From NCBI GenBank assembly GCA_023512435.1, contig JAILZP010000005.1:62001-126000 (forward strand): a DNA stretch of 64,000 bases, in the 5' to 3' direction. This stretch comes from Peptococcaceae bacterium (GTDB lineage: Bacteria > Bacillota > Desulfotomaculia > Desulfotomaculales > Desulfocucumaceae). Shown here piece after piece: positions 1 to 64,000 of this stretch (positions are counted from its first letter, which is position 1; every line of letters begins with the position of its first letter). The position numbers were made by a program, and so were the translations under genes. Below the pieces are notes generated by a model. The model did not search any database, had not been told where the DNA came from, and saw only the letters and a list, made by a program, of their open reading frames with translations.

Positions 1-980
1 AGGGTGTCGAACCGGTGCCCCAGGTGTACCGAAATGGGCACCACCCCGCCCTCCAGCAGGGGGTGGCGTCCGTTTTTTATGTCCAGGTGGGCGCCCTCCC
101 TGACCACCGGCTCCCAGGCGTCAAGGCTCAAGCTGTACCGGGCCCGGGCCATGATCAAATCAAGCCTTCCCAGGGCCTCCAGGGAAACCAGCAGGTCCCC
201 GGAAACCCCGCCCACCGCCGCCGAGAGTTCGGACAGTATCCTGATTATCTCCTGCTTTTCGGCGGCCTGGAGGCGGCGCACCTCGTTGTTGGCCTCCACC
301 ACCGCCATGGGCTCGATGAAAAGGGTGGCCCCGCTGGCCGACTGGTCGTGGACGATGCCCGGAACCTGGGACCGGTACTCCTGCTTGACCGGTATGACGT
401 AGCGGTTTTCCCTGATGGTCACGATGGGGTCCTGGAGATACTTCTGGTAGGCTGCCGAGCGGATGATGTCCTCCAGCCTGGCCTTGACCCGGGCCTGGGC
501 GCCGGCCAGTTGCCGCCTGATCTGGCCCAGGGCCGGCGAGGCGCTGTCGGCCACCTCCCCGCCGGGCAAAATGGATGAAGTGATGCGCTGATCCAGGTCG
601 CCGAAATTCCCCAGGCCCTCCGATATCCCGGCCAGGAGAGGGTAGCGGCCGGTCCTTTCAAGAAAAAATTTTTTAACCCTTCTCACGGCGGAAAGGGTAC
701 GCCCCACAGCAAGCAGGTCCTCCGGCTCCAGAACGACTCCCCGCCGGGCCCGGCGCGCCTGTTCCCGAACGTCATACCAGCCGCCCATCTCGGCGGCCGG
801 GTCAAGGCGCATCAGTTCCCGGCCCTCGGTGGTTTCGGACTGCCGCCTTCTAATCAGTTCGATGTCGTCGGACGGCCGCAGCTGAAGGGCCAGTTCCCGG
901 CCCAGGGGGGATCCGGCCAGCCCGGCCAGCCGGTCCAGTATCTTGTGGTATTCCAGCCTTTTAAGGGTTTTTTCGTCCAT
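1..980 (-). CDS. mutS2: MutS2 endonuclease/ATPase, N-terminal part (runs off left edge)
   Basis: The first 326 residues are visible; the gene continues beyond position 1. The protein starts MDEKTLKRLEYHKIL and contains the MutS2-typical stretch HDQSASGATLFIEP near residue 220, part of the MutS core/lever region. MutS2 proteins lack the mismatch-recognition domain of MutS, act in suppression of recombination and in ribosome-collision rescue in Firmicutes, and carry a C-terminal ATPase and Smr domain, neither of which is in view. ATG at 980 is preceded by a strong GGCGGAGGAGG ribosome site. It is the last visible member of the minus-strand pheST unit, 216 bp after the U32 gene, so it may also have its own promoter. 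Confidence 0.93.
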   Translation of the reverse strand, partial: MDEKTLKRLEYHKILDRLAGLAGSPLGRELALQLRPSDDIELIRRRQSETTEGRELMRLDPAAEMGGWYDVREQARRARRGVVLEPEDLLAVGRTLSAVRRVKKFFLERTGRYPLLAGISEGLGNFGDLDQRITSSILPGGEVADSASPALGQIRRQLAGAQARVKARLEDIIRSAAYQKYLQDPIVTIRENRYVIPVKQEYRSQVPGIVHDQSASGATLFIEPMAVVEANNEVRRLQAAEKQEIIRILSELSAAVGGVSGDLLVSLEALGRLDLIMARARYSLSLDAWEPVVREGAHLDIKNGRHPLLEGGVVPISVHLGHRFDT

Positions 981-1196
981 GGGCCTCCTCCGCCACCGTT
1001 TCCGGTCAGCTGTATGCCGTATGCATAAAGCGACTTTTAAAAAGTAAGTTCATCACAGTATAATAACATAAATATTGACCCGTACGGACCTGAAAATAGC
1101 GGTATTTTTTTGCAACTGAAAAAAACTTCGGGATAAACCGGCCGATATAAGCCTGACGCTTATAGCCTATAGCTTATCGCCTGCAGCCCCAGCTGA
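981..1196. other. Intergenic gap upstream of mutS2
   Basis: An AT-rich stretch (about 1035-1130) with an 8-bp palindrome CCGTACGG at 1081-1088 may hold the mutS2 promoter; I could not pick out a convincing -35/-10 pair. The left end of the U32 gene is flanked by a degenerate repeat tract (1150-1195: CTTATAGCCTATAGCTTATCGCCTG and similar units) of the same kind as at 10,180 and 45,300. Confidence 0.4.
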
Positions 1197-3869
1197 TCAC
1201 ACTCCCCTGTAGAAATGCCCCTTGGTCAACCCCGCGGGGCTTAAGGCCAGCAGCCTTTCCCTGGCCTCCTCCGGGTCCGGCCGGCCTGATTCGCCGTCCG
1301 AAAGCCCGTCCAGGGCCTTTCTGTATATCTCCACCGTCCGGGTAACATACTCCGGCGTCTCCCGGCGGGCCTCTATGCGCACGCAGTCCACCCCCGCCAG
1401 GGCCAGTTCCGGAATGTCGTCCACCAGGCAGAGGTCCCTGGAGTTAAACACGTGCATCCGGCAGTGCCAGTCCGTTTCCACCGGGAAAAGTGCCCCGGTC
1501 CGGTCCCTCAGCCGGTAGCCGCCTTTCCGGCACACCGCCCGGCAGGCCCCCCCCGCCGGGTCTTCACCCAGGACCGCCCCGGGCAGGCAATGTTCAGACA
1601 CCATCAACTCCAGGGCCCCCTGCACCAGCACCTCCACCGGGTGCTTCCCGGCCAGTTCCCTCACCTGTTCCATGGTAAGCTCCGGTGAAAGGGTCACCCT
1701 GGCCGCCCCCAGACCGGCAAGGTACTCCACGGTATGCCGGTTAAAGGCGTTCAACCCGAAGTCGGCCACCGCCGGGAGGCCGGGTATCCTTTCAGCCAGG
1801 ACCGCCAGCAGGCCCAGGTTTCCGGCCAGCACTCCCCCCGCCGGGATCCCCTGAAAAAGTTCGATCAGTTCTTCAATTTCAAAGTCCCCGGTGATCCTGG
1901 GGGTGGCCAGGACCAGCACGGCCCGGTTTCCCGCGCAGATCCCGGCGGCCTGCACCAGGCTTTCCCTGTCCACCGGGGGTTTTGACCGGAACTGGCCGGG
2001 ACCGAAGTAAACCACGTCGGCCCCCGCGGTCACCGCCCGCTTCAAAGAACCGATGTCTCCCACCGAGACCGCCAGCAGCGGCCTGGTCCGGCCGGCGGCC
2101 TCCCTGCGGACGCTCACCTTACCCAGTTCCCTTTCCAGCCTGGAACGGAATACATCCCTGTCCACCGGCGGCCTCCGGCGGTCCCCCAGGATCTTTTCCT
2201 CCAGTTCTGCCAGGACCTCTCTCCGGGCCCGGTTTATTTCACTGACCGGGTAGATCACCCGGCCCCGGATGTCGCAGGTCAGGGCTGTCATTTCAAAGGG
2301 GGTGTTGCCCAGCCTGCCCAGTTGTTGCGAAAGGAAATCCTCATCCAGGGGCCTCTTGTCGGCGGGCCGGCCCGCGGATCCGGTGGCCGCCGAAGCCGTG
2401 CGCCCGCCGGGGCCGGCGGCGGTGAGGACCAGGGGTGAACCCGGCCCGGCCTGCACGTGAAAATGAACGGGGACTTTCCGCCGGGCCCCCCTGGGCGAGG
2501 CGAAGCTCTCCCTGGCCCGATCCATCAGGCCCGCGTCGTGGGTCTTGAATACCCTGTCGCCCGGCCTTGCCCGGCCGGGCACGGAAAGGCCGGCCACCTC
2601 CCCGGCGGCCGCCCTTTCCACCTTTTTTCCCCGGACAAAAATCTCATTTACCGTAAATCCCGCCCGGCCCCCTTCGGTCACCCAGACCTCCAGCCCGTCG
2701 CCGGTCCGCAGGGGCCTCTCCAGGGCAACCTCCACAAGACCCGACTTCCTGTCCGTGCCCCGGACCCTTCCCAGCCGGACGCCGCGGTTGTTGGGCCGCT
2801 TGTAGCTCATCATCTCCCGGCCCTGCCGGCCGAAGAAGTACCCGGTGGTGAAATCCCGGTTGAATATCTGGGCCAGGTCCTCCTCCTCCGCTTTTTCGAC
2901 CCGGTAAGGCCGCCCCGAAAGCGCCCGGTCGATCAGGCCGCGGTATATCCGGACCACCGTGGCCACATACTCCGGCCTTTTCATGCGCCCTTCGATCTTG
3001 AAGGAATCTATCCCGGCGGCGATCAGTTCCGGTATGTGGGCGCTTATATTCAGGTCCCTGGGACTCAGCAGGTACTCCCCGGTCCTGGACGGGTCCGCCG
3101 CCGGTCCCCCTTCCCGGCCCAGGAGGGCATACTGCATCCTGCAGGGCTGGGCGCAGCGCCCCCGGTTGCCGCTCCTGCCGCCGATCATGCTGGACAGCAG
3201 GCACTGGCCGGAATAGGATATGCACAGGGCGCCGTGAATAAAGGCTTCCAGTTCCGCCCCGGTAGCTTTTTTAACCTCCCTGATCCCGTCCAGGCTCATT
3301 TCCCTGGCCAGGACCACCCTGGAAAAGCCGTCCTCGACGAGCTTCCGGACCGCCGGGGTATTGTGGGCGGTCATCTGGGTGCTGGCGTGCAGGGGCAGTT
3401 CCGGCAAAACCCGGCGGGCCAGGGCCGCCAGCCCGGCGTCCTGGATTATGGCGGCGTCGGCCCCCAGGTTCTGCAGCCTGAACAGGAACTCCAGGGCCTC
3501 CTCCATTTCACCGTCGGAAATCAGTATGTTCACGGTGACGTATATTTTGACCCCCCGCAGGTGGGCGTACTCCACCGCCCGGGAAAGCTCCCCGTCGTCG
3601 AAATTGGCCGCCGACTGCCTGGCGTTGAACATCCGCCCGCCAAGGTACACCGCGTCGGCGCCGTTTTCCACGGCCGCCACCAGTGCCTCCCAGCTGCCCG
3701 CGGGAGCCAGCAGCTCCGGCTTATGAGGCTGCCCAAAAAGTCCATCTGCTGCGTTGCGCCTGTGGCTCACCCGCTCCGACGCACGCCCGAGTACGCCTCC
3801 GCTCGGAGCCTTGCCGCGCCTTGCATCTGGAGCTTTTTGAACAGCCTCCGGCTTTTGTTGATCGTACAT
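1197..3869 (-). CDS. U32-family peptidase/hydroxylase with DUF3656-type middle and duplicated U32 region, carrying a repeat insertion
   Basis: An 890-residue protein. Residues about 50-350 form the U32 domain (KPELLAPAGSWEALVAAVEN, AVYLGG, AFIHGALCISYSGQC, NRGRCAQPCR); a DUF3656-like middle follows, then a second U32-like half from about residue 605 (LLAVSVGDIGSLKRAV). The family includes RlhA and TrhP, which hydroxylate rRNA or tRNA bases using the conserved cysteine region; which RNA is modified here is unknown. Residues 9-52 come entirely from a palindromic repeat inserted in frame (see the repeat entry). Without it the N-terminus would read MYDQQKPELLAPAGSWEA, a normal family start. ATG at 3869 has only a weak ribosome site (GGGGTTGA). 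Gene lies between nif3 and mutS2 on the same strand. Confidence 0.9.
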   Translation of the reverse strand: MYDQQKPEAVQKAPDARRGKAPSGGVLGRASERVSHRRNAADGLFGQPHKPELLAPAGSWEALVAAVENGADAVYLGGRMFNARQSAANFDDGELSRAVEYAHLRGVKIYVTVNILISDGEMEEALEFLFRLQNLGADAAIIQDAGLAALARRVLPELPLHASTQMTAHNTPAVRKLVEDGFSRVVLAREMSLDGIREVKKATGAELEAFIHGALCISYSGQCLLSSMIGGRSGNRGRCAQPCRMQYALLGREGGPAADPSRTGEYLLSPRDLNISAHIPELIAAGIDSFKIEGRMKRPEYVATVVRIYRGLIDRALSGRPYRVEKAEEEDLAQIFNRDFTTGYFFGRQGREMMSYKRPNNRGVRLGRVRGTDRKSGLVEVALERPLRTGDGLEVWVTEGGRAGFTVNEIFVRGKKVERAAAGEVAGLSVPGRARPGDRVFKTHDAGLMDRARESFASPRGARRKVPVHFHVQAGPGSPLVLTAAGPGGRTASAATGSAGRPADKRPLDEDFLSQQLGRLGNTPFEMTALTCDIRGRVIYPVSEINRARREVLAELEEKILGDRRRPPVDRDVFRSRLERELGKVSVRREAAGRTRPLLAVSVGDIGSLKRAVTAGADVVYFGPGQFRSKPPVDRESLVQAAGICAGNRAVLVLATPRITGDFEIEELIELFQGIPAGGVLAGNLGLLAVLAERIPGLPAVADFGLNAFNRHTVEYLAGLGAARVTLSPELTMEQVRELAGKHPVEVLVQGALELMVSEHCLPGAVLGEDPAGGACRAVCRKGGYRLRDRTGALFPVETDWHCRMHVFNSRDLCLVDDIPELALAGVDCVRIEARRETPEYVTRTVEIYRKALDGLSDGESGRPDPEEARERLLALSPAGLTKGHFYRGV
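3714..3854. repeat. Palindromic MITE-like repeat inserted in the U32 gene, with 9-bp target duplication
   Basis: Direct repeats CTCCGGCTT at 3714-3722 and 3846-3854 flank an element of 123 bp (3723-3845). The element ends are inverted repeats: GAGGCTGCCCAAAAAG at 3725-3740 and, on the other strand, GAGGCTGTTCAAAAAG at the right end (14 of 16 identical). The pairing continues inward (TCCATCTGCTGCGTTGC against GCCTTGCATCTGGAG). The offset between the two direct repeats is 132 bp, exactly 44 codons, and no stop is introduced. No protein of its own is encoded, so it would need a transposase in trans. Confidence 0.85.
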
Positions 3870-3892
3870 TTATTCAACCCCGATAATAGCTG

Positions 3893-3916
3893 TAAGCTGG
3901 ATTCTGGATTCCTGAC
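3893..3916. repeat. Short heptamer repeat between nif3 and the U32 gene
   Basis: TGGATTC occurs twice in tandem (3899-3912) within a 63-bp gap. It resembles other 7-bp-period tracts in this window at 15,961, 27,771 and 35,651. Confidence 0.45.
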
Positions 3917-3932
3917 CTGACAGGCATTCCCG

Positions 3933-4886
3933 TTAGGCTCTTTTATGTCTTATCAGCCCGGCGCAGGGAATTATTTCCACCCCGCCGGCCTCCAGCCTGT
4001 CCAGAAATATGTTCATGCCCATGGAGTCGCTGGCCATGTGCCCTGCGATAATCACGTTGATATGGTTCTTTTCGGCCTCCTTGCGGTGTTTTTCGCCCAT
4101 GTGCATGACAATCAGGGTGCCCACTCCGGCCTGGGCCAATTTGCCGTAGGCATCCTCCGACCCGCTGGTGCCCCCGGTCATGTCGACCATAACCTTGCCG
4201 GCCCGGCGGTCCTTGGTCCCCACTATTACGGTGGGGCCGGAACCGAAGCCGGCCGCCTCGGCATACTCGGGCTCCTCCTTGAGGATCTTCAGCACGTCGC
4301 CCACCGTTTCCGGCTTCTTGAGGTCCATGGCCTTCTGCAGTGCCGAGGTCACCAGGTTGTCCGCCGGAGTGTGCACCGACATCAGGGCATAGCCCAGCAG
4401 CCTGGCCGCGTCCACCGCCCGGTTGTGGTTCAGGGGCAGGATGGTCCGCTTCACCTCTCCAATCCGGGCGGACATGATCCCCTCGGCCACGTTTATGGGA
4501 ACCCCGGCCTGGGCCAGAATATCCTCCTGCAGGTGCATCACCTTGTACAGCGCGGCCAGGGCCTTTCCTTCCGGGTGGTGGGACAGGATCAGGTCAACGG
4601 GCCGGCCCTTTTCAGTCAGGCGGTCGGCCAGAAGGACCTCCCCCACCTCCATGTCAATGCCCACCAGCGCCCTTTTGACCTCCCGGTCCGGGTCTCCCGC
4701 CAGGATCCTGGTGTCGCTGTACGGATTGGTCAGGCTTTCCGGGTCGAACTCCTTTTTCTCCTCTTCCTTCATTTCCCCGTACTTTTTCTTTTCCTTTTCA
4801 AGGACTTCCCTGACCCTTTCAATTCCCCTGGGGTCGGCCTCCATGCCCATGGACACCGCCAGGTCGTAAATCTCCCGCACTTTCAC
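3933..4886 (-). CDS. Nif3-like (DUF34) dinuclear metal-centre protein
   Basis: A 317-residue member of the Nif3/DUF34 family, a hexameric metal-binding protein of unsettled function (proposed GTP cyclohydrolase I type 2 or metal-insertion roles). Metal-site segments are visible: ILSHHPEGKA near residue 102, MTGGTSGSEDAYGK near 235, HMGEKHRKEAEKNHINVIIAGHMASDS near 265-290. The N-terminus has a highly charged insert (about residues 25-50, EKEKKKYGEMKEEEKKEFD). GTG at 4886 follows a GGGGAC site. The gene sits 20 bp downstream of the glycosylase gene and 63 bp before the U32 gene, within one minus-strand unit. Confidence 0.85.
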   Translation of the reverse strand: MKVREIYDLAVSMGMEADPRGIERVREVLEKEKKKYGEMKEEEKKEFDPESLTNPYSDTRILAGDPDREVKRALVGIDMEVGEVLLADRLTEKGRPVDLILSHHPEGKALAALYKVMHLQEDILAQAGVPINVAEGIMSARIGEVKRTILPLNHNRAVDAARLLGYALMSVHTPADNLVTSALQKAMDLKKPETVGDVLKILKEEPEYAEAAGFGSGPTVIVGTKDRRAGKVMVDMTGGTSGSEDAYGKLAQAGVGTLIVMHMGEKHRKEAEKNHINVIIAGHMASDSMGMNIFLDRLEAGGVEIIPCAGLIRHKRA

Positions 4887-4906
4887 CCGCTCTTGTCCCC
4901 TTTCCT

Positions 4907-5506
4907 TTATTTCTTCGACACAAAAATGTTGTCCCTTATGTAAAACCTCAGGGGCAGGTGGACGGCCACATTTATGCCCACCCTGGTGGTCACCGCCACC
5001 TTTTCCTCCGGGATACCGGCACCCCTGACAATGACCAGGGGTTCCCGGGTCAGGTCATGGCCGTACATTCCGGGTTCTATGCCCATGGCCCGGACCAGCC
5101 TGGCCGGGCCTGAGCATAATTCCCGCAGCCTGGACCGGCCCCTTCTTTTGCGCATTAAATCAATCCCTTCCAGCGGCTCCAGTGCCCTGATCAGGACGGC
5201 CTCACCCACCCCTTCGGCCGCGGTGACCACATTGAAGCAGTGGTGCATCCCATAGGTGAAGTAGATGTATGCGCGGCCCGGGGGACCGAACATGGCCCGG
5301 TTGCGGGGAGTAATCCCCCGGAAGGCGTGGCAGGCGGGATCACCCTGGATGTATGCCTCGGTCTCCACGATCATTCCCGCGGCCAGCCCTTCGGCTGAAT
5401 GGTGAACCAGGATCTTGCCCAGCAGCTCCCGGGCCACCCTGGCGGTATCCCTCCCGTAAAAACCCCGGGGCAAAATGTCCCGCCTGCCGTAAACGAATTC
5501 TCCCAA
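4907..5506 (-). CDS. 3-methyladenine DNA glycosylase (AAG/Mpg family)
   Basis: About 199 residues. Hallmarks of the AAG/Mpg fold are clear: [20 protein letters not shown], then [21 protein letters not shown] with the catalytic glutamate of ETEAY, then [26 protein letters not shown]. It excises alkylated purines such as 3-methyladenine and hypoxanthine. The longest start is TTG at 5506, with no obvious ribosome site; the TTG at 5473, giving [10 protein letters not shown] after an AGGCGGG site, matches the usual family start better. It follows polX by 24 bp and precedes nif3 by 20 bp, so it belongs to a repair-flavoured operon. Confidence 0.92.
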
Positions 5507-5530
5507 GGTCTGAAACCCCGCTTCCGCGGC

Positions 5531-7249
5531 CTACGCCTTCAGTATTTTCATGAGGTCGTCCAGTTCCAGGGTATTGACGATGTCGCGGCGCTCCAGCCCG
5601 GCCCGGCGGGCCACGGCCACGCCGTATTCCATTTCGTCCATCCGCCTCAAGTCGTGGGCGTCGGTGTTGATGGCTATCCTGGCGCCGAAATCCACGGCCA
5701 TCCTGGCATGCCTCTCATTCAGGTCCAGCCTGTCCGGAGAGGCGTTGATCTCCATGATCTTGCCGGCCTTGCCGGCCTCCTCCAGGACCCTTTCCACGTC
5801 CAGGCCGTAGGCTTCCCTGTGCCCAAGGAGCCTGCCGGTGAGGTGCCCGATGATGTCCACGTGCCTGTTTTCCACGGCCTCCATTATCCTGGCGGTAATG
5901 GTTTCCCGGTCCTGCTTGAACCCGCTGTGCACCGAGGCCACCACCACGTCGGCCTTTTCCAGTATTTCGTCGTCCAGGTCCAGCCCTCCCCTGGCCAGTA
6001 TGTCCACCTCGACCCCCTTCAACACCGTGATACCGTCCAGTTCCCTGTTCAGCCTGTCTATGTAGTCATACTGTTCGGCCAGCCTTTCGGGAGTAAGGCC
6101 CCTGGCGATCTTCAGAGACTTGGAATGGTCGGTGATGGCCACATAGCTGTACCCCTTTTCCACCGCCCTTTCCACTATGTCTCCTATCGACGCGGCCCCG
6201 TCGCTCCACTGGGAGTGCAGGTGCAGGTCCCCCCGGATGTCCCCGGTTTCCACCGGGACCGGCAGTTTCCCGGCCAGGGCGGATTCCACCTCCCCGGCGC
6301 CTTCCCGGAGTTCGGGCGGAATGTACCTCAGGCCAAGCAGGGAATAGATGTCCTCCTCGGACGCCGCCTTCCCGGCCCGGGCATCCCCGTCCCGGCTTTT
6401 TACCCCCGCCGGGGTCAATTCCCGGTTGATCCGCAGGGCGTGGCGGGCCAACTCCTCCAGGTGGCCCCGGCTGCCCGTTTCCCAAAGCAGGGCGGCCCAG
6501 AAATCCCCGGGTTCCACCGTCACCAGTTCCACCGGAATCCCCCACCGGGTCACCGTCCTTATGTAGTTTTCCCTGCGTTCCAGGACCTCCCTTACCCGCG
6601 GGTGGCGGGCCAGGGCGTTGAGGGCGGCTTCAAAATCCCGGCAGGCGGCCAGGAGGTCCAGGTCCTCCACCATTTCCCTCCACCGCCGGACGCTTCCGGC
6701 CACGGCCACCCTCTCCACCCCGGGTATGCCTTCAAGGTAACCGCACAGTTCACCGGCCAGTTCCCGGGCCACCGACAGGAGAAACTTTCCCGTCCTGTTC
6801 CTGATCATCTCTATATTATAGATTATGTCCATCTCCGTCTTGGCTCCCATACCTTTGAGAAACCTTACCTTCCTGCTCCTGGCGGCCTGTTCCAGATCGT
6901 CCATGTTCGTCACTCCCAGGCTCCGGTACAGAAAGGCCGCCCTCTTGGGGCCAATGCCGGGGAGGGCCATTATTTCCAGCAGGCCCCGGGGTATTTCGGC
7001 CCGGGTCTTCTCCAGCTTATCCATCTTCCCCTTTTCAACCAGTTCCCCCACCTTGGCCGCAATATTTTTACCAATGCCCGGGACCCGGGCCAGGGTCTTT
7101 TTCCGGTACAACTCCTCCACCGGTTCTTCCAGGCCGGCAATGGTCCTGGCCGCCTGGCGGTAGGCCCGGATTTTAAAAAAATCCTCTCCTTTCAATTCCA
7201 TCAGGTCGGCCAGTTCGTTAAAGGCCGAGGCTATTTCAACATTATGCAC
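5531..7249 (-). CDS. polX: DNA polymerase X family protein with PHP domain
   Basis: A 572-residue bacterial PolX. The N-terminal helix-hairpin-helix region has LARVPGIGKNIAAKV and MALPGIGPKRAAFLY; a nucleotidyltransferase palm follows with VAVAGSVRRWREMVEDLDLL (the GS and the D-x-D metal ligands); a C-terminal PHP phosphoesterase begins near residue 340 with GDLHLHSQWSDGAASI and ends with AINTDAHDLRRM. These enzymes fill small gaps and have 3'-5' exonuclease activity in base-excision repair. GTG at 7249. It lies 128 bp after zapA and directly ahead of a DNA glycosylase, a functionally coherent neighbour. Confidence 0.95.
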   Translation of the reverse strand: MHNVEIASAFNELADLMELKGEDFFKIRAYRQAARTIAGLEEPVEELYRKKTLARVPGIGKNIAAKVGELVEKGKMDKLEKTRAEIPRGLLEIMALPGIGPKRAAFLYRSLGVTNMDDLEQAARSRKVRFLKGMGAKTEMDIIYNIEMIRNRTGKFLLSVARELAGELCGYLEGIPGVERVAVAGSVRRWREMVEDLDLLAACRDFEAALNALARHPRVREVLERRENYIRTVTRWGIPVELVTVEPGDFWAALLWETGSRGHLEELARHALRINRELTPAGVKSRDGDARAGKAASEEDIYSLLGLRYIPPELREGAGEVESALAGKLPVPVETGDIRGDLHLHSQWSDGAASIGDIVERAVEKGYSYVAITDHSKSLKIARGLTPERLAEQYDYIDRLNRELDGITVLKGVEVDILARGGLDLDDEILEKADVVVASVHSGFKQDRETITARIMEAVENRHVDIIGHLTGRLLGHREAYGLDVERVLEEAGKAGKIMEINASPDRLDLNERHARMAVDFGARIAINTDAHDLRRMDEMEYGVAVARRAGLERRDIVNTLELDDLMKILKA

Positions 7250-7377
7250 CCGAATCGCCCCTACTATTTTTCCCTGCCGCGGCCACGCCTAGCCGCGCCG
7301 CCGGCGGCAACGACACAAAGCCCTCTCCTTGCGAAGAGGGCACTACTTTTTAGATCAATCCGACCCTGTATTCCCAA

Positions 7378-7650
7378 TCACTTTTTTGCTTTCTCCCTCG
7401 TTTCCCCTTCCAGCAGATCCACCAGGGTCTGGTGTTCCCCCTTGAGCTTGGTGTACTCGTCCAGGATGTTGAGGGCGGTCAGGACCGCAGTCTGGTAGGT
7501 GCTGAGCCGGGGATTCATGCCCTGTATCTCGCTTAATCTCCTGTTCAGGTCGGAGGCCAGACTCTCCATGTATTCCGGGGTCTCGGTCCCCTTCAGGATA
7601 TAGGTTTCACCGTTGATAACCACCTCAACCCGGTTTATCTTTTCCGCCAT
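7378..7650 (-). CDS. zapA: Cell-division protein ZapA
   Basis: A 90-residue ZapA: MAEKINRVEVVINGETYILKG, then a helical part ending EHQTLVDLLEGETREKAKK. ZapA bundles FtsZ filaments at the division site. I chose ATG at 7650, preceded by GGGGGTGAGGC, over a longer upstream reading that has no ribosome site. zapA directly after pheT is the usual order in many Firmicutes. Gap to pheT is 85 bp. Confidence 0.9.
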   Translation of the reverse strand: MAEKINRVEVVINGETYILKGTETPEYMESLASDLNRRLSEIQGMNPRLSTYQTAVLTALNILDEYTKLKGEHQTLVDLLEGETREKAKK

Positions 7651-7735
7651 CGCCTCACCCCCGGTGAGGGTAAATTTCGTCGCCTGCCAACAAATTCCTC
7701 CCGGGGTTTGCAAAAATATCCGGGTCCCCGGGAAA

Positions 7736-10159
7736 TCAACTCCTCAGTTCGGCGCCGAATTCCCCGGCCAGGGCCCGGGCCACCGCCGCCAGCTGTTCGC
7801 TCACCTCCTGGTCGGTAAGGGTTCTGTCGTCGGCGCGGAAACTAAGGGAGAAGGCCATGCTCTGACAGCCCTCCTTCACCTGCTTCCCCCGGTAAACGTC
7901 AAAAAGCCTGACCTCCCGCAGGTGCCGGCCGCCGAATTTTCTGATCACCCCAATGATGTCCCGGGCCGGCACGTCCTTCCGCACCACCAACGCCAGGTCC
8001 CTTTCCACTCCCGGGAACCTGGGCAGGGGGCGGTACTTCCTGGGCCGCCCGGCAAGGTCCGCCAGGACCCGGAAGTCTATTTCCATGGCCACCGCGCTGT
8101 GAGGAAGGTCGTAGTTCTCCAGGATATCGGGGTGGATTTCGCCCACAACGCCGATTTCCCAGTCCCCGGCCGTCACCCTGGCGGCCTTCCCCGGGTGGAA
8201 AAGGCTGTTTTGTGTCTCCCTTTCCAGGGTATATTCCGCAAGGGACACCCTGTCGAAAAGTGTTTCCAGTACGCCCTTGAGGTAGTAGAAGTCATAGGGC
8301 TGCCCCGGCCTGTTCCAGCCGGCGGGGGACATCCCCATTGCGGCGGCGGCCAGCACCGGTTTCTCCACCGGCAGCGGACCGGTCCGGGAAGGCAGGAATA
8401 CCCTGCCCAGCTCGAAAATCGCCAGATCGGTCACCCTCCGGCTGGCATTCCTTGAAAGGACCTCCAGCAGCCCGGGCAGGATCATGGTCCTCATCACAGA
8501 CTGTTCCTCGCTCAGCGGGTTCTGCAGGCGGATCAGGCTCCTCAGCGGGCTGTCCTGGGGCAGGAGGGTCCTGTCCGTAAAGGACGGGCTGGTAAAGCTG
8601 TAGGTTACCACCTCGTGCAGGCCCAGCGCGACGAGGCAGTCCTTCACCTCAACCTCAAGGGACTGCCGGGAAGTGCGGACCCCCCGGGTGGAAGCCCCGT
8701 AGGGCAGGGTGTAGGGAATCCTGTTGTACCCGTAAATCCTGGCCACTTCCTCGATCAGGTCCTCCTCCAGGGATACGTCCACCCGGTGCCCGGGAACGGT
8801 AACCAGGAGATCCCCGCCGCTGTCAGCCACCTGAAATTCCAGCCCCGCCAGTATGCCGGTCACTTCGCCGCGCGGTACGGCCACCCCCAGCACGTGTTCC
8901 ACCCTTTCCGGGCGCAGGATCACCGTCCTGGGAGAAGCATGGCCAGGATAATTATCAACGGCCCCCGGCGCCGCCTCCCCGGCGGCCATGTCCAGCAGAA
9001 GCCTGGCCGCCCGGTCGGCCGCCCTGCGGCACCCGGTTATATCGACTCCCTTTTCAAATCTGGACGATGATTCCGACCTCAGTCCCAGTGCCCGGGAAGT
9101 CCGCCTGATGCTGACGGGATTGAAATGGGCGGATTCCAGCAGTACCGTGGCGGTATTTTCAGTAACCTCGGTGGCCAGGCCCCCCATTACCCCCGCCACC
9201 GCCACCGGACCGCCGGGGTCGGCGATGACCAGCATATCCTCCGCCAGCTTTCTCTCGTTTCCGTCCAGGGAGACCAGGACCTCGCCCCTGCGGGCCCGCC
9301 TGACAATGATATGTCCGTCCTTCAGGGTGTCGTAGTCGAAGGCGTGCAGCGGCTGCCCCATCTCCAGCATAACGTAGTTGGTGATGTCCACTATATTGCT
9401 GATCGGCCTGATGCCGGCGGCCCTCAGCCTTTCCCGCATCCAGCTGGGCGAAGGCCCGATCTTTACGTTTCTGAAAAGCCTTGCCACGTACCGGCCGCAC
9501 AGGTCCGGATCCTCTATGTCAATCCTGACCAGGCCCTCAATGCCCGGTCCGGCCCCGGCCACCGGGGTTTCCGGCAGGTTCAGCTTCTGCCCCAGCAGGA
9601 CCGCCACCTCTCTGGCCACCCCCAGCATGGACATGCAGTCACCCCGGTTGGGGGTCAGGTCCAGGTCCAGGATCACGTCGTCCAGGCCGATGGCTTCCTT
9701 TATGTCCATTCCCAGGGGCAAATCCGGGTCCAGCAGCATTATCCCGTGGGCCTGGTCCGGAGGCATGACGCTGGTGTCCAGTCCCAGTTCCTGCCCCGAG
9801 CAGAGCATGCCCCGGGACTCCACCCCCCTCAGTCTGGCCTTCCTGATAACCAGGCCTCCCGCCAGGCGGGCGCCTTCCAGGGCCACCGGCACCACGTGGC
9901 CCGCCCTGACGTTGGCGGCCCCGGTCACGATCTGAAAATCCTCGCCGGATCCCAAGGTCACCCGGCAAATAGAAAGTTTGTCCGCATTGGGGTGGGGTTC
10001 GATACTCAGTATCCTGCCGGTGTATACCTTCTCGATGCCCTCCCCCGGCCTCTCAACGCCCTCCACGGCCAGTCCGGCCAGCGTCAGGCGTTCGGCCAGT
10101 TCCTGGGGCGGAACGGTTATGTCCACGTATTCGCGCAGCCACTTAAGCGATACCCGCAT
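7736..10159 (-). CDS. pheT: Phenylalanyl-tRNA synthetase beta subunit
   Basis: An 807-residue beta chain of the alpha2-beta2 enzyme that charges tRNA-Phe. In order: N-terminal tRNA-binding EMAP-like domain (residues about 40-150, GRILSIEPHPNADKLSICRVTLG), B3/B4 editing region (EMGQPLHAFDYDTL), B5 region (GVDITGCRRAADRAARLLL), catalytic-like core (NPLSEEQSVMRTMILPGLLEVLSRN) and C-terminal anticodon-binding domain (PRFPGVERDLALVV). Length is normal for the family. ATG at 10159 after CCGGGAGGAATG. Co-transcribed with pheS and read through into zapA. Confidence 0.97.
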   Translation of the reverse strand: MRVSLKWLREYVDITVPPQELAERLTLAGLAVEGVERPGEGIEKVYTGRILSIEPHPNADKLSICRVTLGSGEDFQIVTGAANVRAGHVVPVALEGARLAGGLVIRKARLRGVESRGMLCSGQELGLDTSVMPPDQAHGIMLLDPDLPLGMDIKEAIGLDDVILDLDLTPNRGDCMSMLGVAREVAVLLGQKLNLPETPVAGAGPGIEGLVRIDIEDPDLCGRYVARLFRNVKIGPSPSWMRERLRAAGIRPISNIVDITNYVMLEMGQPLHAFDYDTLKDGHIIVRRARRGEVLVSLDGNERKLAEDMLVIADPGGPVAVAGVMGGLATEVTENTATVLLESAHFNPVSIRRTSRALGLRSESSSRFEKGVDITGCRRAADRAARLLLDMAAGEAAPGAVDNYPGHASPRTVILRPERVEHVLGVAVPRGEVTGILAGLEFQVADSGGDLLVTVPGHRVDVSLEEDLIEEVARIYGYNRIPYTLPYGASTRGVRTSRQSLEVEVKDCLVALGLHEVVTYSFTSPSFTDRTLLPQDSPLRSLIRLQNPLSEEQSVMRTMILPGLLEVLSRNASRRVTDLAIFELGRVFLPSRTGPLPVEKPVLAAAAMGMSPAGWNRPGQPYDFYYLKGVLETLFDRVSLAEYTLERETQNSLFHPGKAARVTAGDWEIGVVGEIHPDILENYDLPHSAVAMEIDFRVLADLAGRPRKYRPLPRFPGVERDLALVVRKDVPARDIIGVIRKFGGRHLREVRLFDVYRGKQVKEGCQSMAFSLSFRADDRTLTDQEVSEQLAAVARALAGEFGAELRS

Positions 10160-10178
10160 TAAACATTCCTCCCGGTAT

Positions 10179-10338
10179 TAGCTGCTAGCTTCTAGCTGCT
10201 AGCTGCTGGTTAATTTTTAAGTTGTAAGTTGATACCCGCGGCCTGGGACCTTCCAACAATCGGTGTTAGCATAGCCGCCAGATTCCAGTTTCCAGCTGCC
10301 AGCTTCTAGTTTCTAGCCGCTAGTAGCTAGTAGCTTCT
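10179..10338. repeat. Degenerate AGCTGCT repeats between pheS and pheT
   Basis: Two clusters, 10179-10209 and 10281-10338, consist of overlapping units such as GCTGCTAGCTTCTAGCTGCT. They fill most of the 181-bp gap and carry no reading frame. Similar composition recurs at 1150-1195 and 45,300-45,436. Confidence 0.6.
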
Positions 10339-10340
10339 TT

Positions 10341-11375
10341 CTAAAACTGCTGCAGAAATCTCATGTCGTTCTCAAAAAGCAGCCTGAGATCGTCTATGCC
10401 GTATTTCAGCATGGTAATCCTCTCCACGCCCATGCCGAAGGCAAACCCGGTCACTTCCCCGGAATTGTAGCCGGACATCTCCAGCACCCTGGGATGGACC
10501 ATGCCGCACCCCAGGATCTCCAGCCAGCCGGTGTGGGAACAGGTCCTGCATCCCCTGCCCCCGCACATGACGCAGGAAATATCGACCTCGGCGCTGGGCT
10601 CGGTGAACGGGAAGTAACTGGGCCTGAACCTGGTCCTGGTTTCCGGCCCGAACATCTGCTCCGCGAAAACCTGGAGCACGCCCCTCAGGTCGGCCATGGT
10701 GATCCTGCGGTCCACGGCCAGCCCCTCCACCTGGTGAAACATGGGTGAGTGGGTGGCATCGTCATCCCGCCTGTACACCTTGCCGGGGGCGATAATCTTA
10801 ACCGGCAGGGCCGGGGCGGTGCGCTCCATGGTCCTCACCTGGACCGGGGAGGTGTGGGTCCGCAAAAGCACTTCCTGGGTTATGAAGAAAGTGTCCTGCA
10901 TGTCCCTGGCCGGGTGGTCCTTGGGCAGGTTCAGGGCTTCGAAATTGTAGTAGTCCAGTTCCACCTCGGGACCCTCGGCGATGGAAAAGCCCAGCCCCAG
11001 GAATATGTCTTCTATCCGGCGGGTAACCACGGTCAGGGGGTGCAGCCGGCCAAGGTTGAAAACGGTGCCCGGCAGGGTGATATCCAGGCTTTCGGCGGCC
11101 AGCTTCTCCCTCTTGATCCGGTCTTTGAGCCGGGCCGTGCTGTCGTTGAGCTTCTCCTCGATTTTATCCCTCACCTGGTTGGCAATTTGCCCGATGCGGG
11201 GCCTCTCTTCGGGGCTTAAGGCCCCCATGCCCCTGAGCACTCCCGTCAGCTCGCCCTTTTTGCCCAGGTAGCGGACTCTAATTTCGTTCAGTTCCTCCAG
11301 GCTTTTCGCCCCGGCCATCTCCTCCAGAGCCCTGGCCTGGATTCGCAGCAGTTTCTGTTCCAACCCTTTCCTCAC
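10341..11375 (-). CDS. pheS: Phenylalanyl-tRNA synthetase alpha subunit
   Basis: A 344-residue catalytic subunit. N-terminal coiled-coil arm (residues 1-85), then the class II core: motif 2 region [24 protein letters not shown] near 205, motif 3 [24 protein letters not shown] near 310, and the phenylalanine pocket segment [20 protein letters not shown] CxxC..CxxC-like insert ([17 protein letters not shown]) is typical. The longest start is GTG at 11375; TTG at 11363 (LEQKLLRIQ), preceded by GGGAGTGAGG, is an equally good start and closer to family N-termini. Expression is expected to be set by the T-box leader just upstream. Confidence 0.96.
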
Positions 11376-11399
11376 TCCCGGTTATTGTTATTTCCTTGA

Positions 11400-11705
11400 A
11401 TTTATAAAATAAAAATCGCCCCTCCAGGGACGAATCTTCTCGCGGTACCACCCTTGTTGTTTCTCGCAAAACCACCTCACCCGGACCAGGCCATCCGGCC
11501 CGCGTCCGCTCCCCGGTAACGGAGGGAGTTCCCGGCTGCACCTACGGTGAAATCCAATCTTCCACTTTCAGCTGCGGTTCGGGGGTGAATTCGTGAAACC
11601 GCCGTCCCCTGGAAGGGCTTCCAGTCACGGCCCTTCCTCCCTGTAAGGAGCCAATTCCCTACTACTCCCCGTCATCACCATTACGGCTATATTTCAATGT
11701 AAAGC
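11400..11705 (-). promoter_or_regulatory. T-box leader (tRNA-Phe responsive) upstream of pheS
   Basis: On the minus strand the diagnostic T-box sequence AGGGTGGTACCGCG is present at 11454-11441. It is followed by a terminator, TCGTCCC-TGGA-GGGGCGA, with its U tract (11436-11411), ending 36 bp before pheS. The stem I region begins around 11680 (GATGACGGGGAGTAGTAGG). A candidate specifier codon TTC, for phenylalanine, is at 11589-11587 within GAATTCACC. Uncharged tRNA pairing with the T-box stabilises the antiterminator. The specifier assignment is inferred from position, not from a folded model. Confidence 0.92.
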
Positions 11706-12021
11706 CAGCCTTCTGTACAGTATATACGCGCTGACAGATCCGGTTGCTTCGAACAGCCTCCAAAAAAATTCGGCGGTTAAAAACACTTTAACCACAACCT
11801 TTCCACTTTTTTTGGGACCCTTCGCGTCTGATTATATCACATGCAATGCCTTTGAACAAGGAACTTTCCTGAAAAATCACCCTTTTCCTTGCAATATTAT
11901 TGCCAACGGAGTCCCGGAAAACAGGCCGCCCATTCCTGAATGTTTTTCCAGGAGGGCTGCCTGTCATAACCAGGGCCCGCTTGTAATATATAGTAATGAT
12001 TTCCTGTGGAGGGCTCCCGGA
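11706..12021. other. Gap between the T-box and the YkuD-like gene
   Basis: The left part should contain the pheS promoter, read leftward; TATACT at about 11727-11722 on the minus strand is a possible -10. The segment at 11745-11758 (GAACAGCCTCC) resembles one end of the 3,723 repeat but has no matching other end. The right part leads to the YkuD-like gene and has a TATAGT near 11988, with no clear -35. Confidence 0.35.
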
Positions 12022-13353
12022 ATGGTTTTCAAAATATCCCGCGAACAGATCCGGACGTTTTTCATAACTTCCGCGGTCCTTCTGGCCGCCTGGATAATCT
12101 TGGGGCATTACGCCCGGTTTGAAGCAATAGGGGGGGCTTCCGAAGACCACTTCAGGGTCAATGTTTCTTTTCTGGTCCCCATGAATCACGGAAAAACGGC
12201 CGGACACCTCACGGTCACCTGCAGCGACCTGCCCGGAAGGGAGGTGACATACCAGGTCCTCCGGGTCTCCAGAAACAAAATGCAGGTAATTATCCGGGAA
12301 CCCGGTTACCCCCGCGGGCTGGAATACAACCTGAAATTTGACAAGGCCCCGGCCCTGGTGCCCCCATTCACGGTAACGGCTCACAAAAAGGTCAGGATTA
12401 CAATGGACCCAAGGGTCGTGGCCCTGGAACCCCCGGATAACGTTCCCACCACCGGGCCGCTGACCCTGGCCTTCAATACCCCGGTAGACCCGGAAAGCTT
12501 CAGGGAACACGTGTCCTCCACCGCGCCGGGCAGTTTCTCGCCCCAGCAGGCCGGCGCCGGGAGGGACGGGCCCCGGTACGACTACAGCCGCTGGGTGTTC
12601 ACGCCGCAAAAAAGGCTTGACAACAGCACCCGGTACAAAATCTCGGTGGCCGGGGGCCTGCGCGGTATAGGCGGGGGGATCTCCCGCGAAGGCCGGGAAC
12701 TGTATTTCACCACCGCCCCGGCCCTGGAAGCGGCCGAAATATACCCGCGCCCCTTTGATCCCAGCATATGGCTGAGCCGCCGGATATACGTCAGGGCCAA
12801 CCAGGAACTGAAGGCGGCCGAAATCAAGGTGGAGGGAATGGCCGGGGAGGTTTTGGTGGCCGGAAACAACGCTGTTTTCAAACCGGAGGAACTGTTCCTG
12901 CCGGCCCAAAAATACAGGGTCAGCATCAACCTGACCTCCGTCCACGGAGAAAAATGGAACAGGGAATTCTGGTACGGCACCACGAACCTGGGAAACCTGC
13001 GCTGGATTAGCATAAAACTGGGTAATCCATGCACGGTCAGGTTTTACGAGGGAAACAGGCCCCTGACATCCTGTGAGGGGTGGCTGACCATCCCCGGGGA
13101 CAGGGTGCCCCAGGTCACCATGTACGAGGTGAAAAGGGGGAGCACGGCGGAATTCAACCCTCGGGACACCTCGCCGGTGAGGTATATCATGCTGAACGCG
13201 GATATAATGATTCACCACCAGCGCCCCGGGGAAGCCCACGACCACGCTTTGAGCGGACTTCCTCCCAGCTACGGCTGCATCCTTCTGAACAAGCCGGACG
13301 TGGACCGGATCTTCGACACCGTGCCGGCCAAATGCATGGTTATAGTCCACTGA
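12022..13353 (+). CDS. Membrane-anchored Ig-like protein with degenerate YkuD (L,D-transpeptidase) C-terminus
   Basis: 443 residues from ATG 12022 (GTGGAGGG site). One membrane anchor at residues 9-28 (IRTFFITSAVLLAAWIILG). Then two or three beta-rich modules: VVALEPPDNVPTTGPLTLAF is typical of SbsA/Big_5-like Ig domains. The last 80 residues resemble YkuD: IMIHHQRPGEAHDHAL then PPSYGCILLNKPDVDRIFDTVPAKCMVIV. In active enzymes this motif is S-H-G-C-x-R; here it reads SYGCILL, so the cysteine stays but the histidine and arginine are replaced. It may be an inactive wall-binding relative or use altered chemistry. It converges on the sigma-54 regulator with stop codons touching. The equally long antisense frame was rejected. 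Confidence 0.75.
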   Translation: MVFKISREQIRTFFITSAVLLAAWIILGHYARFEAIGGASEDHFRVNVSFLVPMNHGKTAGHLTVTCSDLPGREVTYQVLRVSRNKMQVIIREPGYPRGLEYNLKFDKAPALVPPFTVTAHKKVRITMDPRVVALEPPDNVPTTGPLTLAFNTPVDPESFREHVSSTAPGSFSPQQAGAGRDGPRYDYSRWVFTPQKRLDNSTRYKISVAGGLRGIGGGISREGRELYFTTAPALEAAEIYPRPFDPSIWLSRRIYVRANQELKAAEIKVEGMAGEVLVAGNNAVFKPEELFLPAQKYRVSINLTSVHGEKWNREFWYGTTNLGNLRWISIKLGNPCTVRFYEGNRPLTSCEGWLTIPGDRVPQVTMYEVKRGSTAEFNPRDTSPVRYIMLNADIMIHHQRPGEAHDHALSGLPPSYGCILLNKPDVDRIFDTVPAKCMVIVH

Positions 13354-14796
13354 CTAAATAATTTTGTATTTTTTGGCCTTCTTGTAAAATGTGCTTCTGT
13401 TGAAGCCGAGTTTCCTGATCAAGTCGGACCTGTTGCTGCAGAATTCAAGAGCCTTTTCCATGACCTTTATCTCCAGTTCCTCAATCAATTCTTTCATCTG
13501 CCTGCCGGCGACAGAGATTTTCACATAACCGTCTTCCGCCTCGTGCCGGGCGCATTCCTCCTCCCCGGCCTCCCGTTCCTTTGTCCCGCCCTGGAGTAAC
13601 GCCGGCGGCAGGTGGCGGGCGGTGATCAGGCTGCCGGACTCGCTTGCGGCCAGCACAAAGGAGTGTTCTATGACGTTGCTGAGTTCCCTCACGTTGCCCG
13701 GCCAGTGGTAGGCGTGAAAGATCATGATCACGTCCGAGGCGAACCTCATCGACCCGTAGCGGTATTCCCTGCAGAGTCCGGTCAGAAAGTGATCGGCCAG
13801 CAGGTAGATGTCGTCCTTTCTCTCGGCCAGGGGAGGTAACGTGATGGGTATGACGTTTAGCCGGTAATACAGGTCCTCTCTGAAAAACCCCTTCCGCGTA
13901 AGCTGGGTCAGGTTTTTGTTGGTGGCGGAGATTATTCTCACGTCCACGTCTATCTTGCGGGTCCCCCCCACCCGCTCAATCTGGTGAAACTGCAACGCCC
14001 TCAGTATTTTGGCCTGCATGGTCAGGGAAAGATCTCCCACCTCGTCCAGAAAGAGTGTGCCCCCGGAGGCCAGTTCAAACCGTCCGGGCTTACCCTTTCT
14101 GGAGGCGCCGGTGAAAGCCCCCGTTTCGTAACCGAACAGCTCGCTTTCCAGCAGGCTCTCGGGGATGGCGGCGCAGTTTATGGTTATGAAAGGCCCGTCT
14201 CTCCTGGCGCTGGCCTCGTGGATGGCCCGGGCGAGCAACTCCTTGCCGACTCCGCTTTCACCCTCCAGCAGGATGGTGGAGTTGGTCGCGGCCGCGGCAC
14301 TGGCCTTTACCAGTGTTTTAACGAAGGTTATGTTATTGCCCACCAGCTTTTGGAAGCATTCCGGCAGCATATCTTTGGGTTTGAACCTGATCTGGTCCTT
14401 CCTGTATCTGGCTCTGGACTCCACCAGCGACTCAAACAGTTCACCGATCTGGGTCATGGAGACCACCACCACGGCCCCCCGGAAACATCCATCCCGGTAT
14501 ATGGGCAACACGCTTCCGGCCACCTCAATGCCGGCCTTTTCAATAACATACCGAAAATTCTGCAATTTTCCGCCGGAAAGGATCTTCTCCTGCAGTTGCC
14601 GGTCGTAAATCATGGTGTTGATGTGCCTGCCCAGTATGTTTTCCCTGACGTACTCCCGGGTCAGGCCGATGATCCTCTCGTAGGCCGAATTGGTGTACAG
14701 CAGGTTGCCGTTGTGGTCTATGACCAGCACAAAATCGTGGATGAGGTCCAGTATTTCGTACATGTTGTCTTCCAGGCATTGCCGCAGGTCAACCAT
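13354..14796 (-). CDS. Sigma-54-dependent activator with PAS domain
   Basis: 480 residues. N-terminal PAS (residues 10-120, LVIDHNGNLLYTNSAYERIIGL); AAA+ domain from about 155 with Walker A GESGVGKE, the sigma-54 contact loop GAFTGA, Walker B GGTLFLDEVGD and the R-finger region [15 protein letters not shown]-terminal Fis-type helix-turn-helix (RSDLIRKLGFNRSTFYKKAKKY). It hydrolyses ATP to open sigma-54 promoters. It is divergent from the MaoC/acyl-CoA ligase genes, and a -24/-12 promoter and paired palindromic sites sit between, so that operon is its probable target. The PAS ligand is unknown. Confidence 0.93.
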   Translation of the reverse strand: MVDLRQCLEDNMYEILDLIHDFVLVIDHNGNLLYTNSAYERIIGLTREYVRENILGRHINTMIYDRQLQEKILSGGKLQNFRYVIEKAGIEVAGSVLPIYRDGCFRGAVVVVSMTQIGELFESLVESRARYRKDQIRFKPKDMLPECFQKLVGNNITFVKTLVKASAAAATNSTILLEGESGVGKELLARAIHEASARRDGPFITINCAAIPESLLESELFGYETGAFTGASRKGKPGRFELASGGTLFLDEVGDLSLTMQAKILRALQFHQIERVGGTRKIDVDVRIISATNKNLTQLTRKGFFREDLYYRLNVIPITLPPLAERKDDIYLLADHFLTGLCREYRYGSMRFASDVIMIFHAYHWPGNVRELSNVIEHSFVLAASESGSLITARHLPPALLQGGTKEREAGEEECARHEAEDGYVKISVAGRQMKELIEELEIKVMEKALEFCSNRSDLIRKLGFNRSTFYKKAKKYKII

Positions 14797-14878
14797 GCCG
14801 CTGTCCCCTCCCGCGCGCCTCGAATATATGAAATTAATTCAAGGACGGGGCGGCAGATCCTCCCCGGCAGTTTAAAAA

Positions 14879-14916
14879 ATGTACAGGCAATGATCCAAAG
14901 TACGGAATATGTACAG
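14879..14916. promoter_or_regulatory. Candidate upstream activator sites for the sigma-54 regulator
   Basis: ATGTACAG occurs at 14879-14886 and again at 14909-14916, 30 bp apart (about three helical turns). Each copy contains the palindrome TGTACA. They lie 75-110 bp upstream of the -24 element, the usual range for enhancer sites. Confidence 0.6.
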
Positions 14917-14989
14917 TAAAAACAAAAAGTTGTTTACAAATCATACAGTTTCCCCCCCCCAGGCCGGCCCGGAATCAACAAACAAAAGG

Positions 14990-15005
14990 GGGCATCAATA
15001 TTGCA
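14990..15005 (+). promoter_or_regulatory. Sigma-54 (-24/-12) promoter of the MaoC operon
   Basis: GGGCATCAATATTGCA: GG at 14991-14992 and GC at 15003-15004 are separated by exactly 10 bp, with TTGCA at -12 as in the consensus TGGCAYRNNNNTTGCW (only the leading T differs). Transcription would start near 15016, 47 bp before the MaoC gene. Confidence 0.75.
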
Positions 15006-15062
15006 TAAATAACGATCCGAAGAGTGAATTTTTAAATTCCTGCCGGCAAAAGGGGAGATTGC

Positions 15063-15941
15063 ATGAGGATCAGTTCGGACATAGTGGGCGCCAGGCTCAA
15101 GGAATACACCACCCTGGCGACCTGGCGCCAAACCACCAACTATGCGGCCTCGGTGGGAGACATGAACCCGCTCTACTTCGACGACCTGCGGGAAGGAGGG
15201 ATTATCGCCCCGCCCATGTATGCAGTGGCGGTATCCTGGCCGGTGCAGCAAAACATTTTTGAATACCTGGAGACACCCTGTCCTCCGGAACTGTTCCGGA
15301 CGATGGTGCATTACACCGAATACATAGAATTTTTCCGGCCCATCCGGCCCGGCGACAGGCTCCTGGTGGGAGGGGAGGTGGCCGCCGTCATCCCCCGCCG
15401 CGCGGGGACGCAAATAGTATTCAAATTCCAGGTTACGGACCCCGAAAGAATACCCTTTCACACCGAATACGCGGGCGCGCTGCTGCGGGGAGTGACCTGC
15501 GACGACGGCGGCCGGGGAGCCGACAGCCTGCCCGCCCCTCCCGGAGGATCACCGTCCTTCGCCGCCCCTGCCTGGGAAGACGACATATACATAGGAAAAG
15601 AGGCTCCTTACGTTTACGACGGGTGCAGCAACATAGTCTTCGCCATCCACACATCACCGGCTTTCGCCAAATCGGCGGGCCTGCCGGGCATCATACTGCA
15701 GGGTACGGCCACCATGGCCTTCGCCGTGCGCCAGCTGGTCAACCGTGAAGCGGGGGGAGAGGCCACCAGGCTGGAGGTGATTAGCGGACGCTTCACCGGC
15801 ATGGTAATGCCGGACAGCCGGATAAAGGTGCGGCTTTTGGGCCGGAAGGCCGGCGACAGAGGCGTTCACCTCTACTTCGAAGTCGTCAACGGCCTGGGGC
15901 AAAGAGCCATCAGCCAAGGCTACGCCAGGTTAAGCATATAA
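15063..15941 (+). CDS. MaoC-family double hot-dog hydratase/dehydratase
   Basis: 292 residues in two hot-dog halves. The N-terminal half (residues 1-145) resembles the FAS1-like/MaoC N domain (SVGDMNPLYFDD, GGIIAPPMY, FFRPIRPGDRLLVGGEV). The C-terminal half (175-292) has the hydratase segment SNIVFAIHTSPAFAKSAGLPGIILQG with the likely catalytic histidine. Such proteins hydrate or dehydrate acyl-CoA thioesters, often with R stereochemistry. First gene after the sigma-54 promoter; ATG at 15063 follows GGGGAG. Next comes the acyl-CoA ligase 92 bp on. The exact substrate cannot be read from the sequence. Confidence 0.85.
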   Translation: MRISSDIVGARLKEYTTLATWRQTTNYAASVGDMNPLYFDDLREGGIIAPPMYAVAVSWPVQQNIFEYLETPCPPELFRTMVHYTEYIEFFRPIRPGDRLLVGGEVAAVIPRRAGTQIVFKFQVTDPERIPFHTEYAGALLRGVTCDDGGRGADSLPAPPGGSPSFAAPAWEDDIYIGKEAPYVYDGCSNIVFAIHTSPAFAKSAGLPGIILQGTATMAFAVRQLVNREAGGEATRLEVISGRFTGMVMPDSRIKVRLLGRKAGDRGVHLYFEVVNGLGQRAISQGYARLSI

Positions 15942-15960
15942 AATGCCGCCCTGCGGGCGG

Positions 15961-15990
15961 CAGAACTCAGAACTCAGAACACAGAACTCA
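15961..15990. repeat. Heptamer repeat between the MaoC and ligase genes
   Basis: Four near-perfect 7-bp units (CAGAACT, one variant CAGAACA) in tandem. Confidence 0.7.
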
Positions 15991-16033
15991 AAATGTGATG
16001 CTAATGATAAAAATAAAAGATGGAGGGATACGG

Positions 16034-17728
16034 ATGGAAAAAGAATGGAAGCTGCAGCTTGTGAACAACTACATTGAAAAGTGGGCCGTTGAGACTCCAG
16101 ACCAGGCGGCCATGATCCAGCACGAGGACGGCAGGTCCTTCACTTACAGCCAATTCGCGGCATTGATCGACCTGTTTGCCCTGAGACTGTTGGAAATGGG
16201 CATTAAAAAGGGAGACCGGGTGTCCACCATGCTGCTCATGTTCCCGGAACACCTGATACTGATGTACGCCTGCTTCAAGGTGGGAGCCATCGCCGCCCCC
16301 GTCGACGTGCGGCTGAAAGAACAGGAGCTGGTCAGGGACCTGGACAAAATAAAGCCCAAGGCCTTCTTTTTCCACGGCAGCACTCCGGCCCGCGACTTCC
16401 GCGAGGCGGGCCGGGCAGTAAGAGAAAACTGCCCTTACGTGGAACACCTGGTACAGCTTTCCCCCGTTGCACCCGGAGAGATAATTGAAGGAGCAGTGAG
16501 TTTCAACGACCTGTTTAAACCCGAAGCGCTGTCCGCCCTCAAAAGCGACGCCGATCTGTCCCGGCGGCTGGCGGAAACATACGCGGGCCTGAACACCCGG
16601 GACGCCGCCCTGATCATATACACCACCGGCACCACCGGGGCGCCGAAGCCGGCGGTGCTGTGCCACGAGAACATTATCGCGCAGAACGAGGTGCTGTCCC
16701 GGGGGATAGGCTTGCGGGGCAGGGACATGATCATGGTCTGCAATCTGCCGGCAAGCCACGTGGCCGGCACCAGCGAGATCCCCATGACCACGTTTTACGT
16801 GGGGGGCACCGTCATACTGCTGCGCATTTTCAATCCCGCCCTCACCCTGGAAGCCGTCCAGAAATGGAGGGCCACCGTGCTGGGCATGATCCCAACCCAG
16901 TACCGGATGCTTTGGGCCCTGCCGGAATATGACAAGTACGACCTTTCCAGCGTTAAGTTTGCGGCTTATGCCGGCGCACCGGCGGACGTTCCCTTCCTAA
17001 ACGCGCTTTCCAAAATGGCCCCGGCCTTCGGCACCGGGCTGGGAATGACCGAAAACGCCGGGTTTGCCACCTTTACCCCGCCGGGAATAAGCGTGGAAGA
17101 GATGGCCGGCCAGGTGGGCACCTTCTTCCCGGACGTGGCCGTGGTCAGCGTCCGCAAAGCCATGAACGAAGACGGGACAGCCGGCGATGAGCTGCCGGAC
17201 GGGGAGCTGGGCGAGATCTGCTATCACCCTCCCATCGTGTTCCTGGGCTATTACGGCCAGCCCGGGGAAACGGCCAAAACCGTTTCCAGGGAAGGCATCC
17301 TGTACACCGGTGACATGGGATACTTCAAAAACATGGGGTCCTACCGCGCCCTTTACCTGGGCGGCAGACGCAAGTTTATGGTCAAGCAGAAGGGCTACAA
17401 CGTTTTTCCCGACGAAGTGTCGGCCTTTATCGCGGATCACCCCAAGGTGGCCATGGCTGAAGTGGTGGGAGCGCCGCACCGTTTGTTTGACGAAGGCATA
17501 TTCGCATTTGTACAGCCGAAGCCGGGGATGGATCTGACGGAGGAGGAGATCTTGGAGCACTGCCAGGGAATAGCCTCTTACAAACGCCCTCAGCACGTGG
17601 AAATCTGGCCTTCGGACAAACCCTGGCCGCTCACGCGAATGGGCAAGGTGGACAAGGTGGCGCTGCAGTCCCTGGCCGCTGCCATCACCTCAAGCTTGAG
17701 AGAAAGCGGCCGTTGGGACGCCCGGTAG
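16034..17728 (+). CDS. AMP-forming acyl-CoA synthetase/ligase
   Basis: 564 residues, a class I adenylate-forming enzyme that activates a carboxylic acid to its CoA thioester using ATP. Motifs: P-loop-like YTTGTTGAPKPAVLCHENI (residue about 197), GMTENAGF (A5-like), LYTGDMGYF (A7), the hinge RRKFMVKQKGYNVFPDEV (A8) and PLTRMGKVDK with the catalytic lysine near the C-terminus (A10). ATG at 16034 after GGAGGGA is preferred to in-frame ATGs upstream. Operon partner of the MaoC protein; the acid substrate is not identifiable, although control by a dedicated sigma-54 regulator suggests a specialised growth substrate. Confidence 0.92.
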   Translation: MEKEWKLQLVNNYIEKWAVETPDQAAMIQHEDGRSFTYSQFAALIDLFALRLLEMGIKKGDRVSTMLLMFPEHLILMYACFKVGAIAAPVDVRLKEQELVRDLDKIKPKAFFFHGSTPARDFREAGRAVRENCPYVEHLVQLSPVAPGEIIEGAVSFNDLFKPEALSALKSDADLSRRLAETYAGLNTRDAALIIYTTGTTGAPKPAVLCHENIIAQNEVLSRGIGLRGRDMIMVCNLPASHVAGTSEIPMTTFYVGGTVILLRIFNPALTLEAVQKWRATVLGMIPTQYRMLWALPEYDKYDLSSVKFAAYAGAPADVPFLNALSKMAPAFGTGLGMTENAGFATFTPPGISVEEMAGQVGTFFPDVAVVSVRKAMNEDGTAGDELPDGELGEICYHPPIVFLGYYGQPGETAKTVSREGILYTGDMGYFKNMGSYRALYLGGRRKFMVKQKGYNVFPDEVSAFIADHPKVAMAEVVGAPHRLFDEGIFAFVQPKPGMDLTEEEILEHCQGIASYKRPQHVEIWPSDKPWPLTRMGKVDKVALQSLAAAITSSLRESGRWDAR

Positions 17729-17817
17729 CCGCCTTGCCGGTTGCCGGTCGATGGACCCCGGAACACGGACTCCCCAAGGCCAATGTAAAATTCGGGGCCG
17801 GGGGTACGGCAATAAAA

Positions 17818-17856
17818 GAGAGCGGGCACGGTTTTGACCCGCTCTTAATTTCTTTT
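17818..17856. terminator. Bidirectional terminator between the ligase and hsp20
   Basis: Stem AGAGCGGG (17819-17826) with CCCGCTCT (17838-17845), T-rich on the right and A-rich on the left, so it can end both the rightward ligase transcript and the leftward hsp20 transcript. Confidence 0.85.
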
Positions 17857-17880
17857 GCCGCCGGGATCACGGGCTGACTG

Positions 17881-18330
17881 TTATTTAACATCTATTTCAA
17901 TCTCTCTGGTCCTGGCCTGATCTTTTTTCGGCAGGTTGATTTCCAGTATGCCGTCTTTGTAGCTGGCTTTTATGGCTTCTTCATCGATGGGAACGTCCAG
18001 GGAGAAGGACCGGCTGAAGGAACCGTACTTGCGCTCAATCCTGATGCAGTTGGCCCCTTCCTCCTTGAGTTCATTCTTGCGTTCTCCCCTGATGGTCAGG
18101 ACATTGTTGCTGTAGCTGAGGCTTATGTTTTCACGGCTCATTCCCGGAATTTCAGCGTGAATTACGATGGCGTCGGGAGTATCCTTTATGTCCACGGGAA
18201 AGGTCCAGCTTTGGGTCAGATTTGAGCCGTCGGCATGCCTCGGGTACCGGAAGCCTTCATCAAAAAGCCTGTTTATGGAGTTCCTGATATTGACCAGGTC
18301 AAAGAACGGATCCCACCTGACCAGTGACAT
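17881..18330 (-). CDS. Hsp20/alpha-crystallin small heat-shock protein
   Basis: 149 residues from ATG 18330. Short N-terminal arm (SLVRWDPFFDLVNIRNSINRLFDEG), then the alpha-crystallin domain (residues about 45-140): FPVDIKDTPDAIVIHAEIPGMSRENISLSYSNNVLTIRGER, and the end A-x-x-x-x-G-I-L-E-I-N-L-P-K, with a terminal lysine-rich tail. An ATP-independent holdase for unfolding proteins. The ribosome site TAGGAGGTG lies 9 bp ahead, and the 10 bp containing it are tandemly duplicated (18340-18359). A CtsR-like operator lies 60 bp upstream. Confidence 0.94.
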   Translation of the reverse strand: MSLVRWDPFFDLVNIRNSINRLFDEGFRYPRHADGSNLTQSWTFPVDIKDTPDAIVIHAEIPGMSRENISLSYSNNVLTIRGERKNELKEEGANCIRIERKYGSFSRSFSLDVPIDEEAIKASYKDGILEINLPKKDQARTREIEIDVK

Positions 18331-18389
18331 GGAACACACCTCCTATAGACTCCTATAGATATTTTTCACTTCCCGGCAGCTTACTTAAC

Positions 18390-18406
18390 TTTGACCATCT
18401 TTGATT
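18390..18406 (-). promoter_or_regulatory. CtsR-like operator upstream of hsp20
   Basis: Minus strand AATCAAAGATGGTCAAA fits the CtsR heptamer repeat RGTCAAA-NAN-RGTCAAA with one mismatch. CtsR represses clp and small heat-shock genes in Firmicutes and releases DNA on heat shock. Confidence 0.65.
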
Positions 18407-18796
18407 TTAAAATAATATATTTCCTTCCTGCTGTCAAGAGGTTTTTTTATTTTTTTCCGGAGAAATCCCGGGACGTTTCCGGACAAAACAGCCGCTTGTT
18501 CATTATTTTAACACGCAACACAACTATACCCCTTTTTGAAACAAACAGAAAAAACGGCTGCGCATTAGCCCGCAATACGGGAGTCGGGCATTTCCTGAAA
18601 ACAGGCACAAAATTTGCATTGCCAAAGTATTATACAAGTTAAATTCCGCCAGGCATCTCTGCCGTAACAATCAAGCCCCGCTTTTTGACGGGCCTTTGTT
18701 ATGCGGCTGGATTATATCGGGGTTGGGAGGTAGATAGATAAAGGGAGAGACAGGTTGTTGGGGATAAAAAAATAGAATTTTTAGGAGGTAATCTGT
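18407..18796. other. Intergenic region before the acyl-CoA dehydrogenase gene
   Basis: 390 bp without a supportable gene; a frame at 18391-18642 has no ribosome site and low-complexity aromatic composition. An A/T-rich part up to about 18,650 probably carries the hsp20 promoter leftward. A weak hairpin (CCCCG..CGGG around 18,675-18,693) and a purine-rich leader precede the next gene. No sigma-54 signature was found here. Confidence 0.4.
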
Positions 18797-20620
18797 TTGG
18801 CGGGAAATTTTATTTACTCCAACCGGGAACACAAGTTTATCGTTAAAGAATGGCTGGACATGGAAAAAGTCTTCAACTTCGATCCCTTCAAGGACATTTA
18901 CGGCATGGAAGACGTGGACATGATCCTGGACCAGGCCCTAAAGTTCACCAGGGAAGTGGTTGCACCCACCAACATTGACGGAGACCGGATCGGGGCCAGG
19001 TTCGAAAACGGAAAGGTGACCACCCCTCCATCCTTCCACCGCCTTTTTAAAATGATGCAGGACAACGGGTACGGAGCTTCGGCCTTCGACCCCGAGGAGG
19101 AGGGCAAGCTGCCCCAGGTACTGCATTTTATCCTGGAAGAGTTTTTCAGCGCCGGCAACCTGGCCTTCATGCCCTACATCGGGCTGATCGGCGGGTCTTC
19201 AAACCTGATTTACACCTTCGGCACGGAAGAGGACAAAAAGCGCTTTCTCCCGAACATGTACGCCGGCAAGTGGGGCGGCACCATGTGCCTCACCGAGCCC
19301 TGCTGCGGTTCCGACGTGGGCGATATCACCACCAGGGCTTACCCCACAGAAGACCCCAGGGTGTACAAGATTAAAGGGACCAAGTGCTTCATTACCGGCG
19401 GGGACCACGACCTGACCGAGAACATCATCCACCTGCTGCTGGCCAAGTGCGAAGGGGCGGCCCCGGGCACCAAGGGCATATCCCTGTTCATCGTGCCCAA
19501 GATCTGGGTCAATGAAGACGGCAGCCTGGGAGAACCAAACGATGTAACCACCGTGGCCATTGAGCACAAGATGGGCATCAAGGGTTCGGCCACCGCCATG
19601 CTGAGCTTCGGCGAAAACGACAACTGCCGCGGCATCCTGCTGGGCAATCCTCCCGATGAAAACGGCAAGGCGGAAGGCATGGCCCAGATGTTTGTGATGA
19701 TGAACGGCGCCCGCCAGGGAACCGGCCTGCAGGCCCTGTCGGTGGCCCAGGCGGCCTATTACCAGTCCCTGCAATACGCCAAGGAGCGGGTCCAGGGGAA
19801 AGCCATCACCAACCCCAAGGGGCCCAGGGTGCGCATCATCGAACACGAGGACGTCAGGCGGATGCTGATGTTTCAGAAATCCGTCCTCGAGGCCTGCCGG
19901 GCCATGCTCTGCAAGAACTCATACTACATCGACCTGGCCAGGTACAGCAATGACCCCGCGGAAAGGAAAATGGCCGAAAGGAGAATCGAGGTCAACAACC
20001 CGCTGATCAAGGCCTACCCCTCCGACATGGCCTGGATCACCACCGCCGAGGCCATTCAGATCCACGGCGGGTACGGCTACACCGAAGAGTACCCGGTGGC
20101 CCAGGCGGCCAGGGATTGCAAGATCCTGTCCATCTGGGAGGGCACCAACTTCATCCAGTCCCTGGACCTCCTGGGCAGAAAGTGGATGCTGGACGGCGGC
20201 AAGGTCTTCCAGGAGTGGCTGGCCGAAGTGGAGGCCTCCATCGAAAGCAACAAGGAACTGGAGGGCATGGAACAGGAATACCGGATCATGAACAGGGCCA
20301 TGGCCGCCTACAAGGAAATCTACGCCTTCATCGCCGGCGTGTTTATGAAAAACATCAGAATTATCCCCCTCTACTCCACCAGGATCCTGCACGCCACCGC
20401 CATGCTCTGGGGCGGGTCCCTGCTGCTGGAGCAGGCCGCCATCGCGGCCCGGAGAATGAAGGAACTGGGAGAAGGCCACTTCGACTACCCCTTCTACCAG
20501 GGCAAGGTCCTGTCAGCCAGGTTCTACATCAGAAACGTGGTCCCGGAAATCTTTAAGACAGCCGAGGTGGTCAAGGATTGCGACACTTCGGCCATCGACA
20601 TCCCTGAAGAAGCGTTTTGA
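18797..20620 (+). CDS. Acyl-CoA dehydrogenase (long, C-terminally extended type)
   Basis: 607 residues, a FAD enzyme that oxidises acyl-CoA to trans-2-enoyl-CoA and passes electrons to ETF. Mid-domain motif MCLTEPCCGSDVGDITTRA at about residue 165 and C-terminal helical domain with AIQIHGGYGYTEEYPVAQAARDCKILSIWEGTN (about 420-452). A C-terminal extension of roughly 130 residues is typical of the 600-residue subfamily. TTG start at 18797, supported by AGGAGGTAATCTG. First gene of a set with 3-hydroxyacyl-CoA dehydrogenase and thiolase. No etfAB genes are adjacent. Confidence 0.95.
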   Translation: MAGNFIYSNREHKFIVKEWLDMEKVFNFDPFKDIYGMEDVDMILDQALKFTREVVAPTNIDGDRIGARFENGKVTTPPSFHRLFKMMQDNGYGASAFDPEEEGKLPQVLHFILEEFFSAGNLAFMPYIGLIGGSSNLIYTFGTEEDKKRFLPNMYAGKWGGTMCLTEPCCGSDVGDITTRAYPTEDPRVYKIKGTKCFITGGDHDLTENIIHLLLAKCEGAAPGTKGISLFIVPKIWVNEDGSLGEPNDVTTVAIEHKMGIKGSATAMLSFGENDNCRGILLGNPPDENGKAEGMAQMFVMMNGARQGTGLQALSVAQAAYYQSLQYAKERVQGKAITNPKGPRVRIIEHEDVRRMLMFQKSVLEACRAMLCKNSYYIDLARYSNDPAERKMAERRIEVNNPLIKAYPSDMAWITTAEAIQIHGGYGYTEEYPVAQAARDCKILSIWEGTNFIQSLDLLGRKWMLDGGKVFQEWLAEVEASIESNKELEGMEQEYRIMNRAMAAYKEIYAFIAGVFMKNIRIIPLYSTRILHATAMLWGGSLLLEQAAIAARRMKELGEGHFDYPFYQGKVLSARFYIRNVVPEIFKTAEVVKDCDTSAIDIPEEAF

Positions 20621-20630
20621 GGAGGGAATG

Positions 20631-20668
20631 AAACGGGAATCGGGAATTGGGTTTATTGCCCGTTTTTC
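20631..20668 (+). terminator. Hairpin with T tract inside the beta-oxidation operon
   Basis: AAACGGG (20631-20637) pairs with CCCGTTT (20659-20665) and runs into TTTTCC. It could attenuate transcription after the acyl-CoA dehydrogenase gene rather than stop it completely. Confidence 0.45.
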
Positions 20669-20707
20669 CTGTTGATCCAGCAACTATAAATTAAGGGAGG
20701 ATTTAAA

Positions 20708-21580
20708 ATGGCAGTGGAAGGCATTCAAAACATCTGCGTGGTGGGCGCCGGCAACATGGGGCACCAGATCGCCCTGGGCGCGGCCATAGCCGGCTTCAAG
20801 GTGAAATGCACCGACGTGAAGCCTGAAATCCTCAAAAAGGCCGAGGATTTCGCAAACTCCTACCTGGCCGGCAGGGTGGCCAAGGGCAAGATGACCGAGG
20901 AACAGGCCAAAGCCGCCAGGAGCAACATTTCATTCACGCCGGACCTGAAGGAAGCGGCCCGGGACGCCGACCTGGTCATCGAAGCGATCCTGGAAATACT
21001 GGATTTAAAGCGCAAGGTATTCAAGGAACTGGACGAAATTTGCCCGCCCCACGCCATCCTGGCCACCAACAGCTCCTTTATCGTGAGCTCGAAAATTGCC
21101 GATGTGACCAAGAGGCCCGACAAGGTCTGCAACATGCACTACTTCAACCCCGCCCTGGTGATGAAGCTGGTGGAAGTGGTCCAGGGGCCCCACACCTCGG
21201 ATGAAACCGTCCAGAAAGTGATGGCGGTGTGCAAGGCCCTGGACAAGGTGCCGGTTCACCTGAAGAAGGAAGTCGAAGGCTTCCTGGTCAACCGGGTGGT
21301 CAGGGCAATCAGCGAGGAAGCCATGTGGATCTACGACATGGGGGTGGCTTCGGTGGAAGACATCGACAAGGCCCTGATGTACGGCCTGGGACACCCCATG
21401 GGGGCCTTCCGCCTGATGGACCTCACCGGCATCGACCTCACCTACATCATGGCCATGGAAAGGTATCGCCAGACCGGAGATCCCCGGTACAAGCCCTCCC
21501 CGGCGGTGGTGGAGAAATACATCAAGGGCGAATGGGGAGAAAAGACCGGCAAGGGATGGTACGACTATTCCAAGAAATAA
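20708..21580 (+). CDS. 3-hydroxyacyl-CoA dehydrogenase (NAD-dependent)
   Basis: 290 residues. Rossmann glycine motif VVGAGNMGHQIALGAAIAGF at residue 11, the catalytic histidine in NMHYFNPALVMKLVEVVQG (about residue 140), and the C-terminal dimerisation domain with GFLVNRVVRAISEEAMW and HPMGAFRLMDLTGID. Oxidises S-3-hydroxyacyl-CoA (or reduces acetoacetyl-CoA) with NAD(H). ATG at 20708 after AAGGGAGGATTTAAA. Lies between the acyl-CoA dehydrogenase and thiolase genes, giving three of the four beta-oxidation steps in order. Confidence 0.96.
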   Translation: MAVEGIQNICVVGAGNMGHQIALGAAIAGFKVKCTDVKPEILKKAEDFANSYLAGRVAKGKMTEEQAKAARSNISFTPDLKEAARDADLVIEAILEILDLKRKVFKELDEICPPHAILATNSSFIVSSKIADVTKRPDKVCNMHYFNPALVMKLVEVVQGPHTSDETVQKVMAVCKALDKVPVHLKKEVEGFLVNRVVRAISEEAMWIYDMGVASVEDIDKALMYGLGHPMGAFRLMDLTGIDLTYIMAMERYRQTGDPRYKPSPAVVEKYIKGEWGEKTGKGWYDYSKK

Positions 21581-21620
21581 AGCTGCACAATCCCCATATT
21601 GCAAGGAAGGTGAAAAGTGA

Positions 21621-22805
21621 GTGAAGGAAGCTGTCATCGTAAGCGGCTGCAGGACCGCCATAGCCAAGGAGAAGGGCGCCCTGGCGCACCTTTCACCGGA
21701 TATTTACGCCGCCGAGGTGGTCAAGGAAGCAGTCAGGAGAAGCGGCCTAAAAGACCCTGAGATGATCGACGAGGTGATTTTCGGGCACTGCCTGGGAGCC
21801 CAGTTCGGCTGCATGGCCAGGGTGGTCACATTAAGGGCGGGCCTGCCCATGTCCATTCCGGCCCTCAACATTGACAGGCAGTGCGGGTCCGGTTCCACCG
21901 CCGTAAACCTGGCCGCCACCCAGATCTGGGCCGGCGTGGGAGACATATACGTGGCCGGCGGGGTGGACAGCATGACCCGCATACCCTACATCATGGAAAG
22001 GCCCACCGAACCTTTTCCCAGGATTCCGCCGCCGTTTGTCCGGCCGGCCCTGTCCATCCCCGAGATAGGCGATCCGCCCATGGGCATCACGGCAGAAAAC
22101 GTGGCGGCCAAGTACGGCATCAGCCGGGAGGAGCAGGACGAGTTCGGGTATTTAAGCCAGGTCAAGGCCGAGAGGGCGATCAAGGAAGGGCGCTTCAAGG
22201 AACAGATCGTGCCGGTAGCCGTCCCCCAGAAAAAGGGAGACCCGGTGATATTCGACACCGACGAGCATCCCCGTTTCGGCACCACCAGGGAAGCCCTGGC
22301 CAAGCTGCGCCCGGCCTTTAAAAAGGACGGATCGGTAACCGCCGGGAACTCCTCGGGGATCAACGACGGGTCCGGGGCCGTGGTGGTCATGAGCGGGGAC
22401 AAGGCGCGGGAACTCGGCATTGCCCCCATGGCCAGGGTGGTCTCCATCGGGTACGGCGGGGTTGACCCCAACATCATGGGCATGGGACCGGTGCCGGCGG
22501 TGCGCAAGGCCCTGGCCAGGGCAGGAATGACCATCGGCCAGATTGATGTCATCGAGCTTAACGAAGCCTTCGCCTCCCAGTCCATAGCCTGCTGCAACGA
22601 GCTGGGCATCGACTGGCGGGACCAGGAAAAATTCAATCCCAACGGCGGCGCCATCGCCCTGGGGCACCCCATTGCCGGGTCCCTGGCCATCCTTACCGTC
22701 AAGGCCATTTACGAGCTGAAGAGGACCGGCAAGAGGTTCGCCCTGGTCTCGGCCTGCTGCGGCGGCGGGCAGGGCGTGGCCACGATCATAGAAAACATTC
22801 AGTAA
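21621..22805 (+). CDS. Thiolase (acetyl-CoA C-acyltransferase)
   Basis: 394 residues. Nucleophilic cysteine in NIDRQCGSGSTAV (about residue 90), ELNEAFASQ, GGAIALGHPIAGS with the catalytic histidine (about 346), and the second cysteine in SACCGGGQGVA (about 376). Cleaves 3-ketoacyl-CoA with CoA or runs the reverse condensation. GTG start at 21621 with AAGGAAGGTG upstream. Last gene of the operon, followed by a strong terminator. Confidence 0.96.
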   Translation: MKEAVIVSGCRTAIAKEKGALAHLSPDIYAAEVVKEAVRRSGLKDPEMIDEVIFGHCLGAQFGCMARVVTLRAGLPMSIPALNIDRQCGSGSTAVNLAATQIWAGVGDIYVAGGVDSMTRIPYIMERPTEPFPRIPPPFVRPALSIPEIGDPPMGITAENVAAKYGISREEQDEFGYLSQVKAERAIKEGRFKEQIVPVAVPQKKGDPVIFDTDEHPRFGTTREALAKLRPAFKKDGSVTAGNSSGINDGSGAVVVMSGDKARELGIAPMARVVSIGYGGVDPNIMGMGPVPAVRKALARAGMTIGQIDVIELNEAFASQSIACCNELGIDWRDQEKFNPNGGAIALGHPIAGSLAILTVKAIYELKRTGKRFALVSACCGGGQGVATIIENIQ

Positions 22806-22856
22806 CTTAAGAGGACTGAACCGGTTTACAGCCCCTTGATAAAAACCCTGTTATCA

Positions 22857-22893
22857 TAAAACCCTTCACGGCTTCCGGCGTGAAGGGTTTTTC
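22857..22893 (+). terminator. Rho-independent terminator after the thiolase gene
   Basis: Perfect 10-bp stem ACCCTTCACG (22861-22870) / CGTGAAGGGT (22879-22888) followed by TTTTTCTTT. TATAAT immediately after it (22896-22901) could be the -10 of rtcB, with no good -35. Confidence 0.95.
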
Positions 22894-22927
22894 TTTATAA
22901 TGGAGGAAAAAACACGGAGGAAAAGCC

Positions 22928-24076
22928 ATGCGCGTAATAGGCGGCAGCCGCCTGAAAATCTATTGCTGGGCCGAAGACCTTGAAGAGGAGGCCATGGCCC
23001 AGGCCCGTAACCTGGCCAACCTGCCCTTCGCCTGCGGCCATGTGGCCCTTATGCCGGACGCTCACAGCGGTTACGGTATGCCCATCGGCGGCGTGATGGC
23101 CACCAGGGATGTGATCGTTCCCAATGCCGTGGGAGTGGATATCGGCTGCGGCATGCGGGCGGTAAGGCTCCCGGTCCCGGCCGAAGAGCTGTACGCGAAA
23201 AGGGATGCCGTCCTCAATGACATCCAGCGCAGCATCCCCACAGGCTTCAACTGGCACAAGAACCCCCAGGACCACCCCCTGTTCAAAAAGGTGCCGGAAG
23301 TCCGGATAATCCGGGAGGAGATTGACAACGCCAGGCGCCAGATCGGCACCCTGGGGGGCGGCAATCACTTTATCGAGCTGCAGAGGGACGACAACGGAGA
23401 CTCCTGGGTGATGCTTCATTCCGGATCGCGCAACCTGGGCAAGAAGACCTGCGACGCGTACAACAGGCTGGCCCGGGACAGGAATTACTACGGCCTGCCG
23501 GACTCCTGGCAGCTATGGGGCCTGCCGGCGGACTCGCCCCCCGGCAGGGAATACCTCGCCGCCATGCGGTTCTGCCTCGACTTCGCCAGGGCCAACCGGG
23601 AGCACATGATGAAGATCATTCTGGAAATCGTGGAAAGGCACCTGAAGATCAGCACCGCCGGCCTGGCCCAGATAGACGTTCACCACAACTATGCCGCCGT
23701 GGAAAAGTTCGGCGGAGAGGAACGCATCATCCACCGGAAGGGCGCGGTCAGGGCCGAGGGCACCGTGATCATCCCCGGATCCATGGGCACCCCCAGCTAT
23801 ATCTGCCGGGGCCTGCAGAATCCGAAATCATTCGTTTCCTGTTCCCACGGGGCCGGCCGGTCCATGGGCAGGAACGCCGCCCGGAAGGCCTACAGCGTGG
23901 AGTCGGTGATCCGGGAGATGCGCGAAAAAGACATAAGCTTCTTCAAGGCGAACAAAAAGGACGCCGCCGAGGAATGCAGCGCCGCATACAAAGACATAAC
24001 AAAGGTGATGGACCAGCAGTCCGACCTGGTGGAGGTGCTGCTGGAATTAAGGCCCATAGGAGTAGTGAAAGGCTAA
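22928..24076 (+). CDS. rtcB: RtcB-family RNA ligase
   Basis: 382 residues, close to the shorter bacterial RtcB type. Metal and GMP-transfer motifs: LMPDAHSGYGMPIGGV (about 40), VGVDIGCGMRAV with the metal-binding cysteine, LGGGNHFIEL, HSGSRNLGK, DVHHNYAAVE, IPGSMGTPSYI, and SCSHGAGRSMGRNAA holding the histidine that is guanylylated. Joins 2',3'-cyclic phosphate or 3'-phosphate ends to 5'-OH ends in RNA repair. ATG at 22928 with GGAGG. No archease or RtcA gene is next to it. Confidence 0.95.
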   Translation: MRVIGGSRLKIYCWAEDLEEEAMAQARNLANLPFACGHVALMPDAHSGYGMPIGGVMATRDVIVPNAVGVDIGCGMRAVRLPVPAEELYAKRDAVLNDIQRSIPTGFNWHKNPQDHPLFKKVPEVRIIREEIDNARRQIGTLGGGNHFIELQRDDNGDSWVMLHSGSRNLGKKTCDAYNRLARDRNYYGLPDSWQLWGLPADSPPGREYLAAMRFCLDFARANREHMMKIILEIVERHLKISTAGLAQIDVHHNYAAVEKFGGEERIIHRKGAVRAEGTVIIPGSMGTPSYICRGLQNPKSFVSCSHGAGRSMGRNAARKAYSVESVIREMREKDISFFKANKKDAAEECSAAYKDITKVMDQQSDLVEVLLELRPIGVVKG

Positions 24077-24171
24077 GCGGCCGGAAGGCCCCCGGCCCGG
24101 AACCGGGGATCATGGGCGGATCCGGGATGGTTTATCTGTGCTGACGTGTTATGCTGAACATGCACTGCCCA

Positions 24172-26124
24172 TCAAAGGGTGCCGGTTGCCCTTTTCTGTC
24201 TTTGCAACCTCAGGTGCTGAATAAGACATCCCAAAAGCAAAAGGCCCAGGCCGGACAGGTCGGTAAGCATATTGGGGTCTATCAGCAAGATGCCGCCGGC
24301 GAAGAACAGCACCCTTTCCAGTCGGGTGGCAAAGGTAATCAGGTAGCCGGAAACCGCCGCCCCCACGCCAATCATGCCGATTATCGATGTTACCGCCATG
24401 TGCAGGACGTCCGTAAACGTGGCGTTAATCAAAAGCAGGGACGGTGACAGCACAAAAATGTACGGAACCAGGAAGGCCGCCACGGCCAGCTTGGAAGCCT
24501 GGATCCCGGTAAGCAGGGGGTTGCCCCTGGCGATCCCCGCACCGGCATAAGCCGCCAGTGCCACCGGCGGCGTTACGTCGGCTATTATCCCGAAATAAAA
24601 GACAAACATGTGGGCGGCCAACACCGGTACGCCCATCTGGACCACCGCCGGGGCGGCTATGGTTGAGGTAATCACGTAGTTGGCCGTGGTGGGAACTCCC
24701 ATGCCCAAAATAATGGATGTAATCATGGTAAAGAACAGAGTGGGCAGCAGGAGTCCCTGGGCCAGGTCGATCAGGGACGAGGCCAGCTTCAAGCCCAGGC
24801 CGGTTTTGGTAATCACCCCGATGATTATCCCGGCGGTGGCGCAGGCGATGATCACGCCCAGAGCGCCCCTGGCCCCCTGTTCCAGCCCGCCGATGATGCC
24901 CCCCGGTGAAAGCCTGGTGTCCTTGCGCAGGAAAGAGGCGGCCACGGCCAGGTAAATGGCCCAGAGCGCTGCCGACATGGGCGTTTTACCCTCGACCAGG
25001 AGGTAGATGATGGCCATCAGCGGAATTAGCAGGTGGCCGCGTTCCAGCAACAGTTTTCCAATCCTCGGAAGCTGCTCCCTGGGAATGCCCCGCAGTCCTT
25101 GTTTCTTCGCCTCCAGGTGCACACCGATCCAGATTCCGGTAAAGTAAAGTATTGCCGGGATCAACGCCGCCTTAATTATAGTAACGTACGGGACATTAAT
25201 GAATTCGATCATCAGAAAGGCCGCCGCCCCCATTATCGGAGGCATCAACTGCCCCCCGGTGGAAGCGGACGCTTCCACCGCCCCGGCGAATTCCGGCCGG
25301 TAGCCAAGGCTTTTCATCATCGGAATGGTGAAGCTGCCGGAACCCACGGTATTGGCCACCGAACTCCCGGAAACCGTGCCCTCCAGTGCGCTGGAGAGAA
25401 CAGCCACCTTGGCCGGCCCTCCGGCGGCCCAGCCGGCAATGGCATTGGCCAGGTCGATAAAAAACTGTCCCATCCCGGTCCGGTCCAAAAAAGCCGCTAA
25501 AAGAATAAACAGAAAGATAAAGGTCGACGATACCCCCAGGGGAATGCCGAAAACACCTTCGGTGGTGAAATAAAGGTGCCCTACCAGGTGCTCCAGGTCT
25601 ACACCCTGGTGGGCAAAGATACCTGGAATGTAGGGCCCGGCGAAGGCATAAACCAGGAAGATGCTTGCCACGATGACAATGGGCCATCCCACCACCCGCC
25701 GGGCAGCCTCCAGGACGAAGAAAACCCCCAGTGTTCCCGCCACTATATCCGCCGGGGTCATTATCCCGGCCCTGAGAACCAGTTCCTGGTAGAACTTGAC
25801 AATGTATATGGGAGTGGCGGCGGCCAGCACCGCCAGAACGGCGTCAAGCCAGTGCAGCCGGTTGCGGGGCCAGCTTCGCCTGGCGGGATAGAGAAGATAG
25901 ACCAGGGACAGGGCGAAGGAGAGGTGCACGGCCCGCTGGATCTGGGCGTCAAAGGTGCCGAAATTGGCCGTGTACAGCTGGAATAAGGAAAAGGCCACGG
26001 CAAGGGCCGCCACCACCCGGGAAATAAACCCGGTCAGGCGCCGGAAGTCGGACTCACGGTCGTATTTGGCCATCAATTCGTCAACATTGATTTCCTCCGT
26101 TTGGGACGCAATCCGCTCAGTCAA
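24172..26124 (-). CDS. TRAP transporter fused permease (DctQM type, TAXI system)
   Basis: 650 residues with about 16-18 membrane segments. The N-terminal part carries the small DctQ-like four-helix unit (LVYLLYPARRSWPRNRLHWLDAVLAVLAA), the rest a DctM-like core (ALEGTVSGSSVANTVGSGSFTIPMMKSLGYRPEFAGAVEASASTGGQLMPPIMGAAAFLM), as in 4TM/12TM fusion proteins. Uses an ion gradient to import a carboxylate delivered by the TAXI binding protein. TTG at 26124 with GGGAGGGAACTG is the likely start, overlapping the stop of the DUF1850 gene; a longer ATG at 26145 is possible. Confidence 0.93.
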   Translation of the reverse strand: MTERIASQTEEINVDELMAKYDRESDFRRLTGFISRVVAALAVAFSLFQLYTANFGTFDAQIQRAVHLSFALSLVYLLYPARRSWPRNRLHWLDAVLAVLAAATPIYIVKFYQELVLRAGIMTPADIVAGTLGVFFVLEAARRVVGWPIVIVASIFLVYAFAGPYIPGIFAHQGVDLEHLVGHLYFTTEGVFGIPLGVSSTFIFLFILLAAFLDRTGMGQFFIDLANAIAGWAAGGPAKVAVLSSALEGTVSGSSVANTVGSGSFTIPMMKSLGYRPEFAGAVEASASTGGQLMPPIMGAAAFLMIEFINVPYVTIIKAALIPAILYFTGIWIGVHLEAKKQGLRGIPREQLPRIGKLLLERGHLLIPLMAIIYLLVEGKTPMSAALWAIYLAVAASFLRKDTRLSPGGIIGGLEQGARGALGVIIACATAGIIIGVITKTGLGLKLASSLIDLAQGLLLPTLFFTMITSIILGMGVPTTANYVITSTIAAPAVVQMGVPVLAAHMFVFYFGIIADVTPPVALAAYAGAGIARGNPLLTGIQASKLAVAAFLVPYIFVLSPSLLLINATFTDVLHMAVTSIIGMIGVGAAVSGYLITFATRLERVLFFAGGILLIDPNMLTDLSGLGLLLLGCLIQHLRLQRQKRATGTL

Positions 26125-26650
26125 ACAGTTCCCTCCCATTTGCAAGTCGCTGCCGCAACACCGCCGCCGGGCTGAGGCGGACTATCCGGAGACGAATCAC
26201 GGACCCGGCGGCGAAAAGGCTGTTCAGGTCATACTGCCTGTCCCGGTGAATAATGGCCTGCCGGGCCACCGGCTCAACCCCCAGACTGACTTCCGGGAAA
26301 AGCCGGTTCATGCCCGTGAGGACAAATTGCCCCTCCCGGTTGGTCAGGCTGCCCTCGCCGGGTAAAAAGGGAAGTCCCACCCCAAGGGAGTGATAAACAA
26401 CAGAGGTAAGCAGCAGTTGGTCCCCGGGCCCGGGCAGAAAATTCTCCCGGACCGGGGTCCTTTGCACCGAATGAACATAGTATAGGCTGAAGCCCTGTCC
26501 GCCGTACAGGGGCAGGCAAAGCACGGGGCTGCCGTCCGGGCCGGCCGCCACCAGGCAAGGCAGCCGCACCAGGAACAACAACGCCAGAATTACGAGCAAA
26601 AGCACAAAAACGCCCGCCCGGGCCCGCTGCTGAAAAAAAATTTTTTTCAT
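26117..26650 (-). CDS. DUF1850 protein, TAXI-TRAP partner
   Basis: 177 residues with one N-terminal membrane segment (residues 12-35) and the DUF1850 signature SLYYVHSVQRTPVRENF. The family has no defined activity but is regularly encoded between TAXI binding proteins and fused TRAP permeases, as here, so an accessory membrane role is likely. Start ATG at 26650 lacks a strong ribosome site and lies just past a hairpin, suggesting lower expression than the binding protein. Confidence 0.82.
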   Translation of the reverse strand: MKKIFFQQRARAGVFVLLLVILALLFLVRLPCLVAAGPDGSPVLCLPLYGGQGFSLYYVHSVQRTPVRENFLPGPGDQLLLTSVVYHSLGVGLPFLPGEGSLTNREGQFVLTGMNRLFPEVSLGVEPVARQAIIHRDRQYDLNSLFAAGSVIRLRIVRLSPAAVLRQRLANGRELFD

Positions 26651-26655
26651 AGCAA

Positions 26656-26680
26656 CCGGGCCCCGGTCTCCGGGGCCCGG
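26656..26680 (-). terminator. GC-rich hairpin between TAXI binding protein and downstream genes
   Basis: 11-bp perfect stem CCGGGCCCCGG / CCGGGGCCCGG with a 3-nt loop. Downstream on the minus strand is TTGCTATGAAAAAAATTTTTTT, so partial termination or transcript stabilisation is likely. Confidence 0.7.
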
Positions 26681-26704
26681 CCACCTCCAGACTTTACTTT
26701 CATG

Positions 26705-27688
26705 CTATTCCTTGAAGAACTTCTCTGCTCCCGGGTGGAGCGGGATGGACATACCGTTCCTGGCCGAAGCCTTGGTGATCATCTTGCCCACGGCGTGGGC
26801 GGCCTGGAGCCTGTCCAGGTTGCCGAATATGGCCTTGGTGATGTCGTAGGCCATCTGGGCGTCCATCTTGTCGGTCACGGCCAGCATGGACTGCACCGCC
26901 ACCGCCGCCACGTCGGTATCCTGGTTGGTGTAGGTCCTGGCGGGAATGGTCACCTTGGTATAGAAGGGATACTGCTTCATCAGCCTGTCGGCGGAATCGC
27001 CGGACACCGGGATCAAAACAATTTTGTGCTGGGCCGCGATGTCCTGGATGGCCGCCGTGGGGAAGCCGGCCGTCACGAAGGCGGCGTCGATGTTGCCGTC
27101 CTTAAGGTTGTTGGCCGCCTCGGCGAAGGACAGGTACTGGGCCTTAATGTCCTTGTAGGTGATGCCGTAGGCCTCCAGGATCTGCCGGGCGTTGGCCTCG
27201 GTGCCGCTTCCGGCGGCCCCCACCGCAACCCGCTTGCCTTTCATGCCGGCAACGTCTTTAATCCCGGTTTTCTCCAGGGTGACAATCTGGATGGTTTCAG
27301 GATACAGGGAGGCCAGGCCCTTCAGCCCGTCCACCTTCTTGTCCTTGAACATTTCGGTCCCGTTGGCCGCGTAGAAGGCGATGTCGTTCTGCACGAAGGC
27401 CACCTGGGCGCTCCCGTCCTTCAGCGCGTTGATATTGGCCACCGAGGCCCCGGTGCTTTGGGCCGTGGCGTTCACGCCGGGAATATTCTTATTCAGGATC
27501 TCGGCGATGGCCCCGCCCAGCGGGTAATAAACGCCCGCCGTGCCTCCGGTGGCAATGTTCACAAACTTCTTGTCCGCCTTGGGTTCTTCCTTCTTCTGAT
27601 CCTGCTTCCCGCCGCAGCCGGCCGTCAGGGCCGCCGCCAGGAACACCGCCACCAATACCGACAACCAACGGCGCATGTTCTTAAACAT
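26705..27688 (-). CDS. TAXI-family TRAP solute-binding lipoprotein
   Basis: 327 residues. Signal peptide with lipobox LTAGC (cysteine about residue 25), then a charged linker and the TAXI domain: FVNIATGGTAGVYYPLGGAIAEILN, QSTGASVANINALKDGSAQVAFVQND, and GAAGSGTEANARQILEAYG. Binds an anionic substrate outside the membrane for the fused TRAP permease downstream. ATG at 27688 after GGGAGGGATAGCA. The substrate is not defined; glutamate and other carboxylates are known for the family. Confidence 0.94.
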   Translation of the reverse strand: MFKNMRRWLSVLVAVFLAAALTAGCGGKQDQKKEEPKADKKFVNIATGGTAGVYYPLGGAIAEILNKNIPGVNATAQSTGASVANINALKDGSAQVAFVQNDIAFYAANGTEMFKDKKVDGLKGLASLYPETIQIVTLEKTGIKDVAGMKGKRVAVGAAGSGTEANARQILEAYGITYKDIKAQYLSFAEAANNLKDGNIDAAFVTAGFPTAAIQDIAAQHKIVLIPVSGDSADRLMKQYPFYTKVTIPARTYTNQDTDVAAVAVQSMLAVTDKMDAQMAYDITKAIFGNLDRLQAAHAVGKMITKASARNGMSIPLHPGAEKFFKE

Positions 27689-27770
27689 TGCTATCCCTCC
27701 CGTTTATTTTGAAATATATGGTCACAAGTACCAGATAATACCTGGCCAACCTCTTGTTTTTGAAATGAAA

Positions 27771-27812
27771 CTCATTCTGGGGTCTGAGTTCCGGGTTCTG
27801 AATTCTATATTC
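27771..27812. repeat. Degenerate TTCTGAG heptamer tract
   Basis: Units TTCTGGG, GTCTGAG, TTCCGGG, TTCTGAA follow each other at 7-bp spacing, overlapping the 3' end of the adjacent dehydrogenase gene. Confidence 0.5.
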
Positions 27813-28803
27813 GGGATAAAGGCCCGAAGTGGGTCCGCATCAGGTCCAACATGGTATGCAGACCGGGTTCCAGTTTGTTCAGGCCGTGAACAGCGTTAAT
27901 CACCACCGAGGCGGTCCCCAGGTCGCCGTGCACCCCTCCCCGGACCTCCAGGGTCAGCGGGGGTACCCCGTCTATGATCACCCTGTCCGCCCCCGGGGCA
28001 TCCACGGCCATGGTCAGATCAAGGGTTATCCTTTCCCCGGAACCGTTGACAAACCCCCGGGCCACCTGGTGAATCCCGGCCACCATACCCGGTTCGACGG
28101 GCACGTGACCGCTGGTCAGCCGCTCCCGGCTGATCACCGGTTCAATGGTTTCTTCGACCCGATCCAGCGGCCATCCCAGACCGGCGGCAATCATGTGCAC
28201 CGACTCCGGCAGCCCCACGTGCCTGATCCAGCCCTCGCCGACGCCCGCCCTGAATTCCTCCGGGCTCAGGCCCGCCCCCACCTTTTTCTGCAGGGGCAGG
28301 CGGCGTTTGGCCGCGTCCACCACCCTCTCCACCCGCAGGGCGGACAGTTCCTGGACGGCCGTGGAAAGGCAGAGGGGGAGGATGTCCATCACAAAGCCGG
28401 GATTGACCCCGGTTCCCAAAACCCGCCCGCCGTGTTTCCGGGCCGTTTCATCAAGAACAGCCGCCTCTTCCGGGTGGGTCTTATAAGGGTAGCTCAGCTC
28501 CTCGCAAGTGGAAACGATGCTGCATCCCGCTTTCAACAGGTCAATCAACTGGGGCAGGACCGCCCTTAGGGACGATCCGGTGGCGTGAATTACCGTCGCC
28601 TTCCCGGTTTTGGCCAACAGTTCCGCCGGGTCCGCCGTCACGGCAACCCCCAGTTTCTCATCAAGGCCGATGACCTCGCCCATGTCCCGGCCCACCTTGG
28701 CCGGGTCGGTGTCCACCGCCCCCACATAGCGCAGGCCCCTCCTCAGCCCCAGCCGGGCAATCTGGCTGCCCACGGGGCCGAGGCCGTACTGTATCGCTTC
28801 CAT
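27805..28803 (-). CDS. DapB-like NAD(P)-dependent amino acid dehydrogenase (2,4-diaminopentanoate dehydrogenase-like)
   Basis: 332 residues from ATG 28803 (GGGAGGGAAAAA ahead; longer upstream reading ignored). N-terminal Rossmann domain IQYGLGPVGSQIARLGLRRG; then VIHATGSSLRAVLPQLIDLLKAGCSIVSTCEELSYPY and GRVLGTGVNPGFVMDILPL, as in the dihydrodipicolinate-reductase-like family that includes Ord, the 2,4-diaminopentanoate dehydrogenase of ornithine fermentation. No other ornithine-fermentation gene is nearby, so the substrate is uncertain. Its position between the TAXI transporter and cstA suggests a role in amino acid or carboxylate use. Confidence 0.8.
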   Translation of the reverse strand: MEAIQYGLGPVGSQIARLGLRRGLRYVGAVDTDPAKVGRDMGEVIGLDEKLGVAVTADPAELLAKTGKATVIHATGSSLRAVLPQLIDLLKAGCSIVSTCEELSYPYKTHPEEAAVLDETARKHGGRVLGTGVNPGFVMDILPLCLSTAVQELSALRVERVVDAAKRRLPLQKKVGAGLSPEEFRAGVGEGWIRHVGLPESVHMIAAGLGWPLDRVEETIEPVISRERLTSGHVPVEPGMVAGIHQVARGFVNGSGERITLDLTMAVDAPGADRVIIDGVPPLTLEVRGGVHGDLGTASVVINAVHGLNKLEPGLHTMLDLMRTHFGPLSRI

Positions 28804-28908
28804 TTTTTCCCTCCCTGTCTTTAATATTAGACCAATGATCACCTGTGGCGATAATACCAATTACAGGGGGCGGGCGTCAAGGGGGTATACAAAATACAAA
28901 TTGCAGGG

Positions 28909-28947
28909 AAGAAAAAGGTGCCTCCGGGTCTGCCGGAAAGCGCCTTT
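28909..28947 (-). terminator. Terminator after cstA
   Basis: AAAGGTGC (28914-28921) pairs with GCGCCTTT (28940-28947), with an inner TCCGG/CCGGA stem. Reading leftward it ends in CCTTTTTC, matching termination of the minus-strand cstA transcript. Confidence 0.8.
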
Positions 28948-28959
28948 CGGTATCCGGGT

Positions 28960-30708
28960 CTATGTTCCGGAGGATACTCCCGCCGGTGATTTTTTGAAGT
29001 CCGTGTATTTCTTGATGGACAGGATAATCACCCCCGCCGACAGGACCATCAGGGCCAGGTCGGTGATCACCAGGGGGATGTTGCCGGAAGGGATGTATTT
29101 GCCAACCAGCAGGTTGTAGAGGGCGGTGATGGTGGTGGCCATCATGAATACGGCCGGCAGGACCGTAAACCAGCTGGGCTTGCCCCGGTACAGCAGCCAC
29201 ATGGACACCGCGATCAGGGCCAGGCCGGAGAGGAGCTGGTTGGCCGAACCGAAGATGGGCCAGATTACAGTGTAGTAGTTGTTATATCCCAGGTAGAGCA
29301 TGAGGAACACCGACAGGCCGGAGTTGACCCAGAAGTTTTTCAGGAAGCCCGGCACTTCCTTGAAAATCAGGGACCAGAGTTCCTCGAACAGGTAGCGGTT
29401 GAGGCGCACCGCAGTGTCCAGGGTGGTGATGATGAAGCCTTCGATCATCAGGATGCCGAAGATGGTGCCGATGAACATGGGTACGCCCAGGGCCTTGTTC
29501 AGTATGCCGCCCATGCCCAGGGAGAAGCCCAGGATGGCGTTGGCGCCCTTGGCGGGCCAGACGATGTCCATGTAGTCCTTAAAAGAGATCCCGGTCGCCA
29601 CCGCCACCAGCACCAGCGTGGCCAGAATCCCCTCCAGGATCATCCCGCCGTACCCGATCCTGCGGGCGTGGGACTCCCTGGAGACCTGCTTGGAGGAGGT
29701 GCCCCCGGACACCAGGGAGTGGAATCCGGATATGGCCCCGCAGGCCACGGTGATGAACAGGAAGGGCCAGATCATGCCCATTTTCTTGGCGCCCTCGGCA
29801 ATGTTAAAGGTGGGAGCCTGGATGGTCAGACCCCCCGCCCCGCCCAGGATGGCGGCCAGGAACAAAAGCGCCAGGCCGATGTAGAGCAGGAACGAGTTGG
29901 TGAAGTCCCTGGGTTGCAGTACGGCCCACACCGGGATGCCGGCGGCGAAAAGAACGTACACGGATATAATGATCATCCAGGTCTTGGGATTTAACATTAC
30001 CGGGTTGGAGACACCGATCAGTACGGAAACCACACCCGCGGCAAGGGCCATCAGGGTGACCGCCCAGACGTTTGCTCCCCGCTTGTAGTAGAGATAGCCC
30101 ATGACGGGAGATAAAAGGGTGATGATGATCACCGAGGTGGAGGCGATACCGCCGATGACCACCTTTTGGACTCCGCCGTCGGTGATTACCTTCAGGGAAG
30201 TGCTGGCGGGGTCCACTCCCAGCACCTTGGCCGGGACCAGGGAAGACAGGGCGGTGGCTGTAAGCCCCAGAAAAGCCGCGGTGACCAGCACGATCATGAA
30301 CAGGGTAAACAGTATGAACAGGCCGTACCCGGCCCTGCCCATGGTGGTGGAGGCTATCTGGGCCACGGACTTGCCCTTCTCCCGCATTGAAATAAAGAGC
30401 GAGGTATAGTCATGAACGGCCCCCACGAAGATGGTCCCGAGGAAAATCCAGAAAAGGGTAGGCATGAATCCGAAGGCCATGGCCATGGTGGGCCCAAGGA
30501 TCGGACCGGCGCCGGCGATGGATGAAAAATGGTGGGAAAAGAGCACCAGGGGATGGGCCGGTGCATAGTCCACGTCGTCCCTCATGGAATGGGCCGGGGT
30601 GGGCCTGGAGTCGTCCTCACCCAGCACCCCTTTGATATACCCGCTGTAGAACCGGTAGGCCAGGCCGAAACCGATAAACACCAGGATTACTACAATAGCT
30701 GTGTTCAC
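28960..30708 (-). CDS. cstA: CstA-family carrier (pyruvate/peptide transporter)
   Basis: 582 residues with about 16 membrane helices. CstA-typical segments: APAHPLVLFSHHFSSIAGAGPILGPTMAMAFG (residues about 49-80), GAVHDYTSLFISMREKGKS, SGFHSLVSGGTSSKQ and TLDTAVRLNRYLFEE. E. coli CstA and BtsT of this family import pyruvate in symport with protons; a peptide role has also been proposed. GTG at 30708 after AAGGAGGGAATCAG. A LytS/LytTR pair lies immediately upstream on the same strand, as in pyruvate-sensing systems. Confidence 0.94.
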   Translation of the reverse strand: MNTAIVVILVFIGFGLAYRFYSGYIKGVLGEDDSRPTPAHSMRDDVDYAPAHPLVLFSHHFSSIAGAGPILGPTMAMAFGFMPTLFWIFLGTIFVGAVHDYTSLFISMREKGKSVAQIASTTMGRAGYGLFILFTLFMIVLVTAAFLGLTATALSSLVPAKVLGVDPASTSLKVITDGGVQKVVIGGIASTSVIIITLLSPVMGYLYYKRGANVWAVTLMALAAGVVSVLIGVSNPVMLNPKTWMIIISVYVLFAAGIPVWAVLQPRDFTNSFLLYIGLALLFLAAILGGAGGLTIQAPTFNIAEGAKKMGMIWPFLFITVACGAISGFHSLVSGGTSSKQVSRESHARRIGYGGMILEGILATLVLVAVATGISFKDYMDIVWPAKGANAILGFSLGMGGILNKALGVPMFIGTIFGILMIEGFIITTLDTAVRLNRYLFEELWSLIFKEVPGFLKNFWVNSGLSVFLMLYLGYNNYYTVIWPIFGSANQLLSGLALIAVSMWLLYRGKPSWFTVLPAVFMMATTITALYNLLVGKYIPSGNIPLVITDLALMVLSAGVIILSIKKYTDFKKSPAGVSSGT

Positions 30709-30942
30709 CTGATTCCCTCCTTAGAAATAAAGCATAACAGGATCCTTTAAAAAATCATCTTCCCCGTCTCTTCGCATCACCTCCCGGAATTTTATTTGCC
30801 GTTTCCCGGCCTTATACCGCTGCCGGACAGGACGGCCGGCAGCCGCACGGCCGGGCGCCAGTAATATTTATGTCGAATACTTGCCAGTAATTTAATTTTT
30901 CAGACAATTGTCTCCCCGGCCGGCGCACAGCCGTCCACCAAG
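30709..30942. other. Long leader of cstA
   Basis: About 230 bp of predicted untranslated leader. It contains GC-rich inverted segments (GGCCGGCAGCCGCACGGCCGG near 30,831-30,853), the palindrome AGACAATTGTCT (30902-30913) and a 26-bp-spaced direct repeat GCCAGTAAT (30857-30865, 30883-30891). No known riboswitch was recognised. Confidence 0.4.
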
Positions 30943-31013
30943 ATGATATTATTTTGAAACCTTGCCTGCAATCATGTCTGCACGAAAGGTTCATTTCAAC
31001 GCATGAAAGGTTC
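30943..31013 (-). promoter_or_regulatory. cstA promoter with LytTR-type direct-repeat operator
   Basis: On the minus strand: two copies of GAACCTTTCRTGC (31013-31001 and 30992-30980), 21 bp apart, then -35 TTGCAG (30971-30966), 17 bp, and -10 TATCAT (30948-30943). LytTR-domain regulators bind two direct repeats about two helical turns apart just upstream of -35, the geometry seen here. Confidence 0.65.
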
Positions 31014-31035
31014 CGAAACCAGGATTAACGGTGAA

Positions 31036-31063
31036 AGAAAGGCCCGTCCGTCAGGACGGGCCT
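31036..31063 (-). terminator. Terminator of the LytS/LytTR operon
   Basis: AGGCCCGTCC (31040-31049) / GGACGGGCCT (31054-31063), then TTTCTTTC leftward. The stem begins inside the last codons of the regulator and includes its stop. Confidence 0.9.
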
Positions 31064-31833
31064 GCCTTAACCAGACCCAGTTTTTCTTTCAGCAGCCTGG
31101 CGTGGCTTCTGCTTACGGGAACCTCTGACTTTTGGCCGTCACCCAGGACCAGCTTGTAAGTGCCCTTGAACCAGGGTATCACCTCCCTGACGTACTCAAG
31201 GTTGACCAGGAAGGCCCGGTGCACTCTAAGGAACCTGTTTTTGTCCAGCTTTTCCTCCAATTCCTGGAGCGTATAGGAGGAACACAGCTTCTGGCAGGTA
31301 AGCTTGATGACGGTTTTGCGGTTGGCGGCGGCCACATAGACAATGTCCCGGCTGTCGATGACACTCCATTTGCCCTCGGATTCAGTGCAGATCCTGGCAG
31401 GCCCTGCGTTTTCAGCCTTTAACATTTCCACCAGGCGGTTGAATTTTTGATCCTCCTCCCGAAGCCTGACGGCGGTGGCCACCCGGTGCAGGGTCCTGGC
31501 CACCCTGTCGGTGCTGTAGGGCTTGACGATGTAGTCAACGGCGGCGAGGTCGTAGGCCTGAACCGCGAACCTGTCGTGGGCCGTGGCGAAAATAATGATC
31601 ACCCCGTTGTCCATCTCCCTCATTCTTTTGGCCAGGTTGATCCCGTTAATGTCGTAAATCTGGATGTCCAGGAAAACCGCCCTGGGCCTGACCCTCTGAA
31701 ACAGTTCCAGGGCCTCCGCCCCCGACCCGGCTACGCCCACGATTTCAAATCCCTGGACCTGGTTGATCAGGTAGCACAGCTCCCTCTGGGCCGGCGGCTC
31801 GTCATCCACCACCAGTACAGGAATCTTCTCCAT
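31051..31833 (-). CDS. LytTR-family response regulator
   Basis: 260 residues. Receiver domain 1-120 with the phospho-acceptor in RAVFLDIQIYDINGIN and the conserved KPYSTDRV segment; LytTR DNA-binding domain from about 150 (SRDIVYVAAANRKTVI, LEEKLDKNRFLRVHRAFLVNLEYVREV). Binds direct repeats through beta-strand contacts. Its sensor kinase gene ends 1 bp upstream (31835), so the two are translationally linked. The likely target is cstA, whose promoter carries a suitable repeat pair. Confidence 0.95.
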   Translation of the reverse strand: MEKIPVLVVDDEPPAQRELCYLINQVQGFEIVGVAGSGAEALELFQRVRPRAVFLDIQIYDINGINLAKRMREMDNGVIIIFATAHDRFAVQAYDLAAVDYIVKPYSTDRVARTLHRVATAVRLREEDQKFNRLVEMLKAENAGPARICTESEGKWSVIDSRDIVYVAAANRKTVIKLTCQKLCSSYTLQELEEKLDKNRFLRVHRAFLVNLEYVREVIPWFKGTYKLVLGDGQKSEVPVSRSHARLLKEKLGLVKAGPS

Positions 31834-31834
31834 T

Positions 31835-33538
31835 TTATACTACCGCCCTGACATTATAATGGATGGGAACGGCTATTTCGAACCTGGTTCCAACGCCTTT
31901 GCCGCTGGTTATCTTAAGTCCGTTTTCCTGCCCGTAAATGGTTTTCAGCCTCTGGTCCACATTTTTCAGGCCTATTCCAGCACCTTTCCCGGAAAACAGA
32001 ACATCCTTCGATTTTTTGGATCCGGCGGCGTCCATGCCAACGCCGTTGTCCTCCACCGTGATAACGGCGCGGTCCCCGTCCCGGGCCACCTTGATAAAAA
32101 CCGCACCGCCCCTGGGTTTTGGAAGTATGCCGTGCTTTACGCAGTTTTCCACCAGGGGCTGCAGGATCAGGGCCGGAACGGCGACCTCCAGGAGCCCGGG
32201 ATCAATATCCCTCAACACTTGGAGCCTGGCCCCGTTGCGGGCCTGCTCAATGGCCAGGTAGGCGTCGATCCTCTCCAGTTCTTCGGCTATGGTGATAAAG
32301 TCCTGGTTCCTGGAAAGGGTCTTCCTGAAAAAGTCGCCCAGGTGAATGAGAAGTTCCCTGGTCTTTTCCGGGTCGTGGCGGGAAAAGGAGACAATGGTAT
32401 TCAGCGAGTTGAAAAGAAAGTGGGGGTTTATCTGGGCCTGCAGCGCCTTTAGCTGGGCTTCCTTGAGAAGCTTGCCCTGGGCCTCCAGTTCGGCCAGCTC
32501 CAGTTGAGTGGAGAACAGCAGGCCGAGTCCCTTGGCGAACTCCAGGTCCAGGCTGGACACGCTGTTTTCCTTGGCCTGATACAGTTTCAGGGCCCCTGCC
32601 TTTTTTTCCCCGGAAAACAGGGGAATGATCACCGCCGACCGCAGCGTGCAGCGTGGATGCGAGCATTGAATTTCATCCTTGTTGGCCGCCACCATGATCG
32701 TTCCGTGTTCAAGGACCCAGCGGGTGGCCCGGGTCATGATGAACTGGCCCGGCAGGTGGTGGTCCGACCCTCCACCCACGTGGGCCAGTATTTTCTGGTC
32801 ATCGGTGATGGCCACGGCCTCCACGTTGACGGACTGCTTGATTACTTCGGCCACATTTTGTGCGGACTCCCGGTTCAGCCCCTGCCTAAGGTGCTGCAGG
32901 GTCTTGTTGGCTATGGACAGTACCTTCTGAGCCTGCACCGCCCCGATCCTCTCTTCCTCCTCCTGGGCGTTGCGGACGATCATCATGAAAATGGCAATAC
33001 CAAGGGAATTGACCGCGATCATGGGGACGCTGATCGCTTTCACCAGGTTTAAGGCCGCGGGGAAAGGCCTGGCCACCAGGAGGATAATCAGCATCTGCAT
33101 GCTTTCGGTGATAATTCCGGTCAGGAAAGCCGTCTCCCAGCCGATTTTTTTATCCCGGCAGATTTTGTGTATAAGCCCGGCCACCAACCCTTCGGTGAAG
33201 GTTGACAGGCCGCAGGCAAAACCTGTGAACCCTCCCAGGTACCAGCGGTGCAGGCCGCTGATAAAACCGGCCCCGGCCCCCATGAGGGGGCCTCCCAGGA
33301 GGCCGGCCATGACAGCGCCGATAACCCTGGAATTGGCCAGGGCGCCCTGGATCTCAACGGCGGAAATGGTGCCGAAGATGGCAATGGCGCTGAAAACCAC
33401 CGTCAGGATCAGGCGCTCCCTCACGCTGGCGGTGTTGTACAGCAGCCTCCGGAAGGGCTTGACCCGGGTGAGCAAAAAAGCGATTGTCACCACCATGGAC
33501 ATCCGCAGGGCCAATTGGATAATCAGCGAATCATTCAT
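31835..33538 (-). CDS. LytS-type sensor histidine kinase with 5TMR-LYT and GAF domains
   Basis: 567 residues. Membrane part 5TMR-LYT (residues 1-190, VIGAVMAGLLGGPLMGAGAGFISGLHRW), GAF domain (about 210-345, AEVIKQSVNVEAVAITDD), His_kinase dimerisation helix (ALQAQINPHFLFNSLNTIVSF with the phosphorylated histidine, about 370) and HATPase (PLVENCVKHGI, VEDNGVGMD). Same architecture as BtsS/YehU, which senses extracellular pyruvate. ATG at 33538. Confidence 0.94.
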   Translation of the reverse strand: MNDSLIIQLALRMSMVVTIAFLLTRVKPFRRLLYNTASVRERLILTVVFSAIAIFGTISAVEIQGALANSRVIGAVMAGLLGGPLMGAGAGFISGLHRWYLGGFTGFACGLSTFTEGLVAGLIHKICRDKKIGWETAFLTGIITESMQMLIILLVARPFPAALNLVKAISVPMIAVNSLGIAIFMMIVRNAQEEEERIGAVQAQKVLSIANKTLQHLRQGLNRESAQNVAEVIKQSVNVEAVAITDDQKILAHVGGGSDHHLPGQFIMTRATRWVLEHGTIMVAANKDEIQCSHPRCTLRSAVIIPLFSGEKKAGALKLYQAKENSVSSLDLEFAKGLGLLFSTQLELAELEAQGKLLKEAQLKALQAQINPHFLFNSLNTIVSFSRHDPEKTRELLIHLGDFFRKTLSRNQDFITIAEELERIDAYLAIEQARNGARLQVLRDIDPGLLEVAVPALILQPLVENCVKHGILPKPRGGAVFIKVARDGDRAVITVEDNGVGMDAAGSKKSKDVLFSGKGAGIGLKNVDQRLKTIYGQENGLKITSGKGVGTRFEIAVPIHYNVRAVV

Positions 33539-33599
33539 GCATTCTCCCCAGGGGATTGATTTTTAATGAGATTTTATCATCCTCCGGGAAGCCGGACAA

Positions 33600-34181
33600 C
33601 TATTTCTTGATCAGGGACCTGTCCGGTTCCACGGGACCGGTGAGGTCCATGTGCCCGGCAAGGCTTTCCAGTCTTTTGCCCTCCACCAGGAACTCTACTT
33701 TTTTGATCCCTTCCAGTTCGGTCAGGGAATTGACCACCGAGTAAATGGTAAAGGTTTCACCGGCGGACCCTCCCCAGTGCCTTGCCTGGAATTCCCTGGA
33801 GAAATTCACCCTGGCCACCCCGTTTGCAACATTCAGGGAAATCAGCCGGGTGCCCTCGGGAATGGTCCTTTGCAGCCCCTTCACGGCCGGCCCCCTGATC
33901 AGCTCCCTGACCACAATTTGCTCAACCGGAACACCGCTTCCGGCGACTTCCCTCACCTCGGGAACCAGCCAGCGGGCCTGGCTGTCGCTGAAATAAAGGG
34001 TTACCCTCACCGGGGTCTCCTTGGGATCGGGACCGGCCGGCGGCGGGCTTTGCCCGGGGGAAGGCACCGCCCCGCGGCCGCCGCACCCCGGGGCCGGACA
34101 AAGCATCGCCAGCATCAACAGGAAGAAAATGATCCGGGCCGCCATGGCCCGGATCCCGTGCCTGTTCCTGAAAATTTCCAT
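33600..34181 (-). CDS. GerMN-domain lipoprotein
   Basis: 193 residues. Signal peptide and lipobox (LCPAPGC, cysteine about residue 33), a proline-rich linker, and a GerMN domain (residues about 58-175: VTLYFSDSQARWLVPEVREV, IVVRELIRGPAV, IPEGTRLISLNVANGVARVNFS). GerM-like proteins act at the cell surface in sporulation and germination in spore formers; the exact role of this paralogue is unknown. Ends 61 bp upstream of the LytS gene start, on the same strand. Confidence 0.87.
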   Translation of the reverse strand: MEIFRNRHGIRAMAARIIFFLLMLAMLCPAPGCGGRGAVPSPGQSPPPAGPDPKETPVRVTLYFSDSQARWLVPEVREVAGSGVPVEQIVVRELIRGPAVKGLQRTIPEGTRLISLNVANGVARVNFSREFQARHWGGSAGETFTIYSVVNSLTELEGIKKVEFLVEGKRLESLAGHMDLTGPVEPDRSLIKK

Positions 34182-34447
34182 CTTCCGGACCTCCTTGTTT
34201 GACTTTCAAAACTAATTTTCCCCAACCCGGGTTCCCTGAATCGTCCATTGCCGTATACGGTGTCAATCTGCAACTACAATAAAATAAGGTGGCTAATGGT
34301 ATTTTATATCAATTCTATCATATGCTGGTATTCATATCCACCCCGGGGCAAATCCCGGCGGCGGTGGTGAAGAAAGACGGCCGTGGAAGCAGGCGGCTAA
34401 AAGTGCCATGGATCTTGCATGTGTACTCTGTTCAGGGGGGATGCGGA
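34182..34447. other. Divergent intergenic region GerMN / M24 peptidase
   Basis: Holds divergent promoters by position. The only readable elements are A/T-rich stretches at 34,270-34,320; no confident promoter or operator was found. Confidence 0.3.
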
Positions 34448-35629
34448 ATGAAATTCACTCCTGGGGAGGAATTGAAGCTGAGGGCTGCAAGGCTGCAAAA
34501 CCTGATGAGGCGGGAGGGGATTGAAGGGGCGGTAATCGTCCAAAACGCCGATTTGTTTTATTTCACGGGCACCGTCCAGCGGGCGCACCTGTTTGTCCCC
34601 GCGGACGGAAAGCCGGTGCTGATGGTCAAAAAAAGCTTCCCGAGGGCCCGGGAGGAATCGGCCCTGGATGAAGTAATACCCCTGGACAACCTCAGGGACC
34701 TGCCGGGCGTGATCGGCGCCTTCGGCCACAAAAACCTGAAGGTAGTCGGCTTCGAGCTGGACGTGCTGCCCGCCGCCATGTACCTGAAGTACCAAAAACT
34801 ATTTGCACCGGCGGAAATAGTTGACGTAAGCCCTTTAATCCGCAAGGCCAGGATGGTCAAGTCGCCCTACGAAGTGGACCTGATCAGGGAAGCGGCCGGG
34901 ATCAACCGCACCCTTTTCTCCCGGGTAAAGGATTTCCTGCGGGAGGGCGTTACGGAAGCGGAACTGGCGGGACAGCTGGAGGCGGTCTACCGCCGCCACG
35001 GCCACCAGGGTTTTGTCAGAATGAGGGGGTTCAACCAGGAAATTTTCTACGGGCACCTGATGTCCGGATGCAGCCTGGCGGTTCCCAGCTTCCTGGACAG
35101 CCCCGAAGGGGGTCCGGGAGTCAACCCGTCCTTTCCCCAGGGGGCCGGCTTTAAGAAGATAGGCCGGGATGAGCCGGTAATGGTTGATTATGTGGGTGTT
35201 TGGGAAGGATACATGGTGGACCAGGCCAGGATCTTCTGCCTGGGCCGGCTGCCCGGCAGGTTTGCAAGGGCGTACGAGGCGGCGGTGAGCATCCAGGAGG
35301 AAATTAAAAAGAAAGCCAGGCCGGGGGTGCTTTGTGAAGACCTCTATAATCTGGCCGTCAACATGGCTTCGGAATACGGGCTGAACGGCCACTTCATGGG
35401 CTATCCCGATCCCGCGCCCTTTGTCGGACACGGGCTTGGGATAGAACTGGACGAACTTCCGGTCCTGGCCCGGGGTTTTAAGGTGCCCCTGGAAGAAGGC
35501 ATGGTCTTTGCCCTGGAGCCGAAGTTCGTCTTCCCGGACGGCGAGGTGGGGATTGAAAACACCTTCGTGGTCCGGTACGACGGACTGGAAACCCTGACCG
35601 TGTTTGACGAAAGGATACAGTACTTATAA
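34448..35629 (+). CDS. M24-family metallopeptidase (Xaa-Pro aminopeptidase-like)
   Basis: 393 residues from ATG 34448, with GGGGGGATG ahead. Creatinase N-terminal domain (residues 1-135, EGAVIVQNADLFYFTGTVQ) and pita-bread catalytic domain: MVDYVGVWEGYMVDQARIFC (first metal aspartates), GFVGHGLGIELDELP-type segment PFVGHGLGIELDELPVL with the histidine, and GMVFALEPKFVFPDGEVGIENT with both glutamates. All five metal ligands appear conserved, so an active di-metal enzyme is likely. Physiological peptides are unknown. Confidence 0.93.
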   Translation: MKFTPGEELKLRAARLQNLMRREGIEGAVIVQNADLFYFTGTVQRAHLFVPADGKPVLMVKKSFPRAREESALDEVIPLDNLRDLPGVIGAFGHKNLKVVGFELDVLPAAMYLKYQKLFAPAEIVDVSPLIRKARMVKSPYEVDLIREAAGINRTLFSRVKDFLREGVTEAELAGQLEAVYRRHGHQGFVRMRGFNQEIFYGHLMSGCSLAVPSFLDSPEGGPGVNPSFPQGAGFKKIGRDEPVMVDYVGVWEGYMVDQARIFCLGRLPGRFARAYEAAVSIQEEIKKKARPGVLCEDLYNLAVNMASEYGLNGHFMGYPDPAPFVGHGLGIELDELPVLARGFKVPLEEGMVFALEPKFVFPDGEVGIENTFVVRYDGLETLTVFDERIQYL

Positions 35630-35650
35630 CCTCATGCTGAAGACACTAAT

Positions 35651-35673
35651 TCTGCCGGAATCCAGAATCCAGA
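35651..35673. repeat. Short heptamer repeat downstream of the M24 gene
   Basis: GGAATCCAGAATCCAGACC: 7-bp units of the same sequence (rc TGGATTC) as at 3,899. Confidence 0.5.
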
Positions 35674-35783
35674 CCCACACGCCGCCAAAGCAGCACCACG
35701 AAATAATGAAAATTCGGGGCCAGGGGTGGATTAAGGCCTCGTTACTTACTTCCGAATCAATACCACTATTTTTCAGTGGCATT

Positions 35784-35842
35784 CCCCGGGCGCAGCAGAT
35801 ATCATTTTTATAAGCTCAATGGCGCCCAGCCAATGCCCGGGG
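35784..35842 (+). promoter_or_regulatory. Long-range inverted repeat covering a ribosome site
   Basis: CCCCGGGC (35784-35791) can pair with GCCCGGGG (35835-35842), the latter overlapping the GGGGGTGA ribosome site of the metallophosphoesterase gene. Confidence 0.35.
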
Positions 35843-35849
35843 GTGAGCC

Positions 35850-37283
35850 GTGGAAACCGTCAAAGCTAAAACGGCCGGCCAAACAGCAGGCATCCTGACC
35901 GGTCTCAGGGGTAAGTTCCATTACCTGGCGGCCCTGGCGGGCGCCCTTGTTCTCATAAGCCTGTTGGGACACCAGAATTTCCAGGTGGAAGCCTTCAAAG
36001 TGCGCCTGAGCGTCCGGCCGGCCACGGCCGGATACACGGTGGTGGAGATACCTCCCCTGGCGGCCGTCAAGGCCCATACCCACGCCACCCCGCTGCGGAT
36101 TACGGTCAGGCTGGAGAGCATCGACCTCCAGTCGGCGCAAAAAATGCTGGACCAAAAGCAAAGCCGCGCCACCCTGGTAAACAGCATCACCGGCGGGCTG
36201 CGCGCGGCGGCGGTTCTCTTCGTCCTTAAAATCCTGTTCCTCTCGGCTGCCGGCGGGGCTTTCGCTGTTTTTCTCCGGTGGCGGAAGCCATACACCCGCC
36301 TCCTCCAGGGAGCCCTGGGGGCCGCCCTGGCCGTGGGCATACTGCTTATGGGCACCTGCCTGACCTACGACGCCGGCAAATTCGAAAACCCCGAACTGGA
36401 CGGCGCTTTGAAGATGGCGCCATGGGCCATCGGCCTGGCCGGCCAGGCCCTGGACAAGATCGATACCCTAAGCGGCAAAATGGAGATGGTGGCCGACAAC
36501 GTTCACCAGCTGCTCAGCCAGATAGACCGGCTGCAGCCCTTCAGCGGGGACAGGGAGGGTCTGGTAAGGGTCCTGCACGTTTCGGACATCCACAACAATC
36601 CCGCGGCGCTGGTATACATCCAGCGCATCGCCGGCCTCTTCCGGGTCGACCTGATCATCGACACCGGGGACATCACCGACTACGGGACACCCCTGGAGAA
36701 CCTGCTCCTGGAAAGACTGGCCGGCTTAAAGATACCCTATGTTTTTATCCCGGGAAACCACGACTCCCCGGAAACCATTAAAAAAATGCGGTCAATTCCG
36801 GGAGTCGCCGTGCTGGACGGCAGCGCCGTCACGGTAAAAGGCCTGCGCATCATGGGGTTTGCGGACCCCGCGTCCGCCACCGGCGATGTCGAACCTCCCC
36901 CAGTGCACATGATTCCACAGTACGCCGGGCAGATTGAAAAGGCCCTGGCCGGGCAGCCCGGCCGGCCCGACATACTGGCCGTCCACAACCACCGCATCGC
37001 CCGGATGTTGGCCGGCAAGGCGCCGGTAATCCTCCACGGCCACGACCACAAGCTTTCGGTGGAGGAAGACGCCGGCAGCATCTTCATCGACCCGGGCAGC
37101 TCCGGGGCGGCCGGGCTGCGCAGGCTGCAAGGGGACAGGACTCCGTACTCGGTGGTGATCCAGTATTACGCCCCGGCGGGCGACGGCATGAAGCTGCTGG
37201 CGGCGGACTCGATTACGGTGAAAAACCTGGACAGCGGCTTTCACGTGGATCGCCGGGTGTTTAACGCAAAAACCGGGGGCTAG
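35850..37283 (+). CDS. Membrane-bound metallophosphoesterase
   Basis: 477 residues. Membrane segments at about 27-42, 115-145 and 150-175, then a soluble calcineurin-like domain (about 232-450) with all five blocks: HVSDIHNNP, IIDTGDITDYG, FIPGNHDS, AVHNHR and ILHGHDHKLS. An active dimetal phosphoesterase is expected; substrate unknown. The protein's first 100 extracytoplasmic residues lack recognisable homology. GTG start at 35850. Stands alone, ending just before the convergent MacB-like permease gene (4-bp gap). Confidence 0.88.
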   Translation: METVKAKTAGQTAGILTGLRGKFHYLAALAGALVLISLLGHQNFQVEAFKVRLSVRPATAGYTVVEIPPLAAVKAHTHATPLRITVRLESIDLQSAQKMLDQKQSRATLVNSITGGLRAAAVLFVLKILFLSAAGGAFAVFLRWRKPYTRLLQGALGAALAVGILLMGTCLTYDAGKFENPELDGALKMAPWAIGLAGQALDKIDTLSGKMEMVADNVHQLLSQIDRLQPFSGDREGLVRVLHVSDIHNNPAALVYIQRIAGLFRVDLIIDTGDITDYGTPLENLLLERLAGLKIPYVFIPGNHDSPETIKKMRSIPGVAVLDGSAVTVKGLRIMGFADPASATGDVEPPPVHMIPQYAGQIEKALAGQPGRPDILAVHNHRIARMLAGKAPVILHGHDHKLSVEEDAGSIFIDPGSSGAAGLRRLQGDRTPYSVVIQYYAPAGDGMKLLAADSITVKNLDSGFHVDRRVFNAKTGG

Positions 37284-37287
37284 GGGT

Positions 37288-38502
37288 TCACTCAAACCTT
37301 AATGCGTCGATGGGGTTCAGGCCGGCGGCTTTTTTAGCCGGGTAGTAGCCGAAGAATATGCCCACGGCCGCGGAAAATCCAACCGCCAGCAGCACCGAGG
37401 ACAGGGTAACCGCGGTGGGCCAGCCGGCCGCCATGGAAATCAGCTTTGAACCAAGGAAACCGATCACGATTCCGATAAGTCCACCCAGCAGGCAAAGGGT
37501 GACCGCCTCCACCAGGAACTGGGTCAAAATGGACAATTCCGTTGCCCCCACCGCCATGCGGATCCCGATCTCCCTGGTTCTCTCGGTTACCGACACCAGC
37601 ATTATGTTCATGATCCCGATGCCGCCCACCAGCAGCGAGACCCCGGCCACGCTGGCCAGCAGAAGGGTCATTATCCTGGTGGCGTCCTCGGCGGTGGCCA
37701 GCACCGCCGCCAGATTCCGCACGTTAAAATCGTTGCTGCCGCCCTGGGGGATACGGTGCCTCTCTCTCAGCAGGTTGGTGATGGAATCCTGCAAAAAGGC
37801 CATGCTCTCGGCGCTCCCGGCCTGCACATTGATCAGCCTGACGTTGTTCACCCCGAAAAGCCTCACCTGGGCGGTACTTATGGGTATGTACACCACATTG
37901 TCCTGCTCCTGACCGCCAATGGAGGCGCCCTTGGCCGGCAAAACCCCGATCACCGTGAAATTCAGCCTGTTAATGCCGATGCTCCTGCCCACCGGATCGA
38001 CCCCCGGGGGGAAAAGGTTGTCCGCCGCCGTGCGGCCGATTACCGCCACCATCGCGTTGTCGCTTATGTCCCGGTCGCTGAAAAAAGATCCTCTTTCTGG
38101 CGTCCAGTCTTTTATGTACTGCATATCCGGGGTGGTTCCCGACACCTGGGCGGTCCAGGTCTGGCCTTCATAACGGAGGGTGGCGTTGCCGGAAAGCTCG
38201 GGCGCCACTCTTTCCACGTAGGGCAGCCCGGCGATGGCCTCGGCGTCCTCCCTGGTCAGCGTATTGGCGCTTCCCCCGGCGCCCCTGACCGGCCCCCGGC
38301 TGAATTCGGGAAAAACCATCAGCAAGTTTGATCCCATGCTTTCTATCTGGGAGGTGATCCGGGCCCTGGCCCCCTGGCCAACGGCAATCATCACAATTAC
38401 CGCCGCCACGCCGATGACTATGCCCAGTATGGTCAGCAACGACCTCATTTTATTCGATCGCAGTCCGTTTAAGGCTATGCCGAAATTACCCGCCAGGTTC
38501 AT
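37288..38502 (-). CDS. MacB-type ABC transporter permease (FtsX domain)
   Basis: 404 residues. N-terminal membrane helix (LRSNKMRSLLTILGIVIGVAAVIVMIA), a large extracellular MacB_PCD domain (about 45-270) and three C-terminal helices in the FtsX domain (GGIGIMNIMLVSVTERTREIGIRMAVGA). Forms with the ATPase and adaptor a mechanotransmitting exporter for peptides, antibiotics or envelope components. ATG at 38502 overlaps the ATPase stop by 4 bp, so translation is coupled. Confidence 0.95.
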   Translation of the reverse strand: MNLAGNFGIALNGLRSNKMRSLLTILGIVIGVAAVIVMIAVGQGARARITSQIESMGSNLLMVFPEFSRGPVRGAGGSANTLTREDAEAIAGLPYVERVAPELSGNATLRYEGQTWTAQVSGTTPDMQYIKDWTPERGSFFSDRDISDNAMVAVIGRTAADNLFPPGVDPVGRSIGINRLNFTVIGVLPAKGASIGGQEQDNVVYIPISTAQVRLFGVNNVRLINVQAGSAESMAFLQDSITNLLRERHRIPQGGSNDFNVRNLAAVLATAEDATRIMTLLLASVAGVSLLVGGIGIMNIMLVSVTERTREIGIRMAVGATELSILTQFLVEAVTLCLLGGLIGIVIGFLGSKLISMAAGWPTAVTLSSVLLAVGFSAAVGIFFGYYPAKKAAGLNPIDALRFE

Positions 38503-39254
38503 TCCTCCACCTCCGCCGGCATTTCTTTCAGGTCCTCGGCGGCCACCCTGGGGTGGTCCACCTTCCGGTCCTCCTGGATGCGGCCGTCCTTCACCCGGAT
38601 GATCCTCCGGCAGTACAGGGCCACGTTGGGCTCGTGGGTAACTATGATCACGGTGATTTTTTTCTGGAAATTCAGGCGCTGGATCACGTCAATAACTTCC
38701 ATGCCGGTTCTGGTGTCCAGGGCCCCGGTGGGTTCGTCGGCCAGGATGATGGAAGGGCTGTTGACCAGGGCCCTGGCTATGGCCACCCGCTGCTGCTGCC
38801 CGCCGGAGAGCTGGTTGGGCAGGTGGTGGCCGTATTCTCTCAGCCCCACCCAGGACAGGGCTTCCACGGTCCTCCGTTCCATCTCCTTTTTGTCCGGCTT
38901 CCCGTCCGCGTACAAAAGGGGAAGCTGCACGTTGGCGGCCGCCGTGACCCGGCTGAGAAGGTTGAATCCCTGGAAGACAAAGCCGATTTTTTTGTTCCTG
39001 ACCCTGGCCAGTTCCTCTTTGGACATTTCCGAAACATCTATCCCGTCGAGAATGTACCGCCCCCCGGTGGGCCTGTCCAGGCAGCCGATGATGTTGAGCA
39101 GGGTGGATTTTCCCGAACCCGAGGGTCCCATGACGGCCACCATTTCCCCGGCGGACACCGAGACGGTGACGCCCTTCAGGGCGTTGACATGACCGGCCCC
39201 CATGGGATACACCTTTCTGATTTCTTTCAGATCAATTACAGGCAGAGACTCCAT
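38499..39254 (-). CDS. ABC transporter ATP-binding protein (MacB/LolD type)
   Basis: 251 residues from ATG 39254 (GAGGTG site); a TTG 27 bp further upstream overlapping the adaptor stop is an alternative. Walker A GPSGSGKST, signature LSGGQQQRVAIARALVNSP, Walker B IILADEPTGALD and the H-loop VTHE. A short extra C-terminal tail (about 20 residues, acidic) follows. Powers the neighbouring FtsX permease. Confidence 0.96.
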   Translation of the reverse strand: MESLPVIDLKEIRKVYPMGAGHVNALKGVTVSVSAGEMVAVMGPSGSGKSTLLNIIGCLDRPTGGRYILDGIDVSEMSKEELARVRNKKIGFVFQGFNLLSRVTAAANVQLPLLYADGKPDKKEMERRTVEALSWVGLREYGHHLPNQLSGGQQQRVAIARALVNSPSIILADEPTGALDTRTGMEVIDVIQRLNFQKKITVIIVTHEPNVALYCRRIIRVKDGRIQEDRKVDHPRVAAEDLKEMPAEVEE

Positions 39255-39277
39255 TTCGCACCTCTTCACACCGCTGT

Positions 39278-40792
39278 TCAACGGTTGATGACCCTGATCC
39301 CGCCTCCGACGGGAAGAGGCTGGCTTCCCGCGCCCTGCCTGCCGGTGGTTCCGGAGGCGGACTGGGCGGTGTTCCCGATAACCACCTTGTCCCCTTCCTT
39401 CAGGCCGTCCACCACCTCGTAGCTGGTGTTGTCGCTGATCCCCACCTGGACCATTCGCAAAACTGGCTTGCCGCTTTCCATCACCAGGACCGGAACCTTT
39501 TTCCTGCCATCCCCGGCGGCGCTGCCGCCGCCGGATCCCTGCCGGCGCACGCCGCCCTGTTCTTCTCCCCCGCTTCCGCCCTGGGCGCCCCCTCGGCCGG
39601 CATTATTCTGCTCTCCGGTTCCGCTTCCGCCCTGGGAACCGGATCGGACCTGCTGCCCCGAAAACTTTTGCGCCTCCTGGGCGGCGTAAGAGGCCGCTAT
39701 TTTGGGAAGGAGCGTGACGCCGGCCTTCTGGTCCACAATGATACTCACATTGGCCGGCATGCCCACCTTCAGCGCGTCCTCCTGCCGGTCAAGGGAAATG
39801 ATCACGTCATAAAGCTGGACGTTGGAAACGGTAACGGCCTTGGGAGAAATGCTCTCCACCACCCCCTCGAACCTGCGGCCGGGGTAGGAGTTGACCGTGA
39901 AAAAGGCCTTCTGTCCCACCGCCGCCCTGCCTATGTCGGCCTCATTGACCTGGGCCCGGACCCGGAGCCGGTCGGAAATGAGGGTGATAAAGCCGTCCTC
40001 GCTGCTGGAGCTGTTCCCCACCCCGCTGGTGCGCTGCCCCACCACCGCGCTCACCAGGCCTATGACCCCGTCATTGGGAGCGGTCAGCCTGGCGGCGTTG
40101 AGGTTGTTCTCGGCCGACTGGAGCTGGGCGCGGGCGGATTCCGCCTGCGCTTCGGCAGCCATTATGTCTTCGGGCCGGTTGCCCGCCTTCAGGGCGTTGA
40201 GCTGTTCCCGGGCCTGGTTGTATTTGGCCTCGGCCAGCCTGTAATCGTTTTCCGCTTTTTCCAGGTCCGTTTTGGAAACGGCCCCCTGGCTGAACAGGGC
40301 GGAATAGCGTTCATAATTGGACTTCGCCTGGGCGCAGGTAATTCCGGCTATATTGACATTTTCCTCGGCCTGGCGCACCTCTTCCTGCCTGGCCCCCGCC
40401 CTGGCCAGGGCCAGCTTTGCCTCGGCCGCCTTGAGGTTGGCCAGTTGCTGCTGGTACTGGACCCTCAGGTCCGAGTCGTCCTGCTCGGCCAGGAGGTCCC
40501 CTTTTTTGACCCGCTGTCCCTCCCTGACGTAAATGGCCTTGATTACCGCCGAATTCTTAAAAACCAGGGGCACAGAGTTCTCGGCCTCCACGGTGCCGGA
40601 CGCGTTGATGGTGTCCACCACGTCCCCTTTTACGATATCCTGGGTCAGATAGGATTCCGCTTTTGCCGCCCTGCCGTTCCAGACCAGAAAAACCGCCAGC
40701 GCCGCCAGCAGTACGGCAAGGGTAATCAGCACCCTCCTCTCTTTCAGGGTGGAAACCAGCTTCAGGGCCCTGCCGGGCACAGACTCCGTCAT
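39278..40792 (-). CDS. MacA-like membrane fusion (HlyD) adaptor with glycine-rich insert
   Basis: 504 residues from ATG 40792 (GGAGGG upstream). One membrane helix (about 20-38), lipoyl halves (SGTVEAENSVPLVFKNSAVIKAIYVREGQRVKKGDLL), long coiled-coil hairpin (about 100-210), beta-barrel (VSAVVGQRTS..SDRLRVRAQVNEADIGR) and a C-terminal domain. Between barrel and C-terminus (about residues 385-440) is a Gly/Gln/Ser-rich low-complexity stretch whose DNA repeats CCGCTTCCGCCCTGG. In a Gram-positive envelope such adaptors bridge permease and wall. Confidence 0.92.
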   Translation of the reverse strand: MTESVPGRALKLVSTLKERRVLITLAVLLAALAVFLVWNGRAAKAESYLTQDIVKGDVVDTINASGTVEAENSVPLVFKNSAVIKAIYVREGQRVKKGDLLAEQDDSDLRVQYQQQLANLKAAEAKLALARAGARQEEVRQAEENVNIAGITCAQAKSNYERYSALFSQGAVSKTDLEKAENDYRLAEAKYNQAREQLNALKAGNRPEDIMAAEAQAESARAQLQSAENNLNAARLTAPNDGVIGLVSAVVGQRTSGVGNSSSSEDGFITLISDRLRVRAQVNEADIGRAAVGQKAFFTVNSYPGRRFEGVVESISPKAVTVSNVQLYDVIISLDRQEDALKVGMPANVSIIVDQKAGVTLLPKIAASYAAQEAQKFSGQQVRSGSQGGSGTGEQNNAGRGGAQGGSGGEEQGGVRRQGSGGGSAAGDGRKKVPVLVMESGKPVLRMVQVGISDNTSYEVVDGLKEGDKVVIGNTAQSASGTTGRQGAGSQPLPVGGGIRVINR

Positions 40793-40873
40793 TGCACAAA
40801 TCCCTCCAGCCAAAAAGAATTAACCAACGCCGGCCTTTTTTGTTTTTTGACCCGTTACCCGAAGTTCAACCCG

Positions 40874-42328
40874 TCAAGTTTTGGATCCTTCCGTTAGCCC
40901 GGGGAGGGTTAGGCGGAAGGCGGTGCCCCCGGGTGAACTTTCCAGCAGGACCAGGTCCCCGCCATGGGCCCGGGCCAGGAGCCGGCCGATGGTCAAACCG
41001 AGGCCCAGCCCGCGGTGTTTTTCCTTTCCGTCCCCGCCCCGGTAAAACCGCTCAAAGATGTATGGCTGCACCCCGGGGGGAATGCCTTTTCCGTCATCCT
41101 CCACGTCAAGGGTTACGTCACCCCCGGCCTCCCGCAGCACGATCCTGATTTCCCCGGCCGAGGCCTTCCTGCTGTTGTCGATCAGATTCAGTATAACCTG
41201 GCGAAGCCTTCCGGCGTCGCCCCTTACTAAAACGGGTCTCCCCGGAAGCCGCAGGTCCAAGCGGACGTCCTGCAATTCCGGGTGGACCGTAAGCTGCCGG
41301 ACCACGTCCTCCAACAGCCCGGACAGGTCCACCTCCCCTGTTTCGATGGTTCTGGCGCCCGATTCCAGCGAGGACAAATCAAGCAGTTCATCCACCATCT
41401 TCTGCAGCCTCTTGGCTTCGTCCAGAGAGATCTTAAGAAATTTTTCGGCCTCTTCCCCCTTCACCACCTTGTCATTTACCGCCTGGATCATGCCCCTGAT
41501 CGAGGTGAGCGGGGTGCGCAGCTCGTGCGACACCCCGGCCAGCAGGCTTGTCCTGAGCCGCTCAAGATTCTCAAGCTGGGCCGCCATGTTCCCGAAGGAC
41601 GTCACCAACTGCTGCAGTTCCCGTTCCTTAAGCCTCTGCGGCAACACCACATCATACTTCCCCCCGGCGATGGACCTGGCGGAAGCGGCCACTTGAACCA
41701 GGGGGCGGGTTAATTTCCGGGAGAGGAAATAAAGCACCAGCCAGCCGGCCAGGCCGATAACACCGGTGATCAGGGCCAGGGATCCGTACAGGCGGCGGAC
41801 CTGGTCCAGCACGTCCACGGTGGGCGAGCTGATATACAGCGCGAAAACCGGCTGTCCGGCCCTGGACAGCGGCACGCCCACCCGGAGCCAGGTTTGAGAA
41901 TCGGCTTTCACCTGTTCCCGGATGGTCTGGCCGGACATCACCGCCCGGTAGGAAGGCGGGGCCTCCAGCAGGGCGGTCTGGCCTGGGACGGGACCCCTTA
42001 TATTCCCGGCGGCATATGCGTTGCCCCACTGGTCCACAATCTGCACCAGGGCGGGAATCCTCATCTGTCTCATCCGTCCCGGCCGGTCCTGGATCAGCCA
42101 TTCAGGGCGCGCACCCTCAACCGGCGCCCGCTCATAGGTCTCAGACAGCTGCAGCGCCCACAGTTCGAGCAGTTCGTAGTGGTGGTTGTAGGCGTTTATC
42201 CTGATCCAGACGCCGCTGATAACAGCCAGCAAAAAAAGGCTCACCATCAGCACAAGCAAATAAAGGCGTGTCCAGTACGCCAGCATGGGAACCGTTTTGT
42301 CGCTGCAAGACCTATTTTTCCTGAACAC
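40874..42328 (-). CDS. Sensor histidine kinase (two-component, OmpR-linked)
   Basis: 484 residues. Membrane helices near 18-40 and 183-205 enclose an extracytoplasmic sensor of about 140 residues; HAMP follows (RPLVQVAASARSIAGGKYD), then HisKA with LLAGVSHELRTPLTSIRGM (phosphorylated histidine) and HATPase (LIDNSRKAS, DVEDDGKGIPPG, GLGLGLTIG). Start ATG 42328 overlaps the end of the response regulator gene by 17 bp. Downstream by 81 bp is the MacA-like exporter operon, a common output for envelope-stress sensors. Confidence 0.95.
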   Translation of the reverse strand: MFRKNRSCSDKTVPMLAYWTRLYLLVLMVSLFLLAVISGVWIRINAYNHHYELLELWALQLSETYERAPVEGARPEWLIQDRPGRMRQMRIPALVQIVDQWGNAYAAGNIRGPVPGQTALLEAPPSYRAVMSGQTIREQVKADSQTWLRVGVPLSRAGQPVFALYISSPTVDVLDQVRRLYGSLALITGVIGLAGWLVLYFLSRKLTRPLVQVAASARSIAGGKYDVVLPQRLKERELQQLVTSFGNMAAQLENLERLRTSLLAGVSHELRTPLTSIRGMIQAVNDKVVKGEEAEKFLKISLDEAKRLQKMVDELLDLSSLESGARTIETGEVDLSGLLEDVVRQLTVHPELQDVRLDLRLPGRPVLVRGDAGRLRQVILNLIDNSRKASAGEIRIVLREAGGDVTLDVEDDGKGIPPGVQPYIFERFYRGGDGKEKHRGLGLGLTIGRLLARAHGGDLVLLESSPGGTAFRLTLPGLTEGSKT

Positions 42329-42995
42329 GCAGCATATACCCCGCTCCCCGGATGGTTGCTATCTCTCCCTCGTCAGGGGGCCAGTCCCTCAGAGACTGTC
42401 TTATCCTCTTGACGGCCGTGTCCACGGTCCGGTCTCCTCCGTCGTAATCCGCGCCCCATACGTAATCCAGCAGCTGGCTCCGGGTGAAAACCTTATTCGG
42501 GTGACGGACCAGAAAGGCCAGCAGTTCCCAGTCACGGGGAATCAGGGGCACAGGTTCTCCCCGGACCGAGGCGGTGCGGGAGGTGAAATCCACCATGAGG
42601 CTGCCGATTCTGAAGACCTCCGGCTCCACCAGGAGGGCCGGCCGGCGCAGGACGGCCCTCACCCGGGCCACCACTTCATCCGGGTCAAAGGGCTTTGAAA
42701 TGTAGTCGTCGGCCCCCCGGTCAAGCCCCTTCAAGCGGTCCTCCACGGCCCCCCTGGCAGTCACCATAATCACCGGGCAGCTGCTTCGGGCGCGAATCTC
42801 GCTTAACACCTCCCACCCGTCTTTTCCCGGCAGCATCAGGTCGAGAAGGACCAGTGAGGGGTTAATTTCGGAAAACATGGCCAGAGCCTGGTCCCCGTCG
42901 GATGCCGCCTGGACCCGGTAGCCGGCTTTCTCCAGGTAAACCTTCACTAAAAGGGCAATGGATTCGTCGTCTTCCACTACCAGAATGGTCTGCAT
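42312..42995 (-). CDS. OmpR/PhoB-family response regulator
   Basis: 227 residues from ATG 42995 (AGGAGACGG site). Receiver domain with LVVEDDES, phospho-acceptor in SLVLLDLMLPGKDGW, and KPFDPDEVVARV; C-terminal winged helix (RDWELLAFLVRHPNKVFTRSQLLDYVWG, VDTAVKRIRQSL, IRGAGYML). A longer upstream reading (to 43079) lacks a ribosome site. A box of two TGTCAG direct repeats with 11-bp period is found in its own promoter and in that of the DUF2680 gene. Confidence 0.96.
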   Translation of the reverse strand: MQTILVVEDDESIALLVKVYLEKAGYRVQAASDGDQALAMFSEINPSLVLLDLMLPGKDGWEVLSEIRARSSCPVIMVTARGAVEDRLKGLDRGADDYISKPFDPDEVVARVRAVLRRPALLVEPEVFRIGSLMVDFTSRTASVRGEPVPLIPRDWELLAFLVRHPNKVFTRSQLLDYVWGADYDGGDRTVDTAVKRIRQSLRDWPPDEGEIATIRGAGYMLRVQEK

Positions 42996-43169
42996 ATCCG
43001 TCTCCTGTGCGGCAATCAAATTTACCGGCCAGTAATTGCGGGCGAAATGCCTTTTTTCAAGCCCGCTGAATAAAGGCACAGTCCGGTGACCGGATTTACA
43101 TATGTATTTTTCGCCCCGGTCCGGTGTTTAACCTCCGCCAGTTTTTCATAAATGTACTAAATACTATAT

Positions 43170-43203
43170 ACTATACAGTCTCAATGTGTCAGGAAAATGT
43201 CAG
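43170..43203 (-). promoter_or_regulatory. PhoB-like box and -10 of the two-component operon
   Basis: Minus strand CTGACA (43203-43198), 5 bp, CTGACA (43192-43187), 11 bp, TATAGT (43175-43170). The box occupies the -35 position, as in PhoB/PhoP-activated promoters. Confidence 0.7.
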
Positions 43204-43210
43204 CCGGCAT

Positions 43211-43254
43211 GAAAAGGCAACCCTGATTTTCCATGCCTGGAAAAAAGGGTTGCC
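43211..43254 (-). terminator. Terminator after the DUF2680 gene
   Basis: GGCAACCCT (43216-43224) / AGGGTTGCC (43246-43254) with an A/T-rich loop and TTTTC leftward. It lies 33 bp past the stop codon of the DUF2680 gene and just upstream of the two-component promoter. Confidence 0.82.
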
Positions 43255-43286
43255 GTCAGGGAAAAACAGGGAGGGTATTTGCCTCG

Positions 43287-43871
43287 TCATTCCTTGGGAA
43301 GATTCATTTTTTGACGTTCTTCCATTTTCTTAATTATTTTGTCGGCCTGTTCCTGGGTCAGTTTGCCCTCTGACACCGCCTTGGAAAGAGATTCCTTTTT
43401 AATCTCCAGCATCTTCTGGTGGAACTGTTCGAGGGTCAGCCCCCGCTCTTCTATAATCTGGGGCAGTCTCTTGCCGGAATCGAACTCCGACTTGAGCTGT
43501 TCCTGCGTCAGGCCCAGCGCTTTTGCCATGTCCTCGTTGAAGCCGCGGCCTTTGAAACCGGGCTTCCGGTCAAAATTTTTGCCGAAACCGCCGAACCAGG
43601 GGCCCCCATTGGCGGCCATCCTGTCCGCCTGTTCCTGGGTAATACGGCCTTGCTGCACGGCCTCTTCAAGCATTTGCTTCTTTGTGGCCTCAAGGGCCGC
43701 CGTGACCTTGTCCTGGTCCACGCCGAGATTGGCCGCGAACTTTGCTATAAAGTTCCCGAAAAGGGCCGGCCCGTCCTGGCCCGGCTGGGTGGCCGAACCC
43801 GCAAAGGCTACACCCGCCATAACCAGGATTACCGCCATCACAACCGCTCCCGCCAATAACCTCTTGCGCAT
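43287..43871 (-). CDS. Secreted DUF2680-family protein
   Basis: 194 residues. Signal peptide (about 1-25, ending AFAGSA) and two repeated helical units with the motif LTQEQADRM/KI (RITQEQADRMAA, LTQEQLKSEFDSGKRLPQIIEERGLTLEQFHQKMLEIKKESLSKAVSEGKLTQEQADKIIKKM). DUF2680 proteins are exported and of unknown role; the helical, charged make-up recalls periplasmic chaperone-like stress proteins, an inference only. Start ATG 43871 (TTG 43874 also possible). It shares a promoter box with the adjacent two-component system. Confidence 0.82.
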   Translation of the reverse strand: MRKRLLAGAVVMAVILVMAGVAFAGSATQPGQDGPALFGNFIAKFAANLGVDQDKVTAALEATKKQMLEEAVQQGRITQEQADRMAANGGPWFGGFGKNFDRKPGFKGRGFNEDMAKALGLTQEQLKSEFDSGKRLPQIIEERGLTLEQFHQKMLEIKKESLSKAVSEGKLTQEQADKIIKKMEERQKMNLPKE

Positions 43872-43932
43872 CAAAATCCTAACACCTTCCTTTCAGGAAA
43901 TGATTTTAAGGTAGCCGCCGGCTGCTTTTTTT

Positions 43933-43966
43933 ATAATAGATCAGGTGTGTGTCAGGAAAATGGCAA
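43933..43966 (-). promoter_or_regulatory. PhoB-like box and -10 of the DUF2680 gene
   Basis: Minus strand TTGCCA (43966-43961), 5 bp, CTGACA (43955-43950), 11 bp, TATTAT (43938-43933). 17 of 18 bases (43948-43965) match the box at 43185-43202, and the spacing to -10 is identical. Confidence 0.7.
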
Positions 43967-44029
43967 GACATCATTATTTTATACCAATTTGTTCTCCTTA
44001 TTCTCACGGGCTTCCGCGGCCGGATCCAC

Positions 44030-44368
44030 CTAACGTTCCGCGACCAGGCTTTGGCCGCAGTACCCGCAGACCGCGGCGTCTTTTTTCACCCTCCGGCTGC
44101 AGGCCGGGCAGGGCTTCCTGGTCAGCCTCAGGGTTTCAATAATAAAAATATTCAGAACGGCCGGGGTGTAAAAAAGCAGGGCCTCCCGCAAGGAATATTC
44201 GGAAACCATGATCAGCAGCAGAAAGGTGAACCCCAGGGAAAGCCTGAAAGCCTTGACCACTTCCAGCTTGTTGAAAACAAACCTGCTCAGCAAGTAATAG
44301 ACCACGTAGGAGGCGATAAACCCCCCGATCCATCCTCTGAAAAGATAAACCCCCGTGCTGTATTCCAA
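44030..44368 (-). CDS. Small membrane protein with C-terminal zinc ribbon
   Basis: 112 residues, not recognised as a named family. Membrane segments at about 10-30, 43-57 and 62-80; the cytoplasmic tail holds two CxxC pairs (CPACSRRVKKDAAVCGYCGQ), a zinc-ribbon pattern. TTG start at 44368 with GGAGGAATGCGGG in the right position. It lies upstream of the DUF2680 gene on the same strand but separated by 60 bp containing that gene's promoter. Confidence 0.7.
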   Translation of the reverse strand: MEYSTGVYLFRGWIGGFIASYVVYYLLSRFVFNKLEVVKAFRLSLGFTFLLLIMVSEYSLREALLFYTPAVLNIFIIETLRLTRKPCPACSRRVKKDAAVCGYCGQSLVAER

Positions 44369-44516
44369 CCCGCATTCCTCCGTTTCTTAGCAGTTATGTT
44401 TATTTTCAACGGAGAAACCGCAATTCCTTTAATGGCCCCGGGATCAGAAAGGAAATAACCCGGGCCGCGGCGAAGTATGTGATGCATTATATTAACGAAA
44501 AGGGGAGGCGCAAAAC

Positions 44517-45293
44517 GTGAAATATCAAAATATTCTGTTTAAAGCCGACGGCAAGGTGGGTCACCTTACCCTGAACCGCCCTGAAAAACGCAACCCGATG
44601 TCCAGGGAAATGCTGGAGGAGATAACCGACCTGCTGACCCGGGTGGGGAGGGAGAAAAATGTCCACGTGGTGATCATCAAGGGGGCGGGCAAAGTATTCT
44701 CGGCCGGGCACGACCTCAGGGAAGTGGCGGGAGGAAGCCCCCAGGAGGTGCTGCAAATATTCCGGGCCTGCTATGACACCATGAAGGCCGTCCGGGACAT
44801 ACCCCAGCCGGTTATCGCCCAGGTGCACGGGATCGCCACCGCCGGGGGCTGCCAGCTGGTGGCCGCCTGCGACCTGGCGGTGGCCGCCGAGGATGCCCTG
44901 TTTGCCACCCCGGGTGCCAAAATAGGCTTCTTCTGCACCACCCCGTCGGTCTTTTTAAGCCGCAACGTAGGCAGGAAAAAGGCCATGGAGATGCTGCTGA
45001 CCGCCGATTTCATCCCGGCCCGGGACGCCCTTCTCCACGGCCTGGTAAACAAGGTGGTCCCCCCGGAGGAACTGGAGTCGGCAACCCTGGATCTGGCCAA
45101 CAAAATAGCCGGATACAGCCTCGCCGCCATCGGCATCGGCAAGCAGGCCTTCTACCGGCAGATCAACATGGAGGACTTCACGGCCTTCAACTACGCGTCC
45201 GAGGTGATGGCCCTGAGCAGCACCACCGAAGACGCCCGGGAGGGCATCAGCGCCTTTCTGGAAAAAAGGGAACCCCGCTGGACCAATAAGTAG
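44517..45293 (+). CDS. Enoyl-CoA hydratase/isomerase family protein (ECHDC3-like)
   Basis: 258 residues of crotonase fold. Oxyanion-hole segments FSAGHDLREVAGG and IATAGGCQLVAACDLAVAAEDALFATPGAKIGFFCTTP. The GFFCTTP sequence, where classical crotonase has GxGGTQ and its catalytic glutamate, is typical of the ECHDC3-like branch whose reaction is not settled. GTG start at 44517 after GGGGAGG. A single-gene unit, distant from the beta-oxidation operon at 18,797, which lacks a crotonase. Confidence 0.88.
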   Translation: MKYQNILFKADGKVGHLTLNRPEKRNPMSREMLEEITDLLTRVGREKNVHVVIIKGAGKVFSAGHDLREVAGGSPQEVLQIFRACYDTMKAVRDIPQPVIAQVHGIATAGGCQLVAACDLAVAAEDALFATPGAKIGFFCTTPSVFLSRNVGRKKAMEMLLTADFIPARDALLHGLVNKVVPPEELESATLDLANKIAGYSLAAIGIGKQAFYRQINMEDFTAFNYASEVMALSSTTEDAREGISAFLEKREPRWTNK

Positions 45294-45299
45294 CTTTGA

Positions 45300-45436
45300 G
45301 CTGTAAACTTCAGGCTTGGGCGCAGGCAGCAGGCTTTTAGCTGTCAGCCGTCGGCACGCAGCTTGCAGCCTATTGCCTGCAGCCTGTTGCCTGCCGGCTT
45401 ACAGCTTACAGCCCACAGCTCACAGCCCATTGCCTG
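45300..45436. repeat. Degenerate GCCTG/CAGCTTACAGC repeat tract
   Basis: 137 bp of overlapping units (TTGCCTGC, CAGCCTGTTGCCTGC, CTTACAGCTTACAGCCCACAG) filling the gap between convergent genes. It appears to stand where a terminator would be expected. Confidence 0.6.
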
Positions 45437-45440
45437 TTGC

Positions 45441-48107
45441 TTATCGCTCCGTCAAGAGGTAATTCAGCATGCTGTCCGCCAACGCCGCGCTCTCGGCCCT
45501 GGTGGCACCATCTCCGGGCCTGAATTTTTTATTGCTGTCCCCTTTCATTATCCCGGCGGCATATACCGCGGCCACGGGGTCTTTCGCCCAGGCCGGGACG
45601 TTCCCGCCGTCGGTGAAGACCTCGGCCAACCGCACTTTATCGCCCGGCGGCAGGGACAGGGCCCTGCCGATCATGACTGCCATTTCCGACCTGGTCACCT
45701 GGTTTGAGGGGCGGAAGGTACCGTCCTCGTAGCCCGACACAACTCCCCTCTTAACCGCCGCCAGGACATAGCCCCGCGACCAGTCCGGTATGGACCCGGC
45801 GTCCCGGAACCGGCCTTCACCCTGCCCCGGCTGCCATCCCAGAGCCCTGCAAAGCATGACCACAAATTCCGCCCTGCTGATCTTCCTGGCCGGGTCGAAT
45901 TTATTGCCGGGGTAGCCGCTGACCACGCCGGCCGCGGCCAGCCTGGACACCGGCCCGGCCGCCCAGTGGCCGGCCAGGTCGCTGAAAGCCGCCGGTGTCC
46001 GGCTGTCCCTGACCAGGGCCAGGGGGCCCGGTTCCCAGATCCGGCAAACCGCCAGGTTCTCCTGATCATTCACCCTGGACGGGATCTCCTGCCAACCGCC
46101 CCCCAGGAACTGCAGCACCGCCACCCGCCCGCCTTCTCCGGGCTGGAACTTCCATGTCAGGGCCGCCGGCTCCCCGAAGCCTGCCGGAGCCGCTTCGCCC
46201 GAAACCTGCAGGGTAACCGCCGAAAGGGACTTGCAGCCATCGGGAATGGGGCGGAAAAGTTCCCCGCCGTAAGCGGCCGAAACGGTAACCGGGCCGCTGA
46301 AGGCCCTGCCGCCGAAACTCAGGCTGAAATCCCCCAGGGTTACCGATCCCGGCTGGCCGGGAACGAATTGGCATGCTGCCTGGTCTTCAGGTTTTACTGT
46401 TACCGGCACCGCCGCCGAGTAATCCCCCAGGGTAATCTTTATCCGGCCCGCCGCCGGGGTATCCGCCGCCCTGAATATGCCGTTCTCCAGCCGCCCCAGT
46501 CCTGGGTCCACGGCGGCCGAATAGTTCTTGGGAGTAAGCGTGTAGACCGTTCCATACCGGTCCACGGCGCTGACCTTAAGTTCAACTGTTCCTCCCGGCT
46601 TAACCGCAATGGATGAAGGATCCACTGCGATCTTCATCAAATCTCCGGAACCGAGAACCCTGACGGTCTTGGCCGCCCTCATCCCGCCGGCCACGGCCGA
46701 GATGGCGGTCAGGCCGGGGTTGGCGGCAGTGAAAAAGCCGTTATTAATTGAACCCGGCCCCGAATCCACCGACAGCCTGACATTTTCCCGGTCAAGCGGG
46801 AAAGGGTTGAAATGGGAGTCGTAGCCCTTTACCTCCACCCTCACGCTGTCGCCGGGAAAAATCTGGTCGGGGCATCTAACTACCAGCCCGGCCAGGCTGC
46901 CCCGGGGAGCGGTGGAAAAGAACCCTATGGCAGTGGGCACCAGCCTCTCCGTCTCCCTCTGGGGCCGGTTGACAAGCACCGGCTTGTCCTCCCCCAGGGG
47001 CCTGGCCGCCAGGGTGGTGGATCCTCCCCCGTCGAGGTTCAGCGCCCGGTCAACCTTCAGCCCGGCCATGTACTCCGCCAGTTCGTTGAGGGTCACCCCC
47101 CTGCTGGCGGCGCTCTTTTCCACGGCGACAACAAAAAGGGTCTTTTTGTCCTTGGAATAACCGATGGCCGTTCTGGCATTGTATCCGTTAATGCTGGCGG
47201 GGAAGCTGCCCATTGCCCGCCCCCCGTCCACCAGGAGCGACCACCCGCCGGTGCCGGCCCAGATTTTGTCCCCCTCCGGCACAACCCTGTAATCCAGGGT
47301 AATTTTATCCCCCACCTTGATGTTGGCCTTTATGAAGTCCGCCGCGGTCCCCCTGCCGGCCAGGACAAAACCGTTCCGGGGAATGGCCTTTCCGGGCTGG
47401 TTGACCAGTATTTCGGCGACAGTGCCGTTATTTACAAAAACCTCGGTGACGCTGTCCTGGCTGTCGATCTTGCCCCTGCTGGACTCGCCCCAAAAACGGT
47501 CGTACACCAGAAGTGAATTTTCATGTGAATTTTTCTCCCCCGACTCGATGTACGAGGGCTTGTTTATCCCCGACAGGGGAAACTGGGCCCCGTTGCCGGC
47601 GGTCACCTTTCCGCTGAAACCGAAGACCTCTATCAACGGAACGCCGCTGCCGGTAATCGCCCAGCCAGGCATATCGTTCCTGAGGGGCGGGCTGGTGACC
47701 AGCCGGCCGTCTTTATAAGTCATCCCGATTGGCCTTCCGCTCTCGTTCATCTGGAAAAAGTCGGCGTTGACAGCGGCCACGGCCCCGGCGCTTTGCGCCA
47801 TGTCGGTCACCCTGGCGTTTTTATCGAGGGTTCCCCCGGCCCCCACCAGGGTGTTTATCCTTAAATAAGGGTTGGTCAGGTCGGCCCTCAGGGTGTAGAT
47901 CAAAACCTGCCCGTCATTGATGGTCACCGCCCGCTTTTCCAGGACCAGGCCCTCGGCCACCGGCCTGCTTTCCAAAACCCGTTCAGTCTGAATTTCCGCG
48001 GGGGCTGAGCGGGGAAAAACAAGCAGCAACGCGGCGGCAACAACCGCCGCCAGCACCGCCGGCCTGCCCGCCAGCGCCCTTCCGGTCAACAACTTTGTAA
48101 GCATCAT
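45441..48107 (-). CDS. SLH-anchored phosphodiester glycosidase (NAGPA/DUF2233) surface protein
   Basis: 888 residues. Signal peptide (1-38), a NAGPA/DUF2233 domain (about 95-400: AVNADFFQMNESGRPIGMTYKDGRLV, TAIGYSKDKKTLFVVAVEKS, ALNLDGGGSTTLAAR), two Big/Ig-like domains (about 400-580), and three SLH domains at the C-terminus (FSDLAGHWAAGPVSRLAAAGVVSGYPG, then FRDAGSIPDWSRGYVLAAVKRGVVSGY, then FTDGGNVPAWAKDPVAAVYAAGIM). NAGPA-like enzymes cleave phosphodiester-linked sugars; SLH modules bind secondary wall polymer. A cell-surface glycan enzyme is likely. ATG at 48107 with GGGGAGG ahead. Confidence 0.9.
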   Translation of the reverse strand: MMLTKLLTGRALAGRPAVLAAVVAAALLLVFPRSAPAEIQTERVLESRPVAEGLVLEKRAVTINDGQVLIYTLRADLTNPYLRINTLVGAGGTLDKNARVTDMAQSAGAVAAVNADFFQMNESGRPIGMTYKDGRLVTSPPLRNDMPGWAITGSGVPLIEVFGFSGKVTAGNGAQFPLSGINKPSYIESGEKNSHENSLLVYDRFWGESSRGKIDSQDSVTEVFVNNGTVAEILVNQPGKAIPRNGFVLAGRGTAADFIKANIKVGDKITLDYRVVPEGDKIWAGTGGWSLLVDGGRAMGSFPASINGYNARTAIGYSKDKKTLFVVAVEKSAASRGVTLNELAEYMAGLKVDRALNLDGGGSTTLAARPLGEDKPVLVNRPQRETERLVPTAIGFFSTAPRGSLAGLVVRCPDQIFPGDSVRVEVKGYDSHFNPFPLDRENVRLSVDSGPGSINNGFFTAANPGLTAISAVAGGMRAAKTVRVLGSGDLMKIAVDPSSIAVKPGGTVELKVSAVDRYGTVYTLTPKNYSAAVDPGLGRLENGIFRAADTPAAGRIKITLGDYSAAVPVTVKPEDQAACQFVPGQPGSVTLGDFSLSFGGRAFSGPVTVSAAYGGELFRPIPDGCKSLSAVTLQVSGEAAPAGFGEPAALTWKFQPGEGGRVAVLQFLGGGWQEIPSRVNDQENLAVCRIWEPGPLALVRDSRTPAAFSDLAGHWAAGPVSRLAAAGVVSGYPGNKFDPARKISRAEFVVMLCRALGWQPGQGEGRFRDAGSIPDWSRGYVLAAVKRGVVSGYEDGTFRPSNQVTRSEMAVMIGRALSLPPGDKVRLAEVFTDGGNVPAWAKDPVAAVYAAGIMKGDSNKKFRPGDGATRAESAALADSMLNYLLTER

Positions 48108-48195
48108 TACCTCCCCAGTATTGCCGTATTTTTGGTCCCAAAGGTTATATCCGCAGCCGGCCGCCCAATTTGGGCACCTGTTATGTTAGACGAAA

Positions 48196-48236
48196 TAAAA
48201 AAGGCAACGTCACCAAAATTTGACGTTGCCTATAAA
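48196..48236 (-). terminator. Terminator after the glycosyltransferase gene
   Basis: Perfect 11-bp stem AGGCAACGTCA (48202-48212) / TGACGTTGCCT (48221-48231) flanked by A and T tracts, bidirectional in form. Confidence 0.93.
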
Positions 48237-48271
48237 ATTCGACATATTTGTAAACAAACCTTCAAGGTAAA

Positions 48272-49543
48272 TTATTCCAGGGAGGTTATGGAAATCCCCC
48301 GGGTGTGCAGGGTATGGGCCCACTCGGACTGGTTGCCGTGCTTGATCAGTCCCACCAGGGTTACCGGAAACCAGGTCAGGCCGTAAATAGGGTAAGTTAT
48401 GTAATAGTAATACGCCTTGCGGGGGGCGCCTTCAAGAAATAGGCCCAGCATGGGATAACTGTATCCCAGAACCCCGAAAAGCACCCAGAACCATCCCGGC
48501 ATTAAGGCGGTCAACGGCGAGGCGTAAATGGGCTCCGGGAAGAAGGCGGCCACCAGGGTGATCAGCATATTGAACAACATGGTCATGATCAGAAAGGGCT
48601 GGAACAGATAAATGGCCCCGTCGATGGGGTACCATTTTTTCTCCCGGATACCCTTCCTGATCAGGGGGATCATGTAGCGCAGGGCAACGTCCCAGTGCCC
48701 TTGAAGCCAGCGGGTTCGCTGCCTCCAGGTCTGTGAAAAGTACACCGGCTTCTCGTCGTACACCTTGCAGTCGTGGGCCCAGGCCGTTTTGATCCCGTTG
48801 AGCAGGAGCTTCATGGTGAATTCAAGGTCCTCGGTCAGGCAGGTGGCCCCCCACCCGTACCTTTTCAACAATTGGTAGTCGAGGCAGAGGCCGGTTCCAC
48901 CGAGGGCGTTGGACAGCCCAAGGTTATACCTGGCCAGCTGCCACATCCGGTTCATGGACCAGTAAGCGGTGGCGTAACTGGCGGTAACCCACGAGTCGTT
49001 CGGGTTCTTGGTATCCAGGTAGCCCTGGATGGACTTGTAGCCCTGCTTTAATTTTGAATTCATTTCCAGCAGGAAGTTGGAAGACACAACGTTATCGGCG
49101 TCAAAAATGCAGACGGCATCATATTGCTTGTCTTCCATTTTATATAATTCGTTAAACATCCACTCCAGGGCAAACCCCTTGCCGCGCTTTTTCGAGTAGC
49201 GCTCAAAAACATTTACCCCTTCCTGGCGGGCCACCTCGGCGGTATTGTCCGAGCAGTTGTCTGCGATGATGTATATATCGTAAAGTTCCTTGGGATAATT
49301 CAGTTTCTTGAGACTTTCTATGTGATAGCGGATTACTGCTTCTTCGTTGTGGGCTGCGGTTATCAGGGCGAAGCGCTTGGTCGGAGTGTAGTCTTTTTCC
49401 TCGGTGTGCTTCTTCCAACCAAAAACAGACACGCAATAATAGTACATTAAAACAACAAGGATTACCGCTTCGGATATGGTAACCAGGGCTGTCAGGCCGT
49501 AGAACAACAAACCGTCCAAAGCATAACCCCTTTCTCCATGCAT
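48272..49543 (-). CDS. Membrane glycosyltransferase, family 2
   Basis: 423 residues. N-terminal helix (about 10-38), GT-A domain (50-290): ALITAAHNEEAVI, ICIFDADNVVSSNFL-type DAD metal site, GTGLCLDYQLLKRYGW, CLTEDLEFT, and the QRTRWLQGHW (QxxRW) motif of processive transferases; then four C-terminal helices. Resembles N-acetylglucosaminyltransferases that make surface polysaccharides. Lies upstream of the SLH protein gene, but a terminator separates them. The 316-bp gap to murE-like 3' end holds no recognised element. Confidence 0.9.
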   Translation of the reverse strand: MHGERGYALDGLLFYGLTALVTISEAVILVVLMYYYCVSVFGWKKHTEEKDYTPTKRFALITAAHNEEAVIRYHIESLKKLNYPKELYDIYIIADNCSDNTAEVARQEGVNVFERYSKKRGKGFALEWMFNELYKMEDKQYDAVCIFDADNVVSSNFLLEMNSKLKQGYKSIQGYLDTKNPNDSWVTASYATAYWSMNRMWQLARYNLGLSNALGGTGLCLDYQLLKRYGWGATCLTEDLEFTMKLLLNGIKTAWAHDCKVYDEKPVYFSQTWRQRTRWLQGHWDVALRYMIPLIRKGIREKKWYPIDGAIYLFQPFLIMTMLFNMLITLVAAFFPEPIYASPLTALMPGWFWVLFGVLGYSYPMLGLFLEGAPRKAYYYYITYPIYGLTWFPVTLVGLIKHGNQSEWAHTLHTRGISITSLE

Positions 49544-49859
49544 ATTTCCAGTATAGTTTGTCCTTTTTCTAGAAGCTTATTCCATTAAGCGTCCCGGCAT
49601 TCCTTCAGAATGAAAAAAATGGTAAATGGCCAACGCTGGTTATTCCCGTCAAAACAATAAACCCGTTTGAACTGTATTATCCCCTCCCCGCGGCCAGCAG
49701 TCTTCCCGGCCCGAAAAAAAACCGGCAACCTCGAACCAGGTCCTGGGTTTTATGGGATCATTTAAATACAAGTTTTATATTACCACTTACCGCCGGTACA
49801 GTCCAGACTTTTTGACTAATTTTTCCCCCGGCCCTCCCGGCGTCGGTTTTGGCAGCCGG
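49544..49859. other. Gap between the MurE-like and glycosyltransferase genes
   Basis: 316 bp. A run of eight A (49714-49721) and AT-rich flank up to 49,600 may hold the glycosyltransferase promoter; no clear terminator for the MurE-like gene was seen. Confidence 0.3.
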
Positions 49860-51368
49860 TTACCGCCCGCCCGCAGACGCCGGCGGCGCCTGGTACCTCT
49901 TCCGCAGCAGGGACACCACGACCTCCCTGTCGTTAAAGGGGACCTGCCTGTCAAAAAGCAACTGCACCGTCTCATGGCCCTTTCCGGCTATAAATACCAT
50001 GTCCCCCTCCCCGGCCAGCTCCAGGGCGGTTTTAATGGCCTCGTAGCGGTCGGTTATGATGTGGTAGTCACTGTTAATCCGTTTATTGTAACGCTTTAAA
50101 CCGGCTTCAATTTCCCCGGCCACTTTTTCCGGGCTTTCGCCGTACATGTTGTCGGTGGTTATGATGCTGATGTCGGCGTGTCTGGCGGCAACCTCCCCCA
50201 TAACCGGCCGCTTGGTCCTGTCCTTTCCCCCCTCGCAGCCAAAGACCACTATCTTCCTGGAACCCGGCTTCTTATCGCAATAGGTGATCAGCTTTTCCAG
50301 GCCGTCGGGGTTGTGGGCGAAGTCCACCACAACGGTAAAGGGCTGCCCGCAGTCTATTTTTTCAAACCTGCCGGGAACACCGGCCAGGCTCATCAGCCCC
50401 TTTTTCACCAGATCCATGTCAATCTGCCGGAAATGGGCATAGGAGATTGACGCCAGGGCATTGTACACGTTGGCCTTTCCGGGCATATTCAGGTGGATTC
50501 TGGAATAATAACCGTTTTTAATATCCAGGTCGAAGGAACACCTGTCGGTGCCGAGGGTTATATTGTAGGCCCTGATATCGGCCGGGCCGTCTATTCCGTA
50601 CGTAATCACCGGTATGGACACCCGGCCGGCGAGGGAAAGGCCGTGGGGGTCGTCGGCGTTGAGAATGGCCGCTTTCTTCTGCTTTGAACCCCCGGCGGCG
50701 GTCATTTCAAAAAGCTTGAATTTGGAAGCCAGGTAACTCTCATGGTCCTTGTGAAAGTCAAAGTGATCATGGGTGATATTAGACAGTATGGCGGCGTCAA
50801 ACTCGCACCCGTCCACCCGGTTCAGGTCCAGGGCGTGGGACGACACCTCCATGACCACGGCTTCCACCCCGGCGTCCACCATGTCCCGCAAAATTTTCTG
50901 CAGCTTGATCGAATCGGGGGTCGTCCTTTCGGACCGGAAAATTTTGTCCATGTACCTGTAGTTGATGGTTCCTATAACGCCGGTGTTTACCCCGGCCGCC
51001 TTCAATATGGCCTCGATCATGAAGGTTATGGTTGTTTTTCCGTTTGTCCCGGTCACGCCCACCATTTCCAAAAGCGAAGTGGGGTTGCCGTAAAAAAAGC
51101 TTCCTGCTTTGGCCTGGGCTGCCCGGGAGTCGTCCACGAAGAGCTTCGGGCACCGGCAGGGAACATCCCTTTCCAGCACCAGCGCCACCGCCCCTCTTTC
51201 CAGCGCCTCCGGGGCATACTTATGCCCGTCGGTTTTAAGTCCGGGAACGCAGATAAACAGGGAACCCTCTCTGACCTCTTTGGAGTTGTTGGTAATATGG
51301 GTGATTTCCAGGGACAGGTCGCCTTCAGGCCTTGCGCCGATGGCCCCGCACAGATCAGACAGCAGCAT
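49860..51368 (-). CDS. MurE-like Mur ligase with altered DNPR motif
   Basis: 502 residues. Full Mur-ligase layout: N-terminal UDP-MurNAc-binding-like domain (NNSKEVREGSLFICVPG), P-loop GVTGTNGKTT (about 107), MEVSSHALDLNRV, ILSNITHDHFDFHKD, then DFAHNPDGLEKL and VFGCEGGKDRTKRPVMG, ending GDMVFIAGKGHETVQ. The motif that recognises meso-diaminopimelate in MurE (DNPR) is DNMY here (TTDNMYGESPEKV). It is far from any mur cluster. It may add a different amino acid or work in a different polymer; murE itself is not excluded. ATG 51368 with GGAGGAG. Confidence 0.82.
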   Translation of the reverse strand: MLLSDLCGAIGARPEGDLSLEITHITNNSKEVREGSLFICVPGLKTDGHKYAPEALERGAVALVLERDVPCRCPKLFVDDSRAAQAKAGSFFYGNPTSLLEMVGVTGTNGKTTITFMIEAILKAAGVNTGVIGTINYRYMDKIFRSERTTPDSIKLQKILRDMVDAGVEAVVMEVSSHALDLNRVDGCEFDAAILSNITHDHFDFHKDHESYLASKFKLFEMTAAGGSKQKKAAILNADDPHGLSLAGRVSIPVITYGIDGPADIRAYNITLGTDRCSFDLDIKNGYYSRIHLNMPGKANVYNALASISYAHFRQIDMDLVKKGLMSLAGVPGRFEKIDCGQPFTVVVDFAHNPDGLEKLITYCDKKPGSRKIVVFGCEGGKDRTKRPVMGEVAARHADISIITTDNMYGESPEKVAGEIEAGLKRYNKRINSDYHIITDRYEAIKTALELAGEGDMVFIAGKGHETVQLLFDRQVPFNDREVVVSLLRKRYQAPPASAGGR

Positions 51369-51537
51369 TCTTCACAGACTCCTCCGGATTTTATTACAGG
51401 TTCCCCGGCAGATCGGCCGACTTCGCAAGCAAACCCCGTCACTGCAGGAGAATCTCTTTATATTTCAACATTGCTTGGAGGATTCCTTCTAAATTATGAT
51501 CCGGTGTATTCCCGCTTATTCTGAAAAAGGGATTGTT

Positions 51538-51555
51538 ACATAAAGTACATTATGT
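51538..51555. promoter_or_regulatory. Palindrome upstream of the TauE gene
   Basis: ACATAA-AGTACA-TTATGT, perfect 6-bp arms, centred 58 bp upstream of the TauE start. A possible repressor site; no named regulator fits. Confidence 0.4.
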
Positions 51556-51604
51556 TAGCATTAAATCACAGACAGGTGAGCAACGAGGGAGAGTGTCAGG
51601 AGAT

Positions 51605-52573
51605 ATGTTATTACCGGTTTCAGGCGTGGAGGTAAACCCCTTAATTCCGCCCCTGGTGGCTTTTCTGGTATCTACAATGACCGCCCCGGCAGGGGTATCG
51701 GGAGCCTTTTTGCTGCTTCCGTTCCAGATGAGCGTCCTCAATTTCACCAGCCCGGCGGTCAGCCCTACAAACCTCATCTACAATATTGTGGCCATACCCG
51801 GAGGGCTGTACCGGTACATAAAGGAGGGGCGCATGGCCTGGCCCCTGACCTGGGTGGTGGTGGCCGGAACCCTGCCCGGGGTTTTCATCGGATCATGGGT
51901 AAGAATAGAGTATCTGCCCGACCCCAGGGCCTTCAAACTGTTCGTGGGCCTGGTGCTGCTCTACCTGGGCCTGAGGCTGGCCTCCGAATTCAGCAGCGGG
52001 TCAAAAAGCAAAAAGGCCCAAAACAAGGCCCTGGAACAGAAATTCAAGGCCCGGGTGGACCAGCTGAAGGCGGAGTCGAATCAAAAGCTGGCCGCCGGAC
52101 TGCCCCCGGAGGCCATAGTAAAAACAAAAAGCTTTTCGTTAAAAACAATAGAGTATGAATTTTGGGGCGAAACCTACTCCTTTCCCACCGCCGCCATCTT
52201 TACCCTGGCTCTGGCGGTGGGCCTGATCGGGGGGATATACGGAATAGGGGGCGGGGCTATCATCGCGCCTTTCTGCGTTTCCATTCTCAACCTCCCGGTG
52301 TACACCGTGGCGGGAGCCGCCCTGGCCGGCACCCTGATCACCTCGGTGGCGGGGGTGGTGTTTTACTCCCTGCTGGCCCTCACGCCAATCGGCGCATCGG
52401 CCAATGTTTCTCCGGACTGGGCGCTGGGAGCCCTGTTCGGAGCGGGGGGGCTTCTGGGCACGTACTGCGGGGCTTATGTCCAGAAATACCTCAGGGAAGG
52501 CCTGGTTAAGGGGATCATGGCGGCCCTCATTCTCTTCCTGGCACTGCGCTACATTATCCAGTTCTTTGTCTAG
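51605..52573 (+). CDS. TauE/SafE-family anion permease
   Basis: 322 residues from ATG 51605 (AGGAG just 2 bp before; the reading frame also extends upstream). Two repeats of TauE-type helices: LIPPLVAFLVSTMTAPAGVSGAFLLLPF and AIFTLALAVGLIGGIYGIGGGAIIAPF, carrying the GhxGGGG-like pattern. Between them, about residues 100-170, lies an unusual charged, coiled-coil-like loop (SKKAQNKALEQKFKARVDQLKAESNQKL). Probable exporter of sulfite, sulfoacetate or a similar anion; substrate uncertain. Confidence 0.86.
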   Translation: MLLPVSGVEVNPLIPPLVAFLVSTMTAPAGVSGAFLLLPFQMSVLNFTSPAVSPTNLIYNIVAIPGGLYRYIKEGRMAWPLTWVVVAGTLPGVFIGSWVRIEYLPDPRAFKLFVGLVLLYLGLRLASEFSSGSKSKKAQNKALEQKFKARVDQLKAESNQKLAAGLPPEAIVKTKSFSLKTIEYEFWGETYSFPTAAIFTLALAVGLIGGIYGIGGGAIIAPFCVSILNLPVYTVAGAALAGTLITSVAGVVFYSLLALTPIGASANVSPDWALGALFGAGGLLGTYCGAYVQKYLREGLVKGIMAALILFLALRYIIQFFV

Positions 52574-52675
52574 TGCGGCACAAAAAATGGCCGGAATGGA
52601 CAAACCAGGTCCATTCCGGCCGGAGGATGGTTAGCCGTGGGCCCGGCAGAGGGCGTGCCCGCCGCCGGAAACCGG

Positions 52676-53239
52676 CTATCCGGCTTTGCACTGCCTGGCT
52701 ATTGTCCGCACCGCCCGGGAACCTTCCAGCATGGCCTGCCTGTTGGCCGGCAGGGTATGGCGGCGGTGCGGGGAGATCACTTTTTCCAGTGCCTTTATGA
52801 CTGAATCCGGCGACAGCAGTCCGGTCGCCTCCAGGAAGCCCCCCAGCATGACCATGTTGGCCGCCCGGTCCAGCCCCGCCCTGGCCGCCAGTTCATTGGC
52901 CGGGACCGGGAAAAGCCGGATATCACTGCGCTGCGGGTATTCCCTGATCAGGGAGGAGTTAAACAGCAGCAGCCCGCCCGGTTTAATCCTTTTTTCAAAT
53001 TTATGCAGGGAAGGCCGGTTGAAAATGAGGGCCGAAGAAAACTGTTCCACCACCGGTGAAAAGATTTCCTCATCGGAGATTATGGTGGTGCAGTGGGCGG
53101 TCCCGCCGCGCATTTCCGCCCCGTAGGAAGGAATCCAGGCCACTTCCCTGTTCTCCAGCATGCCGGCGTAGGCCAGCAGATGCCCGGTAAGCAGAACGCC
53201 CTGGCCGCCGAAGCCGGCCACTAAAATTTCCTCCAGCAT
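52676..53239 (-). CDS. vorC: 2-oxoacid:ferredoxin oxidoreductase, gamma subunit
   Basis: 187 residues, starting MLEEILVAGFGGQGVLLTGHLLAYAG, the GFGGQGV CoA-domain signature of gamma subunits, with WIPSYGAEMRGGTAHCTTIIS. Forms the third catalytic chain of the four-subunit enzyme with vorD-B-A upstream. Last gene of the operon; 3-bp gap after the beta gene. Confidence 0.93.
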   Translation of the reverse strand: MLEEILVAGFGGQGVLLTGHLLAYAGMLENREVAWIPSYGAEMRGGTAHCTTIISDEEIFSPVVEQFSSALIFNRPSLHKFEKRIKPGGLLLFNSSLIREYPQRSDIRLFPVPANELAARAGLDRAANMVMLGGFLEATGLLSPDSVIKALEKVISPHRRHTLPANRQAMLEGSRAVRTIARQCKAG

Positions 53240-53242
53240 AAC

Positions 53243-53989
53243 TTACACTCCTTCCGCAACCTTGTACTCCCCGGGGGGATAATAGGGCAGCATGTTTTCT
53301 TCCAGCCACTTCATCGCCTCCACCGGCTTAAGCCCCCAGTTGGTGGGGCAGGTGCACAGTATTTCCACCATTGAAAAGCCCAGCCCCTTCATCTGGGCCT
53401 CGAAGGCCCTCTTAACGGCCCGCCTGGTTTTTGCAATCTGGGCCGGACTGTGGGTGGAGACCCGGGCCAGGTAGGCCGGGCCGTCCAATGTGGCCAGCAT
53501 TTCCATCATCCGGATGGGATAGCCCATTTTGTCGACGTCCCGCCCACCGGGCGAGGTGGAGGTAACCTGGCCCGGCAGGGTGGTGGGGGCGAGCTGTCCT
53601 CCGGTCATGCCATAATTCGCGTTGTTGATGAAGATCACCGTTATTTTTTCTCCCCGGGCGGCGGCGTGCACGGTCTCGGCCAAGCCGATGGAGGCCAGGT
53701 CGCCGTCCCCCTGGTAGGTGAACACCAGCCGGTCCGGGAGCACCCTCTTGATGCCGGTGGCGACCGCCGGAGCCCGCCCGTGGGCGGCCTGCTGCATGTC
53801 CATATCCAGATAGTTGTACGCTATGACCGAACAGCCCACCGAGGCGACCCCCACGGCCTTTTCCCGCAGGCCCAGTTCATCGACGACCTCGGCCACCAGG
53901 CGGTGGATGATCCCGTGGGTACAGCCCGGGCAGTAATGGAAGGGTGCCCCGGTGAGGGTCTCAGGCCGGCTTGACACGGCAGCGCTCAC
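53243..53989 (-). CDS. vorA: 2-oxoacid:ferredoxin oxidoreductase, beta (TPP-binding) subunit
   Basis: 248 residues. Thiamine-diphosphate site: [14 protein letters not shown] (CPGC cluster ligand region), [40 protein letters not shown] (GDGD Mg2+/TPP motif) and [16 protein letters not shown]. Start taken as GTG 53989, which has GGGAGG at 8 bp; GTG 53998 is possible. Overlaps the alpha gene by 29 bp, so translation is coupled. Confidence 0.93.
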
Positions 53990-55037
53990 GGGTTTCACCT
54001 CCCAGCTTCACGATCTCCCGGAAGATCTCCCCGACACCGGGCACCATGCCGCCGCCGCGGCCGTAGAAGTGCACCGGCAGCCGGCAATCAAGGGCCAGGC
54101 GGACGTCTTCCACCATCTGGCCGTAGTTCATCTCCACCGTCAGCACGGCCCCGGCCTGTAAAGCCGCCCGGTTCAGCAGTTCCGCGGGGAATGGCCAGAG
54201 GGTGACGGGCCGGAACAGCCCGGCGGCGATTCCCTCGGCCCGGGCGGCCCTTACCGCCGCCTTGGCGATGCGGGCGGTGGAGCCGAAGGCCACCACCAGC
54301 ACCCCGGCGTCCCCGGTCAGGTAGCTCTCGCCCCGGGCCTCCCTGGCGCTGATGGCCCGGTATTTTTCCTGGAGGCGCAGGTTGTGCCGCTCCAGGTCTG
54401 CGGCGTCCATGAAGAAAGAAGTAATCACGTTCTTTGCCCTGCCCCGGCAGCCGGTGGTGGCCCAGGTCTTCTCCGGCGCGGCAGCCCGGACCGGGGGCAG
54501 TTCCACCGCCTCCATCATCTGGCCCAGGATTCCGTCCCCCAGGATTAGCACCGGGGTGCGGTATTCGTCGGCCAGATCAAAGGCCAGGCAGGTCAGGTCC
54601 ACCAATTCCTGGACATTGCTGGGAGCCAGCACCGGCAGGCGGTAATCCCCGTGGCCGCCTCCCCTGGTGGCCTGGAAGTAATCGGACTGGGAGGGCTGAA
54701 TTCCCCCCAGCCCGGGGCCCCCGCGCATAATGTTCACAATCACGCAGGGCAGTTCCGCCCCGGCAATGTACGAGATGCCCTCCTGCTTGAGACTGATGCC
54801 CGGCCCCGAGGAGGAGGTCATCACCCTGGCCCCGGCTCCGGCGGCCCCGTATACCATATTGATGGCGGCAACTTCACTTTCCGCCTGCAGGAAGACACCC
54901 CCGGCCCCGGGCAGGCGGCGGGCCAGATATTCGGAAATCTCGGTCTGGGGAGTGATGGGATAGCCGAAGAAATAACGGCAGCCTGCCCTCACGGCGGCTT
55001 CGGCCAGCGCCTCGTTTCCCTTCATCAATACCTTCAC
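53961..55037 (-). CDS. vorB: 2-oxoisovalerate:ferredoxin oxidoreductase, alpha subunit (VorB type)
   Basis: 358 residues from GTG 55037, supported by AGAAGGAGGTAACGGC; it overlaps the ferredoxin gene stop by 4 bp (GTGA). [98 protein letters not shown]: very close to VorB proteins acting on branched-chain 2-oxoacids (from valine, leucine, isoleucine). Produces acyl-CoA, CO2 and reduced ferredoxin. Substrate assigned by similarity of the whole signature, not proven. Confidence 0.9.
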
Positions 55038-55258
55038 GCCGTTACCTCCTTCTGCACAAAAATGGCCAGGTCGGGACAGATCACGGAGCAGTTGCCGCAG
55101 CCGGTGCATCGCTCCATGTCCGTCATTTCCACCGGATAGTAGCCCAGGGCGTTCAGGTCTTCCCCGGCGCGCAGCAGCCTCCGGCTGCAGAAGGCTATGC
55201 AAAGCCCGCAGCCCTTGCAACGGTCCCGCTCAAGTATAAGGGCAACCTTTTTGGCCAG
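55034..55258 (-). CDS. vorD: 2-oxoacid:ferredoxin oxidoreductase, ferredoxin subunit (CTG start)
   Basis: 74 residues with two [4Fe-4S] motifs, [11 protein letters not shown] and [12 protein letters not shown]. It passes electrons from the catalytic subunits. In-frame TGA at 55267-55265 and no ATG, GTG or TTG before the first cluster; the only plausible start is CTG at 55258, 9 bp after GGAG. First gene of the operon; its stop overlaps the alpha gene start. Confidence 0.85.
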
Positions 55259-55352
55259 GACTGTTCACTCCTTTCATTCAAGCCGCCGGCTTCCGCCTGA
55301 AGGCGGAACCGGCGGCGCACGGACCTGGTTGAAAAGTTTAATACTTGCATGA

Positions 55353-55367
55353 GCAAAAAGGATGCCA
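55353..55367 (-). promoter_or_regulatory. Candidate sigma-54 promoter of the vor operon
   Basis: Minus strand TGGCATCCTTTTTGC (55367-55353): GG and GC are 10 bp apart, fitting TGGCAYRNNNNTTGCW. It overlaps the right arm and T tract of an inverted repeat (AAAAGGATGCC 55356-55366, GGCATCCTTTT 55379-55389), so it could instead be a terminator. Confidence 0.5.
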
Positions 55368-55430
55368 GCTTTTATACCGGCATCCTTTTCCGGTTCCTCC
55401 CCTCCGGATGAACAAAATCAATAAAAAAAT

Positions 55431-55453
55431 CCCTTTCACAGCGTGAAGGGAAC
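55431..55453 (-). terminator. Terminator after the sigma-54 activator gene
   Basis: CCCTTCACGC / GTGAAAGGG stem followed leftward by ATTTTTTTATT. Ends the activator transcript 67 bp past its stop. Confidence 0.75.
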
Positions 55454-55474
55454 CTTTGACCCCAACCATCTTTT

Positions 55475-55506
55475 ATGCAGAATAATTCATATGCATTTTT
55501 CTGCAT
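55475..55506. promoter_or_regulatory. Candidate enhancer palindrome upstream of vor
   Basis: Inverted repeat ATGCAGAA (55475-55482) / TTCTGCAT (55499-55506), perfect 8-bp arms, about 125 bp upstream of the candidate -24 element. Confidence 0.5.
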
Positions 55507-55519
55507 GCATGGTTTGTCG

Positions 55520-57250
55520 TCAGTTAATTCCGTATTTTTCCATTTTGTTGTACAGGGTGCGCAGTGAAATTCCCAGCGCCCGGGCGGCCACGGTGCGGTT
55601 CCCCGACGCCCCGGACAGGGCCGCTTCCAGGACCTTTTTCTCCCACTCGTCCCTCAACCGGGACAGGGTCCGGCCGTCCATGGCCGCCGGGAAACCGGCT
55701 TCCCCGGCCGGTGCGGCCCGCTGTTCCTCCCGGCGCCCCAGCACCGGCAGGTGATCCGGCCGGACGGATGTTTCGCCCCGCTTCATATTGATCACGGCCC
55801 GTCCCAGCACATTTTCCAGTTCCCGGACATTTCCCGGCCAGTCGTGGGCCATCAGCTGGTCAAGGGCGGCGGGATCAATGCCGGAAACATTGCGGCCGTA
55901 CTCCTGGTTCAGTTTTTTAAGCAGGAAGCTGACCAGTTGGGGTATGTCGGACCTGCGCCGCCTCAGCGGGGGTATTTCTATGGGAAACACGTTCAGGCGG
56001 TAGTACAGGTCTTCCCGGAATTTTCCCCTCTCCACCATCTTCTCCAGGTCGGCGTTGGTGGCCGCAATCACCCTTACGTCCACGGGTGTGGGCTCGGAGG
56101 AACCCACCGGCACCACCTCCCGCTCCTGCAGCACCCGCAGCAGCTTGGACTGAGCCATGGCGTTGACGTCACCGATCTCGTCCAGGAAGATGGTGCCGCC
56201 ATTGGCCTCGGCGAAGTAGCCCCGGTGGCCTCCCCGCCTGGCGCCGGTGAAGGCCCCCTCCACGTATCCGAAAAGCTCGCTTTCCAGCAGGTTGTCGGGA
56301 ATAGCGGAGCAGTTGACCCGGATGAAGGGCCCCTGGCTGCGGGGGCTGGCCTGGTGGATGGCGTGGGCGAACAGTTCCTTGCCGGTGCCGCTCTCACCAC
56401 GGAGCACCACCGTTACCGGGGTTTCAGCCGCCATTTTGGCCTGATCCACAGCCCTCAGGAATTCGGGGCTGGATCCTATGATTTCATCGAAGGTGTACTT
56501 TGCCCTTAGCCTCCTTATCAACCGGCGGGCGCCTTCCAGTTCCTCCGAGAGGCGGCGTATTTCGGAGATGTCGTGGATTACCGCCACACTCCCCTTCAGT
56601 TCCCCGTCCACGATGATGGGAGCGGCGTCCACCAGCACCTCCCGGCGGTTGGGCCCCACCTTCATAGGCGCGTTTTTCACCGGCCGGCCCGTTTTGAGGA
56701 CCTCCATGTGCATGCTTTCCCCCTCGGCGATATCCACCGTGGCCGGCCGGTTCAGCACGTCCTCCCCGGTCAGTCCGGTAAGCCTGGTGTACGCCGGGTT
56801 GACCAGGATGCCCATCCCGTTTTTGTCCACCACGGAAATGGCGTCCTGGGTCGAGTTGATAATGGCGTGCAGCAGGGACCGGGTCTCCCGCAGGCTGGTA
56901 ATCTCCTCGGCCAGTTGCCGTATTTCGCTTATGTCCCGAAAAACGGCCACCGCCCCCATCACTTTGCCGTCCTGACCCCTCAGGGGTATGCGGTTGGTGA
57001 CAATGGTGTTTTTGCCCAGGTTCTGGATCTGGTCCAGTTCCGGAGTCCCGGATTTTAACACCAGGTGAAGGCGGGTATTGGGTATAACCTCCTCCACCGG
57101 CCTGCCCAGGACCTGCCGGGCGGGGACGCCGATGAGCTTTTCCGCGGTTTGGTTGAAGACCGTCACCAGGCCTTCGGCGTTTACGGCCAGTATGCCCTCC
57201 CGGATGGAACTAAATATGGTTTCAATCACTTCGACGCTGTTTTGTTCCAC
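55520..57250 (-). CDS. Sigma-54-dependent activator with two PAS domains
   Basis: 576 residues. PAS at 5-115 and 130-235 ([23 protein letters not shown]), AAA+ from about 262 with [10 protein letters not shown], the GAFTGA sigma-54 loop, [12 protein letters not shown] and [19 protein letters not shown], and a C-terminal Fis-type helix-turn-helix ([28 protein letters not shown]). GTG start 57250 (GGGGGATGA site) overlaps coaX by 25 bp. Located between pantothenate genes and the vor operon; the candidate -24/-12 and palindrome downstream point to vor as target, as BkdR controls branched-chain oxoacid genes in Bacillus. Confidence 0.94.
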
Positions 57251-58032
57251 GGCTCATCCCCCAAGCTAATCCCCAATCCCGGCCTGTTTCTCTCATGAAG
57301 TATCCTCAAACCCTGCAAGGTCAGGTGGGGATTGATCTCCCCGATGCATTCCGAATCCTGGGCCAAAATGGGCGAAAAGCCGCCTGTGGCCACCACGAAG
57401 GCGTCCTCCCCCAATTCCTGCCTGAACCTCCGGACCAGGCCGTCCACCATGCCCACGTACCCGTAATAGATGCCGGACTGCAGGCTGGCCACCGTATTTG
57501 TGCCGATAATTCCCGGCGGGCGGGCCAGCTCCACCCGGGGCAGCCTGGAGGCCGACTTGAACAGGGCTTCCATGGAAATGCCGATGCCGGGAAGGATTAC
57601 CCCCCCGAGGAAATCCCCGGCGGTGGAAACTACGCAGCAGGTGGTGGCGGTCCCCAGGTCCAGGATGATCACCGGCCCCCCGTAGAGATGGTAGGCCGCC
57701 GCCGCGTTGACCACGCGGTCTACCCCGATCTGGCCCGGAAAGTCCACCTTTAAATCTATTCCCAGGTCGGAATTGCAGTCCACAAAGAAGGGGTCCAGGC
57801 CGAGGTAATCCCGGCAGACCTTCCGCAGCGCCGGGTTGACCGGAGGAACCACCGAAGAGACGGCAATTCCCTTCACTTCCCGCCAGTCCGGGATCAGCTC
57901 CCGAAAGATCACCCCGTATTCCGAGGCCGTCCTCAAAGGTTCAGTGGCCGTCCGCAGAATTCTTTCAAGGTTCTGCCCCCGGAATATCCCCAGCACAATG
58001 TTGGTGTTGCCGACATCAACCGCCAGCAGCAA
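57226..58032 (-). CDS. coaX: Type III pantothenate kinase
   Basis: 268 residues. ASKHA-type motifs MLLAVDVGNTNIVLGIF, the GQIGVDRVVNAAAAYHLYG segment, ILDLGTATTCCVVSTAGDFLGGVILPG and TGGFSPIL. Phosphorylates pantothenate in CoA biosynthesis without feedback inhibition by CoA. Its last 25 bp overlap the start of the activator gene. Fits with panB just upstream. Confidence 0.95.
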   Translation of the reverse strand: MLLAVDVGNTNIVLGIFRGQNLERILRTATEPLRTASEYGVIFRELIPDWREVKGIAVSSVVPPVNPALRKVCRDYLGLDPFFVDCNSDLGIDLKVDFPGQIGVDRVVNAAAAYHLYGGPVIILDLGTATTCCVVSTAGDFLGGVILPGIGISMEALFKSASRLPRVELARPPGIIGTNTVASLQSGIYYGYVGMVDGLVRRFRQELGEDAFVVATGGFSPILAQDSECIGEINPHLTLQGLRILHERNRPGLGISLGDEPWNKTASK

Positions 58033-58124
58033 CCGGCCGTCACTCCCCTAAATGCTAAAAAAATAGGATCCAACGGCATATGACCCGTATTCCAGTTTTT
58101 GCTTTTTTTCCTTCCAATAGCTGA

Positions 58125-58961
58125 TTATTCGAGGTCTTTCAGGATCTCCCCGCTCATGCCGAAAGAGTGTTCCGGACCCGGGAAAGTCCCGTCAGCCACT
58201 TCCCGGACAAACCTTTCCAGCGCACCGGACACTTCAGTCCCCAGGTCGGCGTACTGCTTGACAAACTTAGGCTTGAAACGCTTGAACAGCCCCACCAGGT
58301 CGTGAAACACCAGCACCTGGCCGTCGCAGTGCGGCCCCGCGCCAATCCCGATGGTGGGAATGCTCAACCTTTCGGTGATCAGCCGAGCCAGGGGCGTGGG
58401 TACGCATTCCATGACCACGCAAAAGGCCCCGGCGGCCTCTATGGCCAGGGCGTCCTCCAGCAGCCGCCTGGCCGAGTCCGCATCCTTGCCCTGAACCCTG
58501 AAGCCGCCCAGAAGGGAAGCCGTTTGGGGAGTCAGCCCGATGTGGCCCATCACCGGGATGCCGCCGTCAACCATGGCCTTCACCGTGGGAGCCACGTTTA
58601 CTCCCCCCTCCAGCTTGACGCAGTCGGCCCCTCCCTCCTTCATAATCCGGTTGCCGTTGTGAATGGCCTGGCTGATGCTCTCGTTGTACGACCCGAAAGG
58701 CAAGTCCCCGACGACGAAGGTGTTTCGCGCTCCCCGGACCACCGGCCTGATGTGGTGGATCATCTCCTCCATGGTGACCGGGACCGTAGCCTCGTAACCC
58801 AGCATGGTCATGCCCAGGGAATCTCCCACCAGGATCAGTTCGATGGGACTCTGGTCCACCAGGACCGCCGTGGTGTAGTCGTAGGCGGTGATCATGGTGA
58901 ATTTTTGCCCGCGGTCCTTCATTTCCCGGAGGACCTGGATTGAAACTTTTTGCTTGCCCAT
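58125..58961 (-). CDS. panB: 3-methyl-2-oxobutanoate hydroxymethyltransferase (PanB)
   Basis: 278 residues. MITAYDYTTAVLVDQSPIELILVGDSLGMTMLGYEATVPVTMEEM, then EGGVNVAPTVKAMVDGGIPVMGHIGLTPQ and IGIGAGPHCDGQVLVFHDLVGL, covering the Mg2+ and catalytic residues. Makes ketopantoate from 2-oxoisovalerate and methylene-THF. ATG 58961 after GGAGGGGAAAGCC. The same 2-oxoisovalerate is the expected substrate of the vor enzyme encoded downstream. Confidence 0.96.
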   Translation of the reverse strand: MGKQKVSIQVLREMKDRGQKFTMITAYDYTTAVLVDQSPIELILVGDSLGMTMLGYEATVPVTMEEMIHHIRPVVRGARNTFVVGDLPFGSYNESISQAIHNGNRIMKEGGADCVKLEGGVNVAPTVKAMVDGGIPVMGHIGLTPQTASLLGGFRVQGKDADSARRLLEDALAIEAAGAFCVVMECVPTPLARLITERLSIPTIGIGAGPHCDGQVLVFHDLVGLFKRFKPKFVKQYADLGTEVSGALERFVREVADGTFPGPEHSFGMSGEILKDLE

Positions 58962-59098
58962 GGCTTTCCCCTCCTGTCTGGCATATTTTATCCATGTTCC
59001 ACTTATCGTAACATTCGTTGCTGAAATATTAACAGCAAAATGTTTCCTTTAGACTTAAAACAGTACCGTTCAGAAAAAACTTTCGTCTGCCGCTACAG

Positions 59099-60379
59099 CT
59101 ACGGATGGATTAAAAGCCCTGGCAGCAAGGTGGTCAGGGGCGGGAAGAAGGTAATCAACAGCAGCACCGCCAGGCCGATAATAAAGGGTACCCAAACCGC
59201 CCGGCTCAGGCGCTCCAGGGATACCCCCGAAATGCCGCAGACCGAAAAGAGAACGGCGCCCACTGGCGGGGTGACCAGGCCCAATACCAGGTTGAAAACC
59301 ACCACCGCGCCCAGATGCACAGGATCAACGCCCAACTGGGCCGCCAGGGGCGCCAGCACCGGGGTGACGATGGTCAAGGCCGGGGCCGTCTCCAGGGGGA
59401 TCCCGATCAGGATCAGGGCGATGTTCACCAGGATCAGGACGACCAGGGGCGACTGCCCCAGGGTGGTCAGGGTTTCCAACAGTTTCTGGGGAAGCTGCTC
59501 CACTGCCACCACCCAGGCGAAGGGCTCCGAAAGGCCCAACAAAAGCATGACCATGGCTGTTTCCAGCCCGGCCTGGAGCAAAACCGCCGGCAGGCGGGAC
59601 AGTTTAATCCCCCGGTAGACCAAGCCGCCCGCTATGAAGGCATAAAGCACGGCTATCCCCGCAGCCTCGGTGGGGGTGAAGACACCTCCCAAAATGCCGC
59701 CCAGGACTATGGCGGGCATGATCAGGGCCGGCATGGCCCTCCAGGTGCCCACCGCCACTTCCCGCCAGCCCCCGGGGGCCTCCACCGGGTAATTGCCCCG
59801 GCGGGCCACGAAATATATATAGGCCATCAGGCCGGTGCCCAGCAGCAGCCCGGGAACAACCCCGGCCAGAAACAGGGCGCCGATGGAAACGTTGGCTATG
59901 ACTCCGTAGATGATAAACGGTATGCTCGGCGGTATTACCGGACCCATGCAGGAGGCCGTAGCGGTAACGGCGGCCGACACATCCTGATCATACCCCGCCT
60001 CCCTCATGGCCGGGATCATCACTGACCCTATGGCCACCGCGGTGGCCACCGCCGACCCGGAAATGGCCGCGAAAATGGCACAGGCCAGAATGGTGGCCAG
60101 GCCAAGGCCGCCGCTGACGCGACCCAGGAGGAGCCTGGCAAAGCGGACCAGGTCCCTGGTGATGCCGCTCTCGTTCATCAGGGCACCCGCCAGCATGAAC
60201 AGGGGAATGGCCAGAAGGGGAAAGGAAGCCATCCCGGCAAAGGTGGTCTGCACCAGCATGGTCGGCGAAAGGCCGCCCTTCAACAGCAGATAGGACAGGG
60301 CGGTCCCGCCCAGGGCGATGGCAATTGGAATACCCGCCGCCAGCAAGACAATAAAGGATAACAGAAAAACACTGAGCAT
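59099..60379 (-). CDS. dctM: TRAP transporter large permease (DctM)
   Basis: 426 residues, 12-13 membrane helices. DctM signatures: GGLGLATILACAIFAAISGSAVATAVAIGSVMIPAMREAGYDQDVSAAVTATASCMGPVIPPSIPFIIYG and FTPTEAAGIAVLYAF. Drives import of a carboxylate with Na+ or H+. Follows dctQ by 11 bp. Confidence 0.96.
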   Translation of the reverse strand: MLSVFLLSFIVLLAAGIPIAIALGGTALSYLLLKGGLSPTMLVQTTFAGMASFPLLAIPLFMLAGALMNESGITRDLVRFARLLLGRVSGGLGLATILACAIFAAISGSAVATAVAIGSVMIPAMREAGYDQDVSAAVTATASCMGPVIPPSIPFIIYGVIANVSIGALFLAGVVPGLLLGTGLMAYIYFVARRGNYPVEAPGGWREVAVGTWRAMPALIMPAIVLGGILGGVFTPTEAAGIAVLYAFIAGGLVYRGIKLSRLPAVLLQAGLETAMVMLLLGLSEPFAWVVAVEQLPQKLLETLTTLGQSPLVVLILVNIALILIGIPLETAPALTIVTPVLAPLAAQLGVDPVHLGAVVVFNLVLGLVTPPVGAVLFSVCGISGVSLERLSRAVWVPFIIGLAVLLLITFFPPLTTLLPGLLIHP

Positions 60380-60390
60380 GGCTTCCTCCT

Positions 60391-60903
60391 CTACTCCCCG
60401 GACCGCTGCATTTCATCCCCGCCGCCTGTCAAAACGCCCAGGGCCTGCTCCAGGGTGACCAGCCACATCAACATGGCCCCCACCGGTATGGCCAGGTAGG
60501 GTATGGCCATGGACAGCTGCATGGCCGGAGAGGTCTGTTTCTGGTTGAAGATGGTCTGTTCGGCGCCGTACACGATCAGCACCGAAAGAATGAGAAGGGT
60601 CACCAGGTGTCCCAGGATCCGCACCAGGCGGCCGATCCCGTCCGGCAGCCGGTCAATAAAAAAGGTCATCCCGATCTGGTATCCCCGGGGGAGACCCACT
60701 GCGGCCCCCAGCATGGAAACCCAAACCAGGGAAAAAACCGTCAGTTCCCCGGACCAGTACGGCGCGCTGCCCAGTAAATAACGGCCGATCACCTCGTAGG
60801 GGATGACCAGGCTGATTACCGCCATGCCGGCAACCACGCCCCAGCCGGCAACGCGCAGGAAGTTTTGATTAACCTTCTTCAATACCCTCAAAAATATCAA
60901 CAA
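60391..60903 (-). CDS. dctQ: TRAP transporter small permease (DctQ)
   Basis: 170 residues from a TTG at 60903 (AAGGGGCGG ahead); the frame is open further upstream but lacks family similarity there. Four helices with EVIGRYLLGSAPYWSGELTVFSLVWVSMLGAAVGLPRGYQIGMTFFIDRLP, the DctQ core. Partner of dctM and dctP. Confidence 0.88.
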   Translation of the reverse strand: MLIFLRVLKKVNQNFLRVAGWGVVAGMAVISLVIPYEVIGRYLLGSAPYWSGELTVFSLVWVSMLGAAVGLPRGYQIGMTFFIDRLPDGIGRLVRILGHLVTLLILSVLIVYGAEQTIFNQKQTSPAMQLSMAIPYLAIPVGAMLMWLVTLEQALGVLTGGGDEMQRSGE

Positions 60904-60977
60904 AGGAACCGCCCCTTCTGTTTCATTCCGCCGGCCGCAGCCCTCCGGCGGCCTGTCCTGAGTATAGAAAGCGGCCC

Positions 60978-61003
60978 GGGGCCGCTGCCGGAGGAGCGGC
61001 CCC
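60978..61003 (-). terminator. Hairpin between dctP and dctQ
   Basis: GGGGCCGCT (60978-60986) / AGCGGCCCC (60995-61003), with TTTC leftward. Likely a processing or partial-termination hairpin that keeps the binding-protein message in excess. Confidence 0.65.
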
Positions 61004-61036
61004 GGCCCACAGGCCCATCGGGCCAAACCGCGGGTG

Positions 61037-62059
61037 TTACTTGGTATTCAGGATGGCGTCGATTTTTTCTTTGCCGAATTGCTTGGAGAATTCGTCAAAG
61101 GCCGGCTGCATCGCCTTCTGCCAGGCTGCCTTGTCTATGTCCTTAATCACCACCATGCCCTTTTGTTCCAGTTCGGCCAGCATCTTCTGTTCGTTGTCAC
61201 GGCCCAGCTTGCGCTGCCAGGGTGCCACTTCCAGTGCGGTTTTCATGAACAGGTCCTGGTCTTCCTTGGACAGGGCCTGCCATTTTTTAAGGCTCATGAT
61301 GATGGGGGCGGGTGAATATACGTGCTGGGTCATGCTCAGGTACTTCTGCACTTCATACAGCTTGCTGCTGTGCACCACGGCCACAGGATTTTCCTGGCCG
61401 TCCACCACCTTTTGCTGCAGGGCGCCGTAAACCTCGGCCCAGGCCATGGGGGTGGCGATTACGCCCACCTCTTTCCAGGCGGTGATGTGCACTTTGTTTT
61501 CCATGGTGCGGATTTTAAGGCCGCTGGCGTCCCCGGGGGTCTTCACCGGCTTTTTGGAGTTGGTCAGGTTGCGGAATCCGTTTTCCCAGAAGGCCAGGCC
61601 CTTCAGATTGGCCTTTTCCAGGTCGTCCAGCAGCTGCCGGCCGATGGGCCCGTCCAGGACCTTGTCCACGTGGTTATAATCCCGGAACAGGAAGGGAATG
61701 TCAACGATCAGCATGGACGGGCTGAAACCGCCGACTGGTCCCGTGGAACCCACGTATAGGTCCACCGTCCCCTGCTGCAGGGCTTCCAGGAGTTCGCGCT
61801 CACCCTTGCCGAGCTGGCCGTCGGGGTAAACGGTAATCTCAATCCGGCCGTTGGTTCTTTCCTTAATCAGGTCGGCAAACCGCTGCGCCCCCTGGGAATA
61901 CATGTGGTTGGCCGGAGTCATGGTGGCTATCTTGAGCTGCAGCTTGCTTTCCTGCTTCCCGGCCGGAGCCTGTTCCTTCTTGCCGCCGCAGCCCGCGGCC
62001 GCCAGCAGCAGGATGGCTGCCAAAACGGCAAAAATTGTCATCCGCCTGCGCATCTGCAT
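61037..62059 (-). CDS. dctP: TRAP solute-binding lipoprotein (DctP family)
   Basis: 340 residues. Signal peptide with lipobox LAAAGC (cysteine about residue 24), then the DctP fold: LKIATMTPANHMYSQGAQRFADLIKERTNGRIEITVYPDGQLGKGERELLEALQQG, KTPGDASGLKIRTMENKVHITAWKEVGVIATPMAWAEVYGALQQKVVDGQENP, which carries the arginine that binds the carboxylate. ATG 62059 after GGGAGGAAAA. Confidence 0.95.
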   Translation of the reverse strand: MQMRRRMTIFAVLAAILLLAAAGCGGKKEQAPAGKQESKLQLKIATMTPANHMYSQGAQRFADLIKERTNGRIEITVYPDGQLGKGERELLEALQQGTVDLYVGSTGPVGGFSPSMLIVDIPFLFRDYNHVDKVLDGPIGRQLLDDLEKANLKGLAFWENGFRNLTNSKKPVKTPGDASGLKIRTMENKVHITAWKEVGVIATPMAWAEVYGALQQKVVDGQENPVAVVHSSKLYEVQKYLSMTQHVYSPAPIIMSLKKWQALSKEDQDLFMKTALEVAPWQRKLGRDNEQKMLAELEQKGMVVIKDIDKAAWQKAMQPAFDEFSKQFGKEKIDAILNTK

Positions 62060-62224
62060 TTTTCCTCCCTTTTTTCGGCTTTTTTACGTGTTGTTTTTGG
62101 TACTTAAGAGCTTGTTCCACCCACTTACCCACTCCCCCGGGCTTTCCGGACCCGCGGCCTCCGCCGGTATCCGGTCCGCCAACACCAACGGGTCCGCCTG
62201 CGAACGATCACCACCCCTCAGTAT

Positions 62225-62252
62225 ATTATACATGTTCCGGAATCAGGAACAT
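62225..62252 (-). promoter_or_regulatory. dctPQM promoter with IclR-type palindrome
   Basis: ATGTTCC (62232-62238) and GGAACAT (62246-62252) form a perfect palindrome with a 7-bp centre. On the minus strand it lies immediately upstream of TATAAT (62230-62225), covering the -35 region. Confidence 0.65.
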
Positions 62253-62272
62253 ATATTCCGTAATCTAACCAT

Positions 62273-63046
62273 TTAATAAGCCTGGTAGCCCAACCTGGCA
62301 GAAATCTTGGCCGCGGTATCCTTCAACCTGGGTATAAGATCCAGCATCTGCTTCTTGTTCAACCGCACCGACGGGGCCGCAATGCTGACGGCGGCCACAA
62401 CCCGGCCTTCGTGGCCGAACACCGGCGCTCCCAGGCAAACAATCCCCTCAATGTACTCGCCGTTGTCCACGGCGTAGCCCTGACTGCGGACAATCTCAAG
62501 CTCCCGGGCCAGCAGTTCGGGGTCGGTGATGGTGTTTTCCGTATAGCGCCGGAAGTCCGCGAAACTTAACGCCCTTTTTCTGTCCGCAGACTCCAGGTGA
62601 GCCAGGATGGCCTTCCCCAGGCCGCTGCAGTAGGCCGGGACCCGAACGCCCACGTCCAGCCCGATGCGCAAGGGCTCCTTGCTCTCCCAGCGGTCCAGGT
62701 AGATAACCTCGCCCTTGTCCAGCACCGCCAGGTTCACCGTTTCATTGCATGCATAATAGAGTTCCTCCAGGAAGGGGGCGGCCGGCTTGCGGACCCCGAG
62801 GCGGCTGACCACCCGGCTCCCCATTTCAAAGATCTTGAGAGTCGGAGCGTATTTTCCGCTGGGCAGCTGCCTCACCAGGCCCAGCATCTCCAGGGTGGCC
62901 ACCAGGCGAAAGACCGTGGTCTTGCCCATGCCCAGTTCCCGGCTGAGTTCGGTGATACCCGCCTCGTCGGCCCGGCAGAGGGCGTCCAGCACGGTGAAGG
63001 CTTTTTCCACGGAGTTGATGTACTCGCTAAAGTTTTTCTTGACCAT
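62273..63046 (-). CDS. IclR-family transcriptional regulator
   Basis: 257 residues from ATG 63046 (GGGAG site); an open frame reaching 63,559 upstream is chance. Winged helix (residues 8-70, VEKAFTVLDALCRADEAGITELSRELGMGKTTVFRLVATLEMLGLVRQ) and ligand domain (85-250, PAYCSGLGKAILAHL, EYIEGIVCLGAPVF, VAAVSIAAPSVRLN). Encoded directly upstream of dctPQM, whose promoter has a matching palindrome; it probably senses the transported acid. Confidence 0.95.
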   Translation of the reverse strand: MVKKNFSEYINSVEKAFTVLDALCRADEAGITELSRELGMGKTTVFRLVATLEMLGLVRQLPSGKYAPTLKIFEMGSRVVSRLGVRKPAAPFLEELYYACNETVNLAVLDKGEVIYLDRWESKEPLRIGLDVGVRVPAYCSGLGKAILAHLESADRKRALSFADFRRYTENTITDPELLARELEIVRSQGYAVDNGEYIEGIVCLGAPVFGHEGRVVAAVSIAAPSVRLNKKQMLDLIPRLKDTAAKISARLGYQAY

Positions 63047-63117
63047 TGATCTCCCGACAAATTCAAGAAGTTTTTCATTATTTACAAAAGTACAAGTAAC
63101 TTTTCGACAGCCGGAAT

Positions 63118-64000
63118 TCAATTCCTCCCCCCGGCCGGAATTTTTAGCGGCGGAATCCCCGGTCTCCGCACAATTCTTCCTTCCCCAATCCCGAGGTAAA
63201 CGCCGGATAGAACCATCAAGCCACCGACGAGGTGATACAGGAAGAGATCCTCCCCAAGGAACAGAAAGGCCAGCAGGGCCGCGTAAACCGGAATCAGGTT
63301 GTAGAAAGCCGCCGCCCGGGCCGGCCCCATTTCCAGCACTCCTTTGTTCCACCCCAGGAAGGCCAGCACCGAGGCAAAAACCCCGAGATAGACCAGGCCC
63401 AAGATGTGGCCGGGGCTGAAGGCGGGCATCGATCCCCCCCACTCCCAAAGCATGGCCGGGACAAGGAAGACCACGCCGGCGAGATTGGCGTAAGTTGTGG
63501 CCTCCAGCGGAGACAGGCGGGCCATCATCTTTTTCCCCAGCACCGTGAAAAAAGCCCACACCAGGGTGTCAAGAAACACGATCACGTCCCCGGGGTTAAA
63601 ATCCAGGGACAGCAGCATCTCCCAGGAACCCCGGGCAGCGATGACGGCCACCCCCAGAAAAGACAGCATGAGCCCGGCCAGTTGCCTGTATACGATCTTA
63701 TGTTTTAGCCAGAGGGCCGAAAGGACGGCCACCGATATTGGGCTGAAGGCGTTGATGATGGTGCTGTTCACCGCTGTAGTGTATTTCAGGGCGATGTACA
63801 GTACCGTGTTGAAGGCGAAGACCCCGCTCAGGCCCAGCAAGGCAATGGGCAGGATCAGGTCCCTGCCGGGCCACCGGGTCAAGCCCCTGGCCTTTACGAT
63901 GATTAACAGGATCAGGAGGGAAACGCCGAACCTGGCGGTGGTTATGGTAAAGGGAGGGAGGTTCTGGATCAGCGACTTGCCGATAATAAAGTTCGAGCTC
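63118..64000 (-). CDS. EamA/DMT-family transporter (5' end beyond the window)
   Basis: At least 294 residues visible, reading in from the right edge. Two EamA repeats with helices; TTARFGVSLLILLIIVKARGL and FNTVLYIALKYTTAVNSTIINAFSPISVAVLSALWLKHKI in the first, GDVIVFLDTLVWAFFTVLGKKMMARLSPLEATTYANLAG in the second. Probable exporter of metabolites such as amino acids. The start codon is outside the window. 71 bp upstream of iclR on the same strand. Confidence 0.9.
   Translation of the reverse strand, partial: SSNFIIGKSLIQNLPPFTITTARFGVSLLILLIIVKARGLTRWPGRDLILPIALLGLSGVFAFNTVLYIALKYTTAVNSTIINAFSPISVAVLSALWLKHKIVYRQLAGLMLSFLGVAVIAARGSWEMLLSLDFNPGDVIVFLDTLVWAFFTVLGKKMMARLSPLEATTYANLAGVVFLVPAMLWEWGGSMPAFSPGHILGLVYLGVFASVLAFLGWNKGVLEMGPARAAAFYNLIPVYAALLAFLFLGEDLFLYHLVGGLMVLSGVYLGIGEGRIVRRPGIPPLKIPAGGRN

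Follow-up and report, generated by a model that had tools for sequence, protein, structure and literature searches.

A second MurE-type ligase with both carboxylate-binding arginines replaced in a Peptococcaceae bacterium and other Bacillota

We analysed a 64,000-nucleotide stretch of contig JAILZP010000005.1 from a Peptococcaceae bacterium (assembly GCA_023512435.1, positions 62,001 to 126,000), hereafter the window, which carries a gene for a MurE-type ligase that we designate murE2. The gene, its motifs and its immediate neighbours are as follows.

48272 to 49543, minus strand: GT2 glycosyltransferase, a neighbour only, present in related genomes without murE2
49722 to 49739, minus strand: weak terminator-like stem and T-run downstream of murE2, which fits a single-gene transcript
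49860 to 51368, minus strand: murE2, MurE-type ligase of 502 amino acids, assigned from the open reading frame list, TIGR01085, three Mur_ligase Pfam domains, and a structural model with its fold
49971 to 49985, minus strand: GKGHE, intact, with the G464 and E468 contacts
50130 to 50153, minus strand: DNMYGESP in place of DNPRxExP; R416 (E. coli) lost, D413 and N414 equivalents kept
50220 to 50240, minus strand: GCEGGKD, where DNPR enzymes have GCGGDRD; Lys replaces R389 (E. coli), which contacts the L-centre carboxylate
50304 to 50327, minus strand: VDFAHNPD in place of VDYAHTPD; its final Asp corresponds in the alignment to D356 of S. aureus, a published ATP contact
50721 to 50723, minus strand: K216, equivalent of the carbamylated lysine, intact (role as given in PMC9434261)
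50817 to 50849, minus strand: EVSSHALDLNR, which contacts the UDP-MurNAc-dipeptide and retains Ser and Arg
50916 to 50924, minus strand: TTP, UDP-MurNAc-dipeptide contact, intact
51030 to 51053, minus strand: P-loop TGTNGKTT, intact
51379 to 51385, minus strand: GGAGGAG, a likely ribosome-binding site that precedes the murE2 ATG by 10 bases and is found also in the genus-mate genome G001
51533 to 52573, plus strand: TauE/SafE transporter, divergent neighbour and other edge of the insertion

The murE2 reading frame is complete, with an ATG start, and its product contains all three Mur-ligase domains (PF01225, PF08245 and PF02875) and scores 464.7 bits against the MurE model TIGR01085, above the cut-off of 257.3. 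An AlphaFold model of the protein (mean pLDDT 89.9, pTM 0.90) returned MurE structures as all of its seven best structural matches, led by 2xja_B with a Z score of 45.6 and an rmsd of 2.3 over 480 residues. The motifs that contact ATP and the UDP-MurNAc-dipeptide are present, S29 included. The preliminary description of a stand-alone MurE relative with a DNMY motif and intact ligase motifs was thus borne out, the TTDNMYGESP stretch falling at residues 404 to 413. Across four upstream regions, no convincing sigma-factor site was found, the sole match being one sigma-70-like site in another host, G375, and positions 48000 to 52700 of the window gave no Rfam match at the gathering score. Terminator-like sites number 12 in the region against a mean of 4.7 in shuffled sequence, which is not proof of termination. 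Upstream of the gene, positions 51434 to 51492 are conserved between the window genome (G000) and G001 and, in the window, contain a tiny reading frame.

As had been noted from the sequence beforehand, murE2 lies outside any mur cluster; it stands between the GT2 glycosyltransferase and the TauE/SafE transporter, and an S-layer/phosphodiester-glycosidase (NAGPA/SLH) gene is also near. Two genomes of the same family, G002 and G005, have the order NAGPA/SLH, GT2, TauE without murE2, and the GT2 protein is 84-85% identical in G002, G004 and G005. murE2 looks like a single-gene lateral acquisition into an existing block, and the GT2 and S-layer/NAGPA genes were rejected as its partners because G002 and G005 hold the block without it. 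In G001, a short TauE-like stretch, perhaps a remnant, lies beside murE2 (L193 9874-10239; 51% identity over 127 amino acids).

MurE determines which amino acid occupies position three of the peptidoglycan stem, and one such residue is normally assumed per bacterium; MurE enzymes that add meso-diaminopimelate (meso-DAP) are EC 6.3.2.13, and those that add L-lysine are EC 6.3.2.7. The window genome (3.18 Mb in 80 contigs, 88% complete) encodes a canonical MurE of 499 amino acids with the motif DNPRTENP beside MurF on contig C12. A search for a second MurE with DNPR, which the preliminary description had advised, therefore succeeded. A sole MurE in the genome, together with a wall of ordinary meso-DAP, was what that description would have taken as refuting its reading, and murE2 is not the only MurE of its genome.

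Additional MurE-like copies, which fall into several motif classes, are no rarity among Bacillota. In the class, 5 of 94 genomes give two MurE matches at E <= 1e-80, and at least two at E <= 1e-60 occur in 41 of the 398 genomes of a phylum sample, G000 and G025 among them, when three candidates per genome are scored. Thirteen alignment rows lack the Glu of GKGHE and represent a more distant MurE-like type rather than true extra MurEs, and the three MurE matches of G139 include two pieces of one gene. Plasmid records with MurE relatives number 67, all below 60% identity. Other second-MurE groups carry DNCR, DSPY or DDLN motifs (L043, L169, L173; L137, L175; L141, L142, L146), and G311 (L167) has a second MurE with DNPK in which Ser stands in place of R389 (NSD), a likeness to the Thermotoga maritima enzyme at this residue. 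G404 has two similar dcw clusters on separate contigs (L157, L158). A MurE closely similar to those of Clostridia is encoded on the contig L056, which is labelled as a Methanophagales archaeon, probably through a binning error.

The ratio dN/dS is 0.125 for the murE2 pair of G000 and G001, against 0.234 for the canonical MurE pair, and murE2 is under purifying selection. Given this low ratio and a start region that both genomes have preserved, murE2 is very probably a working gene. It is extremely unlikely that MurE2 is a decaying or non-catalytic relic of gene transfer: the copy in G139 is split into two reading frames, as such a relic might be, but the catalytic motifs are intact in MurE2, the dN/dS is low and the start region has been kept. 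The G139 split (L145 3510-5008) reflects a genuine interruption of the gene or else a fault in the assembly.

The altered motif is part of a signature found in six intact proteins, that of the window included, and in the split seventh. Lys at the R389 position (390 in UniProt numbering) together with DNxx without Pro or Arg occurs in five rows of a 156-row alignment, namely the window protein and those of G001, G375, G419 and G015; the G001 protein also has DNMY and is 84% identical to MurE2. Searched as a DNA pattern, GCEGxKD occurs in 2 of 29 genomes of the class of G419 (G419 and G572), in 1 of 97 of the class of G375 (G375 itself) and in 4 of the 398 genomes of the phylum sample (G000, G139, G375 and G419), where a reversed-pattern control gave zeros in the columns printed. 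The members span five family codes (f1, f9, f61, f104 and f131), with G139 in f61 and G375 in f131. The five members then known formed one clade with an SH-aLRT of 98 in a tree of 141 rows built without the motif columns. In a more careful tree of 52 rows, six members form a clade (99/96) to which the T/DDPY enzyme of G252 is sister (91/82), and the member of G015 falls outside; keeping the seven together raises the log-likelihood by 7.26, and the resulting tree is not rejected (p-AU 0.691). A DNPR MurE is also present in the clade hosts G000, G001, G015, G139, G375 and G419.

According to PMC9434261, R389 of MurE (E. coli numbering) binds the L-centre carboxylate of the added amino acid and R416 binds both carboxylates, while D413, N414, G464 and E468 contact the D-centre. 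Both carboxylate-binding arginines are replaced in all six intact members, R389 by Lys and R416 by Tyr, Asn or His, and the equivalents of D413, N414, G464 and E468 are kept throughout. We screened for discriminating positions, defined as those with one residue in more than 75% of 118 DNPR enzymes and with the clade residues in less than 8% of them, using the six intact members and leaving the split G139 copy aside; eight positions separated the two sets (window residues 350, 353, 379, 381, 382, 408, 409 and 479). Five of the eight (379, 381, 382, 408 and 409) fall in the two segments for which contacts to the incoming amino acid have been published. Residues 350 and 353 sit in the VDYAHTPD segment beside the ATP contact, and 479 is near the C-terminus. 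The clade changes GCGGDRD by G386E, D388G/E and R389K, and VDYAHTPD by Y to F and T to N. The Phe of VDFAHNPD is found in 6 of 6 clade members against Tyr in 118 of 118 DNPR enzymes, its Asn in 6 of 6 against Thr in 109 of 118, and the Glu of GCEGGKD in 6 of 6 against Gly in 117 of 118. Lys at the R389 position likewise contrasts (6 of 6) with Arg in all 118 DNPR enzymes, which were picked for Arg there, and Arg occupies this position in 147 of the 156 alignment rows. Since G001 shares the motif at 84% identity, the dN/dS is 0.125 against 0.234, and the coupled changes recur in distant relatives, the motif change is not a matter of chance. As judged from alignment to the published contacts, the predicted amino-acid site is altered consistently across the clade. 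The preliminary view that the residue block selecting the added amino acid is changed therefore holds across the clade, with the qualification that this block is only one of several coupled changes.

By contrast, the UDP-MurNAc-dipeptide site has no position that sets the six clade members apart from the 118 DNPR enzymes; H44, N157 and Q191 (UniProt numbering) differ between E. coli and MurE2, yet they do not distinguish the clade either. This bears on the possibility that MurE2 acts on another acceptor or, as the preliminary description had already suggested, another polymer, for instance together with the neighbouring glycosyltransferase. A lone gene beside a glycosyltransferase and an S-layer/phosphodiester-glycosidase gene could be read in that way, but G002 and G005 have the glycosyltransferase block and no murE2 in it, and the neighbours of murE2 vary by lineage, except for FemAB and spermidine-synthase-like genes in G375 and G139 and a MarR/FabF pair in G419 and G572. 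With a dipeptide site that is not distinctive, and with a FemAB-family gene near murE2 in two relatives (G375 and G139), a polymer other than peptidoglycan is unsupported, and we regard this alternative as very unlikely.

MurE2 has the fold of the meso-DAP enzymes of E. coli (1e8c) and M. tuberculosis (2wtz/2xja), with a Z score of 41.5 to 1e8c_A beside that of 45.6 to 2xja_B, and has in common with them the ATP-site and dipeptide-site motifs and the D413, N414, G464 and E468 equivalents. It differs from them in having Lys for R389, Tyr for R416, Met for the Pro that precedes R416 and GCEGG for GCGGD, and in being a second copy outside the dcw cluster. Thus, neither the Arg of DNPR (R416) nor R389, the marks of a meso-DAP enzyme, is present in the window protein. 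As described in PMC3829189, the L-Lys MurE of S. aureus lacks a counterpart of R416, its Asp406 and Glu460 bind the amine of the lysine, and the introduction of Arg into its motif gave no DAP activity, which means that the motif alone does not fix specificity. MurE2 resembles the S. aureus enzyme (4c12/4c13; Z 43.7 to 4c13) in having no Arg at the fourth DNPx position: the Asp406, Asn407 and Glu460 anchors are present, and Tyr rather than Arg stands at position 409. It departs from it in that the S. aureus enzyme has Ala at the fourth position and retains Arg (R383) where MurE2 has Lys, a conservative change; the MurE2 site is therefore not simply of the Lys type.

MurE2 scores 513.6 bits against the DAP-ligase model NF001126 (cut-off 373), and 303.2 bits against the L-lysine ligase model NF010628, short of its cut-off of 536. 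Automatic names are unsafe here, because MurE2 passes a curated DAP-ligase model though both carboxylate-binding arginines are replaced. The NF001126 score is nevertheless what one would expect if MurE2 were a redundant meso-DAP ligase, that is, an acquired paralogue with other contacts to meso-DAP that perhaps acts under other conditions such as sporulation. The positive charge retained as Lys at the R389 position also agrees with such a role, as does the presence of spoIVA in 7 of 7 murE2 hosts, although the latter does not discriminate because it comes with no baseline of related genomes lacking murE2. Against this stand the replacement of both DAP-carboxylate arginines in all six intact members and the use of R416 by mDAP enzymes for the D-centre carboxylate, as stated in PMC3829189, and we consider a redundant meso-DAP ligase unlikely.

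MurE from T. maritima (4bub), which accepts L-Lys, D-Lys and meso-DAP, attaches D-lysine in an inverted linkage. Among solved relatives it gives the top sequence score for the window MurE2 (325.9 bits), and it has VDFAH in common with MurE2 and likewise no Arg at the R389 position; MurE2 might accordingly add an amino acid that is inverted or unusual in some other way, for example D-lysine. However, the T. maritima enzyme keeps the Arg of DDPR and has lost R389, which is Ser rather than Lys, the opposite emphasis to that of the clade. It is not on the nearest branch, and the tree does not join it with the clade. Its first rank is not decisive because it ranks only fourth for the MurE2 of G375 and eighth for the canonical MurE. 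A D-lysine-like product is accordingly a distinctly improbable alternative.

The FemAB family is of the peptidoglycan cross-bridge type. In G375, a spermidine-synthase-like gene and then a FemAB gene lie directly upstream of murE2 (L187 13129-16811), and in G139, murE2 is followed by a spermidine-synthase-like gene and then FemAB (L145 1401-5008), so that both genomes combine the same three kinds of gene, in differing orders. The two FemAB proteins score 164.8 (G375) and 161.9 bits (G139) against the Pfam model; the best NCBIfam match of the former is the lysine N6-alanyltransferase FemX, below the cut-off (121.7 of 500 bits). Of 22 variant MurE loci, 6 have a FemAB gene no more than 5 kb away, as against 0 of 38 DNPR loci (Fisher p 0.0015; loci that are related do not count as independent). 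The count used a model of nine FemAB genes from Pfam-found loci, chosen by similarity to the G375 FemAB, over loci with at least 4 kb of flank, which sets aside, among others, those of G398 (which has FemAB) and G419. FemAB is near murE2 in two of the seven clade members. At E <= 1e-5 it was not found in G000 (an 88% complete genome), G001, G015 or G419, and G572 has only a weak match on another contig, for which reason FemAB was rejected as an obligatory partner of MurE2. In the class of the window genome, 17 of 94 genomes have FemAB, none of them a murE2 host.

FemAB also adjoins five of seven other extra MurE loci, with DNPA or DNPE motifs (L163, L165, L139, L140 and L143 in G355, G186, G155, G192 and G398, respectively), in genomes that encode a DNPR MurE as well. 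These enzymes resemble MurE2 in being extra to a DNPR MurE and in the FemAB neighbour, and differ from it in lying on other tree branches and in keeping R389. The arrangement suggests that a DNPA/DNPE MurE and FemAB form a two-gene alternative stem-peptide module in Bacillota.

Collectively, we lean towards the explanation that MurE2 is a second, laterally acquired UDP-MurNAc-dipeptide ligase that adds a non-DAP L-diamino acid, most likely L-lysine, a substrate that we infer. The odds of this explanation rest on the two replaced arginines. MurE2 would use ATP to activate UDP-MurNAc-L-Ala-D-Glu, like any MurE. The L-centre carboxylate of the incoming amino acid would be held by Lys instead of Arg and its side-chain amine by the kept Asp, Asn and Glu anchors; the amino acid would be an L-diamino acid in the normal orientation, without the second carboxylate that meso-DAP has. 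In a wall of the DAP type, the peptide made would form a minority of the stem peptides, and in relatives with a FemAB-type enzyme, that enzyme could extend it. Several results count against this explanation, among them that the cut-off of NF010628 is not reached while that of NF001126 is, that two of the eight discriminating positions lie beside the ATP contact and not at the amino acid, and that the member of G015 is placed outside the other six in the careful tree.

In the titles and abstracts of the literature matches listed for second MurE, FemAB/FemX and Desulfovirgula peptidoglycan, we found no description of the MurE2 subfamily. We tentatively propose, as a plausible rather than an established model, that MurE2 represents an undescribed MurE subfamily, acquired as a second copy in spore-forming Bacillota that have a DNPR MurE, which makes an additional stem peptide whose third residue is not DAP, and that FemAB and spermidine-synthase-like neighbours elaborate this peptide in some hosts. 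A MurE with changed contacts that stands beside a DNPR enzyme and recurs in unrelated lineages, in two cases near FemAB, makes the existence of two stem-peptide types per cell directly testable. If the proposal is true, peptidoglycan precursors of two different chemical kinds would occur in a single cell.
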